Positions 1 to 64,000 of a stretch of DNA of 64,000 nt are shown in pieces (position 1 is the first letter of the stretch; the number at the start of each line of letters is the position of its first letter). Below the pieces are notes generated by a model, which saw nothing but the letters and a program-made list of their open reading frames with translations, did no database searches and had not been told where the DNA came from. The stretch is from Pseudoxanthomonas suwonensis. Its GTDB lineage: Bacteria; Pseudomonadota; Gammaproteobacteria; Xanthomonadales; Xanthomonadaceae. The stretch lies in contig NZ_PDWP01000009.1 of assembly GCF_010093235.1 (NCBI RefSeq), positions 1 to 64,000 of the forward strand, read 5' to 3'. Both the position numbers and the translations under genes were made by a program.

Positions 1-160
1 TGTGTGTAGTAGTGTGGTGTGATTGGTTTTTTTCCAAGAGTAAGACGGGAGACAAGATGCTCAGGAGGCGCGGGGGCTGGGAGATGTGTTGAAGAGACAG
101 GGCAATGGCGGGGGTCCTGGCTTTGGGGGGGGGTAGCCTACCTACTGGTAGGTAGAATGA
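1..160. other. low-complexity window/contig start, no gene
   Basis: The first ~160 bases are G/T-rich, with runs such as tgtgtgtagtagtgtggtgtg and a run of nine or more G. They are unlike the roughly 70% GC coding DNA that follows. No frame here resembles a protein. The first recognisable gene ends at position 161, immediately after this stretch. The composition looks like poor-quality read ends at a contig boundary rather than biology, but this is inference from composition only. Confidence 0.6.
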
Positions 161-1014
161 TCAAGTGGCGGGCGCGGTGGCCTGGCTGTCGGTCGAGCGG
201 GCAAGGGGCTCCCATTGCGACCACTCCTGCTGCAGCCGGGCCAGCTTGTCCCGGACCAGGCCAAGCGCATCGCTGCCCAGGAGCAGGTGCAGGGGCGGCG
301 CGTCGCTGTCGACCACCTCCAGCAGCGCCCGGGCTGCCCTGGCGGGATCGCCCGGCTGGCGGCCACTGGCGGCCTGGCGGCGCTGCCGCACCGGATCGAA
401 CAGTGCGTCGTAGTCGCTGATGTGGCGGGGAGTCCGGGTCATCGAGCGCACGGCCCAGTCGGTGCGGAACGAGCCCGGCGCCACGGCGGTGACGTGGATG
501 CCGAGGTCGCGTACTTCGCTGGCCAGGGCTTCGCTTATGCCCTCCAGCGCGAACTTGCTGCCGCAGTAGTAGGCGATGCCGGGCATGGTGATGAATCCGC
601 CCATCGAGGTGATGTTGAGGATGCGACCGCGGCGCCGGCAACGCATGTGCGGCAGCACCGCCTTGATCATCGCGACCGCGCCGAACACATTGACCTCGAA
701 CTGGCGGCGCAGCTCCTCCAGCGGAGATTCCTCGAGGATGCCCTCGTGGCCGTAGCCGGCGTTGTTTACCAGCACCTCCACCGGACCGAGGCTGCTTCCA
801 CCTCCGCGACCATCGGATCGATGGCGGCGGTGTCGGTGACGTCGAGCAGGCGGGCGTGGGCATGGCCGGGCGCCAGGCGCTCGAAGGCCTCGGCATCGGC
901 CTGCCTGCGCACCGTGCCCAGTACCCGCCGGCCCGAGGCCAATGCGTGTTGGGCGAAAGCAGGTCCCAGGCCGCTGCTTGCGCCTGTGACGAGGATCAGT
1001 CCTTCTGTAGCCAT
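161..1014 (-). pseudogene. SDR-family NAD(P)-dependent oxidoreductase, single-base frameshift
   Basis: This is a classical short-chain dehydrogenase/reductase, restored to about 284 residues if one base is added. Starting at ATG 1014, the N-terminus has the cofactor motif VTGASSGLG (residues ~9-17). The frame then breaks near 790: the DNA reads GCAGCCTC where GCAGCCCTC would give the expected A-A-L-G-P-V. In the next frame the family motifs NNAG (~residue 81), catalytic Ser (ITSMGG) and YxxxK (YYCGSK) continue to the TGA at 161. All active-site residues survive, so only the missing C stops production. It is divergent from an AraC regulator 89 bp away, a common pairing in which the regulator controls the SDR. 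It may be a sequencing error or a recent pseudogene. Confidence 0.85.
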
Positions 1015-1102
1015 CGTGCTGCTGCACTGAACGATGGGTGCACAATAGGCAGCCGCCGCGTGCCGGATAAGGCGCAAGCCGCTCGGATTCTTGCCTGATC
1101 CT

Positions 1103-2056
1103 ATGAGCCTGCCATCCCCGACAAGCGTCCCGGGCCCGCAGGCGCTGGTGCCGCTGGTACGGGGACTGGCGCCGCGCGAGGGCTACAACCCGACCGCGTT
1201 GCGGGGCGTGCGCCTGCTGCGTTCGGACCGGCCGCTCCCGCGTACGCCCGTGCTCTACGATCCGGTCATCGTGATCGTGTGCCAGGGGCACAAGCGCGGC
1301 TGGTTCGGCCAGCGCCTGTACCGCTACGACGCGCTGCAGTACCTCGCCGTCTCGGTCCCGGTGCCATTCACCATGGAGACCGACGCCTCGGCGGAGGAGC
1401 CGCTGCTGGCGCTGTACCTGCAGCTGGATTCCGCATTGGCGGCGGACCTGATGCTGGAGATCGACCGCCTGGGTGGTGGCGCCAGCGACGCCCAGGCGCA
1501 GAGCATGGTGTCCAGCCCGATGGATGCGACCCTGTGCCTGGCCGTGCAGCGCCTGCTGGAAGCGCTTGCCGACCCGGTGGAGGCGTCCGTGCTCGGCCCG
1601 CAGTTGCTGCGCGAGCTGTACTACCGCGTACTGACCGGCCCGCAAGGGCCCACGATCCGCGCCGCGCTCGCCAGCCGCGGCAGCTTCGGCCGGATCGGCA
1701 GGGCGTTGCAGCGCATCCATGCCGACCATGCCAGCCGGCTGGACGTGGCCACGCTCGCACGCGAGGCCGGGATGAGCGTGCCGTCGTTCCACGCGCATTT
1801 CCGCGCGGTGACCTGCACCTCGCCGCTGCAGTACGTCAAGTCGCTGCGCCTGCACCAGGCGCGACTGCTGATGGTGCAGCAGGACATGACTGCAGCCGCC
1901 GCCTGCCACGCCGTGGGTTTCGAGAGCGCCTCGCAGTTCAACCGCGAGTTCAAGCGCCTGTTCGGCCTGACCCCGGCGCGGGAAGCGCAGCGCATGCGCC
2001 AGAGTTTTGCCCTCCCGCCACGGGAAGCCGGGAGCAGGTACGTGTCCTCGCACTAA
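1103..2056 (+). CDS. AraC-family transcriptional regulator
   Basis: Likely transcription factor controlling the divergent SDR gene. The first ~150 residues resemble the AraC_N (PF06719) sensor domain found in YqhC-type regulators (VIVIVCQGHKRGW, then VPFTMETDASAEEPLLALYLQLD). The last ~100 residues carry two helix-turn-helices of the AraC type: LDVATLAREAGMSVPSFHAHF and the second-helix region AACHAVGFESASQFNREFKR, ending with the conserved FGLTP. ATG 1103 is taken as start; an in-frame TTG at 1091 would add four residues. Length (317 aa) is normal for the subfamily. The effector is unknown; YqhC relatives answer to aldehydes, which would fit a linked reductase, but that is inference. Confidence 0.9.
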   Translation: MSLPSPTSVPGPQALVPLVRGLAPREGYNPTALRGVRLLRSDRPLPRTPVLYDPVIVIVCQGHKRGWFGQRLYRYDALQYLAVSVPVPFTMETDASAEEPLLALYLQLDSALAADLMLEIDRLGGGASDAQAQSMVSSPMDATLCLAVQRLLEALADPVEASVLGPQLLRELYYRVLTGPQGPTIRAALASRGSFGRIGRALQRIHADHASRLDVATLAREAGMSVPSFHAHFRAVTCTSPLQYVKSLRLHQARLLMVQQDMTAAAACHAVGFESASQFNREFKRLFGLTPAREAQRMRQSFALPPREAGSRYVSSH

Positions 2057-2147
2057 CCGGACCGGTCGACACTGCTGCATGGCCGACGCCGCTGCCGTCG
2101 CGCGCACGCTTCCGGGCGTCGCGCGACCGGCGGGCAGCGGCCGGGTG

Positions 2148-2168
2148 CCATGCCCGCGCCGGGCATGG
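2148..2168. terminator. hairpin between convergent genes
   Basis: A perfect 9-bp stem (ccatgcccg / cgggcatgg) with a 3-nt loop lies between the stop of the AraC regulator and the end of the convergent membrane protein. There is no T-run on either side, so intrinsic termination would be weak. The position fits a shared bidirectional terminator. Confidence 0.45.
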
Positions 2169-2178
2169 GATCGCGCGC

Positions 2179-2535
2179 TCAGGCCGCGCGCGCGGTCGTG
2201 GCGCCGATCGCCCGGACCGCACCCCACCCCAGCAGGGCCAGGCCGACCGCGGAGGCGACCGAAAGCAGCAGGGCGGCGGCGCTGTACAGGGCCAGCCAGG
2301 TGCCCAGCGAGCCGGACATGGCGGCCACGCCGCCGGTGATCAGCCAGGCCTGCCCGAAACCGGCCAGAAGCCGCAGCAACGAGGCGACCAGCACCACCGC
2401 CGCGCCCGCCACGGCCAGCCTGCGCCCGTGGGCGCCGGCCGGGGTGCGGGTGCGCAGCAGCGCCAGCACCAGGCTGGCGGCCAGCAGTTCCGGCAGCTGG
2501 TAAGCCAGCATGGTCAGCGCCTGGGTCAGCATCAT
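2179..2535 (-). CDS. small hydrophobic membrane protein of unknown function
   Basis: An 118-residue protein that is almost entirely hydrophobic, with about four predicted membrane segments (residues ~8-28, 40-60, 65-78 and 80-105) and basic loop residues (RTRTPAGAHGRR) after the first. No family was recognised. It starts 6 bp after the aroE stop on the same strand, so it is probably co-transcribed and possibly translationally coupled with aroE. The start MM at 2535 is the only sensible one. Nothing in the sequence indicates a substrate or partner. Confidence 0.7.
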   Translation of the reverse strand: MMLTQALTMLAYQLPELLAASLVLALLRTRTPAGAHGRRLAVAGAAVVLVASLLRLLAGFGQAWLITGGVAAMSGSLGTWLALYSAAALLLSVASAVGLALLGWGAVRAIGATTARAA

Positions 2536-2541
2536 GTGGCC

Positions 2542-3393
2542 TCAGTCCGCGGTGACCAGGCGCACCTGCTGCGCGCGCAGTTCCTCGTACACCGGGCGGG
2601 TGTCCGGGCGCCTGCCATGCCACAGCTCGAAGGCTTCGGCGGCCTGCTCCACGAGCATGCCCAGGCCGTCGACCACGTGCAGGCAGCGGGCGGCGCGGGC
2701 CCAGGCCAGGAACGGGATCGCCGCCTCGCCGTAGTTGATGTCCACCGCGACGGTACGGCTGTTGACCAGCGTCATCGGCGCGTTGAACGTGCCGGCACCG
2801 GTACCGCGCGCGGCGGAAGTGGCGTTGACGATCAGCTCGAAGTCGCCCTGGTTGGACAGGTCGTCCCAGTAGCGCGAGTAGGCGCGGTCCGGCTGGCCCA
2901 GCGCGTCGACCAGCGCGTCGGCGCGCGCGGGCGTGCGGTTGACCACGGCAAGCTCGAGGATGCCGGCGTCCAGCAGCGCGGCCGCCACTCCGCGCGCGGC
3001 GCCGCCGGCGCCCAGCAGCAGGGTGCGTCGTCCGCGCAGGTCCAGGCCCTGGCGGCCGGTGAGGTCGCGCACCAGGCCAGCGCCGTCGGTGTTGTCGCCA
3101 TGCCATTGCTCCCCGCGCCAGGTCAGCGTGTTCACCGCGCCGGCCGAGCGCGCGCGCGCGGTGAGGGTGGAGCACAGGGCGTAGGCGCGTTCCTTCAGTG
3201 GCATGGTGACGTTGCCGCCGCGGCCGCCGTCGGCGGCGAAGGTCGCCAGGATCCGTTCGAAGTCCTCGGGCGGTGCATCGATGGCCGTGTACTGCAGGGC
3301 GATGCCTGCCTGTCGTGCGAACGCCGCATGGATCCGCGGCGACAGCGAGTGGGCGATGGGGTGGCCGAACACGGCATAGCGGGCTTCGGGCAT
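2542..3393 (-). CDS. aroE: shikimate dehydrogenase (NADP+) AroE
   Basis: Reduces 3-dehydroshikimate to shikimate in the aromatic amino acid pathway, cytosolic. The N-terminus [19 protein letters not shown] contains the substrate-binding GHPIxHSLSP motif. [11 protein letters not shown] follows with the catalytic Lys (NVTxPxK). The nucleotide-binding glycine motif [12 protein letters not shown] is at mid-protein, and [14 protein letters not shown] gives the NADP-preferring NRT. The length is 283 aa, typical for AroE. ATG 3393 was chosen because it begins exactly at the family N-terminus; upstream in-frame codons would add an unrelated tail. It feeds chorismate, which the XanB2-type chorismatase of this same window uses. 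Confidence 0.97.
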
Positions 3394-3465
3394 GGCGTCC
3401 TCGACGTTGCGGTGGATGGGGCCGGTCGCGGCTAGACTGCCCGGCCCAGGACCACGGACCGAGCC

Positions 3466-4347
3466 ATGCGAAGCCACCTGCGAACGGCCCTCTGCCTGAG
3501 TCTACTCCTGCCGGCCACCGCGTTCGGCCTGGCCGAGTTTGGCATCGAGGGCCTGTGGACGGTGTCCACGCGCGACGACGAGCTGCGCGGCAGCATCTCG
3601 CCCGACGGCCAGGCGATCGTCTGGGCCAGCGACCGGGCCGGCGGGGCGGGCGGGATGGACCTGTGGGTCGCCCGTCGTGACGGCATCCGCTGGGTGGATC
3701 CGCGCCCGCTGCCGTTCAACACGCCCGGCACCGAAACCGAGCCGGCGTTCTCGCCGGACGGGCGCTGGCTGTACTTCGCCTCCGAACGCAAGGGCGGCCG
3801 CGGGGGCCTGGACCTGTACCGGGTGGCCTTCGACGGCCAGCGCTGGGGCGCGCCGGAGCCACTGGCCGCGCTCAACACCCCGGGCGACGAGCATTCGCCC
3901 ACGCCCACCGCGGACCGCCTGCTGTTCGCCAGCGATGGCCACCCCGGCGCCGGAGGGCTGGACCTGTATGCCGCGCGGATCCTTCCCGACGACAGTTTCG
4001 TCCTGGTCGGCGCCCTGCCGGGCGTCAACACCCGGATCGACGAGCTGGACGTGCTGGAGCTGGACGGCGGCCGCGCGCTGCTGTTCGCGCGGCGCGATCC
4101 GGCCAGCGGCCGGTCGCGCCTCCACCTGGCGGCCTGCCAGGGCGCGGCCTATGCCGCGCAGGGGCCATGGGGGCTGTCCTTCAACACCGACGACCGCGAC
4201 ACGCGGGCGCCGGTGGTCGACCTTTCCCGCCCGGCCGACCTGCTGGTCACCGGGTCGGCGCCTGCGCCGAAGGCCGGCAAGGGCGATCTCTACCGGGTCG
4301 CCGTGCCGACCCTGCGCGGGGCCGACGGCTGCATGCCCGGCGCCTGA
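3466..4347 (+). CDS. exported PD40/TolB-like beta-propeller protein
   Basis: A 293-residue protein with an N-terminal signal peptide ([21 protein letters not shown], cleavage about residue 21). It has several PD40/WD40-like blades: [28 protein letters not shown] and the decayed [13 protein letters not shown], each followed by GGxDLY. Such propellers occur in TolB and in cell-surface proteins and usually bind protein or glycan; no catalytic residues are visible. It is divergent from aroE (73 bp between start codons) and convergent with hemB. A TAGACT box at 3433-3438 could be its -10. The specific role is unknown. Confidence 0.8.
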
Positions 4348-4380
4348 GCGCCGGGAGCCACTGGATCCGGGTTCCCCGGC

Positions 4381-5463
<1,083 letters not shown>

Positions 5464-5516
5464 TCACCCGCCCGGGGGGAACATCCGGCCACCACCACCG
5501 GAACAGGGGATCCGCC

Positions 5517-6008
5517 ATGCATTCCACCAGACTGCTGCTCGCCGCCGCACTTGCCGGCACCCTGCTGGCCGGATGCGCCGGCGCCTCGAAGGTCATGCTT
5601 GGACAGGCGCGGCCGCCGATCGATCCGTCCGAGGTGAAGGTGTATTCGGTGCCGCCGCCGGGCTCGCAGGACGTGGCCCAGCTGGAGGCCTCCAGCGCGG
5701 TGGGCTTCGGCACCCAGGGCCAGACCGACGCGGCGGTGGAGCGGCTCAAGCGCGAGGCCGCGGCGCTGGGCGCCAACGGCGTGGTGCTGGTCGGCGTCGG
5801 CTCGTCCGGCTCGCCGCTGGGCATGTCGGTCGGCGCCGGCACCTTCGGGCGGCACACCGCCGGTGGCGTGAGCGTGGGCATCCCGACCACGCAGAAGAAG
5901 GCCGCCGGCATCGCCATCTGGGTGCCGCCGGGTGCGGTCGCCCCGCAGGCGGCGCCGGAACCGGCGGGCGAGCCGGCATCCAGCGAACCGCCGGAGCCGG
6001 CGGACTGA
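5517..6008 (+). CDS. putative outer-membrane lipoprotein
   Basis: A 163-residue lipoprotein. The signal peptide ends in the lipobox LLAGC with the acylated Cys at about residue 20. The mature part contains an Ala/Gly-rich domain (LKREAAALGANGVVLVGVG) typical of small periplasm-facing lipoproteins that assemble through a short alpha/beta fold, and a Pro/Glu/Ala-rich C-terminus that looks disordered. ATG 5517 is preceded by AACAGGGGA as ribosome site. No enzyme signature is seen and the function is unknown. Confidence 0.75.
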   Translation: MHSTRLLLAAALAGTLLAGCAGASKVMLGQARPPIDPSEVKVYSVPPPGSQDVAQLEASSAVGFGTQGQTDAAVERLKREAAALGANGVVLVGVGSSGSPLGMSVGAGTFGRHTAGGVSVGIPTTQKKAAGIAIWVPPGAVAPQAAPEPAGEPASSEPPEPAD

Positions 6009-6053
6009 AACGGCAACGCCGGCCACTGGGGCGGGCGCTCCCCATCTCCATCC

Positions 6054-6075
6054 GACGCGGCCCTCCGGCCGCGTC
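6054..6075 (+). terminator. hairpin after lipoprotein gene
   Basis: A perfect 9-bp stem, gacgcggcc / ggccgcgtc, with loop ctcc lies 46 bp after the lipoprotein stop. The following sequence has no T-run, as is common in this high-GC genome. Confidence 0.5.
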
Positions 6076-6191
6076 GTCGCGTCAGCGAATTGCCACGGAT
6101 GCGGCCCGCGGCCTTGCCTGGGCTGCCGATCGCCCGCTGGTGCAGGCCGGCCGGGCCAGGCGCATCGGGGAACCGGGATGCCGCAAGCGCT

Positions 6192-9121
<2,930 letters not shown>

Positions 9122-9149
9122 CCGCCGGAAGACCGGCGCCGGAGATTGC

Positions 9150-9821
9150 ATGTCCGCTGGAGCACGGCTTCCTGCCGCCGTGCCCGACCTGATCACCCGC
9201 ATGGAGAACCGGATCATGGAGAAGATTCCCTGCAACACCTGCGGTGTTCCCATCCTGCCCACCACGGCCCAGCGCAACGACGGGCAGTGCATGCCCTGCG
9301 CCAATGGCACGCGGGAGACGATGGGACGCTCCCGCCAGAAGTACCGCGAGTACCGGGCGCGCCTGGAAGCCGATCCGCGGCACATCTACTGGGACGGCCT
9401 CTGCTCCCGTGCGTACGGCACGCCTGACGGCTATGACCGGCTCCCGCCCCGGGAGAAGCTGTACTTCGCCGCCTGTTTGCTGGCGGGCGACGTGATCTCC
9501 ACCGGTTTCGATGCCGCCTTCCGCAATACCGGCGGCGAACGCTATGCCACGGCGCTGCGTTGCCTGGAGGAGATCGGTGCGGTGGACAGCATCAGGATCC
9601 TCGAGGCGGCCAGGCAGATCGTGTTCGGGTTCGGCGGCGTTCCAGCCAGTGCCTGGGCCTGCGACGAAGCCTTCGAGCGGCTGACGCCCGGCCAGGAGCA
9701 ACGGCTGGAAGAGCTGGATCGCCAGTTCCGCGCGGATCCCGATGGCCTGCACGACCGCTTCGAAGCGTTCGCCCTGCGGCATGGGCTGTACGAACGGCCG
9801 GCCGGGGCGCCTGAGGGCTGA
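9150..9821 (+). CDS. DMP19/DUF4375-family protein with N-terminal zinc-binding segment
   Basis: Residues ~95-215 match the DUF4375 fold of DMP19, a DNA-mimic protein described in Neisseria: YFAACLLAGDVISTGFDAAFRNTGGERYATALRCLEEIGA, then the acidic helical tail. Ahead of it is a CNTCG-x14-CMPC four-cysteine segment (residues ~28-49) that looks like a small zinc ribbon. ATG 9150 has GGAG upstream; ATG 9201 or 9216 would also retain all recognisable domains. The preceding gene ends 28 bp upstream and may be in the same transcript. Function in this host is unknown; DNA mimicry is only a family-based possibility. Confidence 0.75.
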   Translation: MSAGARLPAAVPDLITRMENRIMEKIPCNTCGVPILPTTAQRNDGQCMPCANGTRETMGRSRQKYREYRARLEADPRHIYWDGLCSRAYGTPDGYDRLPPREKLYFAACLLAGDVISTGFDAAFRNTGGERYATALRCLEEIGAVDSIRILEAARQIVFGFGGVPASAWACDEAFERLTPGQEQRLEELDRQFRADPDGLHDRFEAFALRHGLYERPAGAPEG

Positions 9822-9917
9822 CGTGCCCCATCCGCGGACAGGCGCGCAAGCACCGGGCCTGTCGACGGCGCGCTTGACAGCTCCTGCATGCTGGAACTTT
9901 CCCGAGAGGAGTGCGCC

Positions 9918-10619
9918 ATGCAGCCCGAGGCCATCAAGGCACTGTTCGACCAGCAGGCCGCCGGCTACGACCGGCAGTGGGAGAAGACCGCGCCGATCCG
10001 CCAGTGCCTGCACTTCCTGCTGGAGCCGGTGTTCGCCGGACTTCCGGAGGATGCGCGGATCCTCTGCGTCGGCGTGGGCACCGGTGCGGAGATGGCGCAC
10101 CTTGCGCGGCGCTGCCCCGGCTGGCGCTTCATGGCGGTCGATCCGTCCGGGGCGATGCTGGAGGTGAGCCGCCGCCGCGCGGAGCAGGAAGGTTTCATCG
10201 ACCGCTGCGTCTTCCATGCCGGCTACGTGCAGGAACTGCCGGAAGCCCCGGCATATGACGCGGCGACCTGCTTCCTGGTGTCCCAGTTCATCCTCGACAT
10301 CGACGAGCGGGCCGCCCTGTTCCGCGCCATCGCCGCGCGTTTGCGGCCCGGAGGACTGCTGGCCAGCTCGGACCTGGCGGCCGATACCGCATCGCCGGAG
10401 TACGCGGTGCTGCTGGAGGCCTGGATGCGGACGATGGCCGGCGCCGAGGTCCCGGCGGATGCGCTGGAGCGCATGCGCCGGGCCTATGGCGAGGACGTGG
10501 CCGTGCTGCCGCCGGCGCAGGTCGAGGCGATCCTGCGCGCGGGCGGTTTCGAGCTCCCCGTGCCGTTCTTCCAGGCCGGACTGATCCACGCCTGGGTGTC
10601 GCGGCGGGCAGCAGGCTGA
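9918..10619 (+). CDS. class I SAM-dependent methyltransferase
   Basis: A 233-residue Rossmann-fold methyltransferase. SAM motif I is ILCVGVGTGAE, followed by the acidic motif FMAVDPSGAML, the post-I region and the FLVSQFILDIDERA segment typical of UbiE/ubiquinone-type and small-molecule methyltransferases. LRPGGLLASSDLA is the motif III region. ATG 9918 follows a strong ribosome site (GAGAGGAG) by 7 bp; the upstream in-frame ATG at 9888 lacks one. The substrate cannot be told from sequence. Its stop shares a hairpin with the convergent GST gene. Confidence 0.85.
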   Translation: MQPEAIKALFDQQAAGYDRQWEKTAPIRQCLHFLLEPVFAGLPEDARILCVGVGTGAEMAHLARRCPGWRFMAVDPSGAMLEVSRRRAEQEGFIDRCVFHAGYVQELPEAPAYDAATCFLVSQFILDIDERAALFRAIAARLRPGGLLASSDLAADTASPEYAVLLEAWMRTMAGAEVPADALERMRRAYGEDVAVLPPAQVEAILRAGGFELPVPFFQAGLIHAWVSRRAAG

Positions 10620-10636
10620 GGCGGGTTCGCCTCAGC
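10615..10636. terminator. shared hairpin holding both stop codons (methyltransferase / GST)
   Basis: Perfect 9-bp stem gctgaggcg / cgcctcagc with loop ggtt. The TGA of the methyltransferase (10617-10619) lies in one arm and the TGA of the convergent GST gene (10632-10634 on the other strand) in the opposite arm. It would terminate both transcripts. Confidence 0.6.
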
Positions 10637-11318
10637 GGCCGAACAGCTGCTTGCGTTCTTCTTCCGTCAGCGGCTTGCCTGCGTTCGGGTTGACCTGCTG
10701 GGTCAGGGCGTAGGCGCGCTGGGTGGCCGGGCGTCCGGCGATGCTGGCGTGCCAGCGGCGCAGTTCCGGATACGGCTCCAGGTCCAGCGGGGCCCTGGTG
10801 TACGGATTGATCCAGGGATAGGCGGCCATGTCGGCGATGGTGTACTGGTCGCCGGCGATGAAGGCGCGGCCCTGCAGCCGCCTGTCGAGCACGCCCAGCA
10901 GGCGCTGCACCTCGCGGGTGTAGCGGTCGATGGCGTACTCGATCCTCTCCGGGGCGTAGACGGTGAAGTGGCCGTACTGGCCGGTCATCGGGCCCTGGCC
11001 GGCGATCTGCCAGGCCAGCCACTGGTCCACCTCGACGCGTCCACGCAGGCCTTCGCCGCCGAAGCGCCCGGTCTTGTCGGCCAGGTAGCGCAGGATCGCG
11101 CCGGACTCGAACACCGTGATCGGCTCGCCCAGGTCGTTGGGCTCGCGGTCGATGATCGCCGGCATCTTGTTGTTCGGCGAGAACGCCAGGAACTCCGGCC
11201 TGAACTGGTCGCCCTTGCCGATGTCCACCGGCTTGATGGTGTAGGGCAGGCCGGCTTCCTCCAGGAACAGGGTGATCTTGTGGCCGTTGGGGGTGGGCCA
11301 GTAGTAAAGCTCGATCAT
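10632..11318 (-). CDS. glutathione S-transferase family protein (YfcG-like)
   Basis: A 228-residue cytosolic GST. The N-terminus [21 protein letters not shown] is characteristic of the YfcG/YghU (Nu-class) branch, whose members act mainly as GSH-dependent disulfide reductases or peroxidases. The thioredoxin-like domain covers ~1-85 (with NNKMPAI and the glutathione-binding [11 protein letters not shown]) and the all-helical domain 90-210. The start is taken at 11318, matching family proteins; an upstream in-frame ATG at 11324 adds two residues. A TACACT -10 is at 11345-11350 and GGAGG lies just before the start. Substrate not determinable. Confidence 0.9.
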
Positions 11319-11467
11319 GCGCATGCCTCCGGTTCGGGCCTGCGAGTGTAGGGCGGGAAGGGGGGCGGCCCCGTCGCCACCGCTGGCCTGCTGCGTTGCA
11401 GCCGCCGGTCCGGTCCGGGGTGCGCCCGCCGCCGGAGGTGCCCCGGGGCCCGGTGGCCCCCTGCTGC

Positions 11468-11497
11468 TTGGCAGGCGGCGGGGTGCACAGCTACCCT
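11468..11497 (+). promoter_or_regulatory. possible promoter of UPF0114 gene
   Basis: TTGGCA (11468-11473), an 18-bp spacer and TACCCT (11492-11497) lie 31 bp ahead of the membrane-protein start. The -35 is good and the -10 is poor, so this is tentative. Confidence 0.3.
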
Positions 11498-11527
11498 GCG
11501 CCGTCTTTTCCGCATTGCAGCAGCCCC

Positions 11528-12148
11528 ATGTCGCAGCCCACGCCGCACCGTCCGCTCAGCCCCCTTTCGTCCCTGATCTTCGCCTCGCGCTGGCTGCAGC
11601 TGCCGCTGTACCTGGGCCTGATCCTGGCGCAGTGCGTCTACGTGTTCCTGTTCGCCAAGGAACTTTGGCACCTGGTCCACGACGCGCCGAGCATGGGCGA
11701 GCAGCAGATCATGCTGATCGTGCTGGGCCTGATCGACGTGGTGATGATCTCCAACCTGCTGGTGATGGTGATCGTCGGCGGCTACGAGCCCTTCGTCTCG
11801 CGCCTGGGCCTGGAAGGCCACCCGGACCAGCCGGAGTGGCTGAGCCACGTCAACGCCTCGGTGCTGAAGGTGAAGCTGGCGATGGCGATCATCGGCATCT
11901 CCTCGATCCACCTGCTGAAGACCTTCATCGCCGCCGGCACCCTCAACGGCCTGCCGTTCTGCCCGCCGGAGCTGGTCGCCACCGCCGCCTCCAACGTCGG
12001 TGCCGCCCGCTGCAACGCCCTGACCACCGATGGCGTCCTGTGGCAGACCATCATCCATATCGTCTTCATCCTGTCGGCCATCGGCATCGCCTGGACCGAC
12101 AAGCTGATGACCCACAACAGCCACAAGCGCGAGCACGGCAGCCACTGA
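11528..12148 (+). CDS. UPF0114 (YqhA/TIGR00645) family inner-membrane protein
   Basis: A 206-residue protein with about four membrane helices and the family's diagnostic segment [16 protein letters not shown], plus [19 protein letters not shown] and [22 protein letters not shown]. The family is conserved in proteobacteria but has no established biochemical role. An insertion with two cysteines ([22 protein letters not shown]) lies between the third and fourth helices, on the periplasmic side by the positive-inside rule. It is followed by a hairpin terminator and then uvrD, so it is probably monocistronic. Confidence 0.88.
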
Positions 12149-12192
12149 GCCGTCGCGCCGCCCGCCGCGACCGCGCGGGACAGGAATGCCGG

Positions 12193-12214
12193 AGGGCCGC
12201 CGCAGGGCGGCCCT
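12193..12214 (+). terminator. rho-independent-type hairpin after UPF0114 gene
   Basis: Perfect 9-bp stem agggccgcc / ggcggccct with a 4-nt loop, followed by tcgtcgttc, a weak T-containing tail, 45 bp after the stop. Confidence 0.6.
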
Positions 12215-12339
12215 TCGTCGTTCATGTATCCGCGGAATCCGGCGCGGACGCACGCCGGGGCTGCCTCCGCTTCCCCTGCGGCAGGGCCCGGCGCATGAAC
12301 CGCAGGCACGCGTCTCACGGCCTGCGCCCCCCGAACCCG

Positions 12340-12345
12340 TAAAAT
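12340..12345 (+). promoter_or_regulatory. -10 box of uvrD, leaderless arrangement
   Basis: TAAAAT ends exactly 6 bp before the uvrD ATG. Transcription would start at or within a base or two of the A of ATG, giving a leaderless mRNA. No ribosome site is seen. No clear -35 hexamer is present. Confidence 0.5.
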
Positions 12346-12351
12346 GCGCCC

Positions 12352-14532
12352 ATGGATGTCTCCCACCTTCTCGACGGCCTCAACAGCGCCCAGCGCGAGG
12401 CCGTCTCGGCCCCGCCCGGCCATTACCTCGTGCTGGCCGGTGCCGGCTCCGGCAAGACCCGCGTCCTCACCCACCGCATCGCCTGGCTCAATGAAGTCCT
12501 GGGCGTGCCGGCGCACGGGATCCTCGCGGTCACCTTCACCAACAAGGCCGCCGGCGAGATGCGCGCGCGCGCCGACCTGCAGCTGCGCAACGGCAGCCGC
12601 GGCATGTGGATCGGTACCTTCCACGGCATCGCCCATCGCCTGCTGCGCCTGCACTGGAACGAGGCGAAGCTGCCCGAATCCTTCCAGGTGCTCGACAGCG
12701 ACGACCAGCAGCGCCTGGTCAAGCGCGTGGTGCAGCAGCTGGAGCTGGACGAGGGCCGCTTCCCGCCACGCCAGATCGCCTGGTGGATCAACGCGCAGAA
12801 GGACGAGGGCCGCCGCCCGCAACACATCCAGGCGGTCAACGACCCGTGGACCGAGTCCATGCGCCGCGCCTACGAGCTGTACCAGGAGCGCTGCGACCGC
12901 GCCGGCCTGGTCGACTTCGCCGAACTGCTGCTGCGCGCCCACGAGCTGCTGCGCGACAACCCGGCCCTGCTGCAGCACTACCGCACCCGTTTCCGCGAGC
13001 TGCTGATCGACGAGTTCCAGGACACCAACGCCATCCAGTACGCCTTCGTGCGGGTGCTGGCCGGAGATACCGGCCACGTGTTCGTGGTCGGCGACGACGA
13101 CCAGGCCATCTACGGCTGGCGCGGCGCCAAGGTGGAGAACGTGCAGCAGTTCTTGCGCGACTTCCCCGGTGCGCAGACCATCCGCCTGGAGCAGAACTAC
13201 CGCTCCACCGCCAACATCCTCAATGCCGCCAACGCGGTGATCGCGCACAACCCCGACCGCATCGGCAAGCAGCTGTGGACTGACAGCGGCGAAGGCGAGC
13301 CGGTGGACGTGTACGCGGCCTACAACGAGATGGACGAGGCCCGCTTCGTGGTCGAGCGCATCCGCCAGTGGGTGCGCGACGGCGGCAGCTGGCGGGAGGC
13401 GGCGGTGCTGTACCGCTCCAACGCCCAGTCGCGCGCGCTGGAAGAGGTCCTGCTGTCCGAGCAGGTGCCGTACCGCGTCTATGGCGGCATGCGCTTCTTC
13501 GAGCGGGCCGAGATCAAGGACACCCTGGCCTACCTGCGCCTGGTCGCCAGCCGCGCCGACGACGCGGCGTTCGAGCGCACGGTCAACACGCCGGCGCGCG
13601 GCATCGGCGACCGCACCCTGGACGAGATCCGGCGCCGCGCCCGCGAGCGTTCGCAGTCGCTGTGGGATGCGGCCACCGCGCTGGTGGCTGAGAACGCCCT
13701 GGCGGCGCGCGCCCGCAACGCGGTAGCGGGCTTCCTCGGCCTGATCGAGGCACTGGACGCGGAGACCGCCGACCTGGCGCTGAAGGACCGGGTCGACCAC
13801 GTGCTGGCCCGATCCGGCCTGCGCCAGCACTGGGCCAGCGAGTCGCGCGGCCAGCTCGACGCCGAGTCGCGGCTGGAGAACCTGGACGAGCTGGTCTCGG
13901 TCGCCTCGCGCTTCTCCCGCGCCGAGCTGGACGAGGAGCAGGAAAGCATGAGCGAGCTGGTCGCCTTCCTGTCCTATGCGGCGCTGGAGGCCGGCGAAGG
14001 CCAGGCCCAGGCTGACGAGGACGGCGTGCAGCTGATGACCCTGCACTCGGCCAAGGGCCTGGAGTTCCCGCTGGTGTTCCTAGTCGGCGTGGAGGAGGGC
14101 GTGTTCCCCAGCAGCAAGTCGCTGGAGGAAAGCGGCCGGCTCGAGGAGGAGCGGCGCCTGGCCTACGTGGGCATCACCCGCGCCCGGCAGAAGCTGGTGA
14201 TGACCTATGCCGAGAGCCGGCGCATCCACGGCATGGACATGTACGGCATGCCCTCGCGCTTCCTGCGCGAGATCCCCGGCCACCTGCTCAACGAGGTGCG
14301 CCCGCGGGTGCAGGTGGCACGGCCGATGGCCGCACCGCCGCGCACCCCGGTGCATCCGGCGATCGAGGCGCCGGCCATCGCCCTGGGCCAGGCGGTGATG
14401 CACCCCAGCTTCGGCCGCGGCGTGGTCACCGACTACGAAGGCAGCGGTGCCCACGCGCGGGTGCAGGTGAACTTCGACGACGCCGGCAGCAAGTGGCTGG
14501 TGCTGGCCTTCGCCAAGCTGCAGCCGGTCTGA
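12352..14532 (+). CDS. uvrD: DNA helicase II UvrD
   Basis: Superfamily 1A 3'-5' helicase of mismatch and nucleotide excision repair. All motifs are intact: I (AGAGSGKTRVLTHR, residues ~29-42), Ia (VTFTNKAAGEMR), II (IDEFQDTN), III (VGDDDQAIYGWRGA), IV (LEQNYRSTANIL), V (LMTLHSAKGLEFPLVFLVG) and VI (EEERRLAYVGITRARQKL). Length is 726 aa, as in other UvrDs. The C-terminus (MHPSFGRGVVTDYEG...VQVNFDDAGSKWLVLAFAKL) is the Tudor-like RNA-polymerase-interacting domain. It appears to be transcribed from a leaderless promoter, alone. Confidence 0.97.
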   Translation: MDVSHLLDGLNSAQREAVSAPPGHYLVLAGAGSGKTRVLTHRIAWLNEVLGVPAHGILAVTFTNKAAGEMRARADLQLRNGSRGMWIGTFHGIAHRLLRLHWNEAKLPESFQVLDSDDQQRLVKRVVQQLELDEGRFPPRQIAWWINAQKDEGRRPQHIQAVNDPWTESMRRAYELYQERCDRAGLVDFAELLLRAHELLRDNPALLQHYRTRFRELLIDEFQDTNAIQYAFVRVLAGDTGHVFVVGDDDQAIYGWRGAKVENVQQFLRDFPGAQTIRLEQNYRSTANILNAANAVIAHNPDRIGKQLWTDSGEGEPVDVYAAYNEMDEARFVVERIRQWVRDGGSWREAAVLYRSNAQSRALEEVLLSEQVPYRVYGGMRFFERAEIKDTLAYLRLVASRADDAAFERTVNTPARGIGDRTLDEIRRRARERSQSLWDAATALVAENALAARARNAVAGFLGLIEALDAETADLALKDRVDHVLARSGLRQHWASESRGQLDAESRLENLDELVSVASRFSRAELDEEQESMSELVAFLSYAALEAGEGQAQADEDGVQLMTLHSAKGLEFPLVFLVGVEEGVFPSSKSLEESGRLEEERRLAYVGITRARQKLVMTYAESRRIHGMDMYGMPSRFLREIPGHLLNEVRPRVQVARPMAAPPRTPVHPAIEAPAIALGQAVMHPSFGRGVVTDYEGSGAHARVQVNFDDAGSKWLVLAFAKLQPV

Positions 14533-14589
14533 GCCGGGGTCGCGACCGGGCAGGGCGTTGGCCGCGTATCCGCGCCATCACGCCCGCGG

Positions 14590-14607
14590 ATGTGCAATAT
14601 GTGCAAT
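14590..14607 (+). repeat. 9-bp tandem repeat in uspA leader
   Basis: ATGTGCAAT occurs twice in direct succession, ending 19 bp before the universal stress protein start. It may be a regulator half-site pair or chance; no known operator is matched. Confidence 0.35.
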
Positions 14608-14626
14608 CCCATGCCTGGAGGGCGCC

Positions 14627-15073
14627 ATGTACCGATGCATCCTGATCGCCACTGACGGTTCCGAGCTGGCCGGCAAGGGCCTGGACCATGGCCTGGCCCT
14701 TGCGCGCGCGGTCGGCGCGAAGGCGGTGGTGGTGACGGTGACCGAGCCATGGATGCCGGCGTTCGACGACGCCCTCGCCCTGTCCGCCGATCCGGACATG
14801 CAGCGGCAGTACCGCGAAGGCTGCGAGCGCTCGGCCCAGCACATCCTTGCCGACGCGGCCGCGCAGGCGGCATCGACGGGCGTCGAATGCGAGACCGTGC
14901 ACGTGCCCGATGGCCATCCGTCCGACGCCATCGTCCACGCCGCCGGCGCACATGGCGCCGACCTGGTGGTGATGGCCTCGCACGGCCGCCGCGGCCTGGG
15001 CAAGGTGTTGCTGGGCAGCCAGGCCGAAGCGGTGCTGGCGCGCTCGAAGGTGCCGGTGCTGGTGGTGCGCTGA
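14627..15073 (+). CDS. universal stress protein (UspA family)
   Basis: A 148-residue single-domain Usp of the ATP-binding MJ0577 type. The nucleotide-binding signature is present near the C-terminus: HGRRGLGKVLLGSQAEAVL (G-x2-G-x9-G-S). The N-terminal strand MYRCILIATDGSELAGKGL contains the conserved Asp. ATG 14627 is preceded by CTGGAGGG. Such proteins are stress- or hypoxia-induced chaperone-like or signalling proteins. The gene is convergent with mntP and shares its terminator hairpin. Confidence 0.93.
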   Translation: MYRCILIATDGSELAGKGLDHGLALARAVGAKAVVVTVTEPWMPAFDDALALSADPDMQRQYREGCERSAQHILADAAAQAASTGVECETVHVPDGHPSDAIVHAAGAHGADLVVMASHGRRGLGKVLLGSQAEAVLARSKVPVLVVR

Positions 15074-15093
15074 GCGCGGCCTTCAGGCCGCGC
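15074..15093. terminator. shared hairpin between uspA-like gene and mntP
   Basis: Perfect 8-bp stem gcgcggcc / ggccgcgc with loop ttca, right after the TGA of the Usp gene. The mntP stop (15083-15085) lies in the loop, so the hairpin serves both convergent transcripts. Confidence 0.5.
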
Positions 15094-15658
15094 CGCCAAG
15101 GTGCTCGTACAGGATCGCCGCGCCGATGGCGATCATCACGATGCCGCCGGCCAGTTCAGCGCGCTGCCCGACCAGGGCACCGAACACGCGCCCGAGCAGG
15201 ATGCCGATGGTGACCATCACCATCGTGCACAGGCCGATGACCAGCGCGACCACAGCGATTGGCGCATCCAGGAAGGCCAGGCTCACGCCCACCGCCATCG
15301 CATCGATGCTGGTGCCCAGGGCAAGCAGCGCCATGTTCCAGAAGCCGTGGCGCCGAGCCGGATTTTCTCCGTCCTCGTTGCCGTCCGGGTGGATGCCGTG
15401 CCAGATCATGTGCAGGCCCAGCAGGACCAGCAGGCCGAACGCGATCCAGTGGTCCCAGGCGGTGATGTAACGCGCCGCGGCGATACCCAGCAGCCAGCCG
15501 ATCACCGGGGTGATGCCCTCGATCACGCCGAACAGCAGCCCGGTGCGCAGGGCCAGGCCAATGCCGGGGCGCTGCATCGCCGCGCCCTTGCCCACGGCCG
15601 CGGCGAAGGCATCGGTGGACATGGCCAGGCCGATCATGAGGATGGAAAGCGGGCGCAT
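15083..15658 (-). CDS. mntP: manganese efflux pump MntP
   Basis: Exports Mn2+ across the inner membrane. The 191-residue protein has six predicted helices in two repeats. Each repeat carries the conserved acidic motif: [13 protein letters not shown] near the start and [15 protein letters not shown] at about residue 110. The segment [23 protein letters not shown] is a hydrophilic loop. ATG 15658 aligns with the family start ([18 protein letters not shown]); a TTG at 15679 is possible but lies inside the leader. The gene is preceded by a yybP-ykoY riboswitch, so expression should rise with Mn2+. Confidence 0.97.
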
Positions 15659-15684
15659 CGGGAATACCAGGCTGGACAACGGAC

Positions 15685-15825
15685 ACGGCCGGCTGGCGCC
15701 CAGCCTCGGACGCGTCAGCCAACCGTTGGTCTCGCCAGTCCTTGCGGTGTCCGCGCCACGGCCTTGGCCGAGTGTGTTGACGCGGACGCCCTGCCGTTGC
15801 GGCGGGGCAGGCTACTCCCCAAACG
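15685..15825 (-). promoter_or_regulatory. yybP-ykoY manganese riboswitch
   Basis: On the minus strand the leader begins TTGGGGAGTAGCCTG (15822 downwards), the invariant first loop of the yybP-ykoY aptamer. It continues with GTCAACACACTCGGCC and then GGCGAGACC (15736-15728), the second Mn2+-binding loop. Between them are GC-rich helices. A TATCCT box at 15835-15840 is placed for transcription start just before the aptamer. The class senses Mn2+ and the downstream gene is mntP, as in Escherichia coli. The 3' boundary is approximate; the expression platform probably occludes the mntP ribosome site or forms a terminator. Confidence 0.88.
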
Positions 15826-15897
15826 AGGATGGACAGGATACCACGCAGGCCATCGGTGGCGCCTATCACTGGCCACGTGGCGAGACTCCTTCAGCCG

Positions 15898-16479
15898 CTA
15901 ACCGGGGGTCTCGTCATCTGTCGTGACGCTGCAAAGGGCATCCAGACCGCCCCGGTCTCGGCGAGCAATGGCACGCTTGCGGTCTTCGCAGGTTGGCCAA
16001 GGACGGCCGTCCAGAACGGAGTCAACCCGATCCCAGAACAGGTCGTAAGCCGCCCGGGCCTGCAAGGGCGTGCCTGGTGTTGTGCTTGACTGGACTCCCC
16101 AGCCTGAAGAAGCGCCAGGATTGAAGGTGGGGGACGGCATGACCGCCATTACCTGGCGCGTGATCATGACCGATGCTTGGGTGGCTCCGTCGGCCTCTTG
16201 TGTCTCGATCGTCCAGTAGTCGGTGCCGCCGGTGGCCATCAAAACCGCGTACACGGTCCATCGACGGGTGCCAATCAGCTTTCCAGTCGGGTAGTCGAAA
16301 GTGAAATCGTGGTCTGCCGCACGCAGTACTTTCTCTGCTGCGTCCAGTACCTCTCGTGGCGATTTCCCGGCGAAGGAGCGGGTGTGGATTTCCTCCCATT
16401 CCTGGCGGGCGGGTGCAGGTGGGACGCTGATACATCCGCCCAGAACCAAACAGCACAGACCCAATACAAGGCCGCGCAT
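15898..16479 (-). CDS. lipoprotein of unknown function, lower GC than neighbours
   Basis: A 193-residue lipoprotein. The signal peptide MRGLVLGLCCLVLGGC gives a lipobox LGGC with Cys at residue ~16. The mature protein has SPREVLDAAEKVLRAADHDFTFDYPTGKLIGTRRW, resembling small periplasmic lipoproteins that fold around a heat-shock-like sandwich, and no catalytic motif. ATG 16479 is chosen because a very strong GAGGAGGACAC ribosome site precedes it. The DNA of this gene and its upstream 140 bp is visibly poorer in G+C than the surroundings, hinting at horizontal acquisition. Family not recognised. Confidence 0.7.
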   Translation of the reverse strand: MRGLVLGLCCLVLGGCISVPPAPARQEWEEIHTRSFAGKSPREVLDAAEKVLRAADHDFTFDYPTGKLIGTRRWTVYAVLMATGGTDYWTIETQEADGATQASVMITRQVMAVMPSPTFNPGASSGWGVQSSTTPGTPLQARAAYDLFWDRVDSVLDGRPWPTCEDRKRAIARRDRGGLDALCSVTTDDETPG

Positions 16480-16618
16480 GTGTCCTCCTCGCAGAGGGCC
16501 ACTATCTGGCCCTGCCGATTTGCCTGCCAAGTCACGACCTGCGTGAAAAAAGGGCGGGTCGCGGCTTGGTCCTGTAATACCAGAAAAAAAGTAGCGGGGC
16601 GGTGCGTCCGGACGCGAA

Positions 16619-17233
16619 CTAGCGCTTCCTTGGCGGCACCGACACATGCAGGTGCCCCGGCACGTGCCAGCGCCAGGGGAACTCGACCGCGCGGCTGATG
16701 CCGATGCGTGGACCGACGACGGGCGTATCCGGCGGCGGGGTGCCGTCGCTGGCGATGCGGATGCCGCGGTCGCCGCCGACCAGGTCCGCGCCGTCGAAGT
16801 CGCGGTTGATGCCGAAGGCCTGCGAGAGCTTGCCCGGGCCGCTGGCCAGGTCGCGGTCGCGGCGCGCGCGGGGCCGGGCCTGGCGCATCAGTTCCACGCC
16901 CAGCAGCGGCTCGGCCGCGCGCAGCAGCACGCCGAAGCCTTCCCCGGCTTCGCCGCACACCGCATTGCTGCCCCAGTGCATGCCATAGGTGAAATAGACA
17001 TAGAGGTGCCCGGCCTCGCCGAACATGGTCGCCGTCCGTGCGGTGCGGCCGCGGAACGAGTGCGCGGCCGGATCCTCGCTGCCGGCATAGGCCTCGACCT
17101 CGACGATGCGCGCGGCGCGCCCGTCGCTGCGCACCAGGATCTTGTTCAGCAGCTCCGGCGCCACCAGCGCCGGGTGGCGGCGATAGAACTCGCGGGGCAG
17201 GACCTGCCAGGTCGGGTCGGGGAGGCCGGTCAC
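16619..17233 (-). CDS. 3-methyladenine DNA glycosylase (AAG/Mpg family)
   Basis: Removes alkylated purines (3-methyladenine, hypoxanthine) in base excision repair. The 204-residue protein shows the AAG fold signatures: LLNKILVRSDGRAARIVEVEAYAGSEDPAAHSFRGRT (catalytic Glu in VEVEAY and the conserved Asp-Pro-Ala-His), MFGEAGHLYVYFTYGMHWGSNAV and GPGKLSQAFGI. The length matches bacterial Mpg. The start is GTG 17233; a TATCCA box lies 8 bp upstream, suggesting a near-leaderless transcript. No operon partners are evident; the next gene on the strand is 139 bp downstream. Confidence 0.95.
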   Translation of the reverse strand: MTGLPDPTWQVLPREFYRRHPALVAPELLNKILVRSDGRAARIVEVEAYAGSEDPAAHSFRGRTARTATMFGEAGHLYVYFTYGMHWGSNAVCGEAGEGFGVLLRAAEPLLGVELMRQARPRARRDRDLASGPGKLSQAFGINRDFDGADLVGGDRGIRIASDGTPPPDTPVVGPRIGISRAVEFPWRWHVPGHLHVSVPPRKR

Positions 17234-17394
17234 GTCGTCGCTGGATACAGGGCGGACAGGGGACGGGAAGCCTAGCGCGTCGACGTGTGCTGCGCGTCAC
17301 CGGCGCGGCATGCCCCCTGCCGATATGCACATGCGGACCGGGCAAACAACGTTAGGATCGGCGGACATCGCGAGTCGCCACGGGAGCCCGTTCC

Positions 17395-18345
17395 ATGAAC
17401 ATGCCTTCGCGTCGCCGTTTCCTCGCCCACTCGCTGCTGGCCACCTCGGCCGTCGCGGGTGCCTCCCTGCTGGGCGCGCCCGGCCGCCTCTGGGCCGCTG
17501 CCGGCGAACCCGCCCCGTCGCCGCTGCTGACCCGGCCCATCCCGTCCACCGGCGAGCTGCTGCCGGTGATCGGCGCCGGCACCTCCGGCAGCTACGACGT
17601 CGACCCCGGTTCGGCCGAGTACGCCCAGCTGCAGCTGGTGGTAAAGCACTTCTTCGAGGGCGGCGGCTCGGTGATCGACACCTCGCCCAACTACGGCCGT
17701 TCCGACACCGTCGTCGGCAGCCTGCTGGCCGACGGCGGCTGGCGCGATCGCTGCTTCCTCGCCACCAAGATCGCCGCCGACAGCGCCGAGGATGCGCGCG
17801 CGCAGTGGGCCGAGTCGTTGCGTCGGCTGCGCACCGACCACGTCGAGTTGCTGCAGGTGCACAACATGCGCGACTGGCAGCGGCAGCTGCCCTACGCGCG
17901 CGAGCTGAAGGCGCAAGGCCGGACGAAGTACGTGGGCGTCACCCACTACACCGATGCCGGCCTGCCGGAGCTGGAACGGATCCTGCGCAGCGAGAAGCTG
18001 GATTTCATCCAGATCCACTACTCGGTCAATTCCACCAACGCGGCGAAGACGGTGCTGCCATTGGCACGGGACCGCGGCGTGGCCGTGCTGGTCAACCGCG
18101 CCTTCGACGACGGCCGCCTGTTCTCCCAGGTGCGCGACAGGCCGTTGCCGGGCTGGGCAGCGGAAGCCGGGGTGACCTCCTGGGCGCAGATGTTCCTGAA
18201 GTTCGCCATCAGCCATCCGGCGGTGACCGTGGTGATCCCGGCCACGGGCAAGCCCGAGCGCCAGCTCGACCAGCTCAGGGCGGGCACCGGGCCCCTGCTC
18301 AGCAAGGCCCAGCAGCAGGAACTGGTCCGCCAGTTCTCCGCCTGA
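17395..18345 (+). CDS. Tat-exported aldo/keto reductase
   Basis: A 316-residue NADPH-dependent oxidoreductase. The N-terminus MNMPSRRRFLAHSLLATSAVAGA is a twin-arginine signal (SRRRFL), so the folded enzyme is probably sent to the periplasm, unusual for an aldo/keto reductase. The catalytic tetrad is visible: D95 and Y100 (DTSPNYGRSD), K125 (ATK) and H156 (LLQVHN). Later motifs are YVGVTHYT and AVTVVIPATGKPE. A TAGGAT box at 17353-17358 may be the -10. The gene precedes an MFS carrier by 10 bp in the same direction; the two are probably an operon. Confidence 0.9.
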   Translation: MNMPSRRRFLAHSLLATSAVAGASLLGAPGRLWAAAGEPAPSPLLTRPIPSTGELLPVIGAGTSGSYDVDPGSAEYAQLQLVVKHFFEGGGSVIDTSPNYGRSDTVVGSLLADGGWRDRCFLATKIAADSAEDARAQWAESLRRLRTDHVELLQVHNMRDWQRQLPYARELKAQGRTKYVGVTHYTDAGLPELERILRSEKLDFIQIHYSVNSTNAAKTVLPLARDRGVAVLVNRAFDDGRLFSQVRDRPLPGWAAEAGVTSWAQMFLKFAISHPAVTVVIPATGKPERQLDQLRAGTGPLLSKAQQQELVRQFSA

Positions 18346-18355
18346 GCCGCGCCCG

Positions 18356-19660
18356 ATGACGCCCGCGCCCGGCACTGCTGACCGCACGCCACTACTGTCA
18401 CGCCTGTTCGGCGTGCAACCGCACGAAGCGCCGGCGGTCGGTGCCGGGCTGGCGATGTTCTTCCTGCTGTTCACCGGCTACTTCATGTTGCGGCCGGTGC
18501 GCGAGACCTTCGGCGTGGCCGGGGGCGTGGACAACCTGCAGTGGCTGTTCACCGGCACCTTCCTGGCCACCATCGCGGTGCTTCCGGCGTTCGGCTGGAT
18601 CGCGTCGAAGGTGCCGCGGCGCCGGATCCTGCCGTGGGTGTTCGGCCTGGTGGTGGCGACCCTGCTCGGCTTCGGGCTGAGCCTGCTGCTGCAGCCGGAG
18701 GACGTGTGGGTCGGGCGCGCGTTCTACATCTGGGTCTCGGTGGTCAACCTGCTGCTGATCTCGCTGGCCTGGAGCGTGCTGGCCGACGTGTTCGCGCCTT
18801 CGGAAGCCAAGCGCCTGTTCGCCCTGGTCGCCTCGGGTGCCAGTGCCGGTGGCCTGCTGGGCCCGCTGCTGACCGCGCTGCTGGTCGGGGTGCTTGGCCA
18901 TGGCGGCCTGCTGCTGCTTTCGTCGCTGCTGATCGGCGGCAGCGCCGCCACCGCGCTGTGGCTCCATCGCTGGCGCGACCGCCATCCGCTGCCCGCGCGC
19001 GAGCGCGCGGCCGCACCGCCACCCAGGCGGCTGGGCGGCAATCCGTTCGAGGGCGCCCTCGATGTGTTCCGTTCGCCGTACCTGCTGGGCATCGCCCTGT
19101 TCGTGGTGCTGCTGAGCACGGTGACCACCTTCCTGTACTTCGAGCAGGCGCGGATGGTCGCCGACCTGTTCCCCGACCGCGGCCAGCAGACCCGGGTGTT
19201 CGGCCTGATCGACACCGCCGTCCAGGTGCTGGCCATCCTCACCCAGCTGTTCGTGACCGGCCATATCGCCCGGAAGCTCGGCGTGGGCGTGCTGCTGGTG
19301 GCGGTGCCCCTGGTGATGGCGGCCGGTTTCCTGTGGCTGGCGCTGGCCCCGGTGTTCGCGGTGTTCGTGGTGGTGATGGTCGCCCGCCGCGCCGGCGAGT
19401 ACGCGCTGGTGCGCCCGGGCCGGGAGATGCTCTACACCGTCGTGCCCGCGGCGCAGAAGTACAAGGCCAAGAACTTCATCGACACCGCGGTCTACCGTGG
19501 CGGCGACGCGCTGTCGGCCTGGGTCAAGCGCATGCTCGACCTGCTCGGCGAGCACCCCTCGCTGGCGCTGTTCATCGGCGCCGGCATCGCCCTGGCCTGG
19601 GCCGGCACCGGCCTGGCGCTGGGACGCGCCCAGCGCCGGCGCGAAGCCGCTGCGGAGTAG
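18356..19660 (+). CDS. MFS/NTP-type membrane carrier, substrate unknown
   Basis: A 434-residue integral membrane protein with about 12 helices. The first third (LFTGYFMLRPVRETFGVAGGVDNLQWLFTGTFLATI) and AEYALVRPGREMLYTVVPAAQKYKAKNFIDTAVYRGGDAL are characteristic of the NTP/NDP-antiporter-like branch of the major facilitator superfamily common in free-living proteobacteria, where it is not an ATP/ADP exchanger with known function. The loop between the two halves (RDRHPLPARERAAAPPPRR) is cytoplasmic. It begins 10 bp after the aldo/keto reductase stop. Substrate unassigned. Confidence 0.85.
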   Translation: MTPAPGTADRTPLLSRLFGVQPHEAPAVGAGLAMFFLLFTGYFMLRPVRETFGVAGGVDNLQWLFTGTFLATIAVLPAFGWIASKVPRRRILPWVFGLVVATLLGFGLSLLLQPEDVWVGRAFYIWVSVVNLLLISLAWSVLADVFAPSEAKRLFALVASGASAGGLLGPLLTALLVGVLGHGGLLLLSSLLIGGSAATALWLHRWRDRHPLPARERAAAPPPRRLGGNPFEGALDVFRSPYLLGIALFVVLLSTVTTFLYFEQARMVADLFPDRGQQTRVFGLIDTAVQVLAILTQLFVTGHIARKLGVGVLLVAVPLVMAAGFLWLALAPVFAVFVVVMVARRAGEYALVRPGREMLYTVVPAAQKYKAKNFIDTAVYRGGDALSAWVKRMLDLLGEHPSLALFIGAGIALAWAGTGLALGRAQRRREAAAE

Positions 19661-19669
19661 GGCGGCGCC

Positions 19670-21559
<1,890 letters not shown>

Positions 21560-21849
21560 CAGGGATTCTGGCGGGGGCGCCCGGGAGGCGGCGTAACAGG
21601 GGCGGGCGCGGTCTGGCGGCGTGCGCGCTGCACGCCGCGCCGCCCGGATGCGCGATCGGGGACGGCGGCAAACCGGTCGTCGGACCGGGTGGCAGGCAGG
21701 TGCCAGGGGCATGGCCGAAGCGAGGCCTGCGGCGTTCCGGTTCCGGGCCGGGCGCGGCGGGATGCGCCGATTCTACCCCGGTGCCGGCAATGCCCATGCC
21801 GTGGCCAGGCGGACGCTGCGTGCCAGCGCCGGGCCGCGGCGCATAGCGC

Positions 21850-22149
21850 TTACCAGGAGAACAGCTTCCAGTAGACCTGGGGCAGCTTGTCCGCGTCGTC
21901 CTTGTCCAGCGCGCCGTCGCCGTCGCGGTCGTACAGGTAGTAGGCGGGGCCGCGCACCGGGGTGATGCGGACCATGCGCAGCTGGCCACCGACCCGGTAT
22001 TCGTCCAGGCGGTCGCCGTTCTCCAGCACCCGGGTGGCCACTTCGGCGCCGCTGACGTCCACCGGGGCATCGGCAGGCGCGGTGGTGGCGCAGCTGGCGA
22101 GCAGGAGGCTGGCGGCCAGCGTGGCGGCAATCTTGGTCGGCGTGCGCAT
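21850..22149 (-). CDS. DUF2782 lipoprotein near polA
   Basis: A 99-residue lipoprotein with signal MRTPTKIAATLAASLLLASC (lipobox LLASC, Cys ~20). The mature part includes NGDRLDEYRVGGQLRMVRITPVRGPAYYLYDRDGDG, the body of the DUF2782 family, which in xanthomonads is usually found next to polA, as here (divergent, 141 bp apart). The last segment, DGDGALDKDDADK, is EF-hand-like and could bind Ca2+, though only one loop is present. Function unknown. Confidence 0.85.
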   Translation of the reverse strand: MRTPTKIAATLAASLLLASCATTAPADAPVDVSGAEVATRVLENGDRLDEYRVGGQLRMVRITPVRGPAYYLYDRDGDGALDKDDADKLPQVYWKLFSW

Positions 22150-22278
22150 GGCGTTTCTCCCGGGTGGACGCGGCAATTATGCGCGATGGCCGGCATGGGT
22201 GGCGCCCACGCCGCCGGGTGGGACGCAGTGGTGCGGGCGCGGCTGGCGCCGTTGGCGGCTGGTTCCGGGGCGGGCCGC

Positions 22279-22284
22279 TAGAAT
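22279..22284 (+). promoter_or_regulatory. -10 box of polA, leaderless arrangement
   Basis: TAGAAT ends exactly 6 bp before the polA ATG (22291), predicting transcription from at or next to the start codon. No ribosome site precedes the ATG. A TTGGCG at 22252-22257 is too far (21 bp) to be a clear -35. Confidence 0.5.
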
Positions 22285-22290
22285 GCAGCG

Positions 22291-25074
22291 ATGAAACGCC
22301 TCATCCTGATCGACGGTTCCAGCTACCTCTACCGCGCCTTCCACGCGCTGCCGCCGCTGACCAATGCCGCCGGCGAGCCCACCGGCGCGCTGTTCGGCGT
22401 GGTCAACATGCTGCGGGCCACGCTCAAGGAGAAGCCCGACTACGTGGCCTTCGTGGTCGATGCGCCGGGCAAGACCTTCCGCGACGACCTCTACCCCCAG
22501 TACAAGGCCAACCGCCCGCCGATGCCCGACGAGCTGCGCGCCCAGGTGCAGCCGATGTGCGACATCGTCCACGCGCTGGGCATCGACATCCTGCGCGTGG
22601 AGGGGGTCGAGGCCGACGACGTGATCGGCACCCTGGCGACCCGGGCCGCCGACGCCGGCATGGAGGTCACCATCTCCACCGGGGACAAGGACTTCGCCCA
22701 GCTGGTGCGGGCACCGGACGGCAACGGTGGCGGCTCGATCGCCCTGGTCAACACCATGACCGGCAGCCGCATGGATTCGGACGCGGCGGTGATCGACAAG
22801 TTCGGCGTGCCGGCTTCGCGCATCGTCGACCTGCTGGCGCTGATGGGCGACGCCATCGACAACGTCCCCGGCGTGGAGAAGTGCGGTCCCAAGACCGCGG
22901 CCAAATGGATCGGCGAATACGGTTCGCTGGAGGGCGTGATCGCCGCGGCCCCGGGCATCAAGGGCAAGATCGGCGAGAACCTGCGCGCGGCCCTGGACCG
23001 CCTGCCGCTCAACCGCGAGCTGGTGACCATCCGTACCGACGTGCCACTGGAACAGGGACCGGAGGCGCTGGTCCTGCGCGAGCGCCATGTCGACCAGCTG
23101 CGCGAGCTGTATGCCCGCTACGGCTTCAACCAGGCCCTGCGCGAGCTGGAAGGCGGCGCGGTCGCCGGCGAGGTGGCGGAGAAGGAGCCCGGGCGCGCCC
23201 GTTCCTCCGGATTCGCCACGGCCTCCGCGGTGGCGCCCGAGGGCCTGGATCCGGCCCTGGCCGCGCCCGGTCAGTACGAGACCATCACCACGGCCGGACA
23301 GCTGCAGGCCTGGATCGACGCCCTGCGCGCCGCCGGCGGCTTCGCCCTGGACACCGAGACCGACAGCCTCGACCCGATGCGCGCGCGCCTGGTCGGCCTG
23401 AGCTTCGCCGCCGAACCCGGCCGCGCGGCCTACCTGCCGCTGGGCCACGACTACCCGGGCGCGCCGGCGCAGCTGGACCGCGAGCAGGCCCTGGGCCTGC
23501 TGCGCCCGCTGCTGGCTGATCCGTCCGTGCGCAAGCTCGGCCAGCACGGCAAGTACGACCTGCACGTGCTGCGCCGGCACGGCGTGCCGGTGGCCGGCTA
23601 CGCCGACGACACCCTGCTGGAGAGCTTCGTGCTCGATTCCGGCAACGCCCGCCACGACATGGACAGCCTGGCCCTGCGCCACCTGGGCTACACCACGGTC
23701 AAGTACGAGGACGTGTGCGGCAAGGGTGCAAAGCAGATCCCGTTCTCGCAGTGCGCGCTGGACGACGCCACCCGCTACGCCGCCGAGGACGCCGACATCA
23801 CCCTGCGCCTGCACCGCGTGCTGTCGGCGCGCCTGCAGGCCGAGCCGCAGCTGCAGGCCGTGTACCGCGACATCGAGATGCCGCTGGTGCAGGTGCTGGA
23901 ACGGATCGAGGCCAACGGCGTGCTGGTGGACATGGAGGAGCTGCGCCGGCAGAGCGCGGACCTGTCGCGGCGCATGCTGGAGGCCCAGGAGCGCGCCACC
24001 GCGCTGGCCGGGCGCACCTTCAACCTGGACTCGCCCAAGCAGCTGTGCGCGCTGCTGTTCGACGAGCTGAAGCTGCCGGCGCTGGTGAAGACGCCCAAGG
24101 GCCAGCCCTCGACCAACGAGGAGGCGCTGGAGGCCATCGCCGACCTGCACGAGCTGCCGCGGATCATCCTCGAGTACCGCGGCCTGGCCAAGCTGCGCAG
24201 CACCTACACCGACAAGCTGCCGGAAATGGTCAACCCGGAGACCGGACGGGTGCATACCAGCTACCACCAGGCCGGCGCGGCCACCGGCCGGCTGTCCTCG
24301 TCCGATCCGAACCTGCAGAACATCCCGATCCGCACCGACGACGGCCGCCGCATCCGCCGCGCCTTCGTCGCGCCGCCGGGGCGCAAGCTGATCGCCTGCG
24401 ACTACTCGCAGATCGAGCTGCGGATCATGGCCCACCTCTCGCAGGACGCCGGCCTGCTGCGCGCGTTCGCGTCCGGCGCCGACATCCACCGCGCCACCGC
24501 GGCGGAGGTGTTCGGCCGGCCGCTGGAGGAAGTGACGGTCAACGAACGCCGCGCGGCCAAGGCGATCAACTTCGGCCTGATGTACGGCATGGGCGCATTC
24601 GGCCTGGCGCGCCAGCTGGGCATCGACCGCGGCCAGGCGCAGGACTACATCGCCCTGTACTTCAGCCGTTACCCGGGCGTGCGCGACTACATGGAGCGCA
24701 CCCGCGAGCAGGCGCGCGAGCGCGGCTTCGTCGAGACCGTGTTCGGCCGCCGCCTGCACCTGGAGGCGATCAATTCGCGCAACGCGGCGCAGCGCGCCGG
24801 CGCCGAGCGCGCGGCGATCAACGCGCCGATGCAGGGCACGGCGGCGGACATCATCAAGCGGGCGATGATCACCGTGGATGCCTGGCTGGCCGGGCATGCC
24901 GGGCGCGCCCGCATGCTGCTGCAGGTGCACGACGAACTGGTGTTCGAAGCCGACGAGGATTTCGTGCCGGTACTGGTGGAGAACGTGCGTGGGCTGATGT
25001 CTTCGGCGGCCGAGCTCAGCGTCCCTCTGGTCGTCGATACCGGTATCGGATGCAACTGGGACGAGGCCCATTGA
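22291..25074 (+). CDS. polA: DNA polymerase I PolA
   Basis: Repair and Okazaki-fragment polymerase with three domains in 927 residues. Residues ~1-290 are the 5'-3' exonuclease (DGSSYLYRAFHALP, VEGVEADDVIGTLA and ALMGDAIDNVPGV). Residues ~330-520 are the 3'-5' proofreading domain with the DxE motif intact (FALDTETDSLDPMR). Then comes the polymerase domain: motif A CDYSQIELRIMAH, motif B RRAAKAINFGLMYGMGAFG and motif C QVHDELVFE. Length is normal. Transcription probably starts at the ATG itself (TAGAAT 6 bp upstream). An sX13-like small RNA gene lies directly downstream, as in Xanthomonas. Confidence 0.98.
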   Translation: MKRLILIDGSSYLYRAFHALPPLTNAAGEPTGALFGVVNMLRATLKEKPDYVAFVVDAPGKTFRDDLYPQYKANRPPMPDELRAQVQPMCDIVHALGIDILRVEGVEADDVIGTLATRAADAGMEVTISTGDKDFAQLVRAPDGNGGGSIALVNTMTGSRMDSDAAVIDKFGVPASRIVDLLALMGDAIDNVPGVEKCGPKTAAKWIGEYGSLEGVIAAAPGIKGKIGENLRAALDRLPLNRELVTIRTDVPLEQGPEALVLRERHVDQLRELYARYGFNQALRELEGGAVAGEVAEKEPGRARSSGFATASAVAPEGLDPALAAPGQYETITTAGQLQAWIDALRAAGGFALDTETDSLDPMRARLVGLSFAAEPGRAAYLPLGHDYPGAPAQLDREQALGLLRPLLADPSVRKLGQHGKYDLHVLRRHGVPVAGYADDTLLESFVLDSGNARHDMDSLALRHLGYTTVKYEDVCGKGAKQIPFSQCALDDATRYAAEDADITLRLHRVLSARLQAEPQLQAVYRDIEMPLVQVLERIEANGVLVDMEELRRQSADLSRRMLEAQERATALAGRTFNLDSPKQLCALLFDELKLPALVKTPKGQPSTNEEALEAIADLHELPRIILEYRGLAKLRSTYTDKLPEMVNPETGRVHTSYHQAGAATGRLSSSDPNLQNIPIRTDDGRRIRRAFVAPPGRKLIACDYSQIELRIMAHLSQDAGLLRAFASGADIHRATAAEVFGRPLEEVTVNERRAAKAINFGLMYGMGAFGLARQLGIDRGQAQDYIALYFSRYPGVRDYMERTREQARERGFVETVFGRRLHLEAINSRNAAQRAGAERAAINAPMQGTAADIIKRAMITVDAWLAGHAGRARMLLQVHDELVFEADEDFVPVLVENVRGLMSSAAELSVPLVVDTGIGCNWDEAH

Positions 25075-25204
25075 CCGCGTTGTTCACGGCCTTTTTACAG
25101 AATCTTCTGATTTCAGCGGTTACCGCGCGAAAAGCACTGAATCCGGCATAAATATCCGCCCAAACACGGGGTCTTCTTCACGAAACATCAATGTCTCCCG
25201 TGCT

Positions 25205-25210
25205 TACATA
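25205..25210 (+). promoter_or_regulatory. putative -10 box of sX13-like sRNA
   Basis: TACATA lies 6 bp before the first hairpin of the small RNA; it matches the consensus at four of six positions. No convincing -35 is visible at the proper distance. The transcript start would be at about 25216. Confidence 0.4.
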
Positions 25211-25215
25211 ACCCT

Positions 25216-25340
25216 CGACAGGTGCAACGCCTGTCGCGGATCTCTCCCTTCCCCTGGAGCAGATCTACTGGAACGAAGGCTCCTCCCCAAGCCGTCGTTC
25301 CCCGGCCCCGCCAACCTCCCCCTGGTTGGCGGGGCTTCTT
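25216..25340 (+). ncRNA. sX13: sX13-like small regulatory RNA
   Basis: The ~400-bp gap after polA holds no gene but shows three consecutive hairpins. First: cgacagg/cctgtcg (25216-25236). Second: ggaacga/tcgttcc (25270-25301) with ggc/gcc continuation and loop TCCTCCCCAA. Third: gccccgccaacc/ggttggcggggc (25305-25335) with loop TCCCCCT, followed by ttctta, an intrinsic terminator. The two C-rich loops are complementary to Shine-Dalgarno sequences. Xanthomonas sX13, an ~115-nt regulator of virulence genes that acts by C-rich loops, lies downstream of polA, so position, length and structure agree. The name rests on that knowledge, not on an alignment. Confidence 0.8.
25305..25340 (+). terminator. 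terminator of sX13-like sRNA
   Basis: Perfect 12-bp stem gccccgccaacc / ggttggcggggc with a 7-nt C-rich loop, followed by ttctta. It forms the third hairpin of the sRNA and also ends any polA read-through. Confidence 0.8.
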
Positions 25341-25480
25341 ATTTCCGGCCCCATGGAACGTGGCCCGGAACATGCCCGGGCACAGCGCGCCGGACGACCC
25401 CATCGTCCGGCGCATCCGTTCCGTGGAACCGGATTCCCTCCGGCGGCCGCAGGCCGCCATCCCCTATCCCCTGGCGATGC

Positions 25481-26461
<981 letters not shown>

Positions 26462-27028
26462 TCAATCCTGCCCGGTGCGGCCGAACTCGGCGCGCACCTC
26501 CGGGGTGCAGAGTTTCCAGGCCACGTACCCGTGCAATGCGGCGAAGGCCAGCGAGGTCAGCGTCGCGGTGGCCAGCGAGACGGCCCGGTTGAACTTCATC
26601 TGGGCCAGGAATTCCCGGCCATCCGGCGTATCGAGGAACTCGGCCGGGAACATGCCGACCATGCCGTCGAAGAACTGCCCGGCCAGGGGCAGCGAGGCGA
26701 AGTTGAGCGCGGCCGAGGCCACCAGGAAGCCGATGAAGCCCCAGCGGGCCCACTCCAGGCGCCGCAGCAGGCCCCAGGACGAGGCCAGGAACAGCACGGC
26801 CAGCGCCAGCCCCAGCAGGGAAAGCAGCCGCCGCTGCTCCAGCATCCAGGCCCCTGCCGGCGGCATGGCCGGGTGCGCTGCGAACCGCGCCACGGTGTCG
26901 TCGGACAGCAGCAGGGCGAAGACGGCCTGGAGCAGCGAACCGGCCAGCACCAGGACGGCCAGCAACAGCGAGATGCGGCCGAGCACGGTGACGAAACCGG
27001 TGCGTGGCAGCGGTGGCGGTGCGTTCAT
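26462..27028 (-). CDS. four-helix membrane protein of unknown function
   Basis: A 188-residue protein with about four membrane segments (residues ~15-40, 68-88, 93-115, 150-172) and Pro-rich N-terminus MNAPPPLPRTGF. The loop between helices 1 and 2 (SDDTVARFAAHPAMPPAGAWMLEQRR) and the loop before helix 4 are hydrophilic. No named family was recognised. It lies between the divergent-looking hemF promoter and the NUDIX gene on the same strand, 60 bp downstream of the NUDIX stop, and may be transcribed with the S9/NUDIX pair. Function unknown. Confidence 0.65.
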   Translation of the reverse strand: MNAPPPLPRTGFVTVLGRISLLLAVLVLAGSLLQAVFALLLSDDTVARFAAHPAMPPAGAWMLEQRRLLSLLGLALAVLFLASSWGLLRRLEWARWGFIGFLVASAALNFASLPLAGQFFDGMVGMFPAEFLDTPDGREFLAQMKFNRAVSLATATLTSLAFAALHGYVAWKLCTPEVRAEFGRTGQD

Positions 27029-27088
27029 GCTCGACTCCCCGATCGATGCCCCATTCTGCCCCAGCCGGGCGCCGGCGCGGCGCCCGCC

Positions 27089-27517
27089 TCAGGCCGACGC
27101 GCCGTGCCCGAGGGCCTCGCGCAGCGCCGGCAGCACGTGGCCGGCGCTGAGCGGGGCGACCTTCACCGGGAACGGCGCCCGCGGCAGCACCCAGGCCAGC
27201 TCCTCGATCTCGGCGCGGACCTCCGGCTGCCCGTCGACCTCGACCACGTAGGCCTCGGTGCGCACCCGGCGGCCGGGTTCATTGACCGCGTCGGCCTCGA
27301 ACTCGCCCAGGCGCCAGGCGCTGGCGGCACGCATGGCCACCCCCAGCTCCTCCTCCAGTTCGCGGGCCAGGGTCTGCAGCGTGGCCTCGCCCGGCTCGCG
27401 CTTGCCGCCGGGCTGGATGAAGGTGTCCGAGCCGCGCTTGCGTACCAGCAGGACCCGGCCGTCCTGGTCGCGGATGACGGCGGCGACGGTGCGGATCGGT
27501 TCCGCGGCCGCGCTCAT
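27089..27517 (-). CDS. NUDIX hydrolase
   Basis: A 142-residue pyrophosphohydrolase. The NUDIX box GGKREPGEATLQTLARELEEELGV (residues ~38-61) has every catalytic residue of Gx5Ex7REUxEExGU. The rest is the standard MutT fold. Candidate substrates are oxidised nucleotides or nucleoside diphosphate compounds, but the box alone does not distinguish them. Its ATG overlaps the stop of the upstream S9 peptidase (ATGA), implying translational coupling. Confidence 0.9.
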   Translation of the reverse strand: MSAAAEPIRTVAAVIRDQDGRVLLVRKRGSDTFIQPGGKREPGEATLQTLARELEEELGVAMRAASAWRLGEFEADAVNEPGRRVRTEAYVVEVDGQPEVRAEIEELAWVLPRAPFPVKVAPLSAGHVLPALREALGHGASA

Positions 27518-29919
27518 CGCGCCGGCTCCTTGAGCGTGCGCTCGAACAGCTTGTGGATGCGCCGGTATTCGTCGAACCAGGAATCGGCGCGGGTGAAGCC
27601 GTGGCGCTCCAGCGGGTAGGGCGCGATCTCCCAGTTGTCCTTGCGCAGCTCGATCAGCTTCTGCGTGAGCACCACCGAATCGCGGAAGAAGACGTTGTCG
27701 TCGATCATGCCGTGGGCGATCAGCAGGTGGTCCTGCAGGCCGTCGGCGTATTCGATCGGCGAGGACCTGCGGTAGGCCTCCGGGTCCAGCTCCGGGGTGT
27801 TGAGGATGTTGGAGGTGTAGCCGTGGTTGTACTGGGTCCAGTCGACCACCGGGCGCAGCGCGGCGCCGGCCTTGAACGTACCCGGCGAGCGGAACAGGGC
27901 CATGAAGGTCATGAAGCCGCCGTAGCTGCCGCCGTAGATGCCGGCCCGGTCGCGGTCGCCCTGGCGGTTGGCCGCCACCCAGTCCAGACCGTCGAGGTAG
28001 TCCTCCAGCTCGGGGTGGCCCATGTTGCGGTAGATGGCGGTGCGCCAGTGGCGGCCGTAGCCCTCGCTGCCGCGGAAGTCCAGGTCCAGCACCACGTAGC
28101 CCTGTTCGACCAGCAGGTGGTGGAACATCTGTTCACGGAAGTAGTTGGGCCAACGCGCGTGCACGTTCTGCAGGTAGCCGGCGCCGTGCACGAACATCAC
28201 CACCGGATACTTGCGGCCCGGCTCATAGGTCTTCGGACCGTAGAACTTGCCCCAGACGGTGCCGGCGCCGTGCTTCGACGGCACCTGCACGATCTCCGGG
28301 CCGATCCACTGGCGGGCCTTGAACGCGGCGCTGCGGGGGTCGGTCAGCAATTTCGCCTGCCCGCCGTCCAGCGGCGCGACCGCCAGCTGCGGCGGGGTCC
28401 AGCTGGCCGACCAGCGCACCAGCAGCTGGCGTCCGTCGGGCGAGAGGGCAAAGTCCTCGACGCCGTCCAGCGCGGTGACCTCGCGGACTTCGTTGCTGGC
28501 CAGGTCCAGCGCGCAGACCTCGTAGTCGCCCGGCCAGGCGCGGTTGCACAGGAACAGCATGCCGCGGCCGTCGGCGGTGGGCACCGGCGAGGACGCCTCC
28601 CAGCGGCCGGAGGTGCGCTGGCGCGGCCTGCCGTCGCCGGACTGGGTGTACAGGTGCGACCAGCCGCTTTCCTCGGACAGGAACCACAGGGTGCGGTTGT
28701 CCGGCAGCCATCCGAAGTCGTTGAAGTTCCAGTTGATCCAGGCCGGATCGGTGAGCCGGTGGCGCGGCTGCAGGCGCGCCTGGGCCAGGTCGACCGCGGC
28801 CAGCCAGCGGTCCTTGTTGTCGGTCGCGCGCAGCATCACCGCCACGTTGCGGCCATCGTCGCTCCAGCGGATCGCCGGCCCCTCGCGGCCGCCGTCGACC
28901 TGCAGCGGACGCGGGCCCTTGAGCGGCTCCTTGCCGGCGGCCTTGCGCAGGGACGCCAGCGGATCGCTGGCGATGCCGGGCAGGACGTCGAACTTCAGCT
29001 CACGGCTCTTGCCGGTGGCGGCGTCGACCAGCCACAGCGCGTGCGGGACCGGGTCGTTGCGGCCGACGCGGGTGCGCACTTCCTCGAATTCCTCGTAACC
29101 GGACTCGGTGACGTAGGTCGGCATCCTGCCCTGGCGGCCTTCTTCGGCACCCTTCTTCCGGGTCACCACCAGCAGGTGGCGGGCGTCCGGCGACAGGCTG
29201 CTGTCGACGATCTCGACCTCGGCGCCGAGGAACACCGGGCCGGCGGCGCGGGTGGGATCGGCCTTGCGCCAGGCTTCCTCCTGGGCGCGCTGGGCCTCGC
29301 GGCGCTCGCGGTCGCGGCGCAGCGTCTCCAGGGTCCGCAGCTGCTGCTCGCGCAGGGCGTCGGGGGCCGGGGGCGCGGCCGGATCGCGCTCGGCCTTGAG
29401 CGCCACGACCTGCGCGGCGACGCCGCCGGGGCTCCAGTGGAACCAGTCGTTGCCGACCCGCCACAGCACGCCGCCGTCGGCGGCGAAGCGCACCTGGGCC
29501 TCGGCCTGGGCGGTGCGGGTCAGCTGGGTCAGGGCGCCGGTGGCCAGGTCGCGCACGAACACGTCGCCGTTGCGCACGTAGGCCATGCGCCGGCGCTGCG
29601 GGTCGTACACGGGGTCGGGGGCGTCCAGGCCGCCGCGGTCGGCGTCGGACACCCGCTCCAGCGCGCCGCCGGCCACCGGCTGGCGCCAGGTGTCGCGCAC
29701 CGCGCTGCCCTCGCGCTTGAGCAGCAGCTGCGCCTCGCGGCCGTCCCAGCTCCACCAGGCCTTCTCCACCGGCGGGCCGATCCAGTCCGGATCGGCCATC
29801 GCCTGCTCGAGCGTGAGGGCCGCGGAGGGATCCTGGGCCTGGGCGGATGCGGCCAGGGGCAGGGCCGCCAGCAGCAGCGGAAGCAGGCGCAGCGTGGCCC
29901 GCGTGGAAGGCTGGGTCAT
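27514..29919 (-). CDS. S9-family serine peptidase (dipeptidyl-peptidase-like)
   Basis: An 801-residue secreted peptidase. It has a signal peptide (cleavage about ASAQAQ, residue 27), a long propeller-like N-terminal part (~40-560) and a hydrolase domain with catalytic Ser in GIYGGSYGGFM (~663), Asp in HGMIDDNV (~740) and His in ERHGFTRADSW (~773). It is related to, but different from, the DPP-IV-like protein at 6.2-8.5 kb; its propeller carries EEFEEVRTRVGRNDPVPHALWLVDAATG. It is co-translated with the NUDIX gene through an ATGA overlap. Peptide specificity (likely X-Pro or X-Ala) is inferred from the family. Confidence 0.9.
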   Translation of the reverse strand: MTQPSTRATLRLLPLLLAALPLAASAQAQDPSAALTLEQAMADPDWIGPPVEKAWWSWDGREAQLLLKREGSAVRDTWRQPVAGGALERVSDADRGGLDAPDPVYDPQRRRMAYVRNGDVFVRDLATGALTQLTRTAQAEAQVRFAADGGVLWRVGNDWFHWSPGGVAAQVVALKAERDPAAPPAPDALREQQLRTLETLRRDRERREAQRAQEEAWRKADPTRAAGPVFLGAEVEIVDSSLSPDARHLLVVTRKKGAEEGRQGRMPTYVTESGYEEFEEVRTRVGRNDPVPHALWLVDAATGKSRELKFDVLPGIASDPLASLRKAAGKEPLKGPRPLQVDGGREGPAIRWSDDGRNVAVMLRATDNKDRWLAAVDLAQARLQPRHRLTDPAWINWNFNDFGWLPDNRTLWFLSEESGWSHLYTQSGDGRPRQRTSGRWEASSPVPTADGRGMLFLCNRAWPGDYEVCALDLASNEVREVTALDGVEDFALSPDGRQLLVRWSASWTPPQLAVAPLDGGQAKLLTDPRSAAFKARQWIGPEIVQVPSKHGAGTVWGKFYGPKTYEPGRKYPVVMFVHGAGYLQNVHARWPNYFREQMFHHLLVEQGYVVLDLDFRGSEGYGRHWRTAIYRNMGHPELEDYLDGLDWVAANRQGDRDRAGIYGGSYGGFMTFMALFRSPGTFKAGAALRPVVDWTQYNHGYTSNILNTPELDPEAYRRSSPIEYADGLQDHLLIAHGMIDDNVFFRDSVVLTQKLIELRKDNWEIAPYPLERHGFTRADSWFDEYRRIHKLFERTLKEPAR

Positions 29920-30083
29920 GGGCGAACCGGGCAGTGGAAGTGGCGTCGCAGGGTACCAGCCCGGTCCGCGGCGACCACGGCAGAAGGTCATGGCCCGGCG
30001 CCGCGCTTGCTCACGGGAGGGTCGCCCGCCATCCTGTACCGTCTTGTGCGGCCGGGGGGACGGCCGCAGGAACCACCAGCCAG

Positions 30084-31475
30084 ATGTCAGCAGTCATCCA
30101 GCCAGCTCTTCCCGCGGTCCAAGACCTGCCGCTTGCCGCCGGGGACCCCGCGCGCGTCCTCGTGTTCGACGGCCACGGCAGCGTGACCCTGGGCGCCTTC
30201 CTCGACCAGGCCCGGGCGCTGGCGGGCCGCCTGCCCGACGCGCGCTACGTCGCGCATCTGTCCGAGGACCGCTACCGCTTCCTGCTCGGCTTCTGCGCCG
30301 CGGCCCTGCGCGGCCAGGTGGCGCTGCTGCCGCCGTCCGGCGCGCCGCGCACCCTTGCCGACGTGCTCAGGGCCCATGCCGACGGCGGTTCCTACCGGCT
30401 TGGCGGGGACCAGGGCCTGCCGGTGCCGGGGCTGGAGGAAGCCCGCGGCCGCCTGGCGTCGGGCCTGGAGACACCCCGGGTCGGCAGTGGCGACCTGGCC
30501 GCGATCGGCTACACCTCCGGCAGCACCGGCCGTCCCCAGGCCCATGCCAAGACCTGGGGCGGTTTCGCCACCGGCACCGCGCAGAACCTGGCGGCGCTGG
30601 CCGACCTGTGGGGCGACCAGCAGCCGCAGGTGGTCGCGACCGTGCCGTCGCAGCACATGTACGGCATGGAGATGAGCGTGCTGCTGCCGCTGCTGGGTGG
30701 CGCGGCCGTGCATGCCGGCCGGCCGCTGCTGCCGGCGGACGTGGCCGAAGCCCTGGAACAGGCCTCCGGCCCGCGCATCCTGGTGACCACGCCGGTGCAC
30801 CTGCGCGCGCTGCTGCGCTCGGGCGTGGCCCTGCCGCCGCTGGCCGGCATCGTCTCGGCCACCGCGCCGCTGCCGCAGGAACTGGCCGCCGAGGCCGAGG
30901 GCCGCTACGGCGGCGAGGTGCGCGAGGTGTTCGGATCCACCGAGACCTGCGTGTTCGCCCGCCGCCGCACCGCGCGCGATCTTCTGTGGACGCCGCTGCC
31001 CGGCGTGCGGGTCAGCCCGCAGCCGGACGGCACCCTGGTGCACGCGCCGCACCTGCCGGTGCCGGTGGCGCTGGCCGACATCTTCGAGGTCGAGCCGGAC
31101 GGACGCTTCCCCCTGTGCGGGCGCCAGGCCGACCTGCTGGAGATCGCCGGCAAGCGCGCTTCGCTGGGCGACCTGACCCGCCGCCTGCTGGCCGTGCCGG
31201 GCGTGGAGGACGGCGTGGTGGTGCAGCTGCAGCCCGAGCGCGAGGGCGGGGTGGGGCGCATCGCCGCGCTGGCGGTGGCGCCGGGCCTGGCGCCGGCGGA
31301 CATCGTCGCCGCGCTGCGCGCGACGGTCGATCCGGTATTCCTGCCACGCAAGGTGCGGCTGCTGCCGCAGCTGCCGCGCAACGCCACCGGCAAGCTGAGC
31401 CGCGACACCGTGCTGGAGGCGCTGGCCGGGCCGGGGACCTGCACCGTCGGGTCCGGCTCAGGCAGCGCGGCCTAG
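30084..31475 (+). CDS. acyl/aryl AMP-ligase of the aryl-polyene (xanthomonadin) cluster
   Basis: A 463-residue member of the adenylate-forming enzymes that activates a carboxylate and passes it to an ACP or CoA. The ATP-binding motif is IGYTSGSTGRPQAHAKTW (~150), and the following motifs are VFGSTETCVFA, LCGRQADLLEIAGKRASLGDL and LPRNATGKLSRD with the catalytic Lys near the end. The substrate pocket is unreadable from sequence, but aryl-polyene clusters use such a ligase to load hydroxybenzoate made by the chorismatase at 34-35 kb. It lies 3 genes away from the main cluster. Start ATG 30084. Confidence 0.88.
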   Translation: MSAVIQPALPAVQDLPLAAGDPARVLVFDGHGSVTLGAFLDQARALAGRLPDARYVAHLSEDRYRFLLGFCAAALRGQVALLPPSGAPRTLADVLRAHADGGSYRLGGDQGLPVPGLEEARGRLASGLETPRVGSGDLAAIGYTSGSTGRPQAHAKTWGGFATGTAQNLAALADLWGDQQPQVVATVPSQHMYGMEMSVLLPLLGGAAVHAGRPLLPADVAEALEQASGPRILVTTPVHLRALLRSGVALPPLAGIVSATAPLPQELAAEAEGRYGGEVREVFGSTETCVFARRRTARDLLWTPLPGVRVSPQPDGTLVHAPHLPVPVALADIFEVEPDGRFPLCGRQADLLEIAGKRASLGDLTRRLLAVPGVEDGVVVQLQPEREGGVGRIAALAVAPGLAPADIVAALRATVDPVFLPRKVRLLPQLPRNATGKLSRDTVLEALAGPGTCTVGSGSGSAA

Positions 31476-31478
31476 AAT
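31473..31478 (+). promoter_or_regulatory. -10 box of patatin-like lipoprotein gene
   Basis: TAGAAT overlaps the TAG stop of the upstream AMP ligase and lies ~37 bp before the GTG start of the patatin-like gene. It could give that gene its own promoter. Confidence 0.35.
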
Positions 31479-31515
31479 CGCCCCGCATCCCCGCCCGCTC
31501 TCCGTGCCGACCGCC

Positions 31516-32582
31516 GTGAACCTTCCTGCATCCGTGCGTACCCCCCGCCCGCGCCGCTGGCGCCTGCTCCTGCCCATGCTGGCCGGCGCGCTGCTGGCGG
31601 CTGCGGCGGCGACAACGTCCGCCCGACGCCGCCGGAACCGGTGGCCCCGGTGCTGCCCGACCCGGTGGTGCCGCCGCCGAAGATCGGCCTGGCCCTGGGC
31701 GGCGGCGCGGCCAAGGGCTTCGCCCATATCGGCGTGATCAAGATGCTGGAGGCCAATGGCCTGACCCCGGACGTGGTCGCCGGCACCAGCGCCGGCAGCG
31801 TGGTCGGGGCCCTGTACGCCAGCGGCATGGATCCGTTCCAGCTGCAGGAGAAGGCAGTGGCGCTGGACGAAACCAGCATCCGCGACGTGCGCCTGTTCTC
31901 CGGCGGACTGATCCAGGGCGTGGCCCTGCAGGACTACGTCAACGCCCAGGTCGGCAAGCGCCCGATCGAGCGCATGCGCAAGCCGTTCGCGGCGGTGGCC
32001 ACGCGCCTGGAGACCGGCGAGCGCACCGTGTTCGTGCGCGGCAACACCGGCCAGGCGGTGCGGGCCTCCAGCAGCGTGCCGGGCGTGTTCGAGCCGGTGA
32101 CCATCGGCAGCTACCAGTACGTGGATGGCGGCGTGGTCAGCCCGGTGCCGGTGGACGCGGCGCGCCAGCTGGGCGCGGACTTCGTCATCGCCGTGGATAT
32201 TTCCAGCAAGGCCACCGGCAAGCGCCCGGACGGCATGCTGGGCATCGTCAACCAGTCGATCTCGATCATGGGCCAGCGCCTGGGCGAGCAGGAGATGGCA
32301 CGCGCCGACGTGGTCATCCGCCCGAACGTGATCGATTACGGTTCGGCCGACTTCACCCGCCGCAACCAGGCCATCCTCGAAGGCGAGAAGGCCGCGCTGG
32401 CGGCGTTGCCGCAGATCCGCGCGGCGCTGGAGAAGCTGAAGGCCGACCGCCTGCAGGCCGCCCGTGCCGAAGCCGCGAAGCAGGCCGCCGCGCGGGCACC
32501 GCAGTTGCCGCCGTGCAAGCCGCGCTCGCGCTGGAACCCGCTCGGCGGCGGCGACGAGGCCTGCGCCCCGGTCGCCAACTGA
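31516..32582 (+). pseudogene. patatin-like phospholipase lipoprotein, single-base frameshift in signal peptide
   Basis: A patatin-like hydrolase lipoprotein, about 355 residues when one base is restored. From GTG 31516 the signal peptide runs to LLPMLAGALLAA; the DNA then reads gcggctgcgg where gcggCctgcgg would give the lipobox L-A-A-C. Without that C the frame is lost. After it, GGDNVRPTPPEPVAPVLPDP is a Pro-rich linker and the patatin domain follows: oxyanion loop LGGGAAKGF, nucleophile GTSAG and catalytic Asp in YVDGGVVSPVP. The catalytic domain is intact (ORF from GTG 31641), so either a sequencing error or loss of export. Phospholipase or lipid-hydrolase role inferred from the family. 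Confidence 0.8.
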
Positions 32583-32605
32583 GCGCGGCCGGCCCGCGCG
32601 CTCAG
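32579..32605. terminator. shared hairpin holding both stop codons (patatin / serine hydrolase)
   Basis: Stem ctgagcgcg / cgcgctcag (9 bp) with a 9-nt GC loop. The patatin TGA (32580-32582) sits in one arm and the TGA of the convergent serine hydrolase (32602-32604) in the other. Confidence 0.55.
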
Positions 32606-33903
32606 GGCCGCGGCGCGGCGGCGGAGGAATCGTCCGCGTAGCCCGCGTCGCGGAAGGCCTTGGGCAGCGGCACCTTGCCGAACGGCAGCCACTGCGCGAC
32701 CAGCACCGCCGCCAGCTGGTTGGCCGGGTCCACCCAGAACAGGGTATTGGCCGCGCCGTCCCAGAAGAACTCGCCGACCTCGCCCGAAGCTTCCTCGGCA
32801 TCGGCCGGGGGCGCCACGCGCACGGCGAAGTCGATGCCGAACCCGACCTGGCCCTTGCTCGGCAGCCACGAGCGTCTGCCCGCGCCGACCGCGGCCGGCA
32901 GCGCGTCGCTGGCCATCAGCCGCACGGTCGCCGGCTGCAGCAGGCGCACGCCGTCCAGCTCGCCGCCGCCCAGCAGCATGCGCGCGAAGCGCATGTAGTC
33001 GTCGAGGCTGGAAACCAGGCCCCAGCTGCCCGGAGTGAGCGCGCGCTGGCGGCCGTTGAGCTTGTAGGCCTCCGCTTCGGGGATGCGGGTGAACACGCCG
33101 TCGTCGCTGCGCTGGTACAGCGCCGCCATGCGCGGCCAGTCCTGCGCACGCAGGGTATAGCGGGTGTCCCTCATCTTCAGCGGGCCGAGCACATGGCGCT
33201 GCAGGTAGCGCTCGAACGGCATGCCCGACAGCACCTCCACCAGCCGCGCCTGCACGTCGACCGCCGGCGAATACAGCCACTGGGTGCCGGGCTGGTACAG
33301 CAGCGGCACGGAGGCCATGCGCCGCACCGCCTCCTCCAGGGTGTTGTCGAGGTTGTCCGGGTCGGCGGCGCGGTAGTAGCCGCCGACCGGCTCCGGCGCG
33401 TCGCCGCCGGCCATGCCGGCGGTATGCCGCAGCAGGTCGCGGATGGTGATGGGACGCTCCGGCTCCAGCAACAGCGGCTGGCCCTGGGCATCGGTGCCGC
33501 CGTAGACGCGGATGGCGGCGAATTCGGGCAGGTACCGCGAGACCGGATCGTCCAGGCCGAAGCGACCCTGCTCGTACAGCTGCATCAGGACCACGCCGGC
33601 GACCGGCTTGGTCATCGAGAAGATCTGGACCAGGGTGTCGCGCGCCATCGGCCTTCCCGCCTCGCGGTCGGCCAGGCCGAAGGCGCCGTAATAGGCCTCG
33701 CGGCCGTCCTGCCAGACCAGCGCCGACGCGCCGATGACCTGGCCCGAGTCGACCAGGCCGGAAAGCGCGGCGTCGATGCGTTCGCGGTCGATCCGCGCCA
33801 CCCCGGCGCGGCCGTCGAAGCCGGGTGTGGCGGCACCGGCGGTGAAGGCGGCGGAGAGCAGCAGCAGGGCGGTCAGGCAGGCGTGCAGGCGGATAAGGGG
33901 CAC
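32602..33903 (-). CDS. beta-lactamase-fold serine hydrolase, exported
   Basis: A 433-residue protein with a signal peptide (residues ~1-24) and a Beta-lactamase (PF00144) domain. The nucleophile is S96 in SMTK with general base K99; the tyrosine motif is YSP (LYSPAVDVQ), not the YSN of class C lactamases, as in EstB-type esterases and DD-peptidase-like hydrolases. DDSAAAP ends the protein. It could be an esterase, a peptidoglycan endopeptidase or a lipid hydrolase; the family alone does not say. It faces the patatin-like gene and lies between it and the pigment cluster. Confidence 0.85.
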   Translation of the reverse strand: MPLIRLHACLTALLLLSAAFTAGAATPGFDGRAGVARIDRERIDAALSGLVDSGQVIGASALVWQDGREAYYGAFGLADREAGRPMARDTLVQIFSMTKPVAGVVLMQLYEQGRFGLDDPVSRYLPEFAAIRVYGGTDAQGQPLLLEPERPITIRDLLRHTAGMAGGDAPEPVGGYYRAADPDNLDNTLEEAVRRMASVPLLYQPGTQWLYSPAVDVQARLVEVLSGMPFERYLQRHVLGPLKMRDTRYTLRAQDWPRMAALYQRSDDGVFTRIPEAEAYKLNGRQRALTPGSWGLVSSLDDYMRFARMLLGGGELDGVRLLQPATVRLMASDALPAAVGAGRRSWLPSKGQVGFGIDFAVRVAPPADAEEASGEVGEFFWDGAANTLFWVDPANQLAAVLVAQWLPFGKVPLPKAFRDAGYADDSSAAAPRP

Positions 33904-33985
33904 GGCGGTCTCCTGGGACGGATGGCGGGCATGGCGCGCGCCATCAGGCCACGCATGTGCCGGGCCTGCAACGCCCGGCCGGCCG

Positions 33986-35002
33986 TCAGACGACCGGGAC
34001 CCCGTGCACGCCGTCGATCTCGACCAGCAGTTCGCGACGGCAGACCTGGGCGTGCAGCAGCAGGCGCGGCACCTGGCGGCCCAGGTTCGCTTCCAGGGCC
34101 GCGGCGACCTCGGCCGCGTGCTCCGGATGGCGCACGTAGACCTTCAGCGGCGTGGCCGCGTCCGGGGCAGCCGGCAGCGAGGGCCGGATGCGCCGGGCCG
34201 AGCCGACCAGCACGCCGATGTTGGCCATGGTCTCGTCGACCTGGGCGCGCACCGAGCCGGCATGCTGCGAGGCATGGCCGACGATGGCGGCGGTGCCGGA
34301 CAGCAGCAGCGGCATGTCGCTGCCGGTGGGCGGCAGCATGGCGCGGGCGAAGCTCGGCGGTTGCGGGCCGTACTGGCGCGGGTAGCGGGAGGCGCTGACC
34401 TGGCGGGGGTTCTCCAGCGGGGTCCCCGGGCCGGTGGCGGCCAGCCAGTACACCTGCAGCACGCGGCGGCCGTCGCAGCGGCCGATCGCGGTGGCCGCGG
34501 GCAGGCGGCCGGCCTCGAACTGCCCCAGGCCCTCCACGCGGCCGACGCAGAAGCGCCGGTAGCGCTCGTCGTCGCCCTCGCCGAGGGTGATGGCGTCCAT
34601 GTAGTTCCAGACGCGCAGCAGGTGCGTGGCCTGGCTGCCGGCGATGAACCCGCACATGCGCGCATAGGCATGGTGCGCGGCGGCGCGGATGTCGTCGCCC
34701 TCGGGCTCGGGCACTTCCATCGCGCCGAACAGCAGGCGGCCGTCGCTGGCCCAGGCCACGTCGCCGTCGCGGCCATGGCTGACCGGGCCGGCGGCGCGCC
34801 AGACCTCGACCACCGCCTGGTCCTGCAGCGGGCGCAGCGGCACGCGCAGCCAGCGCGGATCATCGCTCGCCGGGGCGTCGTCGCCGAAGCCGAACACGGC
34901 CAGGGTGCGCGGATCGTCCAGCTGCGCCTGCAGGGTGTGCGCCGGCGCGTAGCTGACCTCCAGGCGGGCGTCGGACCCGGGCAGCGGCAGCGGACGGCTC
35001 AA
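33986..35002 (-). CDS. xanB2: chorismatase of XanB2 type (hydroxybenzoate synthase)
   Basis: Converts chorismate into 3- and/or 4-hydroxybenzoate, feeding the aryl head group of xanthomonadin and ubiquinone. The 338-residue protein matches the XanB2 family by its blocks HTLQAQLDDPRTLAVFGFGDD, GDVAWASDGRLLFGAMEVPE, YARMCGFIAGSQATHLLRVWNYMDAITLGEGDDERYRRFCVGR and a RidA-like C-terminal half (IGVLVGSARRIRP, ATPLKVYVRHPEHAAEVAAAL, HAQVCRRELLVEIDGVH). The TTG start at 35002 overlaps the upstream halogenase stop (TTGA), implying coupling; the family's length supports this start. aroE, earlier in the window, supplies the same pathway. Confidence 0.9.
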   Translation of the reverse strand: MSRPLPLPGSDARLEVSYAPAHTLQAQLDDPRTLAVFGFGDDAPASDDPRWLRVPLRPLQDQAVVEVWRAAGPVSHGRDGDVAWASDGRLLFGAMEVPEPEGDDIRAAAHHAYARMCGFIAGSQATHLLRVWNYMDAITLGEGDDERYRRFCVGRVEGLGQFEAGRLPAATAIGRCDGRRVLQVYWLAATGPGTPLENPRQVSASRYPRQYGPQPPSFARAMLPPTGSDMPLLLSGTAAIVGHASQHAGSVRAQVDETMANIGVLVGSARRIRPSLPAAPDAATPLKVYVRHPEHAAEVAAALEANLGRQVPRLLLHAQVCRRELLVEIDGVHGVPVV

Positions 35003-36381
35003 GGATTGCCTCCCTGCAGGGTGTCGCCGCTGAACTTCTGGTGGACCTGGCGGCGGCGGCGCAGCCAGCCGGCCAGCGCGCGTGGCGCCATGCCGATAGC
35101 AGTCAGGTTGTAGACCATGCGGAACGCGCGCAGGCGCCAGCGCACGGCGCGGTTGTCGAACACGTCGCCGGCCAGCATCGAGATGACCGCCTGTTCCATC
35201 TGCCAGTAGTTGCGCGGGTTGGCGAACAGATGCTCCATGACCGGCGTGGTGAAGCGGTAGATGAACCACGAGAAGTAGCGCAGCCCGCGGCGCAGGCGGC
35301 GGTCCATGGCGCGGTGTTCGGCGGCTTCGCGCGAAGGATCGGCCAGGATCGCGTCGACCGTCGCCGCGGCCTGCTCGCCGCTGTTCATGCCCAGGTACAC
35401 GCCCGAGGAGAACACCGGGTCGATGAAGGCGAAGGCATCGCCGGCCATCACCCAGCCGGGGCCGTGCATGCGCTCGCTGGTGTAGGAATAGTTGCCGGTG
35501 GCGTGGACCGGGGCCACGCGCTCGGCATTGGCCATGCGTGCCCACACCGAGGGCGTGTCGCGCAGGGTCTGCATCAGGAACGACTCGTTGTCACCGGTGC
35601 GGGTCTTCAGGTACTCGGGAAAGCACACCGCGCCGACGCTCATGATGTCGTCGGTCAGCGGGATCAGCCACATCCAGCCGTGGGCGAAGCGCTCGACGGT
35701 GATGTTGCCGGCCGCCTCGCCCTCGCGCCGGGCGACGCCGCGGAAGTGGCTGAAGATGGCCGCCGACTGGTGCCTGGGGTTCTTCTTCTTCAGCTTGAGC
35801 TTGTTGCCGAGGAAGGTGTCGCGGCCGCTGGCGTCGACCAGGTAGCGTGGGCGGAATGCCAGCGCGGTGCCATCGGCCTGGCGCGCGCGCACCAGGGCCG
35901 GGCGGCCGTCGGCGCCGAACTCGACCTGCTCGACCTTGACCTGCTGGCGCGCGTCCACGCCGTTGGCCACGGCGTTGTCGAACAGGATGGTGTCGAACTC
36001 GGCGCGCTTGACCTGGTAGGCGTAGCCGAACACCGGGTTGAGCGCGCGGTCGAAGCGGAACACGTTGACGCTGTCGGCGTTGCCGCGCATCGGGAAGTCG
36101 GCGCCGGGCTTGTACACGCCGATCCGGCGCACCTGGTCCAGCACGCCCAGGCGCTCGAGGATCGGCAGGTTCATCGGCAGCAGCGACTCGCCGATGTGGA
36201 AGCGCGGGTGGACGTCCTTCTCCAGCAGCACGACCTTGCGGCCGCGGCGGGCCAGGAAGGTCGCGGCGGTGGTCCCGGCAGGACCGCCGCCGATCACCAG
36301 CACGTCCGTGTCGACCACGTCCGTTGCCTCCGCTGGCGCCCCGGGGGCGGTGGGAGGGAGCGTCGGGTCGTGCTGGATCAT
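34999..36381 (-). CDS. flavin-dependent halogenase-like oxidoreductase
   Basis: A 460-residue FAD-binding monooxygenase-fold protein. FAD-binding GGGPAG is at residues 31-36, and the halogenase-specific motif WMWLIP (WxWxIP) is at 236-241; the GESLLP segment (~64-69) holds the region of the catalytic Lys equivalents. The C-terminus has a basic tail. Xanthomonadins are brominated aryl polyenes, so bromination of the polyene or its aryl head is the natural role; this is inference. It is coupled to the chorismatase and is divergent from the ACP gene. Substrate timing (aryl or polyene) unknown. Confidence 0.85.
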   Translation of the reverse strand: MIQHDPTLPPTAPGAPAEATDVVDTDVLVIGGGPAGTTAATFLARRGRKVVLLEKDVHPRFHIGESLLPMNLPILERLGVLDQVRRIGVYKPGADFPMRGNADSVNVFRFDRALNPVFGYAYQVKRAEFDTILFDNAVANGVDARQQVKVEQVEFGADGRPALVRARQADGTALAFRPRYLVDASGRDTFLGNKLKLKKKNPRHQSAAIFSHFRGVARREGEAAGNITVERFAHGWMWLIPLTDDIMSVGAVCFPEYLKTRTGDNESFLMQTLRDTPSVWARMANAERVAPVHATGNYSYTSERMHGPGWVMAGDAFAFIDPVFSSGVYLGMNSGEQAAATVDAILADPSREAAEHRAMDRRLRRGLRYFSWFIYRFTTPVMEHLFANPRNYWQMEQAVISMLAGDVFDNRAVRWRLRAFRMVYNLTAIGMAPRALAGWLRRRRQVHQKFSGDTLQGGNP

Positions 36382-36412
36382 GCGTTGGGCCGGCGTGGAT
36401 GATTGGTCGCAC

Positions 36413-36418
36413 ATGATA
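36413..36418 (-). promoter_or_regulatory. -10 box of halogenase-chorismatase operon
   Basis: TATCAT on the minus strand (five of six) lies 31 bp before the halogenase start. The 149-bp gap to the divergent ACP gene presumably carries the promoter of the pigment operon too, but no clear -10 was found for it. Confidence 0.4.
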
Positions 36419-36529
36419 CCGCGACGCCCGTCACGCCCGCCCGGGCGCATGCCTGCGCGCGCGCCCGGACTTGCACCGGGGCGGCCAATGCCGGATCGTT
36501 GCCGCCCCTGCATGACCCGGGAAGTACCG

Positions 36530-36796
36530 ATGTCCCAGACCGAAGCCGAGCGCGAACTGGCCGAACTCCTGGTGGAGTGCCTGAACCTGGAGGGCGTCGA
36601 CCCGCACGGGATCGACCCGGAAGCGCCGCTGTTCAACGAGGGGCTTGGCCTGGACTCGATCGACGCGCTGGAGCTGTCGCTGGCCGTGGCCAAGCGATAC
36701 GGCGTGCAGCTGCGCTCGGACAGCGAGGACAACCACCGCATCTTCGCCTCGCTGCGCGCGCTGGCGGCCCATGTCCAGTCCCGGCGCGCCGGCTGA
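36530..36796 (+). CDS. acyl carrier protein of the pigment cluster
   Basis: An 88-residue ACP. The phosphopantetheine attachment serine is S43 in GLGLDSIDALELSL, with the following helix II acidic face intact. It carries the growing polyene chain. Many aryl-polyene clusters have two ACPs; only this one is visible here. ATG 36530 is followed by an overlap: the next gene starts 26 bp before its stop. Confidence 0.95.
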   Translation: MSQTEAERELAELLVECLNLEGVDPHGIDPEAPLFNEGLGLDSIDALELSLAVAKRYGVQLRSDSEDNHRIFASLRALAAHVQSRRAG

Positions 36797-37505
36797 AACC
36801 CCGCGCGCCGGCACCCCGGCGCTGCTGCTGCCGTTGCAGCTGGTGCTGTGCGTGGCCTATCCGTTCCTGGCCCATGCGGCCACGGTGAAGGGTTCGCCCT
36901 GGGCCAGCATCGCCCTGGCCGACCTGGTCCTGCTGGTGCTCGCGGCGCCGCTGCTGCGGCGCCGGGTCTGGGCCCTGCTGCTGCTGGCCGTCCTGCTGGC
37001 CGGCCTGGTCTGGCTGGAGGGCGGCCCCTGGCCGCAGCTGCTGCTGCTGGCCCCGCCGGTGCTGTTCACCGGCTGGCTGGCGTGGTGGTTCGCGCGCACC
37101 CTCTGGGGCGGCCGCACCCCGCTGATCGCACGCATCGTCCGCGCCCTGCACGAGCGCGCCGGGCAGCCGTACACCCCCGACCTGGCCGCCTATGCGCGCC
37201 GGCTGACCGCCGGCTGGGCCGGGGTGCTGGCCCTGCTGACCGTGGCCAACGCGCTGCTGGCGCTGTGGGCCGTGCCTGGCGGGGTGCTGCACGCGCTGGG
37301 GCGCACGCCGCCGCTGGCGGTGTCGCCGGAGGCCTGGTCCTGGTTCGCCAACCTGCTCAACTACGGGGTCGTCGGTGGCTTCATGGTCGGCGAGTTCGCC
37401 TGGCGCAAGCGCCGCTTCCCGCGCCAGCCCTACCGCAACGGCCTGGACTTCGTGCGCCAGATGGTGAAGCTGGGCCCGCAATTCTGGCGCGACCTGCTCG
37501 GCTGA
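36771..37505 (+). CDS. COG4648-type inner-membrane protein of the pigment cluster
   Basis: A 244-residue protein with about six membrane segments (residues ~18-36, 42-60, 62-78, 80-98, 140-168 and 190-210). Proteins of this type are conserved in aryl-polyene clusters but their activity is not established; a scaffold or transport role is possible. It overlaps the ACP gene by 26 bp, indicating tight coupling. The C-terminal half is basic (YRNGLDFVRQMVKLGPQFWRDLL). Confidence 0.8.
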   Translation: MSSPGAPAETPRAGTPALLLPLQLVLCVAYPFLAHAATVKGSPWASIALADLVLLVLAAPLLRRRVWALLLLAVLLAGLVWLEGGPWPQLLLLAPPVLFTGWLAWWFARTLWGGRTPLIARIVRALHERAGQPYTPDLAAYARRLTAGWAGVLALLTVANALLALWAVPGGVLHALGRTPPLAVSPEAWSWFANLLNYGVVGGFMVGEFAWRKRRFPRQPYRNGLDFVRQMVKLGPQFWRDLLG

Positions 37506-37523
37506 GCCGTGGCCGCGGCGGGC

Positions 37524-37529
37524 TATCCT
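37524..37529 (+). promoter_or_regulatory. possible internal -10 box before dehydratase gene
   Basis: TATCCT ends exactly 6 bp before the dehydratase ATG, the same spacing seen at polA and uvrD, and lies in a 30-bp gap within the pigment operon. It could be an internal leaderless promoter. Confidence 0.3.
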
Positions 37530-37535
37530 TGTGCG

Positions 37536-37829
37536 ATGCATTTCATCATTCCCGCTGACGATCCGTGCCTGGACGGGCACTTTCCCGGCCGCCCGCTGGT
37601 GCCGGGGGTGGTCCTGCTCGAGCGCGTGCTGGAGGCGGTGGAGGCCGCCCACGGCGCGCGCGGCCCGCTGCAACTGCCGCAGGTGAAGTTCCTGCACCCG
37701 CTGCTGCCGGGCGAGGAAGCCGAGGTGGTGCTGGAGGGCGAGGCGCCGGCCTGGCGCTTCCAGGTGCGCCGCGGCGACACCGTGCTGGCCAGCGGCCAGC
37801 TGCGCGCGGAGGCCGGCGATGGCCGCTGA
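37536..37829 (+). CDS. small hotdog-fold 3-hydroxyacyl-ACP dehydratase
   Basis: A 97-residue single hotdog domain of the FabZ/FabA-like type. DDPCLDGHFPGRPLVPGVVLLE carries the H-FPG active-site loop (His ~15). Dehydrates the 3-hydroxy intermediate in each polyene extension cycle, together with the larger dehydratase at 41.7 kb. It is shorter than typical FabZ (~150 aa) and matches the short dehydratases of aryl-polyene clusters. Overlaps the next gene by 11 bp. Confidence 0.85.
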   Translation: MHFIIPADDPCLDGHFPGRPLVPGVVLLERVLEAVEAAHGARGPLQLPQVKFLHPLLPGEEAEVVLEGEAPAWRFQVRRGDTVLASGQLRAEAGDGR

Positions 37830-38847
37830 GACCCACTCGCGTCCGTCCTGGAAGCAGCGCCCGGAGGGCGGCAGCCCGGCGATGATCCGGCTGATCCTGG
37901 CCATCGCCCGCAGCGGCGGCCGTGGCGCGGCGCGACTGTGCCTGTATCCGATCGTTGCCTACTTCCTGGCCATGCGCGGTGCCGAACGGCGCGCCTCGCG
38001 CGCCTGGCTGTCGCGGGTGCATGGCCGGCCGGCCTCGCTGTGGGCGGTGGCGCGGCACATCCACACCTTCTCGGCCACGATCCTGGACCGGGTGTTCCTG
38101 CTCGGCGGACGCATGGAGGTGTTCGACATCGACGTGCAGGGCCTGGAGCACCTGGAGGCGCTGGTGGACCAGGGCCGCGGCGCGCTGCTGTTCGGTTCCC
38201 ACCTCGGCAGCTTCGACGCGCTGCGGGTGCTGTCCCGGCGCCGCCCGGGGCTGCAGGTGCGGATCGTGCTGGACCGCGGCCAGAACCCGGTGCTGACCGA
38301 AGTGTTCGACTCGCTGGATCCGGCGCTGGCCGCCGGCGTGATCGATGGTGGCCAGCCGGGCCCGGTGATCGCGCTGGAGATCCAGCACGCGCTGCAGCAG
38401 GGCGCCCTGGTCGCGCTGCTGGTCGACCGGGTGCACGGCCACGAGGAGACCGTGTCCGTGCCCTTCGTCGGCACCCCGGCGCGGCTGCCGCTGACGCCGT
38501 GGCGGCTGGCCCTGGCGCTGCATGCGCCGGTGCTGCTGTGCTTCGGGCTCTACCGCGGCGGCAACCGCTACGACCTGCGCTTCGAGCCCTTCCTCGATCC
38601 GCAGCAGACGCCGCCGCCAGGCCGTTCCGGGCGCGCCGAATGGCTGCGCCAGCAGGTAGCGGCCTACGCCGTGCGCCTGGAGCACCATGCGCGCGATGCC
38701 GAATACAACTGGTTCAACTTCTTCGACTTCTGGAATGACGATGACGCGACTTCCCCGACGACCGGCCCCGCGGCGCCTGCTGCCGGCCCTGCTGCTGGCG
38801 TGCGCGACGACGCTGCCGGCGGCGGCCGGGACCGCGCCGGCGCCTGA
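37819..38847 (+). CDS. LPLAT-type acyltransferase of the pigment cluster
   Basis: A 342-residue member of the lysophospholipid/LpxL-like acyltransferases. The catalytic HxxxxD is HLGSFD (H128, D133) and the lipid-substrate motif VRIVLDRGQNPV follows. It probably acylates the pigment to its lipid anchor. The conserved part ends at NWFNFFDFWND (~residue 308); the last ~34 Ala/Gly/Asp-rich residues are encoded over the following gene's N-terminus, an unusually long 113-bp overlap, and may reflect a lost stop codon. Confidence 0.85.
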   Translation: MAAETHSRPSWKQRPEGGSPAMIRLILAIARSGGRGAARLCLYPIVAYFLAMRGAERRASRAWLSRVHGRPASLWAVARHIHTFSATILDRVFLLGGRMEVFDIDVQGLEHLEALVDQGRGALLFGSHLGSFDALRVLSRRRPGLQVRIVLDRGQNPVLTEVFDSLDPALAAGVIDGGQPGPVIALEIQHALQQGALVALLVDRVHGHEETVSVPFVGTPARLPLTPWRLALALHAPVLLCFGLYRGGNRYDLRFEPFLDPQQTPPPGRSGRAEWLRQQVAAYAVRLEHHARDAEYNWFNFFDFWNDDDATSPTTGPAAPAAGPAAGVRDDAAGGGRDRAGA

Positions 38848-39403
38848 GTCGATCCTGCGCGCGGGGGCGCGCCCCGCCCCGAGCCACACGCCCTTCGTGG
38901 AAGTGCGGCAGTCGGCGATGCTGAAGAAGCCGCTGCGCATCGAGGGCGAGTACCGGCGCGAAGCCGATGGCCGCCTGGTCCGCGAGGTGCGCGTGCCCTA
39001 TGCCGAGACCACCACGCTGTCGGCCGGCGAGGCGGTGATCGAGCGTGCCGGCCGCGCGCCGCGCAGGGTTTCGCTGCAGCAGGTGCCGGAGCTGGAGGCG
39101 ATCCAGAACGGCTTCGGCGCGCTGCTGGCCGGCGACGTGGAGCGGCTGGAGCGGACCTACCAGGTCCAGTCCGAAGGCACGCTGCAGGCCTGGACCATGC
39201 GCATGCAGCCGCGCGATCCGAAGCTCGCCCGCACGCTGGCACGCATCGACCTGCATGGGCAGGGTTCCGAACTGCTGTGCGTGGAAAGCCATCCGGCGCG
39301 CGGCGAGCCGCAGCGCACGCTGATGGCCGCCGCGGCCACGGCCGCCGCCGGCGTCGAGGATGCGCAGGCCCTGGCCGCGCTCTGCCACGGCACGGCGAGG
39401 TAA
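38735..39403 (+). CDS. LolA-like periplasmic carrier protein
   Basis: A 222-residue exported protein. Signal peptide to about residue 30 (LLPALLLACATTLPAAAG). The mature part resembles LolA-type lipid/lipoprotein carriers: FVEVRQSAMLKKPLRIEGEYRREADGRLVREV and LQAWTMRMQPRDPKLARTLARI. Aryl-polyene clusters typically carry such a protein with an MMPL exporter; it would ferry the lipid-linked pigment across the periplasm. The start (38735 or 38741) lies inside the preceding gene. Confidence 0.85.
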   Translation: MTMTRLPRRPAPRRLLPALLLACATTLPAAAGTAPAPESILRAGARPAPSHTPFVEVRQSAMLKKPLRIEGEYRREADGRLVREVRVPYAETTTLSAGEAVIERAGRAPRRVSLQQVPELEAIQNGFGALLAGDVERLERTYQVQSEGTLQAWTMRMQPRDPKLARTLARIDLHGQGSELLCVESHPARGEPQRTLMAAAATAAAGVEDAQALAALCHGTAR

Positions 39404-39406
39404 GGC

Positions 39407-41746
39407 ATGCGCAAGCTGGATACGCAGGGCGGCGCACGCCTGGCCCTGCTGCTGGGCTGGGTCGCATTGCTGGCGCTCGGCGGCGTGCTGCTGTCGCGCG
39501 GGCTGCGGATGGAGGAGGACCTGCGCCGCTTCCTGCCCACGCCGCGCACGCCGGCGCAGGTGCTCTTGGTAGACGAGTTGGGCGATGGGCCCGGCTCGCG
39601 CATGCTGCTGCTGGCGGTGTCCGGCGCGGACGAAGAGACCCTGGCCGCGCATTCGCGCGCGCTGGCGGCGGAGCTGGCCGCGCGCCCGGAAATCGCCCTG
39701 GTCGCCAACGGCGAGGACGCCGGCCTGGACGCGGTGCCGGAAGACCTGCGCCCCTACCGCTACCTGCTTTCGCCCTCGCCGCAGGCGCAGTCGCTGGACG
39801 CGGCGACGCTGCGCGAGGAACTGGACCAGCGCCTGCAGGACCTGGGTTCGCCGGCGGCCGACCTGGTCGAGCCGCTGGTGCCCTCCGATCCGACCCTGGA
39901 AACCCTGCGCCTGGCCGAGGCCTGGCAGCCGGCGCAGGCGCCGCAACGCCGCCAGGGCGTGTGGTTCGACCGCGCCGGCGCGCAGGCCCTGCTGCTGGTG
40001 CAGACCGCGGCGGCCGGCTTCGACAGCGCCGGCCAGCAGGCCGCGGTGTCGGCGATCCAGGCCGCGTTCGATGCCAGCCGCGCCGAAGGCGCGGCCACCG
40101 CTCTGGAAATGAGCGGCCCCGGTGCGTTCGCCGTGGCCATCCGCGAGCGCACCGAGCGCGAGGTATCGTGGATCGGCACGGTCGACACCGTCGGCCTGCT
40201 GCTGCTGCTGGGCCTGGCCTACCGGCGCTGGAGCATCCCCCTGCTGGGCGCGCTGCCGCTGGCCAGTGGCGGTCTTGCCGGACTCGGCGCCGTGGCCCTG
40301 CTGTTCGATGGCGTGCACGGCATCACCGTGGCCTTCGGCTTCACCCTCATCGGTGTCGCCCAGGACTATCCGATCCACTTCTTCAGCCACCTGCGCCCCG
40401 GGCAGTCGCCGGTAGCCAGCGTGCGCGCGCTGTGGCCGACCCTGGTCACCGGCGTGCTGGCGACCTGCATTGCCTACGCGACCTTCCTGTTCTCCGGCGT
40501 GCAGGGCCTGCAGCAGCTGGCGGTGTTCACCATCGCCGGCCTGGGCGTGGCCGCCGCCTCGACCCGCTGGCTGCTGCCGCGGCTGGTCACGCCGGCGCGG
40601 CGGGATCCGGCCGATTCGGAGCGACTGGCGCGCATCTGGCGTGGCCTCACCCACCTGCCGCGCCCGCGCCGCGCACTGGCCGCGCTGGCGGTCGCCGCGG
40701 CGGCGGTGGCGCTGCTCGCGCCCGGTGCGTTCTGGCAGAACGACCTGTCGCGGCTGACCCCGGTGCCGCCGGCCGACCTGCAGCGCGATGCGCAGCTGCG
40801 CGCCGAACTGGGTGCGCCGGACGTGCGCTACATGCTGGCGATCCAGGGCGCGGACGTGGAAGAGGCGCTGCAGCGCTCCGAGCAGCTGCTGCCGGTGCTG
40901 CAGGAGCTGCAGGCGCGCGGCGTTCTGGCCGGCTACGACCTGGCCGCGCGCTACCTGCCCAGCGCCGCGCTGCAGCGTGCGCGCCAGGCGAAGCTGCCGG
41001 ACGGGGACACCCTGCGCGACTCGCTGGAACAGGCGCTGGACGGTTCGCCGTTCCTGCCCGATGCCTTCGAGCCTTTCATCGGGGACGTGGCCGCCGCGCG
41101 TGCCGCGCCGCCGCTGACGGTGGACGACCTTGCCGGCACGCCGCTGGAACTGGCGGTCGGCGGGCTGCTGGTGCGCGGCGACGACCACGCCACCGCGCTG
41201 GTGTCGCTGTCCGGCCTCAGCGATCCGCAGGCCGTGGCCGATGCGGTGGCGCGCTCGGGCGCGCAGCTGCTGGACCTCAAGCAGGCCTCCGAATCGCTGG
41301 TGGCGCAGTGGCGCCTGCGCCTGCTTGGCGCGCTGGCGGTGGCGGCGCTGCTGCTGGCCGGCGTGGTCGTGGGCGCGCTGCGCGACCGCCGCCGCGTGCT
41401 GCGGGTGCTGGCGCCGATGGCCCTGACCACCCTGCTGATCCTGGCCGTGCTGCGCGCCTTCGGCGTCGAGCTGAACCTGTTCCACCTGGTCTCGCTGATC
41501 CTGGCGGCCGGCCTGGGCCTGGACTACGCGCTGTTCTTCGACCATGCCGGCGACGACCGCGCCGACCAGCTGCGCACCCTGCATGCGGTGATCGTGTGCA
41601 GCCTGACCACCGCCCTGGTGTTCGGCCTGCTGGCGCTGTCCTCGATCCCGGTGCTGCGCGCGATCGGCAGCACCGTGGCCCTGGGCGTAGTGTCCAACTT
41701 CGTGCTGGCCGTGCTGGTGGCGCGCAGCCCCGAGGAGCAGGCGTGA
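39407..41746 (+). CDS. MMPL/RND-family exporter of the pigment cluster
   Basis: A 779-residue inner-membrane exporter with about 11-12 helices: one at the N-terminus (LALLLGWVALLALGGVLLSRG), a large periplasmic loop (~35-250), a 5-helix block with YPIHFFSHL, a second loop, and a final 5-helix block (GLGLDYALFFDHAG). The proton-relay Asp/His-like residues of RND exporters are in these helix blocks. Its neighbours (LolA-like, acyltransferase) make it the pigment or pigment-lipid flippase/exporter. ATG 39407 is 3 bp after the upstream stop. Its stop overlaps the next start. Confidence 0.9.
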   Translation: MRKLDTQGGARLALLLGWVALLALGGVLLSRGLRMEEDLRRFLPTPRTPAQVLLVDELGDGPGSRMLLLAVSGADEETLAAHSRALAAELAARPEIALVANGEDAGLDAVPEDLRPYRYLLSPSPQAQSLDAATLREELDQRLQDLGSPAADLVEPLVPSDPTLETLRLAEAWQPAQAPQRRQGVWFDRAGAQALLLVQTAAAGFDSAGQQAAVSAIQAAFDASRAEGAATALEMSGPGAFAVAIRERTEREVSWIGTVDTVGLLLLLGLAYRRWSIPLLGALPLASGGLAGLGAVALLFDGVHGITVAFGFTLIGVAQDYPIHFFSHLRPGQSPVASVRALWPTLVTGVLATCIAYATFLFSGVQGLQQLAVFTIAGLGVAAASTRWLLPRLVTPARRDPADSERLARIWRGLTHLPRPRRALAALAVAAAAVALLAPGAFWQNDLSRLTPVPPADLQRDAQLRAELGAPDVRYMLAIQGADVEEALQRSEQLLPVLQELQARGVLAGYDLAARYLPSAALQRARQAKLPDGDTLRDSLEQALDGSPFLPDAFEPFIGDVAAARAAPPLTVDDLAGTPLELAVGGLLVRGDDHATALVSLSGLSDPQAVADAVARSGAQLLDLKQASESLVAQWRLRLLGALAVAALLLAGVVVGALRDRRRVLRVLAPMALTTLLILAVLRAFGVELNLFHLVSLILAAGLGLDYALFFDHAGDDRADQLRTLHAVIVCSLTTALVFGLLALSSIPVLRAIGSTVALGVVSNFVLAVLVARSPEEQA

Positions 41747-42201
41747 TGAACCGCCCGTTGCCCGGCCGCGCCGACATCCTCGCCCTGGTCCCGCACCAGG
41801 GCCCGATGTGCCTGTGGGACGAGGTCCTGGCCTGGGAGGGACGCAGCATCCGCGTGCGTGCCTGGAACCACCGCGACCCGGCGCATCCGCTGCGCGCGCG
41901 CGGACGGCTGCCGGCGCTGGCGTTGTGCGAGTACGGCGCCCAGGCCATGGCCGTGCACGGCGGCCTGCTGGCCGGCACGGAAGGCGGTCGCGCCGCGCCG
42001 GGCGTGCTGGTGGCGCTGCGCGGGATCGAACTGGCCGTCACCCGTATCGACGACCTGTCCGGGGCGCTGGAATGCGAGGCCGAGCTGCTGGCCGCCAGCG
42101 AGGCCAGCCAGCAGTACGCGTTCCGCATCCTGCACGCAGGCCAGGTGATCGCCAGCGGTCGCGCGGCGGCCATGCTCGGCAGCGCGCTCGCCGGTCGCTG
42201 A
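41746..42201 (+). CDS. hotdog-fold 3-hydroxyacyl-ACP dehydratase (ApeP-like)
   Basis: A 151-residue hotdog protein. ILALVPHQGPMCLWDEVLAWEG is the FabZ-like start with His in PHQGPM, and the long acidic helix is LALCEYGAQAMAVHGGLL. It differs from the short dehydratase at 37.5 kb; clusters of this type carry both. The start overlaps the exporter stop by one base (TGATG). Confidence 0.85.
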   Translation: MNRPLPGRADILALVPHQGPMCLWDEVLAWEGRSIRVRAWNHRDPAHPLRARGRLPALALCEYGAQAMAVHGGLLAGTEGGRAAPGVLVALRGIELAVTRIDDLSGALECEAELLAASEASQQYAFRILHAGQVIASGRAAAMLGSALAGR

Positions 42202-42222
42202 CGTCAGCGCCGCGCGCGCTGG

Positions 42223-42228
42223 CAGAAT
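42223..42228 (+). promoter_or_regulatory. -10 box of ketoreductase gene, leaderless arrangement
   Basis: CAGAAT ends exactly 6 bp before the ATG of the ketoreductase. A CTGACG at 42198-42203 is a possible -35 (19-bp spacer). It may be an additional leaderless promoter inside the operon. Confidence 0.3.
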
Positions 42229-42234
42229 GTCGCG

Positions 42235-42975
42235 ATGAACAGTCCGACCCATCCCCTGCGCCGCGCCCTGGTCAGCGGCGGCAGCGGCGACATCGGTGGC
42301 GCGATCTGCCATGCCCTGGCCGATGCCGGCATGGCGGTGATCGTCCATGCCAACACCAACCTGGCCCGTGCCGAGGCGGTCGCCGCCGCGATCCGCGAAC
42401 GCGGTGGCAGCGCGCAGGCGGTCGCCTTCGACGTGGCCGATGGCGCCGCCACCGGTGCCGCGCTCGAAGCCCTGCTGGGCGAGGGCCGGATCGACGTGCT
42501 GGTCAACAACGCCGGCATCCACGACGACGCGCCGATGGCCGGCATGACCGATGCGCAGTGGCAGCGGGTGATCGACGTGTCGCTGCACGGTTTCTTCCAC
42601 GTCACCCGGCCGCTGCTGCTGCCGATGGCGCGCGGGCGCTGGGGCCGGATCGTCAGTGTGTCCTCGGTGGCGGCGGTGCTGGGCAACCGCGGCCAGACCA
42701 ACTACGCCGCCGCCAAGGCCGCGCTGCACGGCGCCAGCAAATCGCTGGCCCGCGAGATGGGCAGCCGCGGGATCACGGTCAATGTCGTGGCGCCGGGCGT
42801 GATCGCCGGTGCCATGACCGAAGGAACGTTCAGCCCCGAGGCGATCAGGCAGATGGTGCCGGCCGCGCGCGCGGGGCGTCCGGAGGAGGTGGCCGCGCTG
42901 GTCGCCTTCCTGTGCTCGGAGGCCGCCGGCTACGTCAACGGCCAGGTGATCGGCGTCAACGGCGGCATGGGCTGA
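42235..42975 (+). CDS. 3-oxoacyl-ACP reductase (FabG-like) of the pigment cluster
   Basis: A 246-residue SDR enzyme reducing the beta-keto intermediate of polyene chain elongation with NADPH. Cofactor motif: SGGSGDIGGA (15-22). The catalytic triad is Ser in SVSSVAA (~143), Y157 and K161 (NYAAAK). FabG signature FLCSEAAGYVNGQVIGVNGGMG closes the protein. Last gene of the plus-strand run; it is convergent with an antiporter and shares a stop-codon hairpin with it. Confidence 0.95.
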   Translation: MNSPTHPLRRALVSGGSGDIGGAICHALADAGMAVIVHANTNLARAEAVAAAIRERGGSAQAVAFDVADGAATGAALEALLGEGRIDVLVNNAGIHDDAPMAGMTDAQWQRVIDVSLHGFFHVTRPLLLPMARGRWGRIVSVSSVAAVLGNRGQTNYAAAKAALHGASKSLAREMGSRGITVNVVAPGVIAGAMTEGTFSPEAIRQMVPAARAGRPEEVAALVAFLCSEAAGYVNGQVIGVNGGMG

Positions 42976-42989
42976 GGCCGGGCCTCAGC
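42971..42989. terminator. shared hairpin holding both stop codons (ketoreductase / antiporter)
   Basis: Perfect 8-bp stem gctgaggc / gcctcagc with a 3-nt loop; TGA of the ketoreductase (42973-42975) lies in one arm, the antiporter stop (42985-42987) in the other. Confidence 0.55.
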
Positions 42990-44250
42990 GGCCGCGCCCG
43001 TCCGGTGGCGCGGCCACGCCGGCCTGCGCGCTGGCGACCGCATCGCGGCGTGCCAGCAGGGCCAGCAGCGGCCCGGTCATCAGGGTGGTGCACAGCGCCA
43101 CCAGCAACAGCAGGGTGAACAGCTCCGGGCCGATCAGTCCCGCGTCCAGGCCCACCTTCATCACGATCAGCTCGATCATGCCGCGGGCATTCATCAGTGA
43201 GCCCACGGCCAGGCTGTCGCGGACCGTGCAACCGGACAGCCGCGCACCGATGCCGCCGCCCAGCAGCTTGCCGAGCACGGCCACGGCCAGGATCAGCAGC
43301 AGTGCGCCGGCGCCGGTGGCGGTGAACGCGTCGGCGGTGGTGCCCATGCCGGCCACGGCGAAGAACAGCGGCATCAGCAGGACCAGGGCCAGGTGCTCGA
43401 TGCGCTCGACCAGGGCATGCATCAGGCGGTCGTCGCGCGGCAGGCAGGCGCCGAACAGGAAGGCGCCGAACACCGGGTGCAGCTGCAGCCACTCGGTGGC
43501 CGCGGCGCAGGCGAACAGGCCCACCAGCAGCGCCGCCAGCACGGTGCCGGAGGGGCGGCCGTCGCTGGCGTGTCGGCGCAGCAGCCCGGCGAACAGCGGC
43601 TTGAGCACGCCGAACACCAGCACCAGCAGCAGGCCGAGCCCGGCCAGGGTGCGCAGCAGTCCGGCATGGCCTTCGCCGCTGGTCAGCGCCACCAGCAGGG
43701 CCAAGGCGATCCACGCGCCCACGTCCAGCAGCGCGGCGGCCGAGAGCGAAAGACGCCCGACCGCGGTGTGCTGCATGCAGCGGTCCTTGAGGATCCGTGC
43801 CAGCACCGGGAATGCGGTCACCGACAGGGCCACGCCCAGGTACAGCGCGAACGGCCAGAAGGCCACGCCTTCCGGCGCCAGCATCCCGTGCAGCAGCGGC
43901 GCCACCGCCAGCGCCATGGCGAACGGCGCCAGGGCCGACAGGCCCGCCACGCGCGCGGCGGCCAGCACCTGGGCGCGCGCGCCGTCGGGGGCGCGCATCT
44001 CCACGCCGATGACGAACATGAAGAGCACCAGGCCCAGGGTCGAAAGCGCCGACAGGCCCGGCAGCGAGGCGGCCGGGAACAGCGCCGCGTGCAGGTCCGG
44101 CAGGGCGGCGCCGAACACGACCGGGCCCAGCAGCACGCCGGCGGCCATTTCGCCGATCACCGGCGGCTGGCCCAGGCGGGCCAGCACGATGCCGCAGCTG
44201 CGCGCGGCGACCAGGACCACGGCGATCTGGAACAGCAACAGCCCCGTCAT
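42985..44250 (-). CDS. CPA2-type cation/proton antiporter
   Basis: A 421-residue Na+/H+ or K+/H+ exchanger-like protein with about 12 helices (GEMAAGVLLGPVVFG, GVALSVTAFPVLARIL, NARGMIELIVMKVGL). It lacks a C-terminal TrkA domain, unlike the other antiporter at 50.8 kb. It sits within the pigment locus on the minus strand, downstream of a hairpin after the glycosyltransferase; whether it serves pigment synthesis is unclear. Ion specificity cannot be read. Confidence 0.88.
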   Translation of the reverse strand: MTGLLLFQIAVVLVAARSCGIVLARLGQPPVIGEMAAGVLLGPVVFGAALPDLHAALFPAASLPGLSALSTLGLVLFMFVIGVEMRAPDGARAQVLAAARVAGLSALAPFAMALAVAPLLHGMLAPEGVAFWPFALYLGVALSVTAFPVLARILKDRCMQHTAVGRLSLSAAALLDVGAWIALALLVALTSGEGHAGLLRTLAGLGLLLVLVFGVLKPLFAGLLRRHASDGRPSGTVLAALLVGLFACAAATEWLQLHPVFGAFLFGACLPRDDRLMHALVERIEHLALVLLMPLFFAVAGMGTTADAFTATGAGALLLILAVAVLGKLLGGGIGARLSGCTVRDSLAVGSLMNARGMIELIVMKVGLDAGLIGPELFTLLLLVALCTTLMTGPLLALLARRDAVASAQAGVAAPPDGRGR

Positions 44251-44316
44251 CTCATCTCCCCCGGCGCAGGTAGGCCCTTATAGCCCCGGGAAGGGCTGCC
44301 GGCCAAACACGGTTGG

Positions 44317-44339
44317 CCCTGAAACGGTCCGCTTCAGGG
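44317..44339 (-). terminator. hairpin after glycosyltransferase gene
   Basis: Stem ccctgaa / ttcaggg with a 9-nt loop, overlapping the glycosyltransferase stop; just downstream on the same strand a second possible stem ggccaa / ttggcc (44301-44318) overlaps it. It would separate the ketosynthase-glycosyltransferase operon from the antiporter. Confidence 0.4.
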
Positions 44340-45095
44340 CGTGGTGTCGATCAGCGGCGGCTGTGCCCGCACGCGCGCGTACTCGCGCCACACGTCGCCA
44401 TAGGCGATCACCTGGCGCACCACGTGCGAGGTGATCCGGTACAGGTCGCGCAGCGGGCGGAAATGGCTGCGCCGCAGCGGACCGCCGTCCTGGCCGCGGT
44501 AGCGGGTTTCCACCGGCACCGCGACGCTGCGCACGCCCAGCCGGCGCGAGGCGGAGATCAGCAGCTGCGCCTCGAACACGAAGTCCTCGCCGGGCACGTC
44601 CTGCAACGCCAGCACCGGGGCGGGGTAGTAGCGCTGTCCGCTCTGGGTGTCGGCGATGCGGTAGCCGGCGCCCCAGCTCACGCCCCAGTCGCCGAAGGCG
44701 TTGGCCATGCGCCGCAGCCGCGGCGCCTGGGCGCGGTGGCGCAGGCGCGCGCCGATGATGATGTGGCCCGGATGGCGCCCGGCGGCGGCCAGCAGGCGCG
44801 GCAGGTCGGAAGGATCGTGCTGGCCGTCGCCGTCGATGGTCAGCGCGCCGGTGGCGCCGCGCGCCAGCGCCTCGGCGAAGCCGGTGCGCAGGGCCGCGCC
44901 CTTGCCGCGGCGCAGGCCGTGGCGCAGCACGGTGACCGGCAGGTCGGCCAGGCAGTCGGCGGTGCCGTCGGTGGAGCCGTCGTCGACCACGATCACCCAC
45001 GGGCAATGGGCCAGGGTCTGGGTGACGACGTCGCGGATGCGCAGCGCTTCGTTGAGCGCCGGGATCACGACCGGAGTGGTACGCGGGTCAGCCAT
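44334..45095 (-). CDS. family 2 glycosyltransferase of the pigment cluster
   Basis: A 253-residue GT-A fold transferase. Motifs: VVIPALNEALRIRDVV, VVDDGSTDGTADCL and IDGDGQHDP (the nucleotide-sugar and metal-binding Asp motif). Aryl-polyene clusters often carry a GT2 enzyme that glycosylates the pigment or its lipid anchor. It overlaps the chain-length-factor gene by 8 bp. Donor and acceptor unknown. Confidence 0.88.
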   Translation of the reverse strand: MADPRTTPVVIPALNEALRIRDVVTQTLAHCPWVIVVDDGSTDGTADCLADLPVTVLRHGLRRGKGAALRTGFAEALARGATGALTIDGDGQHDPSDLPRLLAAAGRHPGHIIIGARLRHRAQAPRLRRMANAFGDWGVSWGAGYRIADTQSGQRYYPAPVLALQDVPGEDFVFEAQLLISASRRLGVRSVAVPVETRYRGQDGGPLRRSHFRPLRDLYRITSHVVRQVIAYGDVWREYARVRAQPPLIDTTP

Positions 45096-45873
45096 GGGCC
45101 AGTCCGATCCGCAGTCCGCGGCCCTCGCCCAGCGGCAGGGCGGTGGTGCCATGCGTGCTGGCAAGCGCCTCGGCCAGCGCCAGCGCCGCCGGGGCCATCG
45201 CATTGCGCGCGGCGATGCCGCACCGTGGCGCTACCGGCGCCGCCCCGGCGTCCGGGTCCAGTCGCAGCTGCAGGCGGTTGTTGCCGCCGGGACGGGCCAG
45301 GACCAGGGCCATGCCGAGCAGGCCCTCGCTGCCGAGCACGTCGTGCAGCGGACCGACCGCCGTGCCGTCGTAGGCGACCAGCAGCACCGCCGGCGCGCCG
45401 GCTTCCAGCTGGGCCAGGGCCTCGACCAGGCCCATGGCGAAGGTGGCTTCGCCGGCGCTGATCGCGGTGGCCGGTTCCATCGCGCCGGTGCCGATGGTCC
45501 AGTAGCCGGCGGCGGCGTTGTGCACCGAGTTGTGGAAGCGCGTGGGCGAGATCTCGGTCGGCGCGCTCGCCAGGGTCGCGCACATGTTGTCGGTGATGGC
45601 CAGCTCGCCGTAGGTGGAGGCGAACACCGAGGGCAGGCTGGCCGGATCGCGGCCGGCCGCCTCGCACGCGGCCTGCGCCGCCTGCAGCGCGACCAGCACC
45701 GTGTCCGGCGCGCGCCGGCGCTCGTTGGGCGGCAGCAGGGCCGGCGCCGGGCGCGCGGGCGCGCCTTCCGGCGCCGCCTCGCCACGCTGCAGGCCGACGA
45801 AGGCCTCCCAGGACGGGACGCCCGGGGCCCACAGCCCGATGCCTTCGATTGCCGCGGTCAGGGTCGTGGTCAT
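45088..45873 (-). CDS. ketosynthase chain-length-factor-like protein
   Basis: A 261-residue protein of the Ketoacyl-synt_2 (PF13723) type, a truncated, inactive ketosynthase that partners the catalytic ketosynthase and helps set chain length. Expected active-site Cys is absent: the equivalent region reads RFHNSVHNAAAGYWTIGTGAM. Found in all aryl-polyene clusters as a heterodimer partner. Overlaps the ketosynthase stop by ATGA and the glycosyltransferase start by 8 bp, so the three are coupled. Confidence 0.88.
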   Translation of the reverse strand: MTTTLTAAIEGIGLWAPGVPSWEAFVGLQRGEAAPEGAPARPAPALLPPNERRRAPDTVLVALQAAQAACEAAGRDPASLPSVFASTYGELAITDNMCATLASAPTEISPTRFHNSVHNAAAGYWTIGTGAMEPATAISAGEATFAMGLVEALAQLEAGAPAVLLVAYDGTAVGPLHDVLGSEGLLGMALVLARPGGNNRLQLRLDPDAGAAPVAPRCGIAARNAMAPAALALAEALASTHGTTALPLGEGRGLRIGLAHG

Positions 45874-47078
45874 GCGCGTGAGAACACCAGCGAACAGTTG
45901 TTGCCGCCGAAGCCGAAGGCGTTGTTCATCGCATGGACGATGTCGGCGCGGGCATTGTCGAAGCGGATCTGCGGGCCGCACGCCGGGTCGGGCGCGGTGC
46001 TGTTGAGGGTGCCTGGCAGCAGCCCGTGCTCCAGTGCCAGCAGGGAGAAGGCGGTCTCGACGATGCCGGCCGCGCCCAGGGTGTGGCCGGTCCAGCCCTT
46101 GGTCGAACTCGCGTGCAGGGTATCGGGGAACAGCGCGGCCACCGCGGCGGCCTCGACGCTGTCGTTGGCCGGGGTCGCCGTGCCGTGCAGGCTCAGGTAG
46201 CCGATGTCGCCCGGCGCCAGGCCCGCGCGCGCCAGCGCATCCTCCATCGCCCGCCGTGCGCCCAGGCCTTCCGGATGCGGCGAAGACATGTGGTGGGCGT
46301 CGCTGGATTCGCCATAACCGGCAAGCCAGGCGCGCACCTGGCCGGCGCCGGGCTGCCGCTCGAGCAGGGCGAAGCCGGCGGCCTCGCCGAGGGAAAGCCC
46401 GTCGCGTGCGGCGTCGAACGGGCGGCAGGGCTGCGCCGAGACCAGCTGCAGCGCATTGAAGCCGTACAGCACGCTGCCGCACAGGGTATCCACGCCGCCG
46501 ACGATGGCCGCATCGGCCAGGCCGGCCTGCATCAGGCGCGCGGCATGGGCGAAGACCTTGGCACTGGAGGAGCAGGCGGTGGCCACGGTCAGGGCCGGGC
46601 CGGCGGCGCCGGTGGCCGCGCGCACGAAGCCGGACGCCGCATCGGGCGAATGCACCTTCAGCCGCGCCAGGTCGGCGGGGAAACGGCCGTCCTCAAGCCG
46701 GGTGTAGGCGTCCTCGGTCTCGCCGATGCTGGAGGTCGAGGTACCGATCACCACCGCCACGCGTGCCGCGCCATGGTGTGCGACCGCGGCGCGGGCCGCA
46801 TCGAGGAAGCCGTCCTGCTGCAGGCCCAGCCAGGCCAGGCGGTGGTTGCGCGAGCGCCAGGCCTCGAACCCGGCGGGAAACTCCACCGCTTCCACGCCTT
46901 CAACCCGGCCGATCCAGCATTCCAGCGGCTTTTCCGGCAGGTCGTTGCGGCGCAGGCCGCTACGCCGGCCTTCCAGGGCCTGGCGCTGCGCCTGCAGGCC
47001 GGGTCCGAGCGCGGTGGTCGCGGTGAAGGCGGTGACGGCGACGGGTGCGATCGGCGTCGGGCGGGGATGGTTGACCAA
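45870..47078 (-). CDS. beta-ketoacyl-ACP synthase (FabF-like) of the pigment cluster
   Basis: Catalytic condensing enzyme of polyene chain elongation. With the TTG start at 47078 it has 402 residues and the complete Cys-His-His triad: C169 (VATACSSSAKV), H298 (LHGTATPANDS) and H332 (GHTLGAAG). The TTG is inferred because a good -10 (TATACT, 47108-47113) lies only 29 bp upstream, so upstream codons cannot be used. No ribosome site is obvious. The next two genes are its chain-length factor and a glycosyltransferase, translationally coupled. Confidence 0.9.
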   Translation of the reverse strand: MVNHPRPTPIAPVAVTAFTATTALGPGLQAQRQALEGRRSGLRRNDLPEKPLECWIGRVEGVEAVEFPAGFEAWRSRNHRLAWLGLQQDGFLDAARAAVAHHGAARVAVVIGTSTSSIGETEDAYTRLEDGRFPADLARLKVHSPDAASGFVRAATGAAGPALTVATACSSSAKVFAHAARLMQAGLADAAIVGGVDTLCGSVLYGFNALQLVSAQPCRPFDAARDGLSLGEAAGFALLERQPGAGQVRAWLAGYGESSDAHHMSSPHPEGLGARRAMEDALARAGLAPGDIGYLSLHGTATPANDSVEAAAVAALFPDTLHASSTKGWTGHTLGAAGIVETAFSLLALEHGLLPGTLNSTAPDPACGPQIRFDNARADIVHAMNNAFGFGGNNCSLVFSRA

Positions 47079-47107
47079 GGGCGGCGGCAGTTGGCAGCAG
47101 GCGCGCG

Positions 47108-47113
47108 AGTATA
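47108..47113 (-). promoter_or_regulatory. -10 box of ketosynthase operon
   Basis: TATACT on the minus strand matches five of six positions, 29 bp before the TTG start of the ketosynthase. No clear -35. It would drive ketosynthase, chain-length factor and glycosyltransferase. Confidence 0.5.
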
Positions 47114-47256
47114 GCGACAGCGGGCGTTCCTGCCGCGTCGGCCCCGGTTTGACGTAGATGAACGTGGCAGGCGAAATCGCGCTTCCGCGCCTGCGACATT
47201 TCCTACACAATCCCTACGTTCTTACGTTCCCCCGGGGCCGGGCGCGACACGCGCGC

Positions 47257-47514
47257 ATGCAAGCCTACGTCTACAAGAGCCGCCGCCGAGCCGACACCTA
47301 CGTCTTCCTTGCCGAACGCGACGGGTTTTCACGCCTGCCCGCGACGGTGGCGCAAGCGCTGGGCCAGCTGGAATTCGTCCTGGAAGTCGCACTGACGCCC
47401 GACCGCCGGCTGGCGCGCGCCGATGCCACCGTGGTCCGCGCCAACCTGTCCGCGCAGGGCTTCCACGTGCAGTTCCCGCCCGTGCCCGGCATGCCGGGGG
47501 CTGCCGATGAGTAA
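47257..47514 (+). CDS. YcgL-domain protein
   Basis: An 85-residue protein of the YcgL (DUF709) family: MQAYVYKSRRRADTYVFLAERDGF followed by LPATVAQALGQLEFVLEVAL. Small cytosolic protein, no established biochemical role. ATG 47257 matches family N-termini. It overlaps the large ankyrin gene by 8 bp (GATGAGTAA), so the two are translated together. A TTGACG at 47149-47154 with CGAAAT 17 bp later (47172-47177) is a weak promoter candidate. Confidence 0.88.
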   Translation: MQAYVYKSRRRADTYVFLAERDGFSRLPATVAQALGQLEFVLEVALTPDRRLARADATVVRANLSAQGFHVQFPPVPGMPGAADE

Positions 47515-50500
47515 GCCCGCTCCGGCTCCTGCCCGGCCCGCCATCGCCCCGGTCCTGCTGGCTGCCGGCGTGATCGTCGCGGTGCTGGCCGGCATCGGCG
47601 GGTGGGTTGCCGTGGCTGCCGGCCTGCTGGCGCAGCCACTGCTGGCGCTGGGCCTGTCCTGGTGGCGCGGCAGCCGCAAGCAGGCTGCCGCACCGCGCGC
47701 GGTCCTTGCCGGGCTGCCGGCATTGCTGGCGACGTGGGGCCTGGGCCTGGGCGCGGCCACGCTGCTGCTGGCCTGGCCGCTGCAGGCGCTGCGCGACCAC
47801 GCAAGCCTGGGCGCGGCGCTGGGCACGAGCCTGATGGCGGCCCTGCTGGTCCTCGGCCTCTGGCGCACCTGGCCGGTATGGCGCGCCGTCGAAGGCGAGG
47901 GCGCCGCACCCGGTGCCTCGTGGCGGCGGCTGCCGCCGCAGCAGGCCGACAGCTGGGCCGGACTGGGCGCCGCCGCGGCCATCGCACTGCTCCTCGGTGG
48001 CTGGCTGCTGCTGGCCTGGCCGGGACTGCTGTCGCCGGTCGGCCGCTGGATCCTGGCGGCGGGCTGGTCCCTGGCAGGCATTCCCCTGCACCTGTGGCTG
48101 CAGCGGACCCCGGCCCCGGCCGAGCGCGCCGCGCCGCTGGATTTCCTTGCCGCCGCCAGCCTGATGCAGGCCGAGCCGGAGCCGCTGCCGCCGGCGCCGG
48201 AAGATCCGGCCGCGCTGGCCGAGGCGCTGTACGCCGCCGCCCGCGCCGGGCGCGTCGACCATGCCCTGCAGCTGCTGGACGCGGGCGCCGATCCCCCCCT
48301 GCCGCCCCCGGGCGACGACCGCGACCGCCGCAGCCTGGCGGTGCTGGCCGCGGTGCTGCCGGACCTGCGCCTGCTGCGCGCACTGATCGCCCGCGGCATC
48401 GACCTCAATCCGGCCGACGGCACCGGCCCGCTGCTGGCGGCCACCCGCGACAGCTGGCACGGCCGCCCCGAGGCGGTGATGACCCTGCTGGCCAACGGCG
48501 CCGATCCGCGCGCCCGCGATGCCGAGGGCAACACCCCGCTGCACCACGCCGCGCGCAGCACCGACCCGGGCGTAGCCGCGCTGCTGCGCGACGCCGCCGC
48601 CGAGCTGGAGGCGCTGAACAACGACGGCCTGTCGCCGCTGGGCGTGGCCTGCGCCGCGGGCAACTGGCGGCTGGCCAAGTTCCTGCTCGAGCGGGGCGCC
48701 AAGCCCGAACCGCCGGGCGGGCAACCCGTGCTGCTGGCCGCGGCCGGCTGCGACGAGGACGATCCGGCCGGCGTGCAGCTGCTGCTGAAGTTCAAGGCCC
48801 GGGTCGGAGCGGTGGGCCGCAGCGGCCGCACCGCGCTCCACGAGGCCGCGCTGGCCGGCCATGCCGGGATCGTCGCCACGTTGCTGGCATCCGGTGCCGA
48901 CCCGCACCGCGCCGACCAGGCCGGCCGCACCCCATGGCTGGAAGCCGCACGCGGGCAGCATGCAGAGGTGCTGGAACAGCTGCTGGCGGTCGGCGTGGAC
49001 GTGGCCGCGGCCGATGCCGGGGGCCGCAATGCCCTGCGCCTGGCCGCCGCCGCCGAACAGCCTTCGCTGCCGCTGGTGCGTCGCCTGCTCGAGGTGGGGG
49101 TCGATCCGTCCGTGGCCGACGCCGCCGGTCGCCGCGCGGTGGACGTGGCCGCCGAGGCGGGACGCTGGGCGATCGTGGCCGCGCTGGATCCGGCCTATCC
49201 GCTGCCGCTGGCGGTGGCCGACGCGGTGGCCACCGCTCCGGCCGAAGCCGACGCGCGCCCGCCGCTGGCGCTGGTGCGCGAGGGCCTGCTGGCGGACCGC
49301 ACGGACGGCCTGGCGACGCTGGCGCGCCTTTGCAGCGCCGCCGAGCTGGGCGGCCTGCTGCACGAGCGCGAGCTGCAGGCGCGGCCTTCGGCCCTGGCCT
49401 GGCTGCTGGAGCAGGGTGCGGATCCGGAAACCCTGGTCGAGGGCCACACCGTGCTCTCGGCCCTGCTCGGCCGTGGCGGCGAGGCCGCTCCGGCGATCCA
49501 GCAGCTGCTGCGCCATGGCGCCTCGCCGGCCGGTGCCGGCGGGCTGGCCCGGTTCCTCGCCGCCTGCGTGCAGCGCGACGAGGCCGCGCGCGGCCACGCG
49601 CAGCTGGCGCTGGCCCTGTTCGCCGCCGGTGCCGATCCCTTCCTGCCTTCGCCGGCCGGCGATCCGCCGCTGGCGCTGGCCGTGCGCCTGGGCTGGCTGC
49701 GCCTGCTGGACGCCCTGCTCGACGCCGGCGTGGACCGCGAGGCGCGCGACAGCCATGGCATGACCGCGCTGCACCTGGCCGCGGCGCTGGGCCGCGAGGC
49801 CGCGCTGCGCCGGCTGGTGGCGCAGGGCGCCTCGCCTGAATCGCGCGCCGCCGACGGCCAGACCCCGCTGGGCGTGGCCCTGGCCAGCGGCCGCCGCGAC
49901 CTGGCCGACTGGCTGGACTGGCGCGGCTGGCAGCTTCCGGGCCGCCCACTGCGTGCGTCGGACGTGCCGGCGGCGGCGATGGCCGGCGACGCCGACGCCG
50001 TTCGCCGCCTGCTGGACCTGGGCTTCGCGGTGGATTCGACCGATGCGCAGGGCTGCACCGGCCTGCTGCGCGCAGCCGGTGGCGGCCATGTCGCGGTCGT
50101 GGACCTGCTGCTGGCGCGCGGCGCCAACCCGCAGCATGCGGCCAACAGCGGCGCCACCCCGCTGTCGGCGGCGGTGAGCATGCGCCAGGCCGGGATCGTC
50201 TCGGCGCTGCTGGATGCAGGCGCGGACCTGGAGTACCGCCTGCCTGGCGGCGTGACCGTGCTGATGCTGGCTTCGGCGCTGGGCCTGGCCGACATCGCCG
50301 CGCGCCTGCTGACTGCAGGCGCCAACATCTCCGCGGGCGACAGCCAGGGCCTGGCGCCGCTGCACTGCGCCGCCCTGTACGGCTTCACCGGGCGCGACGG
50401 CCCGCGCCTGCTGGCGCTGCTGGACACCCTGCTGCTGGCCGGCGCCGAGCCGGACCAGCCAGCCGCGGGCGGCGTCACCCCGCTGCTGCTGCTGCTGGGC

Positions 50501-50824
50501 GCGCGCGCCGAGCCGGGCAGCGCCTGCGACGAGAACGTGGTCCTGGCCGGCCTGGAGCGCCTGCTGGAAGAGGACGTCTCGCTCGACGCGCAGGACCCGC
50601 GCGGCTTCGGTCCGCTGCACCTGGCCGCGCTGCACGGGCTGGGTGGCGTGGTCCAGCGCCTGCTGCGCGCCGGCGCCGACCCGGACCTGCGCGACACCCT
50701 CAACCGCACCCCGCGCGAGATCGCGGTGATGCGGGGCTTCATCGACGTGGCCGCGGAATTCGTGCCCTCCCACCAGAACGGCGGGCTGTCCATGGCCCGC
50801 TTCCTCAACCAGCCGCGGAACTGA
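47507..50824 (+). CDS. very large membrane-anchored ankyrin-repeat protein
   Basis: A 1105-residue protein. Residues ~10-200 contain several hydrophobic segments (e.g. IAPVLLAAGVIVAVLAGIGGWV, LLAQPLLALGLSW, AAAIALLLGGWLLLAWPGLL), predicted as about five membrane helices. The rest, ~230-1090, is ankyrin repeats, roughly 20 by consensus (e.g. GNTPLHHAARSTDPGVAALL, GRTALHEAALAGHAGIVATLLASGADP, GLAPLHCAALYGF, GFGPLHLAALHGLGGVVQRLLRAGADP). Ankyrin arrays bind protein partners; the membrane part would place the array at the inner membrane. Partners unknown. It is coupled to the YcgL gene. Confidence 0.9.
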   Translation: MSKPAPAPARPAIAPVLLAAGVIVAVLAGIGGWVAVAAGLLAQPLLALGLSWWRGSRKQAAAPRAVLAGLPALLATWGLGLGAATLLLAWPLQALRDHASLGAALGTSLMAALLVLGLWRTWPVWRAVEGEGAAPGASWRRLPPQQADSWAGLGAAAAIALLLGGWLLLAWPGLLSPVGRWILAAGWSLAGIPLHLWLQRTPAPAERAAPLDFLAAASLMQAEPEPLPPAPEDPAALAEALYAAARAGRVDHALQLLDAGADPPLPPPGDDRDRRSLAVLAAVLPDLRLLRALIARGIDLNPADGTGPLLAATRDSWHGRPEAVMTLLANGADPRARDAEGNTPLHHAARSTDPGVAALLRDAAAELEALNNDGLSPLGVACAAGNWRLAKFLLERGAKPEPPGGQPVLLAAAGCDEDDPAGVQLLLKFKARVGAVGRSGRTALHEAALAGHAGIVATLLASGADPHRADQAGRTPWLEAARGQHAEVLEQLLAVGVDVAAADAGGRNALRLAAAAEQPSLPLVRRLLEVGVDPSVADAAGRRAVDVAAEAGRWAIVAALDPAYPLPLAVADAVATAPAEADARPPLALVREGLLADRTDGLATLARLCSAAELGGLLHERELQARPSALAWLLEQGADPETLVEGHTVLSALLGRGGEAAPAIQQLLRHGASPAGAGGLARFLAACVQRDEAARGHAQLALALFAAGADPFLPSPAGDPPLALAVRLGWLRLLDALLDAGVDREARDSHGMTALHLAAALGREAALRRLVAQGASPESRAADGQTPLGVALASGRRDLADWLDWRGWQLPGRPLRASDVPAAAMAGDADAVRRLLDLGFAVDSTDAQGCTGLLRAAGGGHVAVVDLLLARGANPQHAANSGATPLSAAVSMRQAGIVSALLDAGADLEYRLPGGVTVLMLASALGLADIAARLLTAGANISAGDSQGLAPLHCAALYGFTGRDGPRLLALLDTLLLAGAEPDQPAAGGVTPLLLLLGARAEPGSACDENVVLAGLERLLEEDVSLDAQDPRGFGPLHLAALHGLGGVVQRLLRAGADPDLRDTLNRTPREIAVMRGFIDVAAEFVPSHQNGGLSMARFLNQPRN

Positions 50825-50848
50825 CCGGCCCGCCGGAGCGGGGCGGCT

Positions 50849-52708
50849 TCAGGTGGCGTCGCCCGGCGGCCTGGCCTGCGTCGTGCCTTCCGTGCCTTCG
50901 GCCGCGCCGGCCACCGCCGGGTCCTCGGCATCGGCCTCGAACAGCCGCACCAGTTCGGCACGTGCCTGGCGGGTGCTGCGTTTGAGCGCGGCCTCGTCGT
51001 CGTAGACCAGGTACTGCTCCTGCAGCAGGGCCTCGTCGTGCTCGCGGAAGCGGCGGATATGCTCGGCGGCGGCGGCCGCGGGCACGCCGAGCTCGCGCAG
51101 CACGCGCTCGGCCACTTCCAGGCTGGTGCCCAGCAGCTCCCGGTATGGTTCGGTGCCCAGGTCCATCAGCCGCCAGGCCTGGTGGCGGTCGCGCGCGCGG
51201 GCCAGGATCCTTGCCTGCGGGTACTGGCGCCGGATCAGGCGCACGGACTGCATGGTGGTCTCCGGTTCGTCGGTGCAGACCACGAACAACTTGACGTGCT
51301 CGGCGCCGGCCGCGCGCAGCAGGTCCGAGCGGGTGGGGTCGCCATAGAAGATGCGGCCGCCGCTGCGGCGCACGTCGTCGACGCGCTCGGGGCTCCGGTC
51401 CAGGGCGACGTAGGGGATCTTCTTCGCCGCCAGCACGCGCGCCACGATCTGGCCGAACCGGCCCACGCCGGCGATCAGCACCTTGGGCTTCTCCAGCGAC
51501 GGCGCCGGGTTGTCGTACTGCGGCGCCTCCTGCGGATGGTCCTCGCGGCGCTGGCGCAGGTAGCGGTCCAGCGCCATCAGCATCAGCGGCATCAGCGCCA
51601 TCGACACGCCGACGATCGCGGCCAGGCGGTCGTACTCGGCGGTGGTCAGCAGGCGCACGCGCAGCGCCTCGTGGAAGACCACGAAGGCGAACTCGCCGCC
51701 CAGCCACAGGGTGCCGCCCAGCAGCAGGCCGTGCCCCGGCTGCAGCCGCGCGACCTTGCCGATGCCCAGCAGCACGCCGAACTTCACCACCAGCAGCAGG
51801 CCCACCCCGCCGGCGATCAGCCAGGGCTCGGCGGCGATCCGGTCCAGGTCGATGCCCATGCCCACGGCGATGAAGAACAGGCCCAGCAGCAGGCCCTTGA
51901 ACGGCTCGATCTGCGATTCCAGCTCGTGCCGGTATTCGGAATCGGCCAGCAGCACGCCGGCGATGAACGCGCCCAGGCCAGGGCTCAGCCCGGCCTGCTG
52001 CATGATCCAGGCGCTGCCCAGCACCGCCAGCAGGGCGGTGGCCGTGAACACCTCGGGGGTGCGGATGCTGGCCACGACCTTCAGTCCGCGCCGCATCAGC
52101 AGGCGGCCGCCGAACCACACCAGGGCCAGCGCGCCCAGCGCGTGGCCGACCATGGCCCAGGTCAGGCTCTCGTCCTTGACCCCGCCCAGCAGCGGGATGA
52201 TGGCCAGCAGCGGGATCGCGGCCAGATCCTGGAACAGCAGGATGGCGAACGCCAGCTGGCCGTGGTCGCTGCCCAGTTCGCGGCGCTCGGCCAGCATCTG
52301 CAGCCCGACCGCGGTGGAGGACAGGGCCAGGCCCATGCCGGCGACCAGCGCGCCCTTCCAGTGCACGCCATAGAGGAACAGGGCAGTGCCCAGCAGCAGG
52401 GCCGACAGCGCCACCTGCGCTCCGCCGGCGCCAAACACCGGGCGCCGCAGCAGGCCCAGCCGCGAGGGCGAGACCTCCAGGCCGATCACGAACAGCAGCA
52501 TCACCACGCCGAGCTCGGAGGCGCCCAGGATCCGCTCGGGGTCGCTGACCGCGCCGATGCCGTCCGGTCCCAGCAGCACGCCGGTGGCCAGGTAGGCCAG
52601 CACGGCGACCAGGCCCAGCCGGCGGAACAGGGGAACGGCCACGATCGTGGCGGCCAGCAGCACCAGGGCCAGTTCGAAGCTCAGGTTGCCGGGCAGGGGA
52701 GTATCCAT
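50849..52708 (-). CDS. KefB/KefC-type monovalent cation/proton antiporter
   Basis: A 619-residue transporter: about 12 membrane helices in residues ~10-380 (ALSSTAVGLQML, GEFAFVVFHEAL) followed by a TrkA-N nucleotide-binding domain (~408-530, VLIAGVGRFGQIVARVL). This is the glutathione-gated K+/H+ antiporter architecture. GSH-adduct gating is a family property; no separate KefF/KefG partner lies next to it. The C-terminal ~90 residues are charged and probably regulatory. Its stop is convergent with the ankyrin gene. Confidence 0.93.
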   Translation of the reverse strand: MDTPLPGNLSFELALVLLAATIVAVPLFRRLGLVAVLAYLATGVLLGPDGIGAVSDPERILGASELGVVMLLFVIGLEVSPSRLGLLRRPVFGAGGAQVALSALLLGTALFLYGVHWKGALVAGMGLALSSTAVGLQMLAERRELGSDHGQLAFAILLFQDLAAIPLLAIIPLLGGVKDESLTWAMVGHALGALALVWFGGRLLMRRGLKVVASIRTPEVFTATALLAVLGSAWIMQQAGLSPGLGAFIAGVLLADSEYRHELESQIEPFKGLLLGLFFIAVGMGIDLDRIAAEPWLIAGGVGLLLVVKFGVLLGIGKVARLQPGHGLLLGGTLWLGGEFAFVVFHEALRVRLLTTAEYDRLAAIVGVSMALMPLMLMALDRYLRQRREDHPQEAPQYDNPAPSLEKPKVLIAGVGRFGQIVARVLAAKKIPYVALDRSPERVDDVRRSGGRIFYGDPTRSDLLRAAGAEHVKLFVVCTDEPETTMQSVRLIRRQYPQARILARARDRHQAWRLMDLGTEPYRELLGTSLEVAERVLRELGVPAAAAAEHIRRFREHDEALLQEQYLVYDDEAALKRSTRQARAELVRLFEADAEDPAVAGAAEGTEGTTQARPPGDAT

Positions 52709-52860
52709 CGATCGGCCCGATTATCGCGCCTGCCGGCGGGCGCGTGGGTACGGGGAATGTGACGACGCCCGTACTGCCGGGTCTTCGGAGTTGTGGTGCG
52801 GCTGCATGGAGGCCCGGGGTGCGCGTGGCCGGCCGCGCCGCAAACGGGCCGGAGGGGTTT

Positions 52861-52910
52861 GGCGTTAAAGCAATCGTATGAAACTGTTAACGCCGACACA
52901 GTTTCGATAC
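52861..52910 (+). promoter_or_regulatory. AT-rich leader with nested inverted repeats upstream of the TonB-dependent receptor
   Basis: Two overlapping dyads lie 100-140 bp before the receptor start. GGCGTTAA/TTAACGCC pairs at 52861-52868 and 52887-52894, and GTATGAAACTG/CAGTTTCGATAC (one bulge) at 52876-52886 and 52899-52910. The surrounding ~100 bp (aaattatttatatc) is strikingly AT-rich for this genome. They could be operator sites for a regulator or an RNA hairpin in a long leader. A weak promoter (TTGTTG-15 bp-GATAGT) follows at 52935-52961. Confidence 0.5.
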
Positions 52911-53003
52911 AAATTATTTATATCTGCTGAATGTTTGTTGACCGGAGCAAGTGCCGATAGTAACGGTTGAGGGCCCATCCGGGCTGTCCACGAAGGGAAA
53001 GCC

Positions 53004-56000
53004 GTGAAGCACAAACGCTGGAACCGCAACCTTCGCCGCAGCGCCCTCACCATGGCGCTGGGCCTTTGTGTCACCACCGGTGTGTACGCGCAGTCGGCGA
53101 CCGGTGCGCTGTTTGGACAAGCCAACCCCGGGGAGACGGTGGTTATCGAGAACCCCGCCACCGGCTTCCGCCGCGAGGTGCCCGTCGGCGCCGACGGCAG
53201 CTATCGCGTTCCTTCCATCCAGCCGGGTACGTACCGGGTCACGCTGACCCGCGGCGACGGGTCCACCGCGGTCCGCGAGGTGAGCGTCAGCCTCGGCACC
53301 GGTACCCGGGTCAACTTCGTCGAGGAATCCGGCGCCCAGACCCTCGCCGGCATCCAGGTCCGTGGCGCGCGTGCGGTCAATCCGATCGACGTGTCCTCGG
53401 TCGAGTCCACCAGCATCCTCACCGCCGAGCAGATCGCGCGCATCCCGGTGTCGCGCGACGGCGTGTCGGTCGCGTTGCTGGCGCCGGGCACCGTGCGTGG
53501 CGACGACGCCTTCGGCAACCTCGCCTCGTTCGGCGGCTCCTCGGTGGCCGAGAACCAGTACTACCTCAACGGTTTCAACATCAGCAATTCGTTCCGGAAC
53601 CTCAACTTCGCCCAGGTCCCCTACGAGGCCATCGCCGAGCAGCAGACCAAGACCGGCGGCTACGGCGCCGAGTTCGGCCGCTCGCTGGGCGGCGTGATCA
53701 ACATGGTCTCCAAGCGCGGTACCAACGAGTTCGAGGCCGGCGCCAACGTGTTCTGGTCGCCGGACTCGCTGCGCGAGGAGGTCAGGAGCGCCTACTACTC
53801 CAACCCGCTGGTGCCGGACGACCTGGGCAAGATCCGCGAGGACAACTCCAAGGATACCCTGGGCAGCTGGGAGACCTCGTTCTGGGCTGGCGGCCCGCTG
53901 ATCAGGGACAAGCTGTTCGCCTACGGCATCGTGTCCTACTCCGAGCGGGAAGAGGACTACTGGGACACGGTGGTGTCCAGCACCAACAACAAGGAAGTGG
54001 AGAAGGGCGATCCGCGCTGGCTGGTCAAGCTGGACTGGAACATCACCGACAACCACGTGATCGAGTTCACGGGGTTGTCGGACAAGCGCACCACCACCAC
54101 CCGCACCTACCTCAACGACGTCGGCCAGGTGAACCGTGGCGACCTGGTGGGCACCTCGTACACCGAGGCCGGCGGCGACAACTACATCGGCCGCTATACC
54201 GGCTACCTGACCGACACCTTCACCATGTCGGTGCTCTACGGCACCGGCGAGTACTCGCGCGCCACCTACCTGCGCACCGCCGACGGCACCCGGGTCGAGT
54301 ACGGCGGCAACCTGGCCGAGCCGGCGAACGGCTGCCCGATCATCACCGACGCGCGCCCCGGCTACCGGACCGCGATCACCGGCGTGTACTCCAGCGCCTG
54401 CAACATCACCGGCGATCCCATCGCACGCAGCGACTCCAGGGACGAACGCGACCAGCTGCGCCTGGACTTCGACTGGGAGATCGGCAACCACCGCATCGGG
54501 TTCGGCTACGACACCGACGACTTCACCTCGGTGGCGGGCAACTCCTACGAGGGCGGCCGCATCTGGCGCTACTCGACCAACAACGGTCCCGACGAACTGC
54601 CCAACACCGGCGACGAGTTCGACATCGTCCGCGAGCAGATCGTCAACCAGGGCACCCGGGTCAAGGTCGAGCAGACCGCGTACTACATCGAGGACTTCTG
54701 GTCGATCACCCCGCGCTTCACCGCCTACCTGGGCGCGCGCTGGGACAGCTTCAAGAACTTCAACGGCGACGGCCAGGCGTACGTGGAGATCAAGAACCAG
54801 TTCGCCCCGCGCCTGGGCTTCTCCTGGGACGCCAACGGCGACTCCACGCTGAAGATCTACGGCAACGCCGGCCGCTACGCGCTGCCGCTGACCGCCAGCG
54901 TCGCCGTGCGCGGCGCCAGCGCCTCGCTCTACACCCGCCAGAACTACGACTTCACCGGGGTCGATCCGGTGACCGGCGTGCCGCAGGGGCTGACCCCGCG
55001 CGGCGGCCTGCAGTACATCAACGGCGAGTTCGGCGAGCCCAAGAACCCCGCCACAATCGCTGCCAAGAACCTCGATCCGATGTACCAGGACGAGTTCATC
55101 CTCGGCTTCCAGAAGCAGCTCACCGAGCACCAGAACATCGGTGCCAAGGCGATCTACCGCAAGCTCAAGGCCGCCATCGACGACAACTGCGACTACACGC
55201 CGATCTACGACCGCGCCGTCGAAGAGGGCTTCGACCCGGTGCTGCCGAGCTCGGGCTTCCCGTACTGCCGCATGTTCAACCCGGGCAAGGACGCGGTGTT
55301 CGTCACCGACCTGGAGGACAACGGCGTCCTCACCGAGTACACGATCCCGGGCGAACTGCTGTCGCCGCCGGCCAAGCGCAACTACAAGGCCCTGGAGTTC
55401 TTCTGGGACGGCAGCTGGGACAACTTCTTCCTCAGCGGTTCGTACACCCTGGCCTGGAGCAAGGGCAACACCGAAGGCGGCGTGAAGTCGGACATCGGCC
55501 AGGCCGATACCAGCGTCACCCAGGACTTCGACTACAAGGAACTGGCGGTCGACTCCTACGGCTACCTGCCCAATGACCGGCGCCACAGCCTGAAGCTGTT
55601 CGGCAACTACCAGTTCAACGACGAGTGGTCGGTGGGCGGCAACCTGCTGGTGCAGTCCGGCCGCCCGGTCAACTGCCTCGGCGTGTTCTACCCCTACCAG
55701 GGCGACATCCACCCGTACGGCGCGTCGTTCTTCCGCTGCGGCACCACCGAGGCCGGCGGCGTCGACGGGCCGGCCGAGGCCGTGCCGCGTGGCACCGCCG
55801 GGCGCCTGCCGTGGACCAACACGTTCGACCTGAACATCGCCTACGCGCCCAACTGGGCCGAGGGCCTGTCGTTCAAGATCGACGTGTTCAACGTGTTCAA
55901 CAACCAGAAGGTCACCGCGGTGGATGAGCGGGCCGAGGACGGTAATACCGGCGTGCCGTTGAACACGTACCTGCTGCCGCGCAGCTTCCAGGCGCCACGC

Positions 56001-56033
56001 AGCGTGCGATTCATGGTCCAGTACCGGTTCTGA
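53004..56033 (+). CDS. TonB-dependent outer-membrane receptor with carboxypeptidase-regulatory-like N-domain (Oar-like)
   Basis: A 1009-residue outer-membrane protein. Signal peptide to ~residue 30, then a carboxypeptidase-regulatory-like beta-domain (PATGFRREVPVGADGSYRVPSIQPGTYRVTLTRGDG, ~50-100), a TonB plug (~125-240, including LNGFNISNSFRNLN and GGYGAEFGRSLGGVINMVSKRGTNEF) and a 22-strand barrel ending in the outer-membrane C-terminal RFMVQYRF. Start is GTG 53004 with GAAGGGA upstream. The substrate is unknown; it is directly upstream of two TPR-sulfotransferases in the same direction. Leader DNA is AT-rich with inverted repeats. The Oar branch is not a siderophore class by sequence. Confidence 0.9.
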   Translation: MKHKRWNRNLRRSALTMALGLCVTTGVYAQSATGALFGQANPGETVVIENPATGFRREVPVGADGSYRVPSIQPGTYRVTLTRGDGSTAVREVSVSLGTGTRVNFVEESGAQTLAGIQVRGARAVNPIDVSSVESTSILTAEQIARIPVSRDGVSVALLAPGTVRGDDAFGNLASFGGSSVAENQYYLNGFNISNSFRNLNFAQVPYEAIAEQQTKTGGYGAEFGRSLGGVINMVSKRGTNEFEAGANVFWSPDSLREEVRSAYYSNPLVPDDLGKIREDNSKDTLGSWETSFWAGGPLIRDKLFAYGIVSYSEREEDYWDTVVSSTNNKEVEKGDPRWLVKLDWNITDNHVIEFTGLSDKRTTTTRTYLNDVGQVNRGDLVGTSYTEAGGDNYIGRYTGYLTDTFTMSVLYGTGEYSRATYLRTADGTRVEYGGNLAEPANGCPIITDARPGYRTAITGVYSSACNITGDPIARSDSRDERDQLRLDFDWEIGNHRIGFGYDTDDFTSVAGNSYEGGRIWRYSTNNGPDELPNTGDEFDIVREQIVNQGTRVKVEQTAYYIEDFWSITPRFTAYLGARWDSFKNFNGDGQAYVEIKNQFAPRLGFSWDANGDSTLKIYGNAGRYALPLTASVAVRGASASLYTRQNYDFTGVDPVTGVPQGLTPRGGLQYINGEFGEPKNPATIAAKNLDPMYQDEFILGFQKQLTEHQNIGAKAIYRKLKAAIDDNCDYTPIYDRAVEEGFDPVLPSSGFPYCRMFNPGKDAVFVTDLEDNGVLTEYTIPGELLSPPAKRNYKALEFFWDGSWDNFFLSGSYTLAWSKGNTEGGVKSDIGQADTSVTQDFDYKELAVDSYGYLPNDRRHSLKLFGNYQFNDEWSVGGNLLVQSGRPVNCLGVFYPYQGDIHPYGASFFRCGTTEAGGVDGPAEAVPRGTAGRLPWTNTFDLNIAYAPNWAEGLSFKIDVFNVFNNQKVTAVDERAEDGNTGVPLNTYLLPRSFQAPRSVRFMVQYRF

Positions 56034-56069
56034 GCGACGCCGCGCCCGCTGCACGCGGGCCATGGCAGT

Positions 56070-56093
56070 GGAGGCCGCCGCGTGGCGGCCTCC
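56070..56093 (+). terminator. terminator after TonB-dependent receptor
   Basis: Perfect 10-bp stem ggaggccgcc / ggcggcctcc with loop gcgt, then gtcttcc. It lies 36 bp after the receptor stop and 54 bp before the sulfotransferase start, so the sulfotransferases likely have their own promoter or depend on read-through. Confidence 0.6.
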
Positions 56094-56146
56094 GTCTTCC
56101 GGCGGCCCGGCGCTATGCTGGGCCGTCCGTCCACCACGGGGAGCGC

Positions 56147-57700
56147 ATGCCGACGGTCGTCGAGTCATGGCAGCAGGCACAGCAGCTGGTGGCCGCCGGA
56201 ACCCCGGCGGCGGCACGGCCGCACTACGAAGCGATCCTCGCCGCCTGCCCCTGGCACGTGCCGGCGCGTCTGCGCATGTCGCGCCTGGAGCAGGCCGCCG
56301 ACGACTACATCGCCGCCCGCGACCACGTGCTGCAGGCCGCCATGCTGCTGCCTCCGGCGCCGGTGGACCGCAACCTGGCCTATCTCACCGCGCGCCTGCT
56401 GGAGTTCGCGGCCGAGGACCGCGTGGCTGCGCTCGTCCTGGAGGCGGACCACGACGATCCGCAGTTCCTGCGCCAGCTCCCGGCGCTGGCCCAGCACCTG
56501 TGGCTGGCAGGACGCTACACGGAGACGCTGGACCTGCTCGACCGGGCCGGGCGGCGGCTGCCGCCGCATCCGCTGCTGGAGCTGACCCGCGCCAACGTCC
56601 TGCGTTACCTCGGGCGCGCCGGCGAGGCGATGCGCCATTACGAATCCGCGCTGGCCCTGGATCCACGCCTGGCCGACGCGCACTGGGCACTGGCCACCCA
56701 CGCGCCGGCCGAGCCGGCGATGTCACGCGTGCCGCGCCTGCGCCAGGCGCTGGCCGCGGCGAGCGGCTGGGAGCGCGTCCAGCTGGAATACGCCCTGTTC
56801 CATGAGCTCGACCGCGCCGGCGAAACGGAACAGGCCTGGGCGGCGCTCGACCGCGGCGCCGCGCTGGCCCGCGCCACGATCACCTGCGATCCGGCGCTGG
56901 AGACCGCCGCCCTGGAGGCGCTGATGCCCGTCGGCGCGCTGCCGGAACCGCGCGTGGGCGTCGAAGGTCGATGCTCCGTGTTCGTCGTGGGCATGCCGCG
57001 CACCGGAACGACCCTGCTGGAACGCATCCTCGGCAACCATCCGCAGGTGCGCGCGCTGGGCGAACGCAACGACCTGGCCGCCGCGATCAGCGAGGTGTCG
57101 GGGCGGTTCTTCCGCCATGGCCTGCAGCCCGGCGCGGCCGCGCTGCTGGCATCGGTCGACGCGGCCGCCGTGGGCCGGCGCTACCTGCAGCGCATCGGCA
57201 CCGCCGATGCCGTGGCCAGCCACCTGGTCGACAAGAACCCGATGAACCTGTCGTGCATCCCGCTGGTCCTGCGTGCGCTGCCACGGGCGCGCATCGTGTG
57301 CCTGCGCCGCGAGCCGATGGACGCCTGCTTCTCCAACCTCAAGGAGCTGTTCCAGGGCGGCGCCTATCCCTACAGCTACGTGCAGCACGAACTGGCCGCG
57401 CACTGCCTGCGCGTCCATCGCCTGGTAGCCGCGTGGCAGGCGGCGGCGCCGTGGGCGGTGCGCGTGGTCGACTACGAGGCCCTGGCCCGCGATCCGGCCG
57501 CCAGCGCCGCGGAGCTGCTCAATTTCCTCGGGCTGCCGCCGCAGCCGGGGGTGGAGGATGTTTCCCGGAACCACGCGCCGGTGGCCACCGCCAGCAGCAG
57601 CCAGGTGCGCGAGGGCGTGCATGCGCGCGCCATCGGCGCATGGCGCCGTTACGCGCAGTGGCTGCACCCGCTGCAGCAGGCGCTGGAGGCCGGCGCATGA
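56147..57700 (+). CDS. TPR-domain sulfotransferase (first copy)
   Basis: A 517-residue protein: N-terminal TPR-like helical repeats (~1-260; e.g. ARPHYEAILAACPWHVPARLRM and LLELTRANVLRYLGRAGEAMRHYESALALDP) followed by a sulfotransferase domain. The PAPS 5'-phosphosulfate loop is GMPRTGTTLLERIL (~280) and the 3'-phosphate region is RIVCLRREPMDACFSN with the conserved Arg/Ser. Such TPR-sulfotransferases occur beside TonB-dependent receptors in Xanthomonadaceae and Caulobacterales; their acceptor is unknown. ATG 56147. Overlaps the second copy by four bases. Confidence 0.88.
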   Translation: MPTVVESWQQAQQLVAAGTPAAARPHYEAILAACPWHVPARLRMSRLEQAADDYIAARDHVLQAAMLLPPAPVDRNLAYLTARLLEFAAEDRVAALVLEADHDDPQFLRQLPALAQHLWLAGRYTETLDLLDRAGRRLPPHPLLELTRANVLRYLGRAGEAMRHYESALALDPRLADAHWALATHAPAEPAMSRVPRLRQALAAASGWERVQLEYALFHELDRAGETEQAWAALDRGAALARATITCDPALETAALEALMPVGALPEPRVGVEGRCSVFVVGMPRTGTTLLERILGNHPQVRALGERNDLAAAISEVSGRFFRHGLQPGAAALLASVDAAAVGRRYLQRIGTADAVASHLVDKNPMNLSCIPLVLRALPRARIVCLRREPMDACFSNLKELFQGGAYPYSYVQHELAAHCLRVHRLVAAWQAAAPWAVRVVDYEALARDPAASAAELLNFLGLPPQPGVEDVSRNHAPVATASSSQVREGVHARAIGAWRRYAQWLHPLQQALEAGA

Positions 57701-59265
57701 GTGGCACCTATCCGGCCCCGCGCCAGCTGTGGCCGATGCTCGACGCCGCCGAGGCGCTGGCCGCGGGCCAGGACTGGGATGCGGCGATCGCCGCCTACGA
57801 ACGGATCCTGGCCCAGGCGCCGCAGGACGCGTACACACTGGTGCAGCTGTCCTACGTGCATTCGCTGGCCGGCCATTACCGCCAGGCGCAGCGTCGTGCG
57901 CTGCAGGCCGCCGCCAGCGGCGTCTCCGATCCGGCGCTGCTGCTGGAACTGCTGCCGCGCCTGCGCACGTTCAACCAGGTCCAGTCGATGCTGGCGTGCA
58001 TCCAGCGACTGCTGCCGATGTCGCGCATGCCGATCCCGCTGCTGCTGGGGGTCGCCGCGCAGCTCAGCTACGCCAACCTGCCCGAGCGCGCGATCGGTTT
58101 CCTCGACGAGGCGCGGCGCGCGGACCCGGACTATCCGCCGACCCTGCTCGCGCGCGGACAGGTGCTCACCTACCTGGGCCGCTTCGACGAGGCGGCCGCG
58201 GACGTGGCCCGTGCGCTGCACCGCGCGCCGGAGATCGCACAGGGTTACTGGCTGCAGGCCTGGCTGGGAAAGCAGACGCCGGAGCGCAACCACGTCCAGG
58301 CGATCCGCCGCGAGCTGGCCCGGCCCGGGCGCCGGCCGGAGGACGTGGCCCTGCTCGGCTTCGCCCTGCACAAGGAGCTGGACGACCTGGGGCGTTACGA
58401 CGAGGCCTGGGAGGCCCTGCGCATCGGCTGCAGCGCCAAGCGTTCGCGCCTGGCCTACGAGCCGGCGCGGATGCAGTCCCTGTTCGCGGCCCTGGAGCGG
58501 TTCGAGCCGGGCGTGGCGCCCACGGTGCAGGCCGATCCGGGCAGGGTGCCCGTCTTCATCGTCGGCATGCACCGCTCCGGCACCACCCTGCTGGAGCAGC
58601 TGCTGCACGGGCACGGCGAGGTCCAGGGGCTGGGCGAGCTGTACGACTTCACCAGCGCGATGCGCCACCTCGCCGACCACCACTGCCGCGGCGTGGTCGA
58701 CGCCACCATCGTCGAGCGCGCCGCCGCGCGCGACCTGGGCGAGGCCGGCCGCCTCTACCTGGACAGCGTGGCGTGGCGACTGGGCCCGCGGCGCTGGTTC
58801 ACCGACAAGCTGCCCTCCAACTTCCTCAACATCGGCTTCATCGCCCATGCGCTGCCGCAGGCGAGGATCCTGCACATGGTCCGCGACCCGGTGGAGACCT
58901 GCTTCTCCAACCTGCGCGAGCTGTTCTCCGAGGCCAATCCCTACAGCTACGACCCGCTGGAGCTGGCCGACTACCACCGCTGGCACGACCGGCTGATGGC
59001 CCGCTGGATGGAGCGCTTCCCCGGGCGGATCCTGCAGGTCGAGTACGCGCGCCTGGTGCGCGAGCCGGAGACCGAAATGCGCAGGGTCGCCGCGTTCTGC
59101 GGCCTGGATTTCCGGCCGGGCATGCTCAGTCCAGACGCGGCGCGCGGCGTGGTCACCGCCAGCGCGGTGCAGGTGCGTGGCGGCATCCAGGCGCGCGACC
59201 GGCCCAAATGGGCCCCCTACGCGCAGTGGCTGGCGCCGATGATCGAGCGCCTGCGCGCGCCCTGA
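57697..59265 (+). CDS. TPR-domain sulfotransferase (second copy)
   Basis: A 522-residue paralogue of the preceding gene, overlapping it (ATGA). TPR part ~10-250 (AEALAAGQDWDAAIAAYERILAQAPQDAYTLVQLSYVHSLAGHYRQAQ). The PAPS loop is GMHRSGTTLLEQLL (~289), then the conserved segment RILHMVRDPVETCFSNLRELFSEANPYSYD. Both copies retain the PAPS-binding signatures, so both are likely active, perhaps with different acceptors. They precede the rho terminator. Divergence between copies is considerable, suggesting an old duplication. Confidence 0.88.
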   Translation: MSGTYPAPRQLWPMLDAAEALAAGQDWDAAIAAYERILAQAPQDAYTLVQLSYVHSLAGHYRQAQRRALQAAASGVSDPALLLELLPRLRTFNQVQSMLACIQRLLPMSRMPIPLLLGVAAQLSYANLPERAIGFLDEARRADPDYPPTLLARGQVLTYLGRFDEAAADVARALHRAPEIAQGYWLQAWLGKQTPERNHVQAIRRELARPGRRPEDVALLGFALHKELDDLGRYDEAWEALRIGCSAKRSRLAYEPARMQSLFAALERFEPGVAPTVQADPGRVPVFIVGMHRSGTTLLEQLLHGHGEVQGLGELYDFTSAMRHLADHHCRGVVDATIVERAAARDLGEAGRLYLDSVAWRLGPRRWFTDKLPSNFLNIGFIAHALPQARILHMVRDPVETCFSNLRELFSEANPYSYDPLELADYHRWHDRLMARWMERFPGRILQVEYARLVREPETEMRRVAAFCGLDFRPGMLSPDAARGVVTASAVQVRGGIQARDRPKWAPYAQWLAPMIERLRAP

Positions 59266-59286
59266 GCGGGCGGCGCCTCGGGAGCG

Positions 59287-59326
59287 CCCACGAAGAAGCC
59301 CCGCCTGGGCGGGGCTTCTTCGTGGG
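59287..59326. terminator. bidirectional terminator between sulfotransferase operon and rho
   Basis: Perfect 18-bp stem cccacgaagaagccccgc / gcggggcttcttcgtggg with loop ctgg. The right arm ends in cttctt, and the stem has a T-run on both strands, so it can terminate the sulfotransferase transcript and, in reverse, rho. Confidence 0.85.
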
Positions 59327-59349
59327 ACTGCCGCGCGGGGCGGCGTCCC

Positions 59350-61086
59350 TCAGCGCTTCATCGAGGAGAAGAACTCGTCGTTGGACTTGGTGTTCTTCAT
59401 CTTGTCGAGCATGAACTCCATTGCGCCGATCTCGTCCATCGGGTGCAGGAGCTTGCGCAGGATCCAGATCTTCTGCAGCAGTTCCGGCTCGATCAGCAGG
59501 TCCTCGCGGCGGGTGCCGGAGCGGTTGATGTCGATGGCCGGGAACACGCGCTTCTCGGCGATGCGGCGGCTCAGGTGCACCTCGGAGTTGCCGGTGCCCT
59601 TGAACTCCTCGTAGATCACCTCGTCCATCTTGCTGCCGGTGTCGATCAGCGCGGTGGCGATGATGGTCAGCGAACCGCCTTCCTCCACGTTGCGCGCGGC
59701 GCCGAAGAAGCGCTTCGGGCGATGCAGGGCGTTGGCGTCCACGCCGCCGGTCAGGACCTTGCCCGAGGACGGCACCACGTTGTTGTAGGCGCGGGCCAGG
59801 CGGGGGATCGAGTCGAGCAGGATCACCACGTCCTTCTTGTGCTCGACCAGGCGCTTGGCGCGCTCGATCACCATCTCGGCGACCTGCACGTGGCGCGCGG
59901 CCGGCTCGTCGAAGGTCGAGGAGATGACCTCGCCGCGCACGGTGCGCTGCATCTCGGTCACTTCCTCGGGGCGCTCATCGATCAGCAGCACGATCAGGTG
60001 CACGTCCGGGTGGTTGGTCGTGATCGCGGTGGCGATCTGCTGCATCATCATCGTCTTGCCCGCCTTCGGCTGGGAGACGATCAGCGAGCGCTGGCCCTTG
60101 CCCTGCGGGGCCATCAGGTCGAGGATCCGGCCGGTGATGTCCTCGGTGGACCCGTCACCGCGCTCCAGGCGGAAGCGCCTGCGCGGGAACAGCGGGGTCA
60201 GGTTCTCGAACAGGGTCTTGTTCTTGCTCGCCTCCAGCGGCTCGCCGTTGATGGTGTCCACCACCGACAGGGCGAAGTAGCGCTCGCCGTCCTTGGGCCA
60301 GCGGATGCGGCCGGACAGGTGGTCGCCGGTGCGCAGGTTGAAGCGGCGGATCTGGCTGGGCGAGATGTAGGTGTCGTCCGGGCCGGCCAGGTAGCTGGCC
60401 TCGGCGGCGCGCAGGAAGCCGAAGCCGTCCGGCAGGATCTCCAGCACGCCGTCGGCCTGGACGCCCTCGCCGTGGCGGGTCAGCACCTTCAGCAGGGCGA
60501 AGATCACGTCCTGCTTGCGGGCACGGGCCACGCCCTCGTGGATGTTCAGCTGCTCGGCGATCTCCAGCAGCTTGTGCGCCGGCATGCGCTTGAGGTCGCC
60601 CAGCGAGTACTGCGGGAAGCCCTCCGGCACGCTCGGGTGCGGTCGCGGCGGGTTCTGCTGGCCGTTGTTGCCGCCGTCGTCCTGCATGCCGCCTTCCTCG
60701 CGGAAGCGCTCGCGCTGGCGGTCGCGGCGGTTGCGGAAGCGGTCGCGGCGGTTGCGGCCGCCGCCCTCGCGCTGGTCGCGGTCGCCGCCGTCGCCATTCT
60801 GGCCGCCCTGGCCATTCTGGTTCTGCTGGCCGCCGCCCTGCGGGGCAGGCTGGGCCGGCGCGGCGTCCTGGCCACCCTGGGGGGCGGCAGGAGCGCTGCT
60901 GGCGGGCGCGGACTCGCCGGCCGGCGCCGAAGGCATCGGCAGCGCGGCCTGGACCGGCGGGGTCGCGGGGGTGGATTCGGGGGCGTTGGAAGCGGCGTCG
61001 GCCGGCTTGGCTACACGCTTGCGGGCGCGCTTCTCGGCGGGTGCGTCGTCGCTCCCGGGCGCTTCAGGCTGGGTGTTCTCGGACAA
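59350..61086 (-). CDS. rho: transcription termination factor Rho
   Basis: Hexameric RNA helicase that ends transcription. Residues ~180-300 hold the cold-shock-like RNA-binding domain ([47 protein letters not shown]). The ATPase core follows: P-loop [12 protein letters not shown] (~337), [18 protein letters not shown], and [35 protein letters not shown] with the R-loop. The N-terminus adds ~170 residues of low-complexity Pro/Ala/Gln/Gly and RD-rich sequence, typical of Xanthomonadales and other high-GC Rho. TTG 61086 is preceded by GAGGAATTC. Total 578 aa. Confidence 0.97.
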
Positions 61087-61226
61087 GACTGGAATTCCTC
61101 GCTGGCAGATGCGAGCGCCCGGAAGCGGGCGGAGACTGGTTGGGTGGGGTGCGCCGGCGTCGCGGGGCCTTGCGGCGGGGTCGCTTCCGGCGGGACGGCG
61201 GTCGCGTGGAGCGACCGGACGCGATG

Positions 61227-61256
61227 ACACTAGCACCAGGTTCCTGGCGGCGGCAA
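61227..61256 (-). promoter_or_regulatory. putative rho promoter
   Basis: On the minus strand, TTGCCG (61251-61256), an 18-bp spacer and TAGTGT (61227-61232). It lies ~140 bp before the rho start, leaving a long leader, as expected for the autoregulated rho gene. Both hexamers are imperfect. Confidence 0.35.
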
Positions 61257-61274
61257 GCGCCGCCGCAGGCTGGT

Positions 61275-61322
61275 GGGGCCTGGGTTCAGGCCCCGGGGCC
61301 GGACGGGCGTGGCCCGTCCGGC
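61275..61322 (-). terminator. tandem hairpins after trxA
   Basis: Two strong hairpins follow the trxA stop: gccggacgggc / gcccgtccggc (61298-61322) and ggggcctg / caggcccc (61275-61294). They sit between trxA and the rho promoter, so trxA and rho are separate units here. Confidence 0.75.
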
Positions 61323-61330
61323 GGGCGGCT

Positions 61331-61663
61331 TCAGGCCGCCAGGGTCTTGTCGATCATCTGGGTCAGCTGGCCCTTGCCGACCGCGCCGACCTGGGTCGCC
61401 TGGACCTGGCCGTCCTTGAACAGCAGCAGCATCGGGATCGAGCGCACGTGGTACTTGATCGCCGTGGCGCGGTTCTGGTCGATGTTGACCTTGGCCACCT
61501 TCATGCGGCCTTCGTAGGCGTCGGCCAGCTCGTCGATGATCGGCGAGATCATCTTGCACGGACCGCACCACTCGGCCCAGAAGTCGACCAGGACCGGCTC
61601 CTGGGATTGCAGCACGGCGCTGTCGAAATCGGCATCGCCGATATGCATCACCTTCTCGTTCAC
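61331..61663 (-). CDS. trxA: thioredoxin TrxA
   Basis: A 110-residue cytosolic redox protein that reduces protein disulfides. Active site WCGPC at residues 32-36 (EWCGPCKM), with the conserved cis-Pro loop [12 protein letters not shown]. Typical length and fold. It lies between rho and the divergent rhlB, an arrangement related to the rhlB-trxA-rho block of enterobacteria. ATG 61663. Strong terminator hairpins follow. Confidence 0.98.
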
Positions 61664-61882
61664 TTGCGTCTCCGTGGGATTGCGGGCCGCCCTCCGCGGG
61701 GCAGGGGGGCAGCTTAGGGTAAACTGGGGCGTTCCGCGGAGATGTCAAGTGGGCTACACCGTCCCACCGACGGCCGCGCGGCCCGGCGCCGGCGCAGTGT
61801 GCGGCGGCCGGGAACGTATTTGCAAGGCCGCCAAGGGCCGCCCACCGGGCAACGCCGGACCGGGCCACAAGAAGACTGGATG

Positions 61883-63607
61883 ATGAGCGACAAGCCGCTG
61901 ACCGATGTAACGTTTTCCTCCTTCGACCTGCATCCGGAGCTGCTCGCCGGGCTCGAGTCGGCAGGCTTCACCCGATGCACCCCCATCCAGGCGCTGACCC
62001 TGCCGGTGGCCCTGCGCGGCGGCGATGTCGCCGGCCAGGCCCAGACCGGCACCGGCAAGACCCTGGCCTTCCTGGTCGCGGTGATGAACCGCCTGCTGAC
62101 CCGCCCGGCGCTGGCCGAGCGCAAGCCGGAAGACCCGCGCGCGCTGATCCTGGCCCCGACCCGCGAGCTGGCGATCCAGATCCACAAGGACGCGGTCAAG
62201 TTCGGCTCCCACCTGGGCCTGCGCTTCGCCCTGGTCTACGGCGGCGTGGACTACGACAAGCAGCGCGAGCTGCTGCAGCAGGGCGTGGACGTGATCATCG
62301 CCACGCCCGGCCGCCTGATCGACTACGTCAAGCAGCACAAGGTGGTGTCCCTGCACGCCTGCGAGATCTGCGTGCTGGACGAGGCCGACCGCATGTTCGA
62401 CCTCGGCTTCATCAAGGACATCCGCTTCCTGCTGCGGCGCATGCCGGTGCGCACCGAGCGCCAGACCCTGCTGTTCTCGGCCACCCTCAGCCACCGCGTG
62501 CTGGAGCTGGCCTACGAGCACATGAACGAGCCGGAGAAGCTGGTGGTGGAGGCCGAGACCGTCACCGCCGCGCGCGTGCGCCAGAAGCTCTACTACCCGG
62601 CCGACGAGGAGAAGCTGCCGCTGCTGCTGGGCCTGCTGTCGCGCAGCGAGGGCGCCCGCACCATGGTGTTCGTCAATACCAAGGTGTTCGTCGAGCGCGT
62701 CGCCCGCGCCCTGGAGAAGGCCGGCTACCGCGTCGGCGTGCTGTCCGGCGACGTGCCGCAGAAGAAGCGCGAGACCCTGCTCAACCGCTTCCAGAAGGGC
62801 CAGCTGGAGATCCTGGTCGCCACCGACGTGGCCGCCCGCGGCCTGCACATCGACGGCATCAAGTACGTCTACAACTACGACCTGCCGTTCGACGCCGAGG
62901 ACTACGTCCATCGCATTGGCCGCACCGCGCGCCTGGGCGAGGAGGGCGACGCGATCAGCTTCGCCTGCGAGCGCTACGCGATGAGCCTGCCGGACATCGA
63001 GGCCTACATCGAGCAGAAGATCCCGTCCGAGCCGGTCACCCCGGAGCTGCTGACCCCGCTGCCGCGCCCGGAGCGCGCGCGCCCGGAAGGCGAGTCCGCG
63101 GAAGAGGGCGAGGAGGAGAGCATCGGCCAGATCTTCCGCGAGGCGCGCGAGCAGCGCGCCGCCGACGAGGAGCGCCGCGGTGGCGGCCGTTCGCGCGGCG
63201 GCCGTGGCGGCGCCGGCGCTGGCCGCAGCGGTGGCGAGCGCCGCGAGGGCGGCGAGCGTCGTCCGCGGCGCAAGCCGCAGGGCGAGGGCGCTGCTCCCGC
63301 CGCCGCTGGCGAGGCCCAGGCGGCCGCGCCGGAGCGCGCGCCGCGCCAGCAGCCGCCGGTCGAGGGCAACGAGGCCCCGGCCGCGGCCGGCGAGGGCGAG
63401 CGCGCCCCGCGCAAGCGCCGTCGCCGCCGTCGCGGCAAGCCGGTCGAAGGTGCGGTGCAGGCCGGCGACCAGGCCAATCCGTCCGCGGTGCCGGCGATCC
63501 GCCAGTCGGCCCCGTCGGTACGTGGTCCCGCGCCGGCCCAGGAGCCCAAGCGCGAGTCCCTGCTGGGCCGCATCGGCCGCAAGCTGCGTTCGCTGGTCGG
63601 CGGCTGA
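61883..63607 (+). CDS. rhlB: DEAD-box RNA helicase RhlB
   Basis: A 574-residue ATP-dependent RNA helicase and RNA-degradosome candidate. Core motifs: Q motif TPIQALTL (~33), I AQTGTGKT (53-60), Ia [40 protein letters not shown] and [15 protein letters not shown]. Residues ~400-574 form a long basic, Arg/Gly/Ala-rich tail ([35 protein letters not shown]) that should bind RNA. ATG 61883 (or 61880). Upstream TAAACT at 61720-61725 may be the -10, leaving a leader of about 150 nt. Divergent from trxA. Confidence 0.95.
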
Positions 63608-63610
63608 TCC

Positions 63611-63629
63611 GTCGCCCCGCGCGGGCGAC
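63611..63629 (+). terminator. terminator hairpin after rhlB
   Basis: Stem gtcgccc / gggcgac (7 bp) with a 5-nt loop, 4 bp after the rhlB stop; followed by gcttcgct, a weak T-containing tail. A second, larger palindrome follows at 63644-63680. Confidence 0.55.
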
Positions 63630-63643
63630 GCTTCGCTGCATCC

Positions 63644-63680
63644 CGTATCCCCGGTCGTGGCCGCCACGTCCGGGGATACG
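63644..63680 (+). repeat. large palindromic hairpin between rhlB and ftsE
   Basis: Outer stem cgtatccccgg / ccggggatacg (11 bp, perfect), then single t on each side, then inner stem cgtgg / ccacg with loop ccg: a 37-bp near-perfect palindrome. It is not followed by a T-run and lies ~80 bp before ftsE. It could be a protein-binding site, a second terminator, or a dispersed palindromic element. Confidence 0.55.
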
Positions 63681-63745
63681 TGCGTCTGGAGCCACGATTC
63701 CTGCCGGCCGTCGCCGCCGCGGTCGCTTCGCCGTGCGCGCCCCCG

Positions 63746-63751
63746 CATAAT
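63746..63751 (+). promoter_or_regulatory. -10 box of ftsE, leaderless arrangement
   Basis: CATAAT ends exactly 6 bp before the ftsE ATG (63758). No clear -35 is visible. Same leaderless spacing as polA, uvrD and the ketoreductase. Confidence 0.45.
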
Positions 63752-63757
63752 CGCGGC

Positions 63758-64000
63758 ATGACCGTCCTGCGATTCGAAAACGTCAGCAAGCAGTACCCCG
63801 GGGGGCACCAGGCGCTGGTCGATGTCAGCTTCGGCGTGGACGAGGGCGAGATGCTGTTCGTCACCGGCCATTCCGGCGCCGGCAAGAGCACCCTGCTCAA
63901 GCTCATCCACCTGTCCGAACGCCCCACCCGCGGCGCGGTGCTGCTGGGCGAGCGCAACCTGCAGCGCGTGCGCGGCGGCAAGGTCGCCCTGCACCGGCGC
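63758..64000 (+). CDS. ftsE: cell-division ATPase FtsE, truncated by window end
   Basis: First 81 codons of FtsE, the ATPase of the FtsEX complex that activates septal peptidoglycan hydrolases. The N-terminus MTVLRFENVSKQYPGG and Walker A GHSGAGKSTLLKLIHL match FtsE. The gene continues past the window; ftsX would be expected next. Walker B and signature motifs are outside the window. A TATA-like box ends 6 bp before the ATG, so the mRNA is probably leaderless. Confidence 0.93.
   Translation, partial: MTVLRFENVSKQYPGGHQALVDVSFGVDEGEMLFVTGHSGAGKSTLLKLIHLSERPTRGAVLLGERNLQRVRGGKVALHRR

Follow-up and report, generated by a model that had tools for sequence, protein, structure and literature searches.

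The closest described relative of the locus examined here is sX13 of Xanthomonas (Rfam family RF02232), an RNA of about 115 nt that lies downstream of polA and folds into three hairpins with C-rich loops, ending in a terminator. In the parts of PMC3771888 drawn on here it is described as an abundant small RNA when measured in Xanthomonas, as a repressor of mRNAs with G-rich motifs that does not need Hfq, and as occurring only in the Xanthomonadaceae. The same source, dated 2013, left open whether related RNAs exist at the polA locus of other bacteria, and names ar7 of the alphaproteobacteria as polA-linked. The Pseudomonas RNA Pseudomon-1/ErsA (RF01719) acts with Hfq, unlike sX13 (PMC3771888), and depends on AlgU/sigma22 according to the part of PMC8395346 consulted. 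Two further RNAs come into the comparison, anti-hemB of Burkholderia (RF02837) and Spot 42 of E. coli K-12 (RF00021). The sX13, anti-hemB and ErsA families are shown in Rfam without a clan.

The DNA analysed (the window) is a stretch of 64,000 nucleotides from Pseudoxanthomonas suwonensis, in which an earlier reading of the sequence alone (the original prediction) had placed an sX13-like small RNA after polA. The covariance search against Rfam that it proposed as a check gave a match to RF02232 at 25226-25341 on the plus strand, covering model positions 1-115 of 115 with 112.2 bits (E 9.9e-21 for the whole window). This is 62 bits above the gathering cut-off of 50 bits, and it was the sole Rfam match at gathering within the whole window. 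The genome of the window contained one RF02232 copy over the cut-off; three more matches of 13-16 bits were taken as noise. The features of the locus are as follows.

22291-25074, plus strand: polA, DNA polymerase I, the upstream neighbour (NF004397, 1148 bits; TIGR00593, 892 bits)
25176-25193, plus strand: CTTCACGAAACATCAATG, an upstream element positioned where a -35 region would lie; kept in 63 distinct family sequences with the consensus tCTTCACGAaCcaTCaATG
25201-25212, plus strand: TGCTTACATAAC, the presumed -10 region, where the family has the consensus TGGTcatATA
25216-25236, plus strand: 5' hairpin of 9 bp, CGACAGGTG-CAA-CGCCTGTCG, spanning the accepted RNA start at 25226 (stem scores, window fold)
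25226-25341, plus strand: sX13 small RNA (RF02232 match, 112.2 bits)
25238-25266, plus strand: hairpin 1, loop CUUCCCCU at 25248-25255 (fold, covariation)
25270-25301, plus strand: hairpin 2, loop CCUCCCCA at 25282-25289 (fold, covariation)
25304-25336, plus strand: hairpin 3, a terminator-like hairpin read as the intrinsic terminator, loop UCCCCCU at 25317-25323, T-rich tail from 25337 (fold, terminator search, covariation)
25481-26425, minus strand: hemF, oxygen-dependent coproporphyrinogen oxidase, the convergent downstream neighbour (NF003727, 440 bits; PF01218, 419 bits)

The fold of 25226-25346 had an energy of -59.4 kcal/mol, compared with a mean of -35.8 kcal/mol for shuffled sequences (z -7.43), and none of 200 shuffles was as low. 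A terminator search returned two overlapping sites at the third hairpin and its T-rich tail where 0.2 were expected, which agrees with the three successive hairpins, the last terminator-like, of the original prediction. Its description of the loops was correct but incomplete: the two loops that it named, those of hairpins 2 and 3, are C-rich, while that of hairpin 1, CUUCCCCU, went unmentioned although the fold of 25214-25346 gave C-rich loops on all three hairpins, in agreement with the 4C/5C loops of sX13. The 9-bp 5' hairpin at 25216-25236 was likewise absent from it. The doubt that it raised over a weak -10 box is in keeping with the promoter search of 25070-25500, which found none of sigma70 type. 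The locus differs from sX13 of Xanthomonas in its convergent neighbour, hemF, and in loop 1, where several relatives have CAUCCCCU in place of the sequence seen here.

In a sample of 149 genomes of the Xanthomonadaceae, RF02232 had a match at E<=0.001 in 142 and one over the cut-off in 113, and 7 genomes had no match. The predicted position after polA held both in the window, where the polA stop at 25074 lies 151 nt upstream of the match, and across the family, where polA was upstream on the same strand in 65 of 70 fetched loci and hemF convergent downstream in 49 (each within 2.5 kb). The five family loci without polA comprised two copies in one genome (L037 and L038), two in another (L070 and L071) and one at a contig end (L065). 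RF02232 also matched 26 of 151 searched genomes from the other families of the order, six over the cut-off. Among 20 loci fetched from 18 of those 26 genomes, polA was upstream in 14, mostly at less than 400 nt (1.1 kb in L088, about 2 kb in L081 and L082); it was absent from L078, L089, L092 and L093, and L075 and L087 end at contig ends.

Conserved, covarying structure was present among sister species, as the original prediction would have it. A covariance model built from 13 family sequences (R1) gave 74 matches in the 72 loci submitted to it, and in the alignment of these 74 sequences 31 of 34 pairs had changed on both sides. Of all cells, 93.4% paired, compared with 37-55% when partners were slid by 1-3 columns; here, as in the second alignment described below, the sequences are fitted to the structure and the pairing figures lean towards it. 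RNAalifold on a plain MAFFT alignment of 57 sequences gave only 14 pairs because the stems were misaligned, and it was replaced by the covariance alignments.

Membership by sequence and structure, synteny, covariation, the terminator-like last hairpin, conservation of the element upstream and a 5' hairpin with covarying arms, described below, together make it very likely that this organism's sX13 is encoded here, as a regulator that acts in trans and has a promoter of its own 3' of polA. As sX13 is already known in Xanthomonas and its relatives, the single RNA is ordinary and its annotation alone would be routine; the comparison of genomes addresses the question of 2013 on RNAs at the polA locus, and suggests a family wider than has been described.

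A second model, R2, was trained on the 74 R1 matches, all of them sX13. It matched 209 of 299 genomes of the order at E<=0.001 and, among 274 genomes from the GTDB class Gammaproteobacteria, 60 at E<=0.01, three of these in the window's family. Outside the family 57 genomes were thus R2-positive, and the position of polA could be determined in 55 of them. Among class matches of at least 30 bits, 27 of 40 lay within 1.5 kb after polA on its strand, where none would be expected at an assumed chance of 0.00025 per match; 12 of the 40 were not within 1.5 kb of polA, and one further genome had no polA match. Weaker matches were linked in 6 of 25 cases. The 40 class loci had polA upstream in 26 and engB downstream in 24, and in six of them none of polA, hemB, engB, the two-domain cytochrome c gene or hemF was found within 2.5 kb (L100 and L132 end at contig ends). 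The second alignment held 51 matches from 47 of 48 loci, L283 giving none; all 34 of 34 pairs had changed on both sides, with 88.8% of cells paired and 35-51% in the slid controls. It left out five of the 40 class loci (L106, L112, L126, L130, L132), three of ten RF02837 loci (L134, L136, L138) and 34 of 40 polA flanks, which came from the following comparison.

Eighty-six class genomes had neither an R2 nor an RF02837 match in the initial searches. polA was found in 78 of 80 tried, and 40 polA 3' flanks were fetched, three of them shortened by contig ends. engB was present in seven of these flanks. With filters off and E<=0.1, R2 matched all seven flanks with engB and only two of the 33 without (Fisher p 1.9e-6; p 4.8e-5 if L281, whose match is on the other strand, is taken as negative). 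The two positive flanks without engB were L285, which is ErsA, and L293, a weak match of 12.8 bits. In L281 the match (87-188, minus strand) lies between polA and engB on the strand opposite polA, as if the RNA gene had been inverted. In a phylum-wide search at E<=0.001 R2 matched 28 genomes of 299, and 16 of the 28 lie outside the class. Of 22 loci checked, 16 from outside the class, not one had polA, hemB, engB, hemF or the cytochrome gene within 1.5 kb. In this sample, the linked RNA family does not extend beyond the class. The phylum search also shows that unlinked R2 matches near 30 bits are unreliable and often background.

Several additional copies were observed. Four successive R2 matches follow polA in L094 (1501-2245, minus strand), and tandem pairs occur in L050 (2501-2788) and L073 (1501-1864, minus strand). 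Second copies away from polA were found in two genomes of genus g98, from another family of the order (L089, 1501-1620, minus strand; L092, 2494-2621, plus strand); these have two C-rich loops, and their first hairpin lacks one. A second R2 match of 39.7 bits in genome G010 of the window's genus (L112/L353) has two hairpins with CUCCC loops and adjoins none of polA, hemB, engB and hemF.

The anti-hemB model RF02837 matched 88 of 185 class genomes at E<=0.001, nine of 185 over its cut-off. In genomes covered by both searches, R2 matches coincided with RF02837 on the same strand in 26 of 44 cases (24 of 38 genomes), and in 19 of 26 of those of at least 30 bits; L133 is over the RF02837 cut-off where R2 matches. 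R2 in turn found eight of ten RF02837 loci. When 13 chosen class loci were compared with all of Rfam at E<=0.5, RF02837 matched in 12 and RF02232 in seven, and those seven matched both. A further set of at least 120 named stretches was collected by an exact pattern of the shared first hairpin, and is biased for that reason; among the matches listed it consisted mostly of betaproteobacteria, with some Ectothiorhodospiraceae, Steroidobacteraceae and other gammaproteobacteria. Of these stretches 80 were analysed: divergent hemB was upstream in 54, polA in eight, and convergent engB downstream in 48, in the loci listed often followed by a two-domain cytochrome c gene. None of polA, hemB, engB and cytochrome c was found in ten of the 80, many stretches ending near the RNA. 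R2 gave 37 matches in 35 of the 80 at E<=0.01 and missed 45.

As engB lies downstream in both forms, it is the common neighbour of the polA-linked and hemB-linked RNAs, and the common slot can be written as polA or hemB - RNA - engB. At intermediate class loci the sX13 and anti-hemB models match one place; the engB side of the slot is common to both and the promoter partly so. They differ in that anti-hemB usually follows hemB rather than polA, and that RF02837 was absent from the 22 Rfam matches of the window at E<=10. RF01719 was absent from them as well, and the link therefore runs through the intermediate loci.

A conserved inverted repeat surrounds the 5' end of the Rfam sX13 model, the end itself falling in the loop. 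Stem scores of at least 6 were obtained at 68 of 70 family loci (8.95 expected), 12 of 20 loci of the order's other families (2.4 expected) and 23 of 39 class loci (4.15 expected), the expectations coming from shuffles that, here and for the promoter scores, keep base composition only. The arms co-vary between lineages, as in CGACAGG/CCTGTCG, CAACGGA/TCCGTTG and GGATGC/GCATCC. An alternative is that the dyad is a DNA operator for a repressor and that the RNA begins at 25226 as in Rfam. The accepted 115-nt RNA does begin within the dyad, and the 5' region is termed unstructured in the portion of PMC3771888 used here, but the arms change jointly and keep no fixed sequence, which is what RNA pairing would lead one to expect. 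The presumed -10 region also sits where a start at about 25216 would require it, and we regard the operator as unlikely. With the dyad read as an RNA hairpin, the start of the Rfam model seems to lie about 10 nt too far downstream, and transcription would begin about 10 nt upstream of it, at the 5' hairpin, from a predicted start.

The consensus GGAACTT-N14-17-GTCTAA, which we take to represent a sigmaE-type promoter, was sought only after the upstream sequences had been viewed. Scores of at least 10 of 13 were found in 29 of 38 class loci (1.05 expected), 17 of 19 loci of the order's other families (0.4 expected) and seven of ten RF02837 loci (0.35 expected). In the named loci listed the count was 32 of 76 (2.7 expected) over a longer stretch and 17 of 76 (2.45 expected) over the first, shorter one. 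Between the end of the promoter and the RNA start lay 15-16 nt in 15 of the 19 loci from the order's other families, and 6-19 nt in 34 of the 38 class loci. At most loci outside the window's family, then, the RNA of the polA-engB slot seems to have a sigmaE-like promoter. The window's own family fits poorly, with such scores in only nine of 70 loci compared with 2.35 expected, and sigmaE control of sX13 would for this reason be read from position. An RpoE model matched above its cut-off in all 11 of 11 genomes searched, that of the window included.

The L285 locus scored 121.3 bits with RF01719 and had been missed by the first R2 search. Like sX13 it follows polA and has a C-rich terminator loop; R2 scores 27.1 bits across the RNA, and TGAACTT-N16-GTCATA lies upstream. 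Unlike sX13, its hairpin 2 aligns poorly to R2, and engB was not found in its 1.5-kb flank. Spot 42 occupies the same slot in the same order and orientation (polA - spf - yihA/engB), but R2 scores only 14.3 bits, aligns at the ends and meets no C-rich loops; RF00021 was not among the 22 Rfam matches of the window at E<=10, and homology of Spot 42 with sX13 is not claimed. The record of E. coli Spot 42 (L264, 3400-3510) also annotates a small protein, SpfP, inside it. Among alphaproteobacterial RNAs, ar14 (RF02344) matched the window at 25232-25341 on the plus strand with 35.5 bits (E 3.9e-5 for 406 bases), below its cut-off of 58.8, and Atu_C7 matched the same interval with 27.5 bits; ar7 (RF02342, cut-off 60) gave a weak match at class locus L103 (E 0.11). 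The ar14 and Atu_C7 matches hint at a wider group of C-loop RNAs, whereas no linked R2 match occurred outside the class among the loci checked.

These comparisons lead us to favour, with some reserve, a reading in which sX13, anti-hemB and Pseudomon-1/ErsA descend from a single ancient regulatory RNA of the Gammaproteobacteria (in the GTDB sense, which includes the betaproteobacteria). The ancestral place would be polA - RNA - engB, the promoter of sigmaE type, and the body a 5' hairpin followed by hairpins with C-rich loops that mimic an anti-Shine-Dalgarno sequence. hemB would have replaced polA in the Burkholderiales, engB would have left the slot in the Xanthomonadaceae, and Spot 42 would either have replaced this RNA in the slot or be an extremely altered descendant that still occupies it. 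The lineage would join sX13 with anti-hemB and probably also with ErsA, and sX13 would seem to be a branch of an RNA that is older and belongs to the polA-engB slot. Alternatively, the similarity of RNAs outside the order to sX13 is due to convergence on C-rich loops or to chance. In favour of this are the background terminators that R2 also picks up, the 16 genomes outside the class matched at E<=0.001 with none of 22 checked loci linked, and the 12 of 40 class matches of at least 30 bits away from polA. The window's own lack of an RF01719 or RF02837 match at E<=10 and the alignment of Spot 42 at its ends only would also agree with it. Against it stand the 27 of 40 matches placed after polA on its strand, the 7 of 7 engB-bearing flanks against 2 of 33 others at either p value, the sigmaE-like promoter and 5' hairpin common to both sides, and the 7 of 13 class loci at which RF02232 and RF02837 meet, and we give it a minor chance. 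In openly licensed PMC texts, mostly seen as listings, no report was found of one polA/engB-slot lineage joining sX13, anti-hemB and ErsA, and no paper naming sX13 together with ErsA; two of the texts contain both sX13 and a term that starts with hemB. If the common lineage is correct, targets and regulation known in one group would become direct hypotheses for the others, and the increase of sX13 reported for high salt, 37 C and minimal medium (PMC3771888, in part) would fit a sigmaE-type stress RNA.

The C-rich loops may base-pair with Shine-Dalgarno or enhancer motifs that are rich in G, on several mRNAs, and so lower their translation, and hfq is probably among the mRNAs bound. In the Xanthomonas experiments reported in the consulted parts of PMC3771888, reporters were repressed only if the mRNA had its G-rich motif and sX13 had particular loops; an hfq fusion was repressed through a 4G motif, and loop 2 was required for the XCV3927 and hfq fusions. 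The hfq ribosome site has a GGGG, with its first G at -9 to -13, in 16 of 16 genomes from the genus of the window, and in the window's genome AGGGGGAG of hfq is fully complementary to CUCCCCCU at 25316-25323, in loop 3. This is consistent with regulation of hfq by sX13 but falls short of proof, because the 16 genomes are close relatives, the best complement here is loop 3 whereas Xanthomonas needed loop 2 and not loop 3 for hfq, and compensatory mutations did not restore regulation there (PMC3771888, in part). GGGG was found at that place in none of eight genomes from the order's other families, and since at least seven of the eight have an R2 match, hfq is not a universal target; in one genome the hfq start could not be located. 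A reading of the C-rich loops as a sponge for G-rich RNAs or a protein, rather than as blockers of individual ribosome sites, would suit loops that are short, near-identical and repeated. It would suit too the reports that nucleotides flanking the target motifs are not conserved in Xanthomonas and that compensatory mutants regained no regulation; the dependence of reporter repression on the mRNA motif and on particular loops makes it highly improbable (PMC3771888, in part).

That the locus is a mere polA 3' untranslated region with its terminator, the other hairpins serving no separate function, is scarcely credible: it does lie on the strand of polA with no intervening gene, a terminator-like end and no sigma70-type promoter found, but against this stand the covariation of the three hairpins and the conservation of their C-rich loops, an upstream element that is conserved and distinct from polA, copies with no polA nearby (L037, L038, L070, L071), related RNAs that sit after hemB, and the abundance of the small RNA measured in Xanthomonas (PMC3771888, in part). 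Directly 3' of the sX13 gene, at 25354-25419 on the plus strand, a sub-threshold match to Xoo2 (RF02241), another small RNA of the Xanthomonadaceae, was observed with 26.9 bits (cut-off 45; E 0.0028 for 406 bases), and the hairpin at this place has a C-rich loop.
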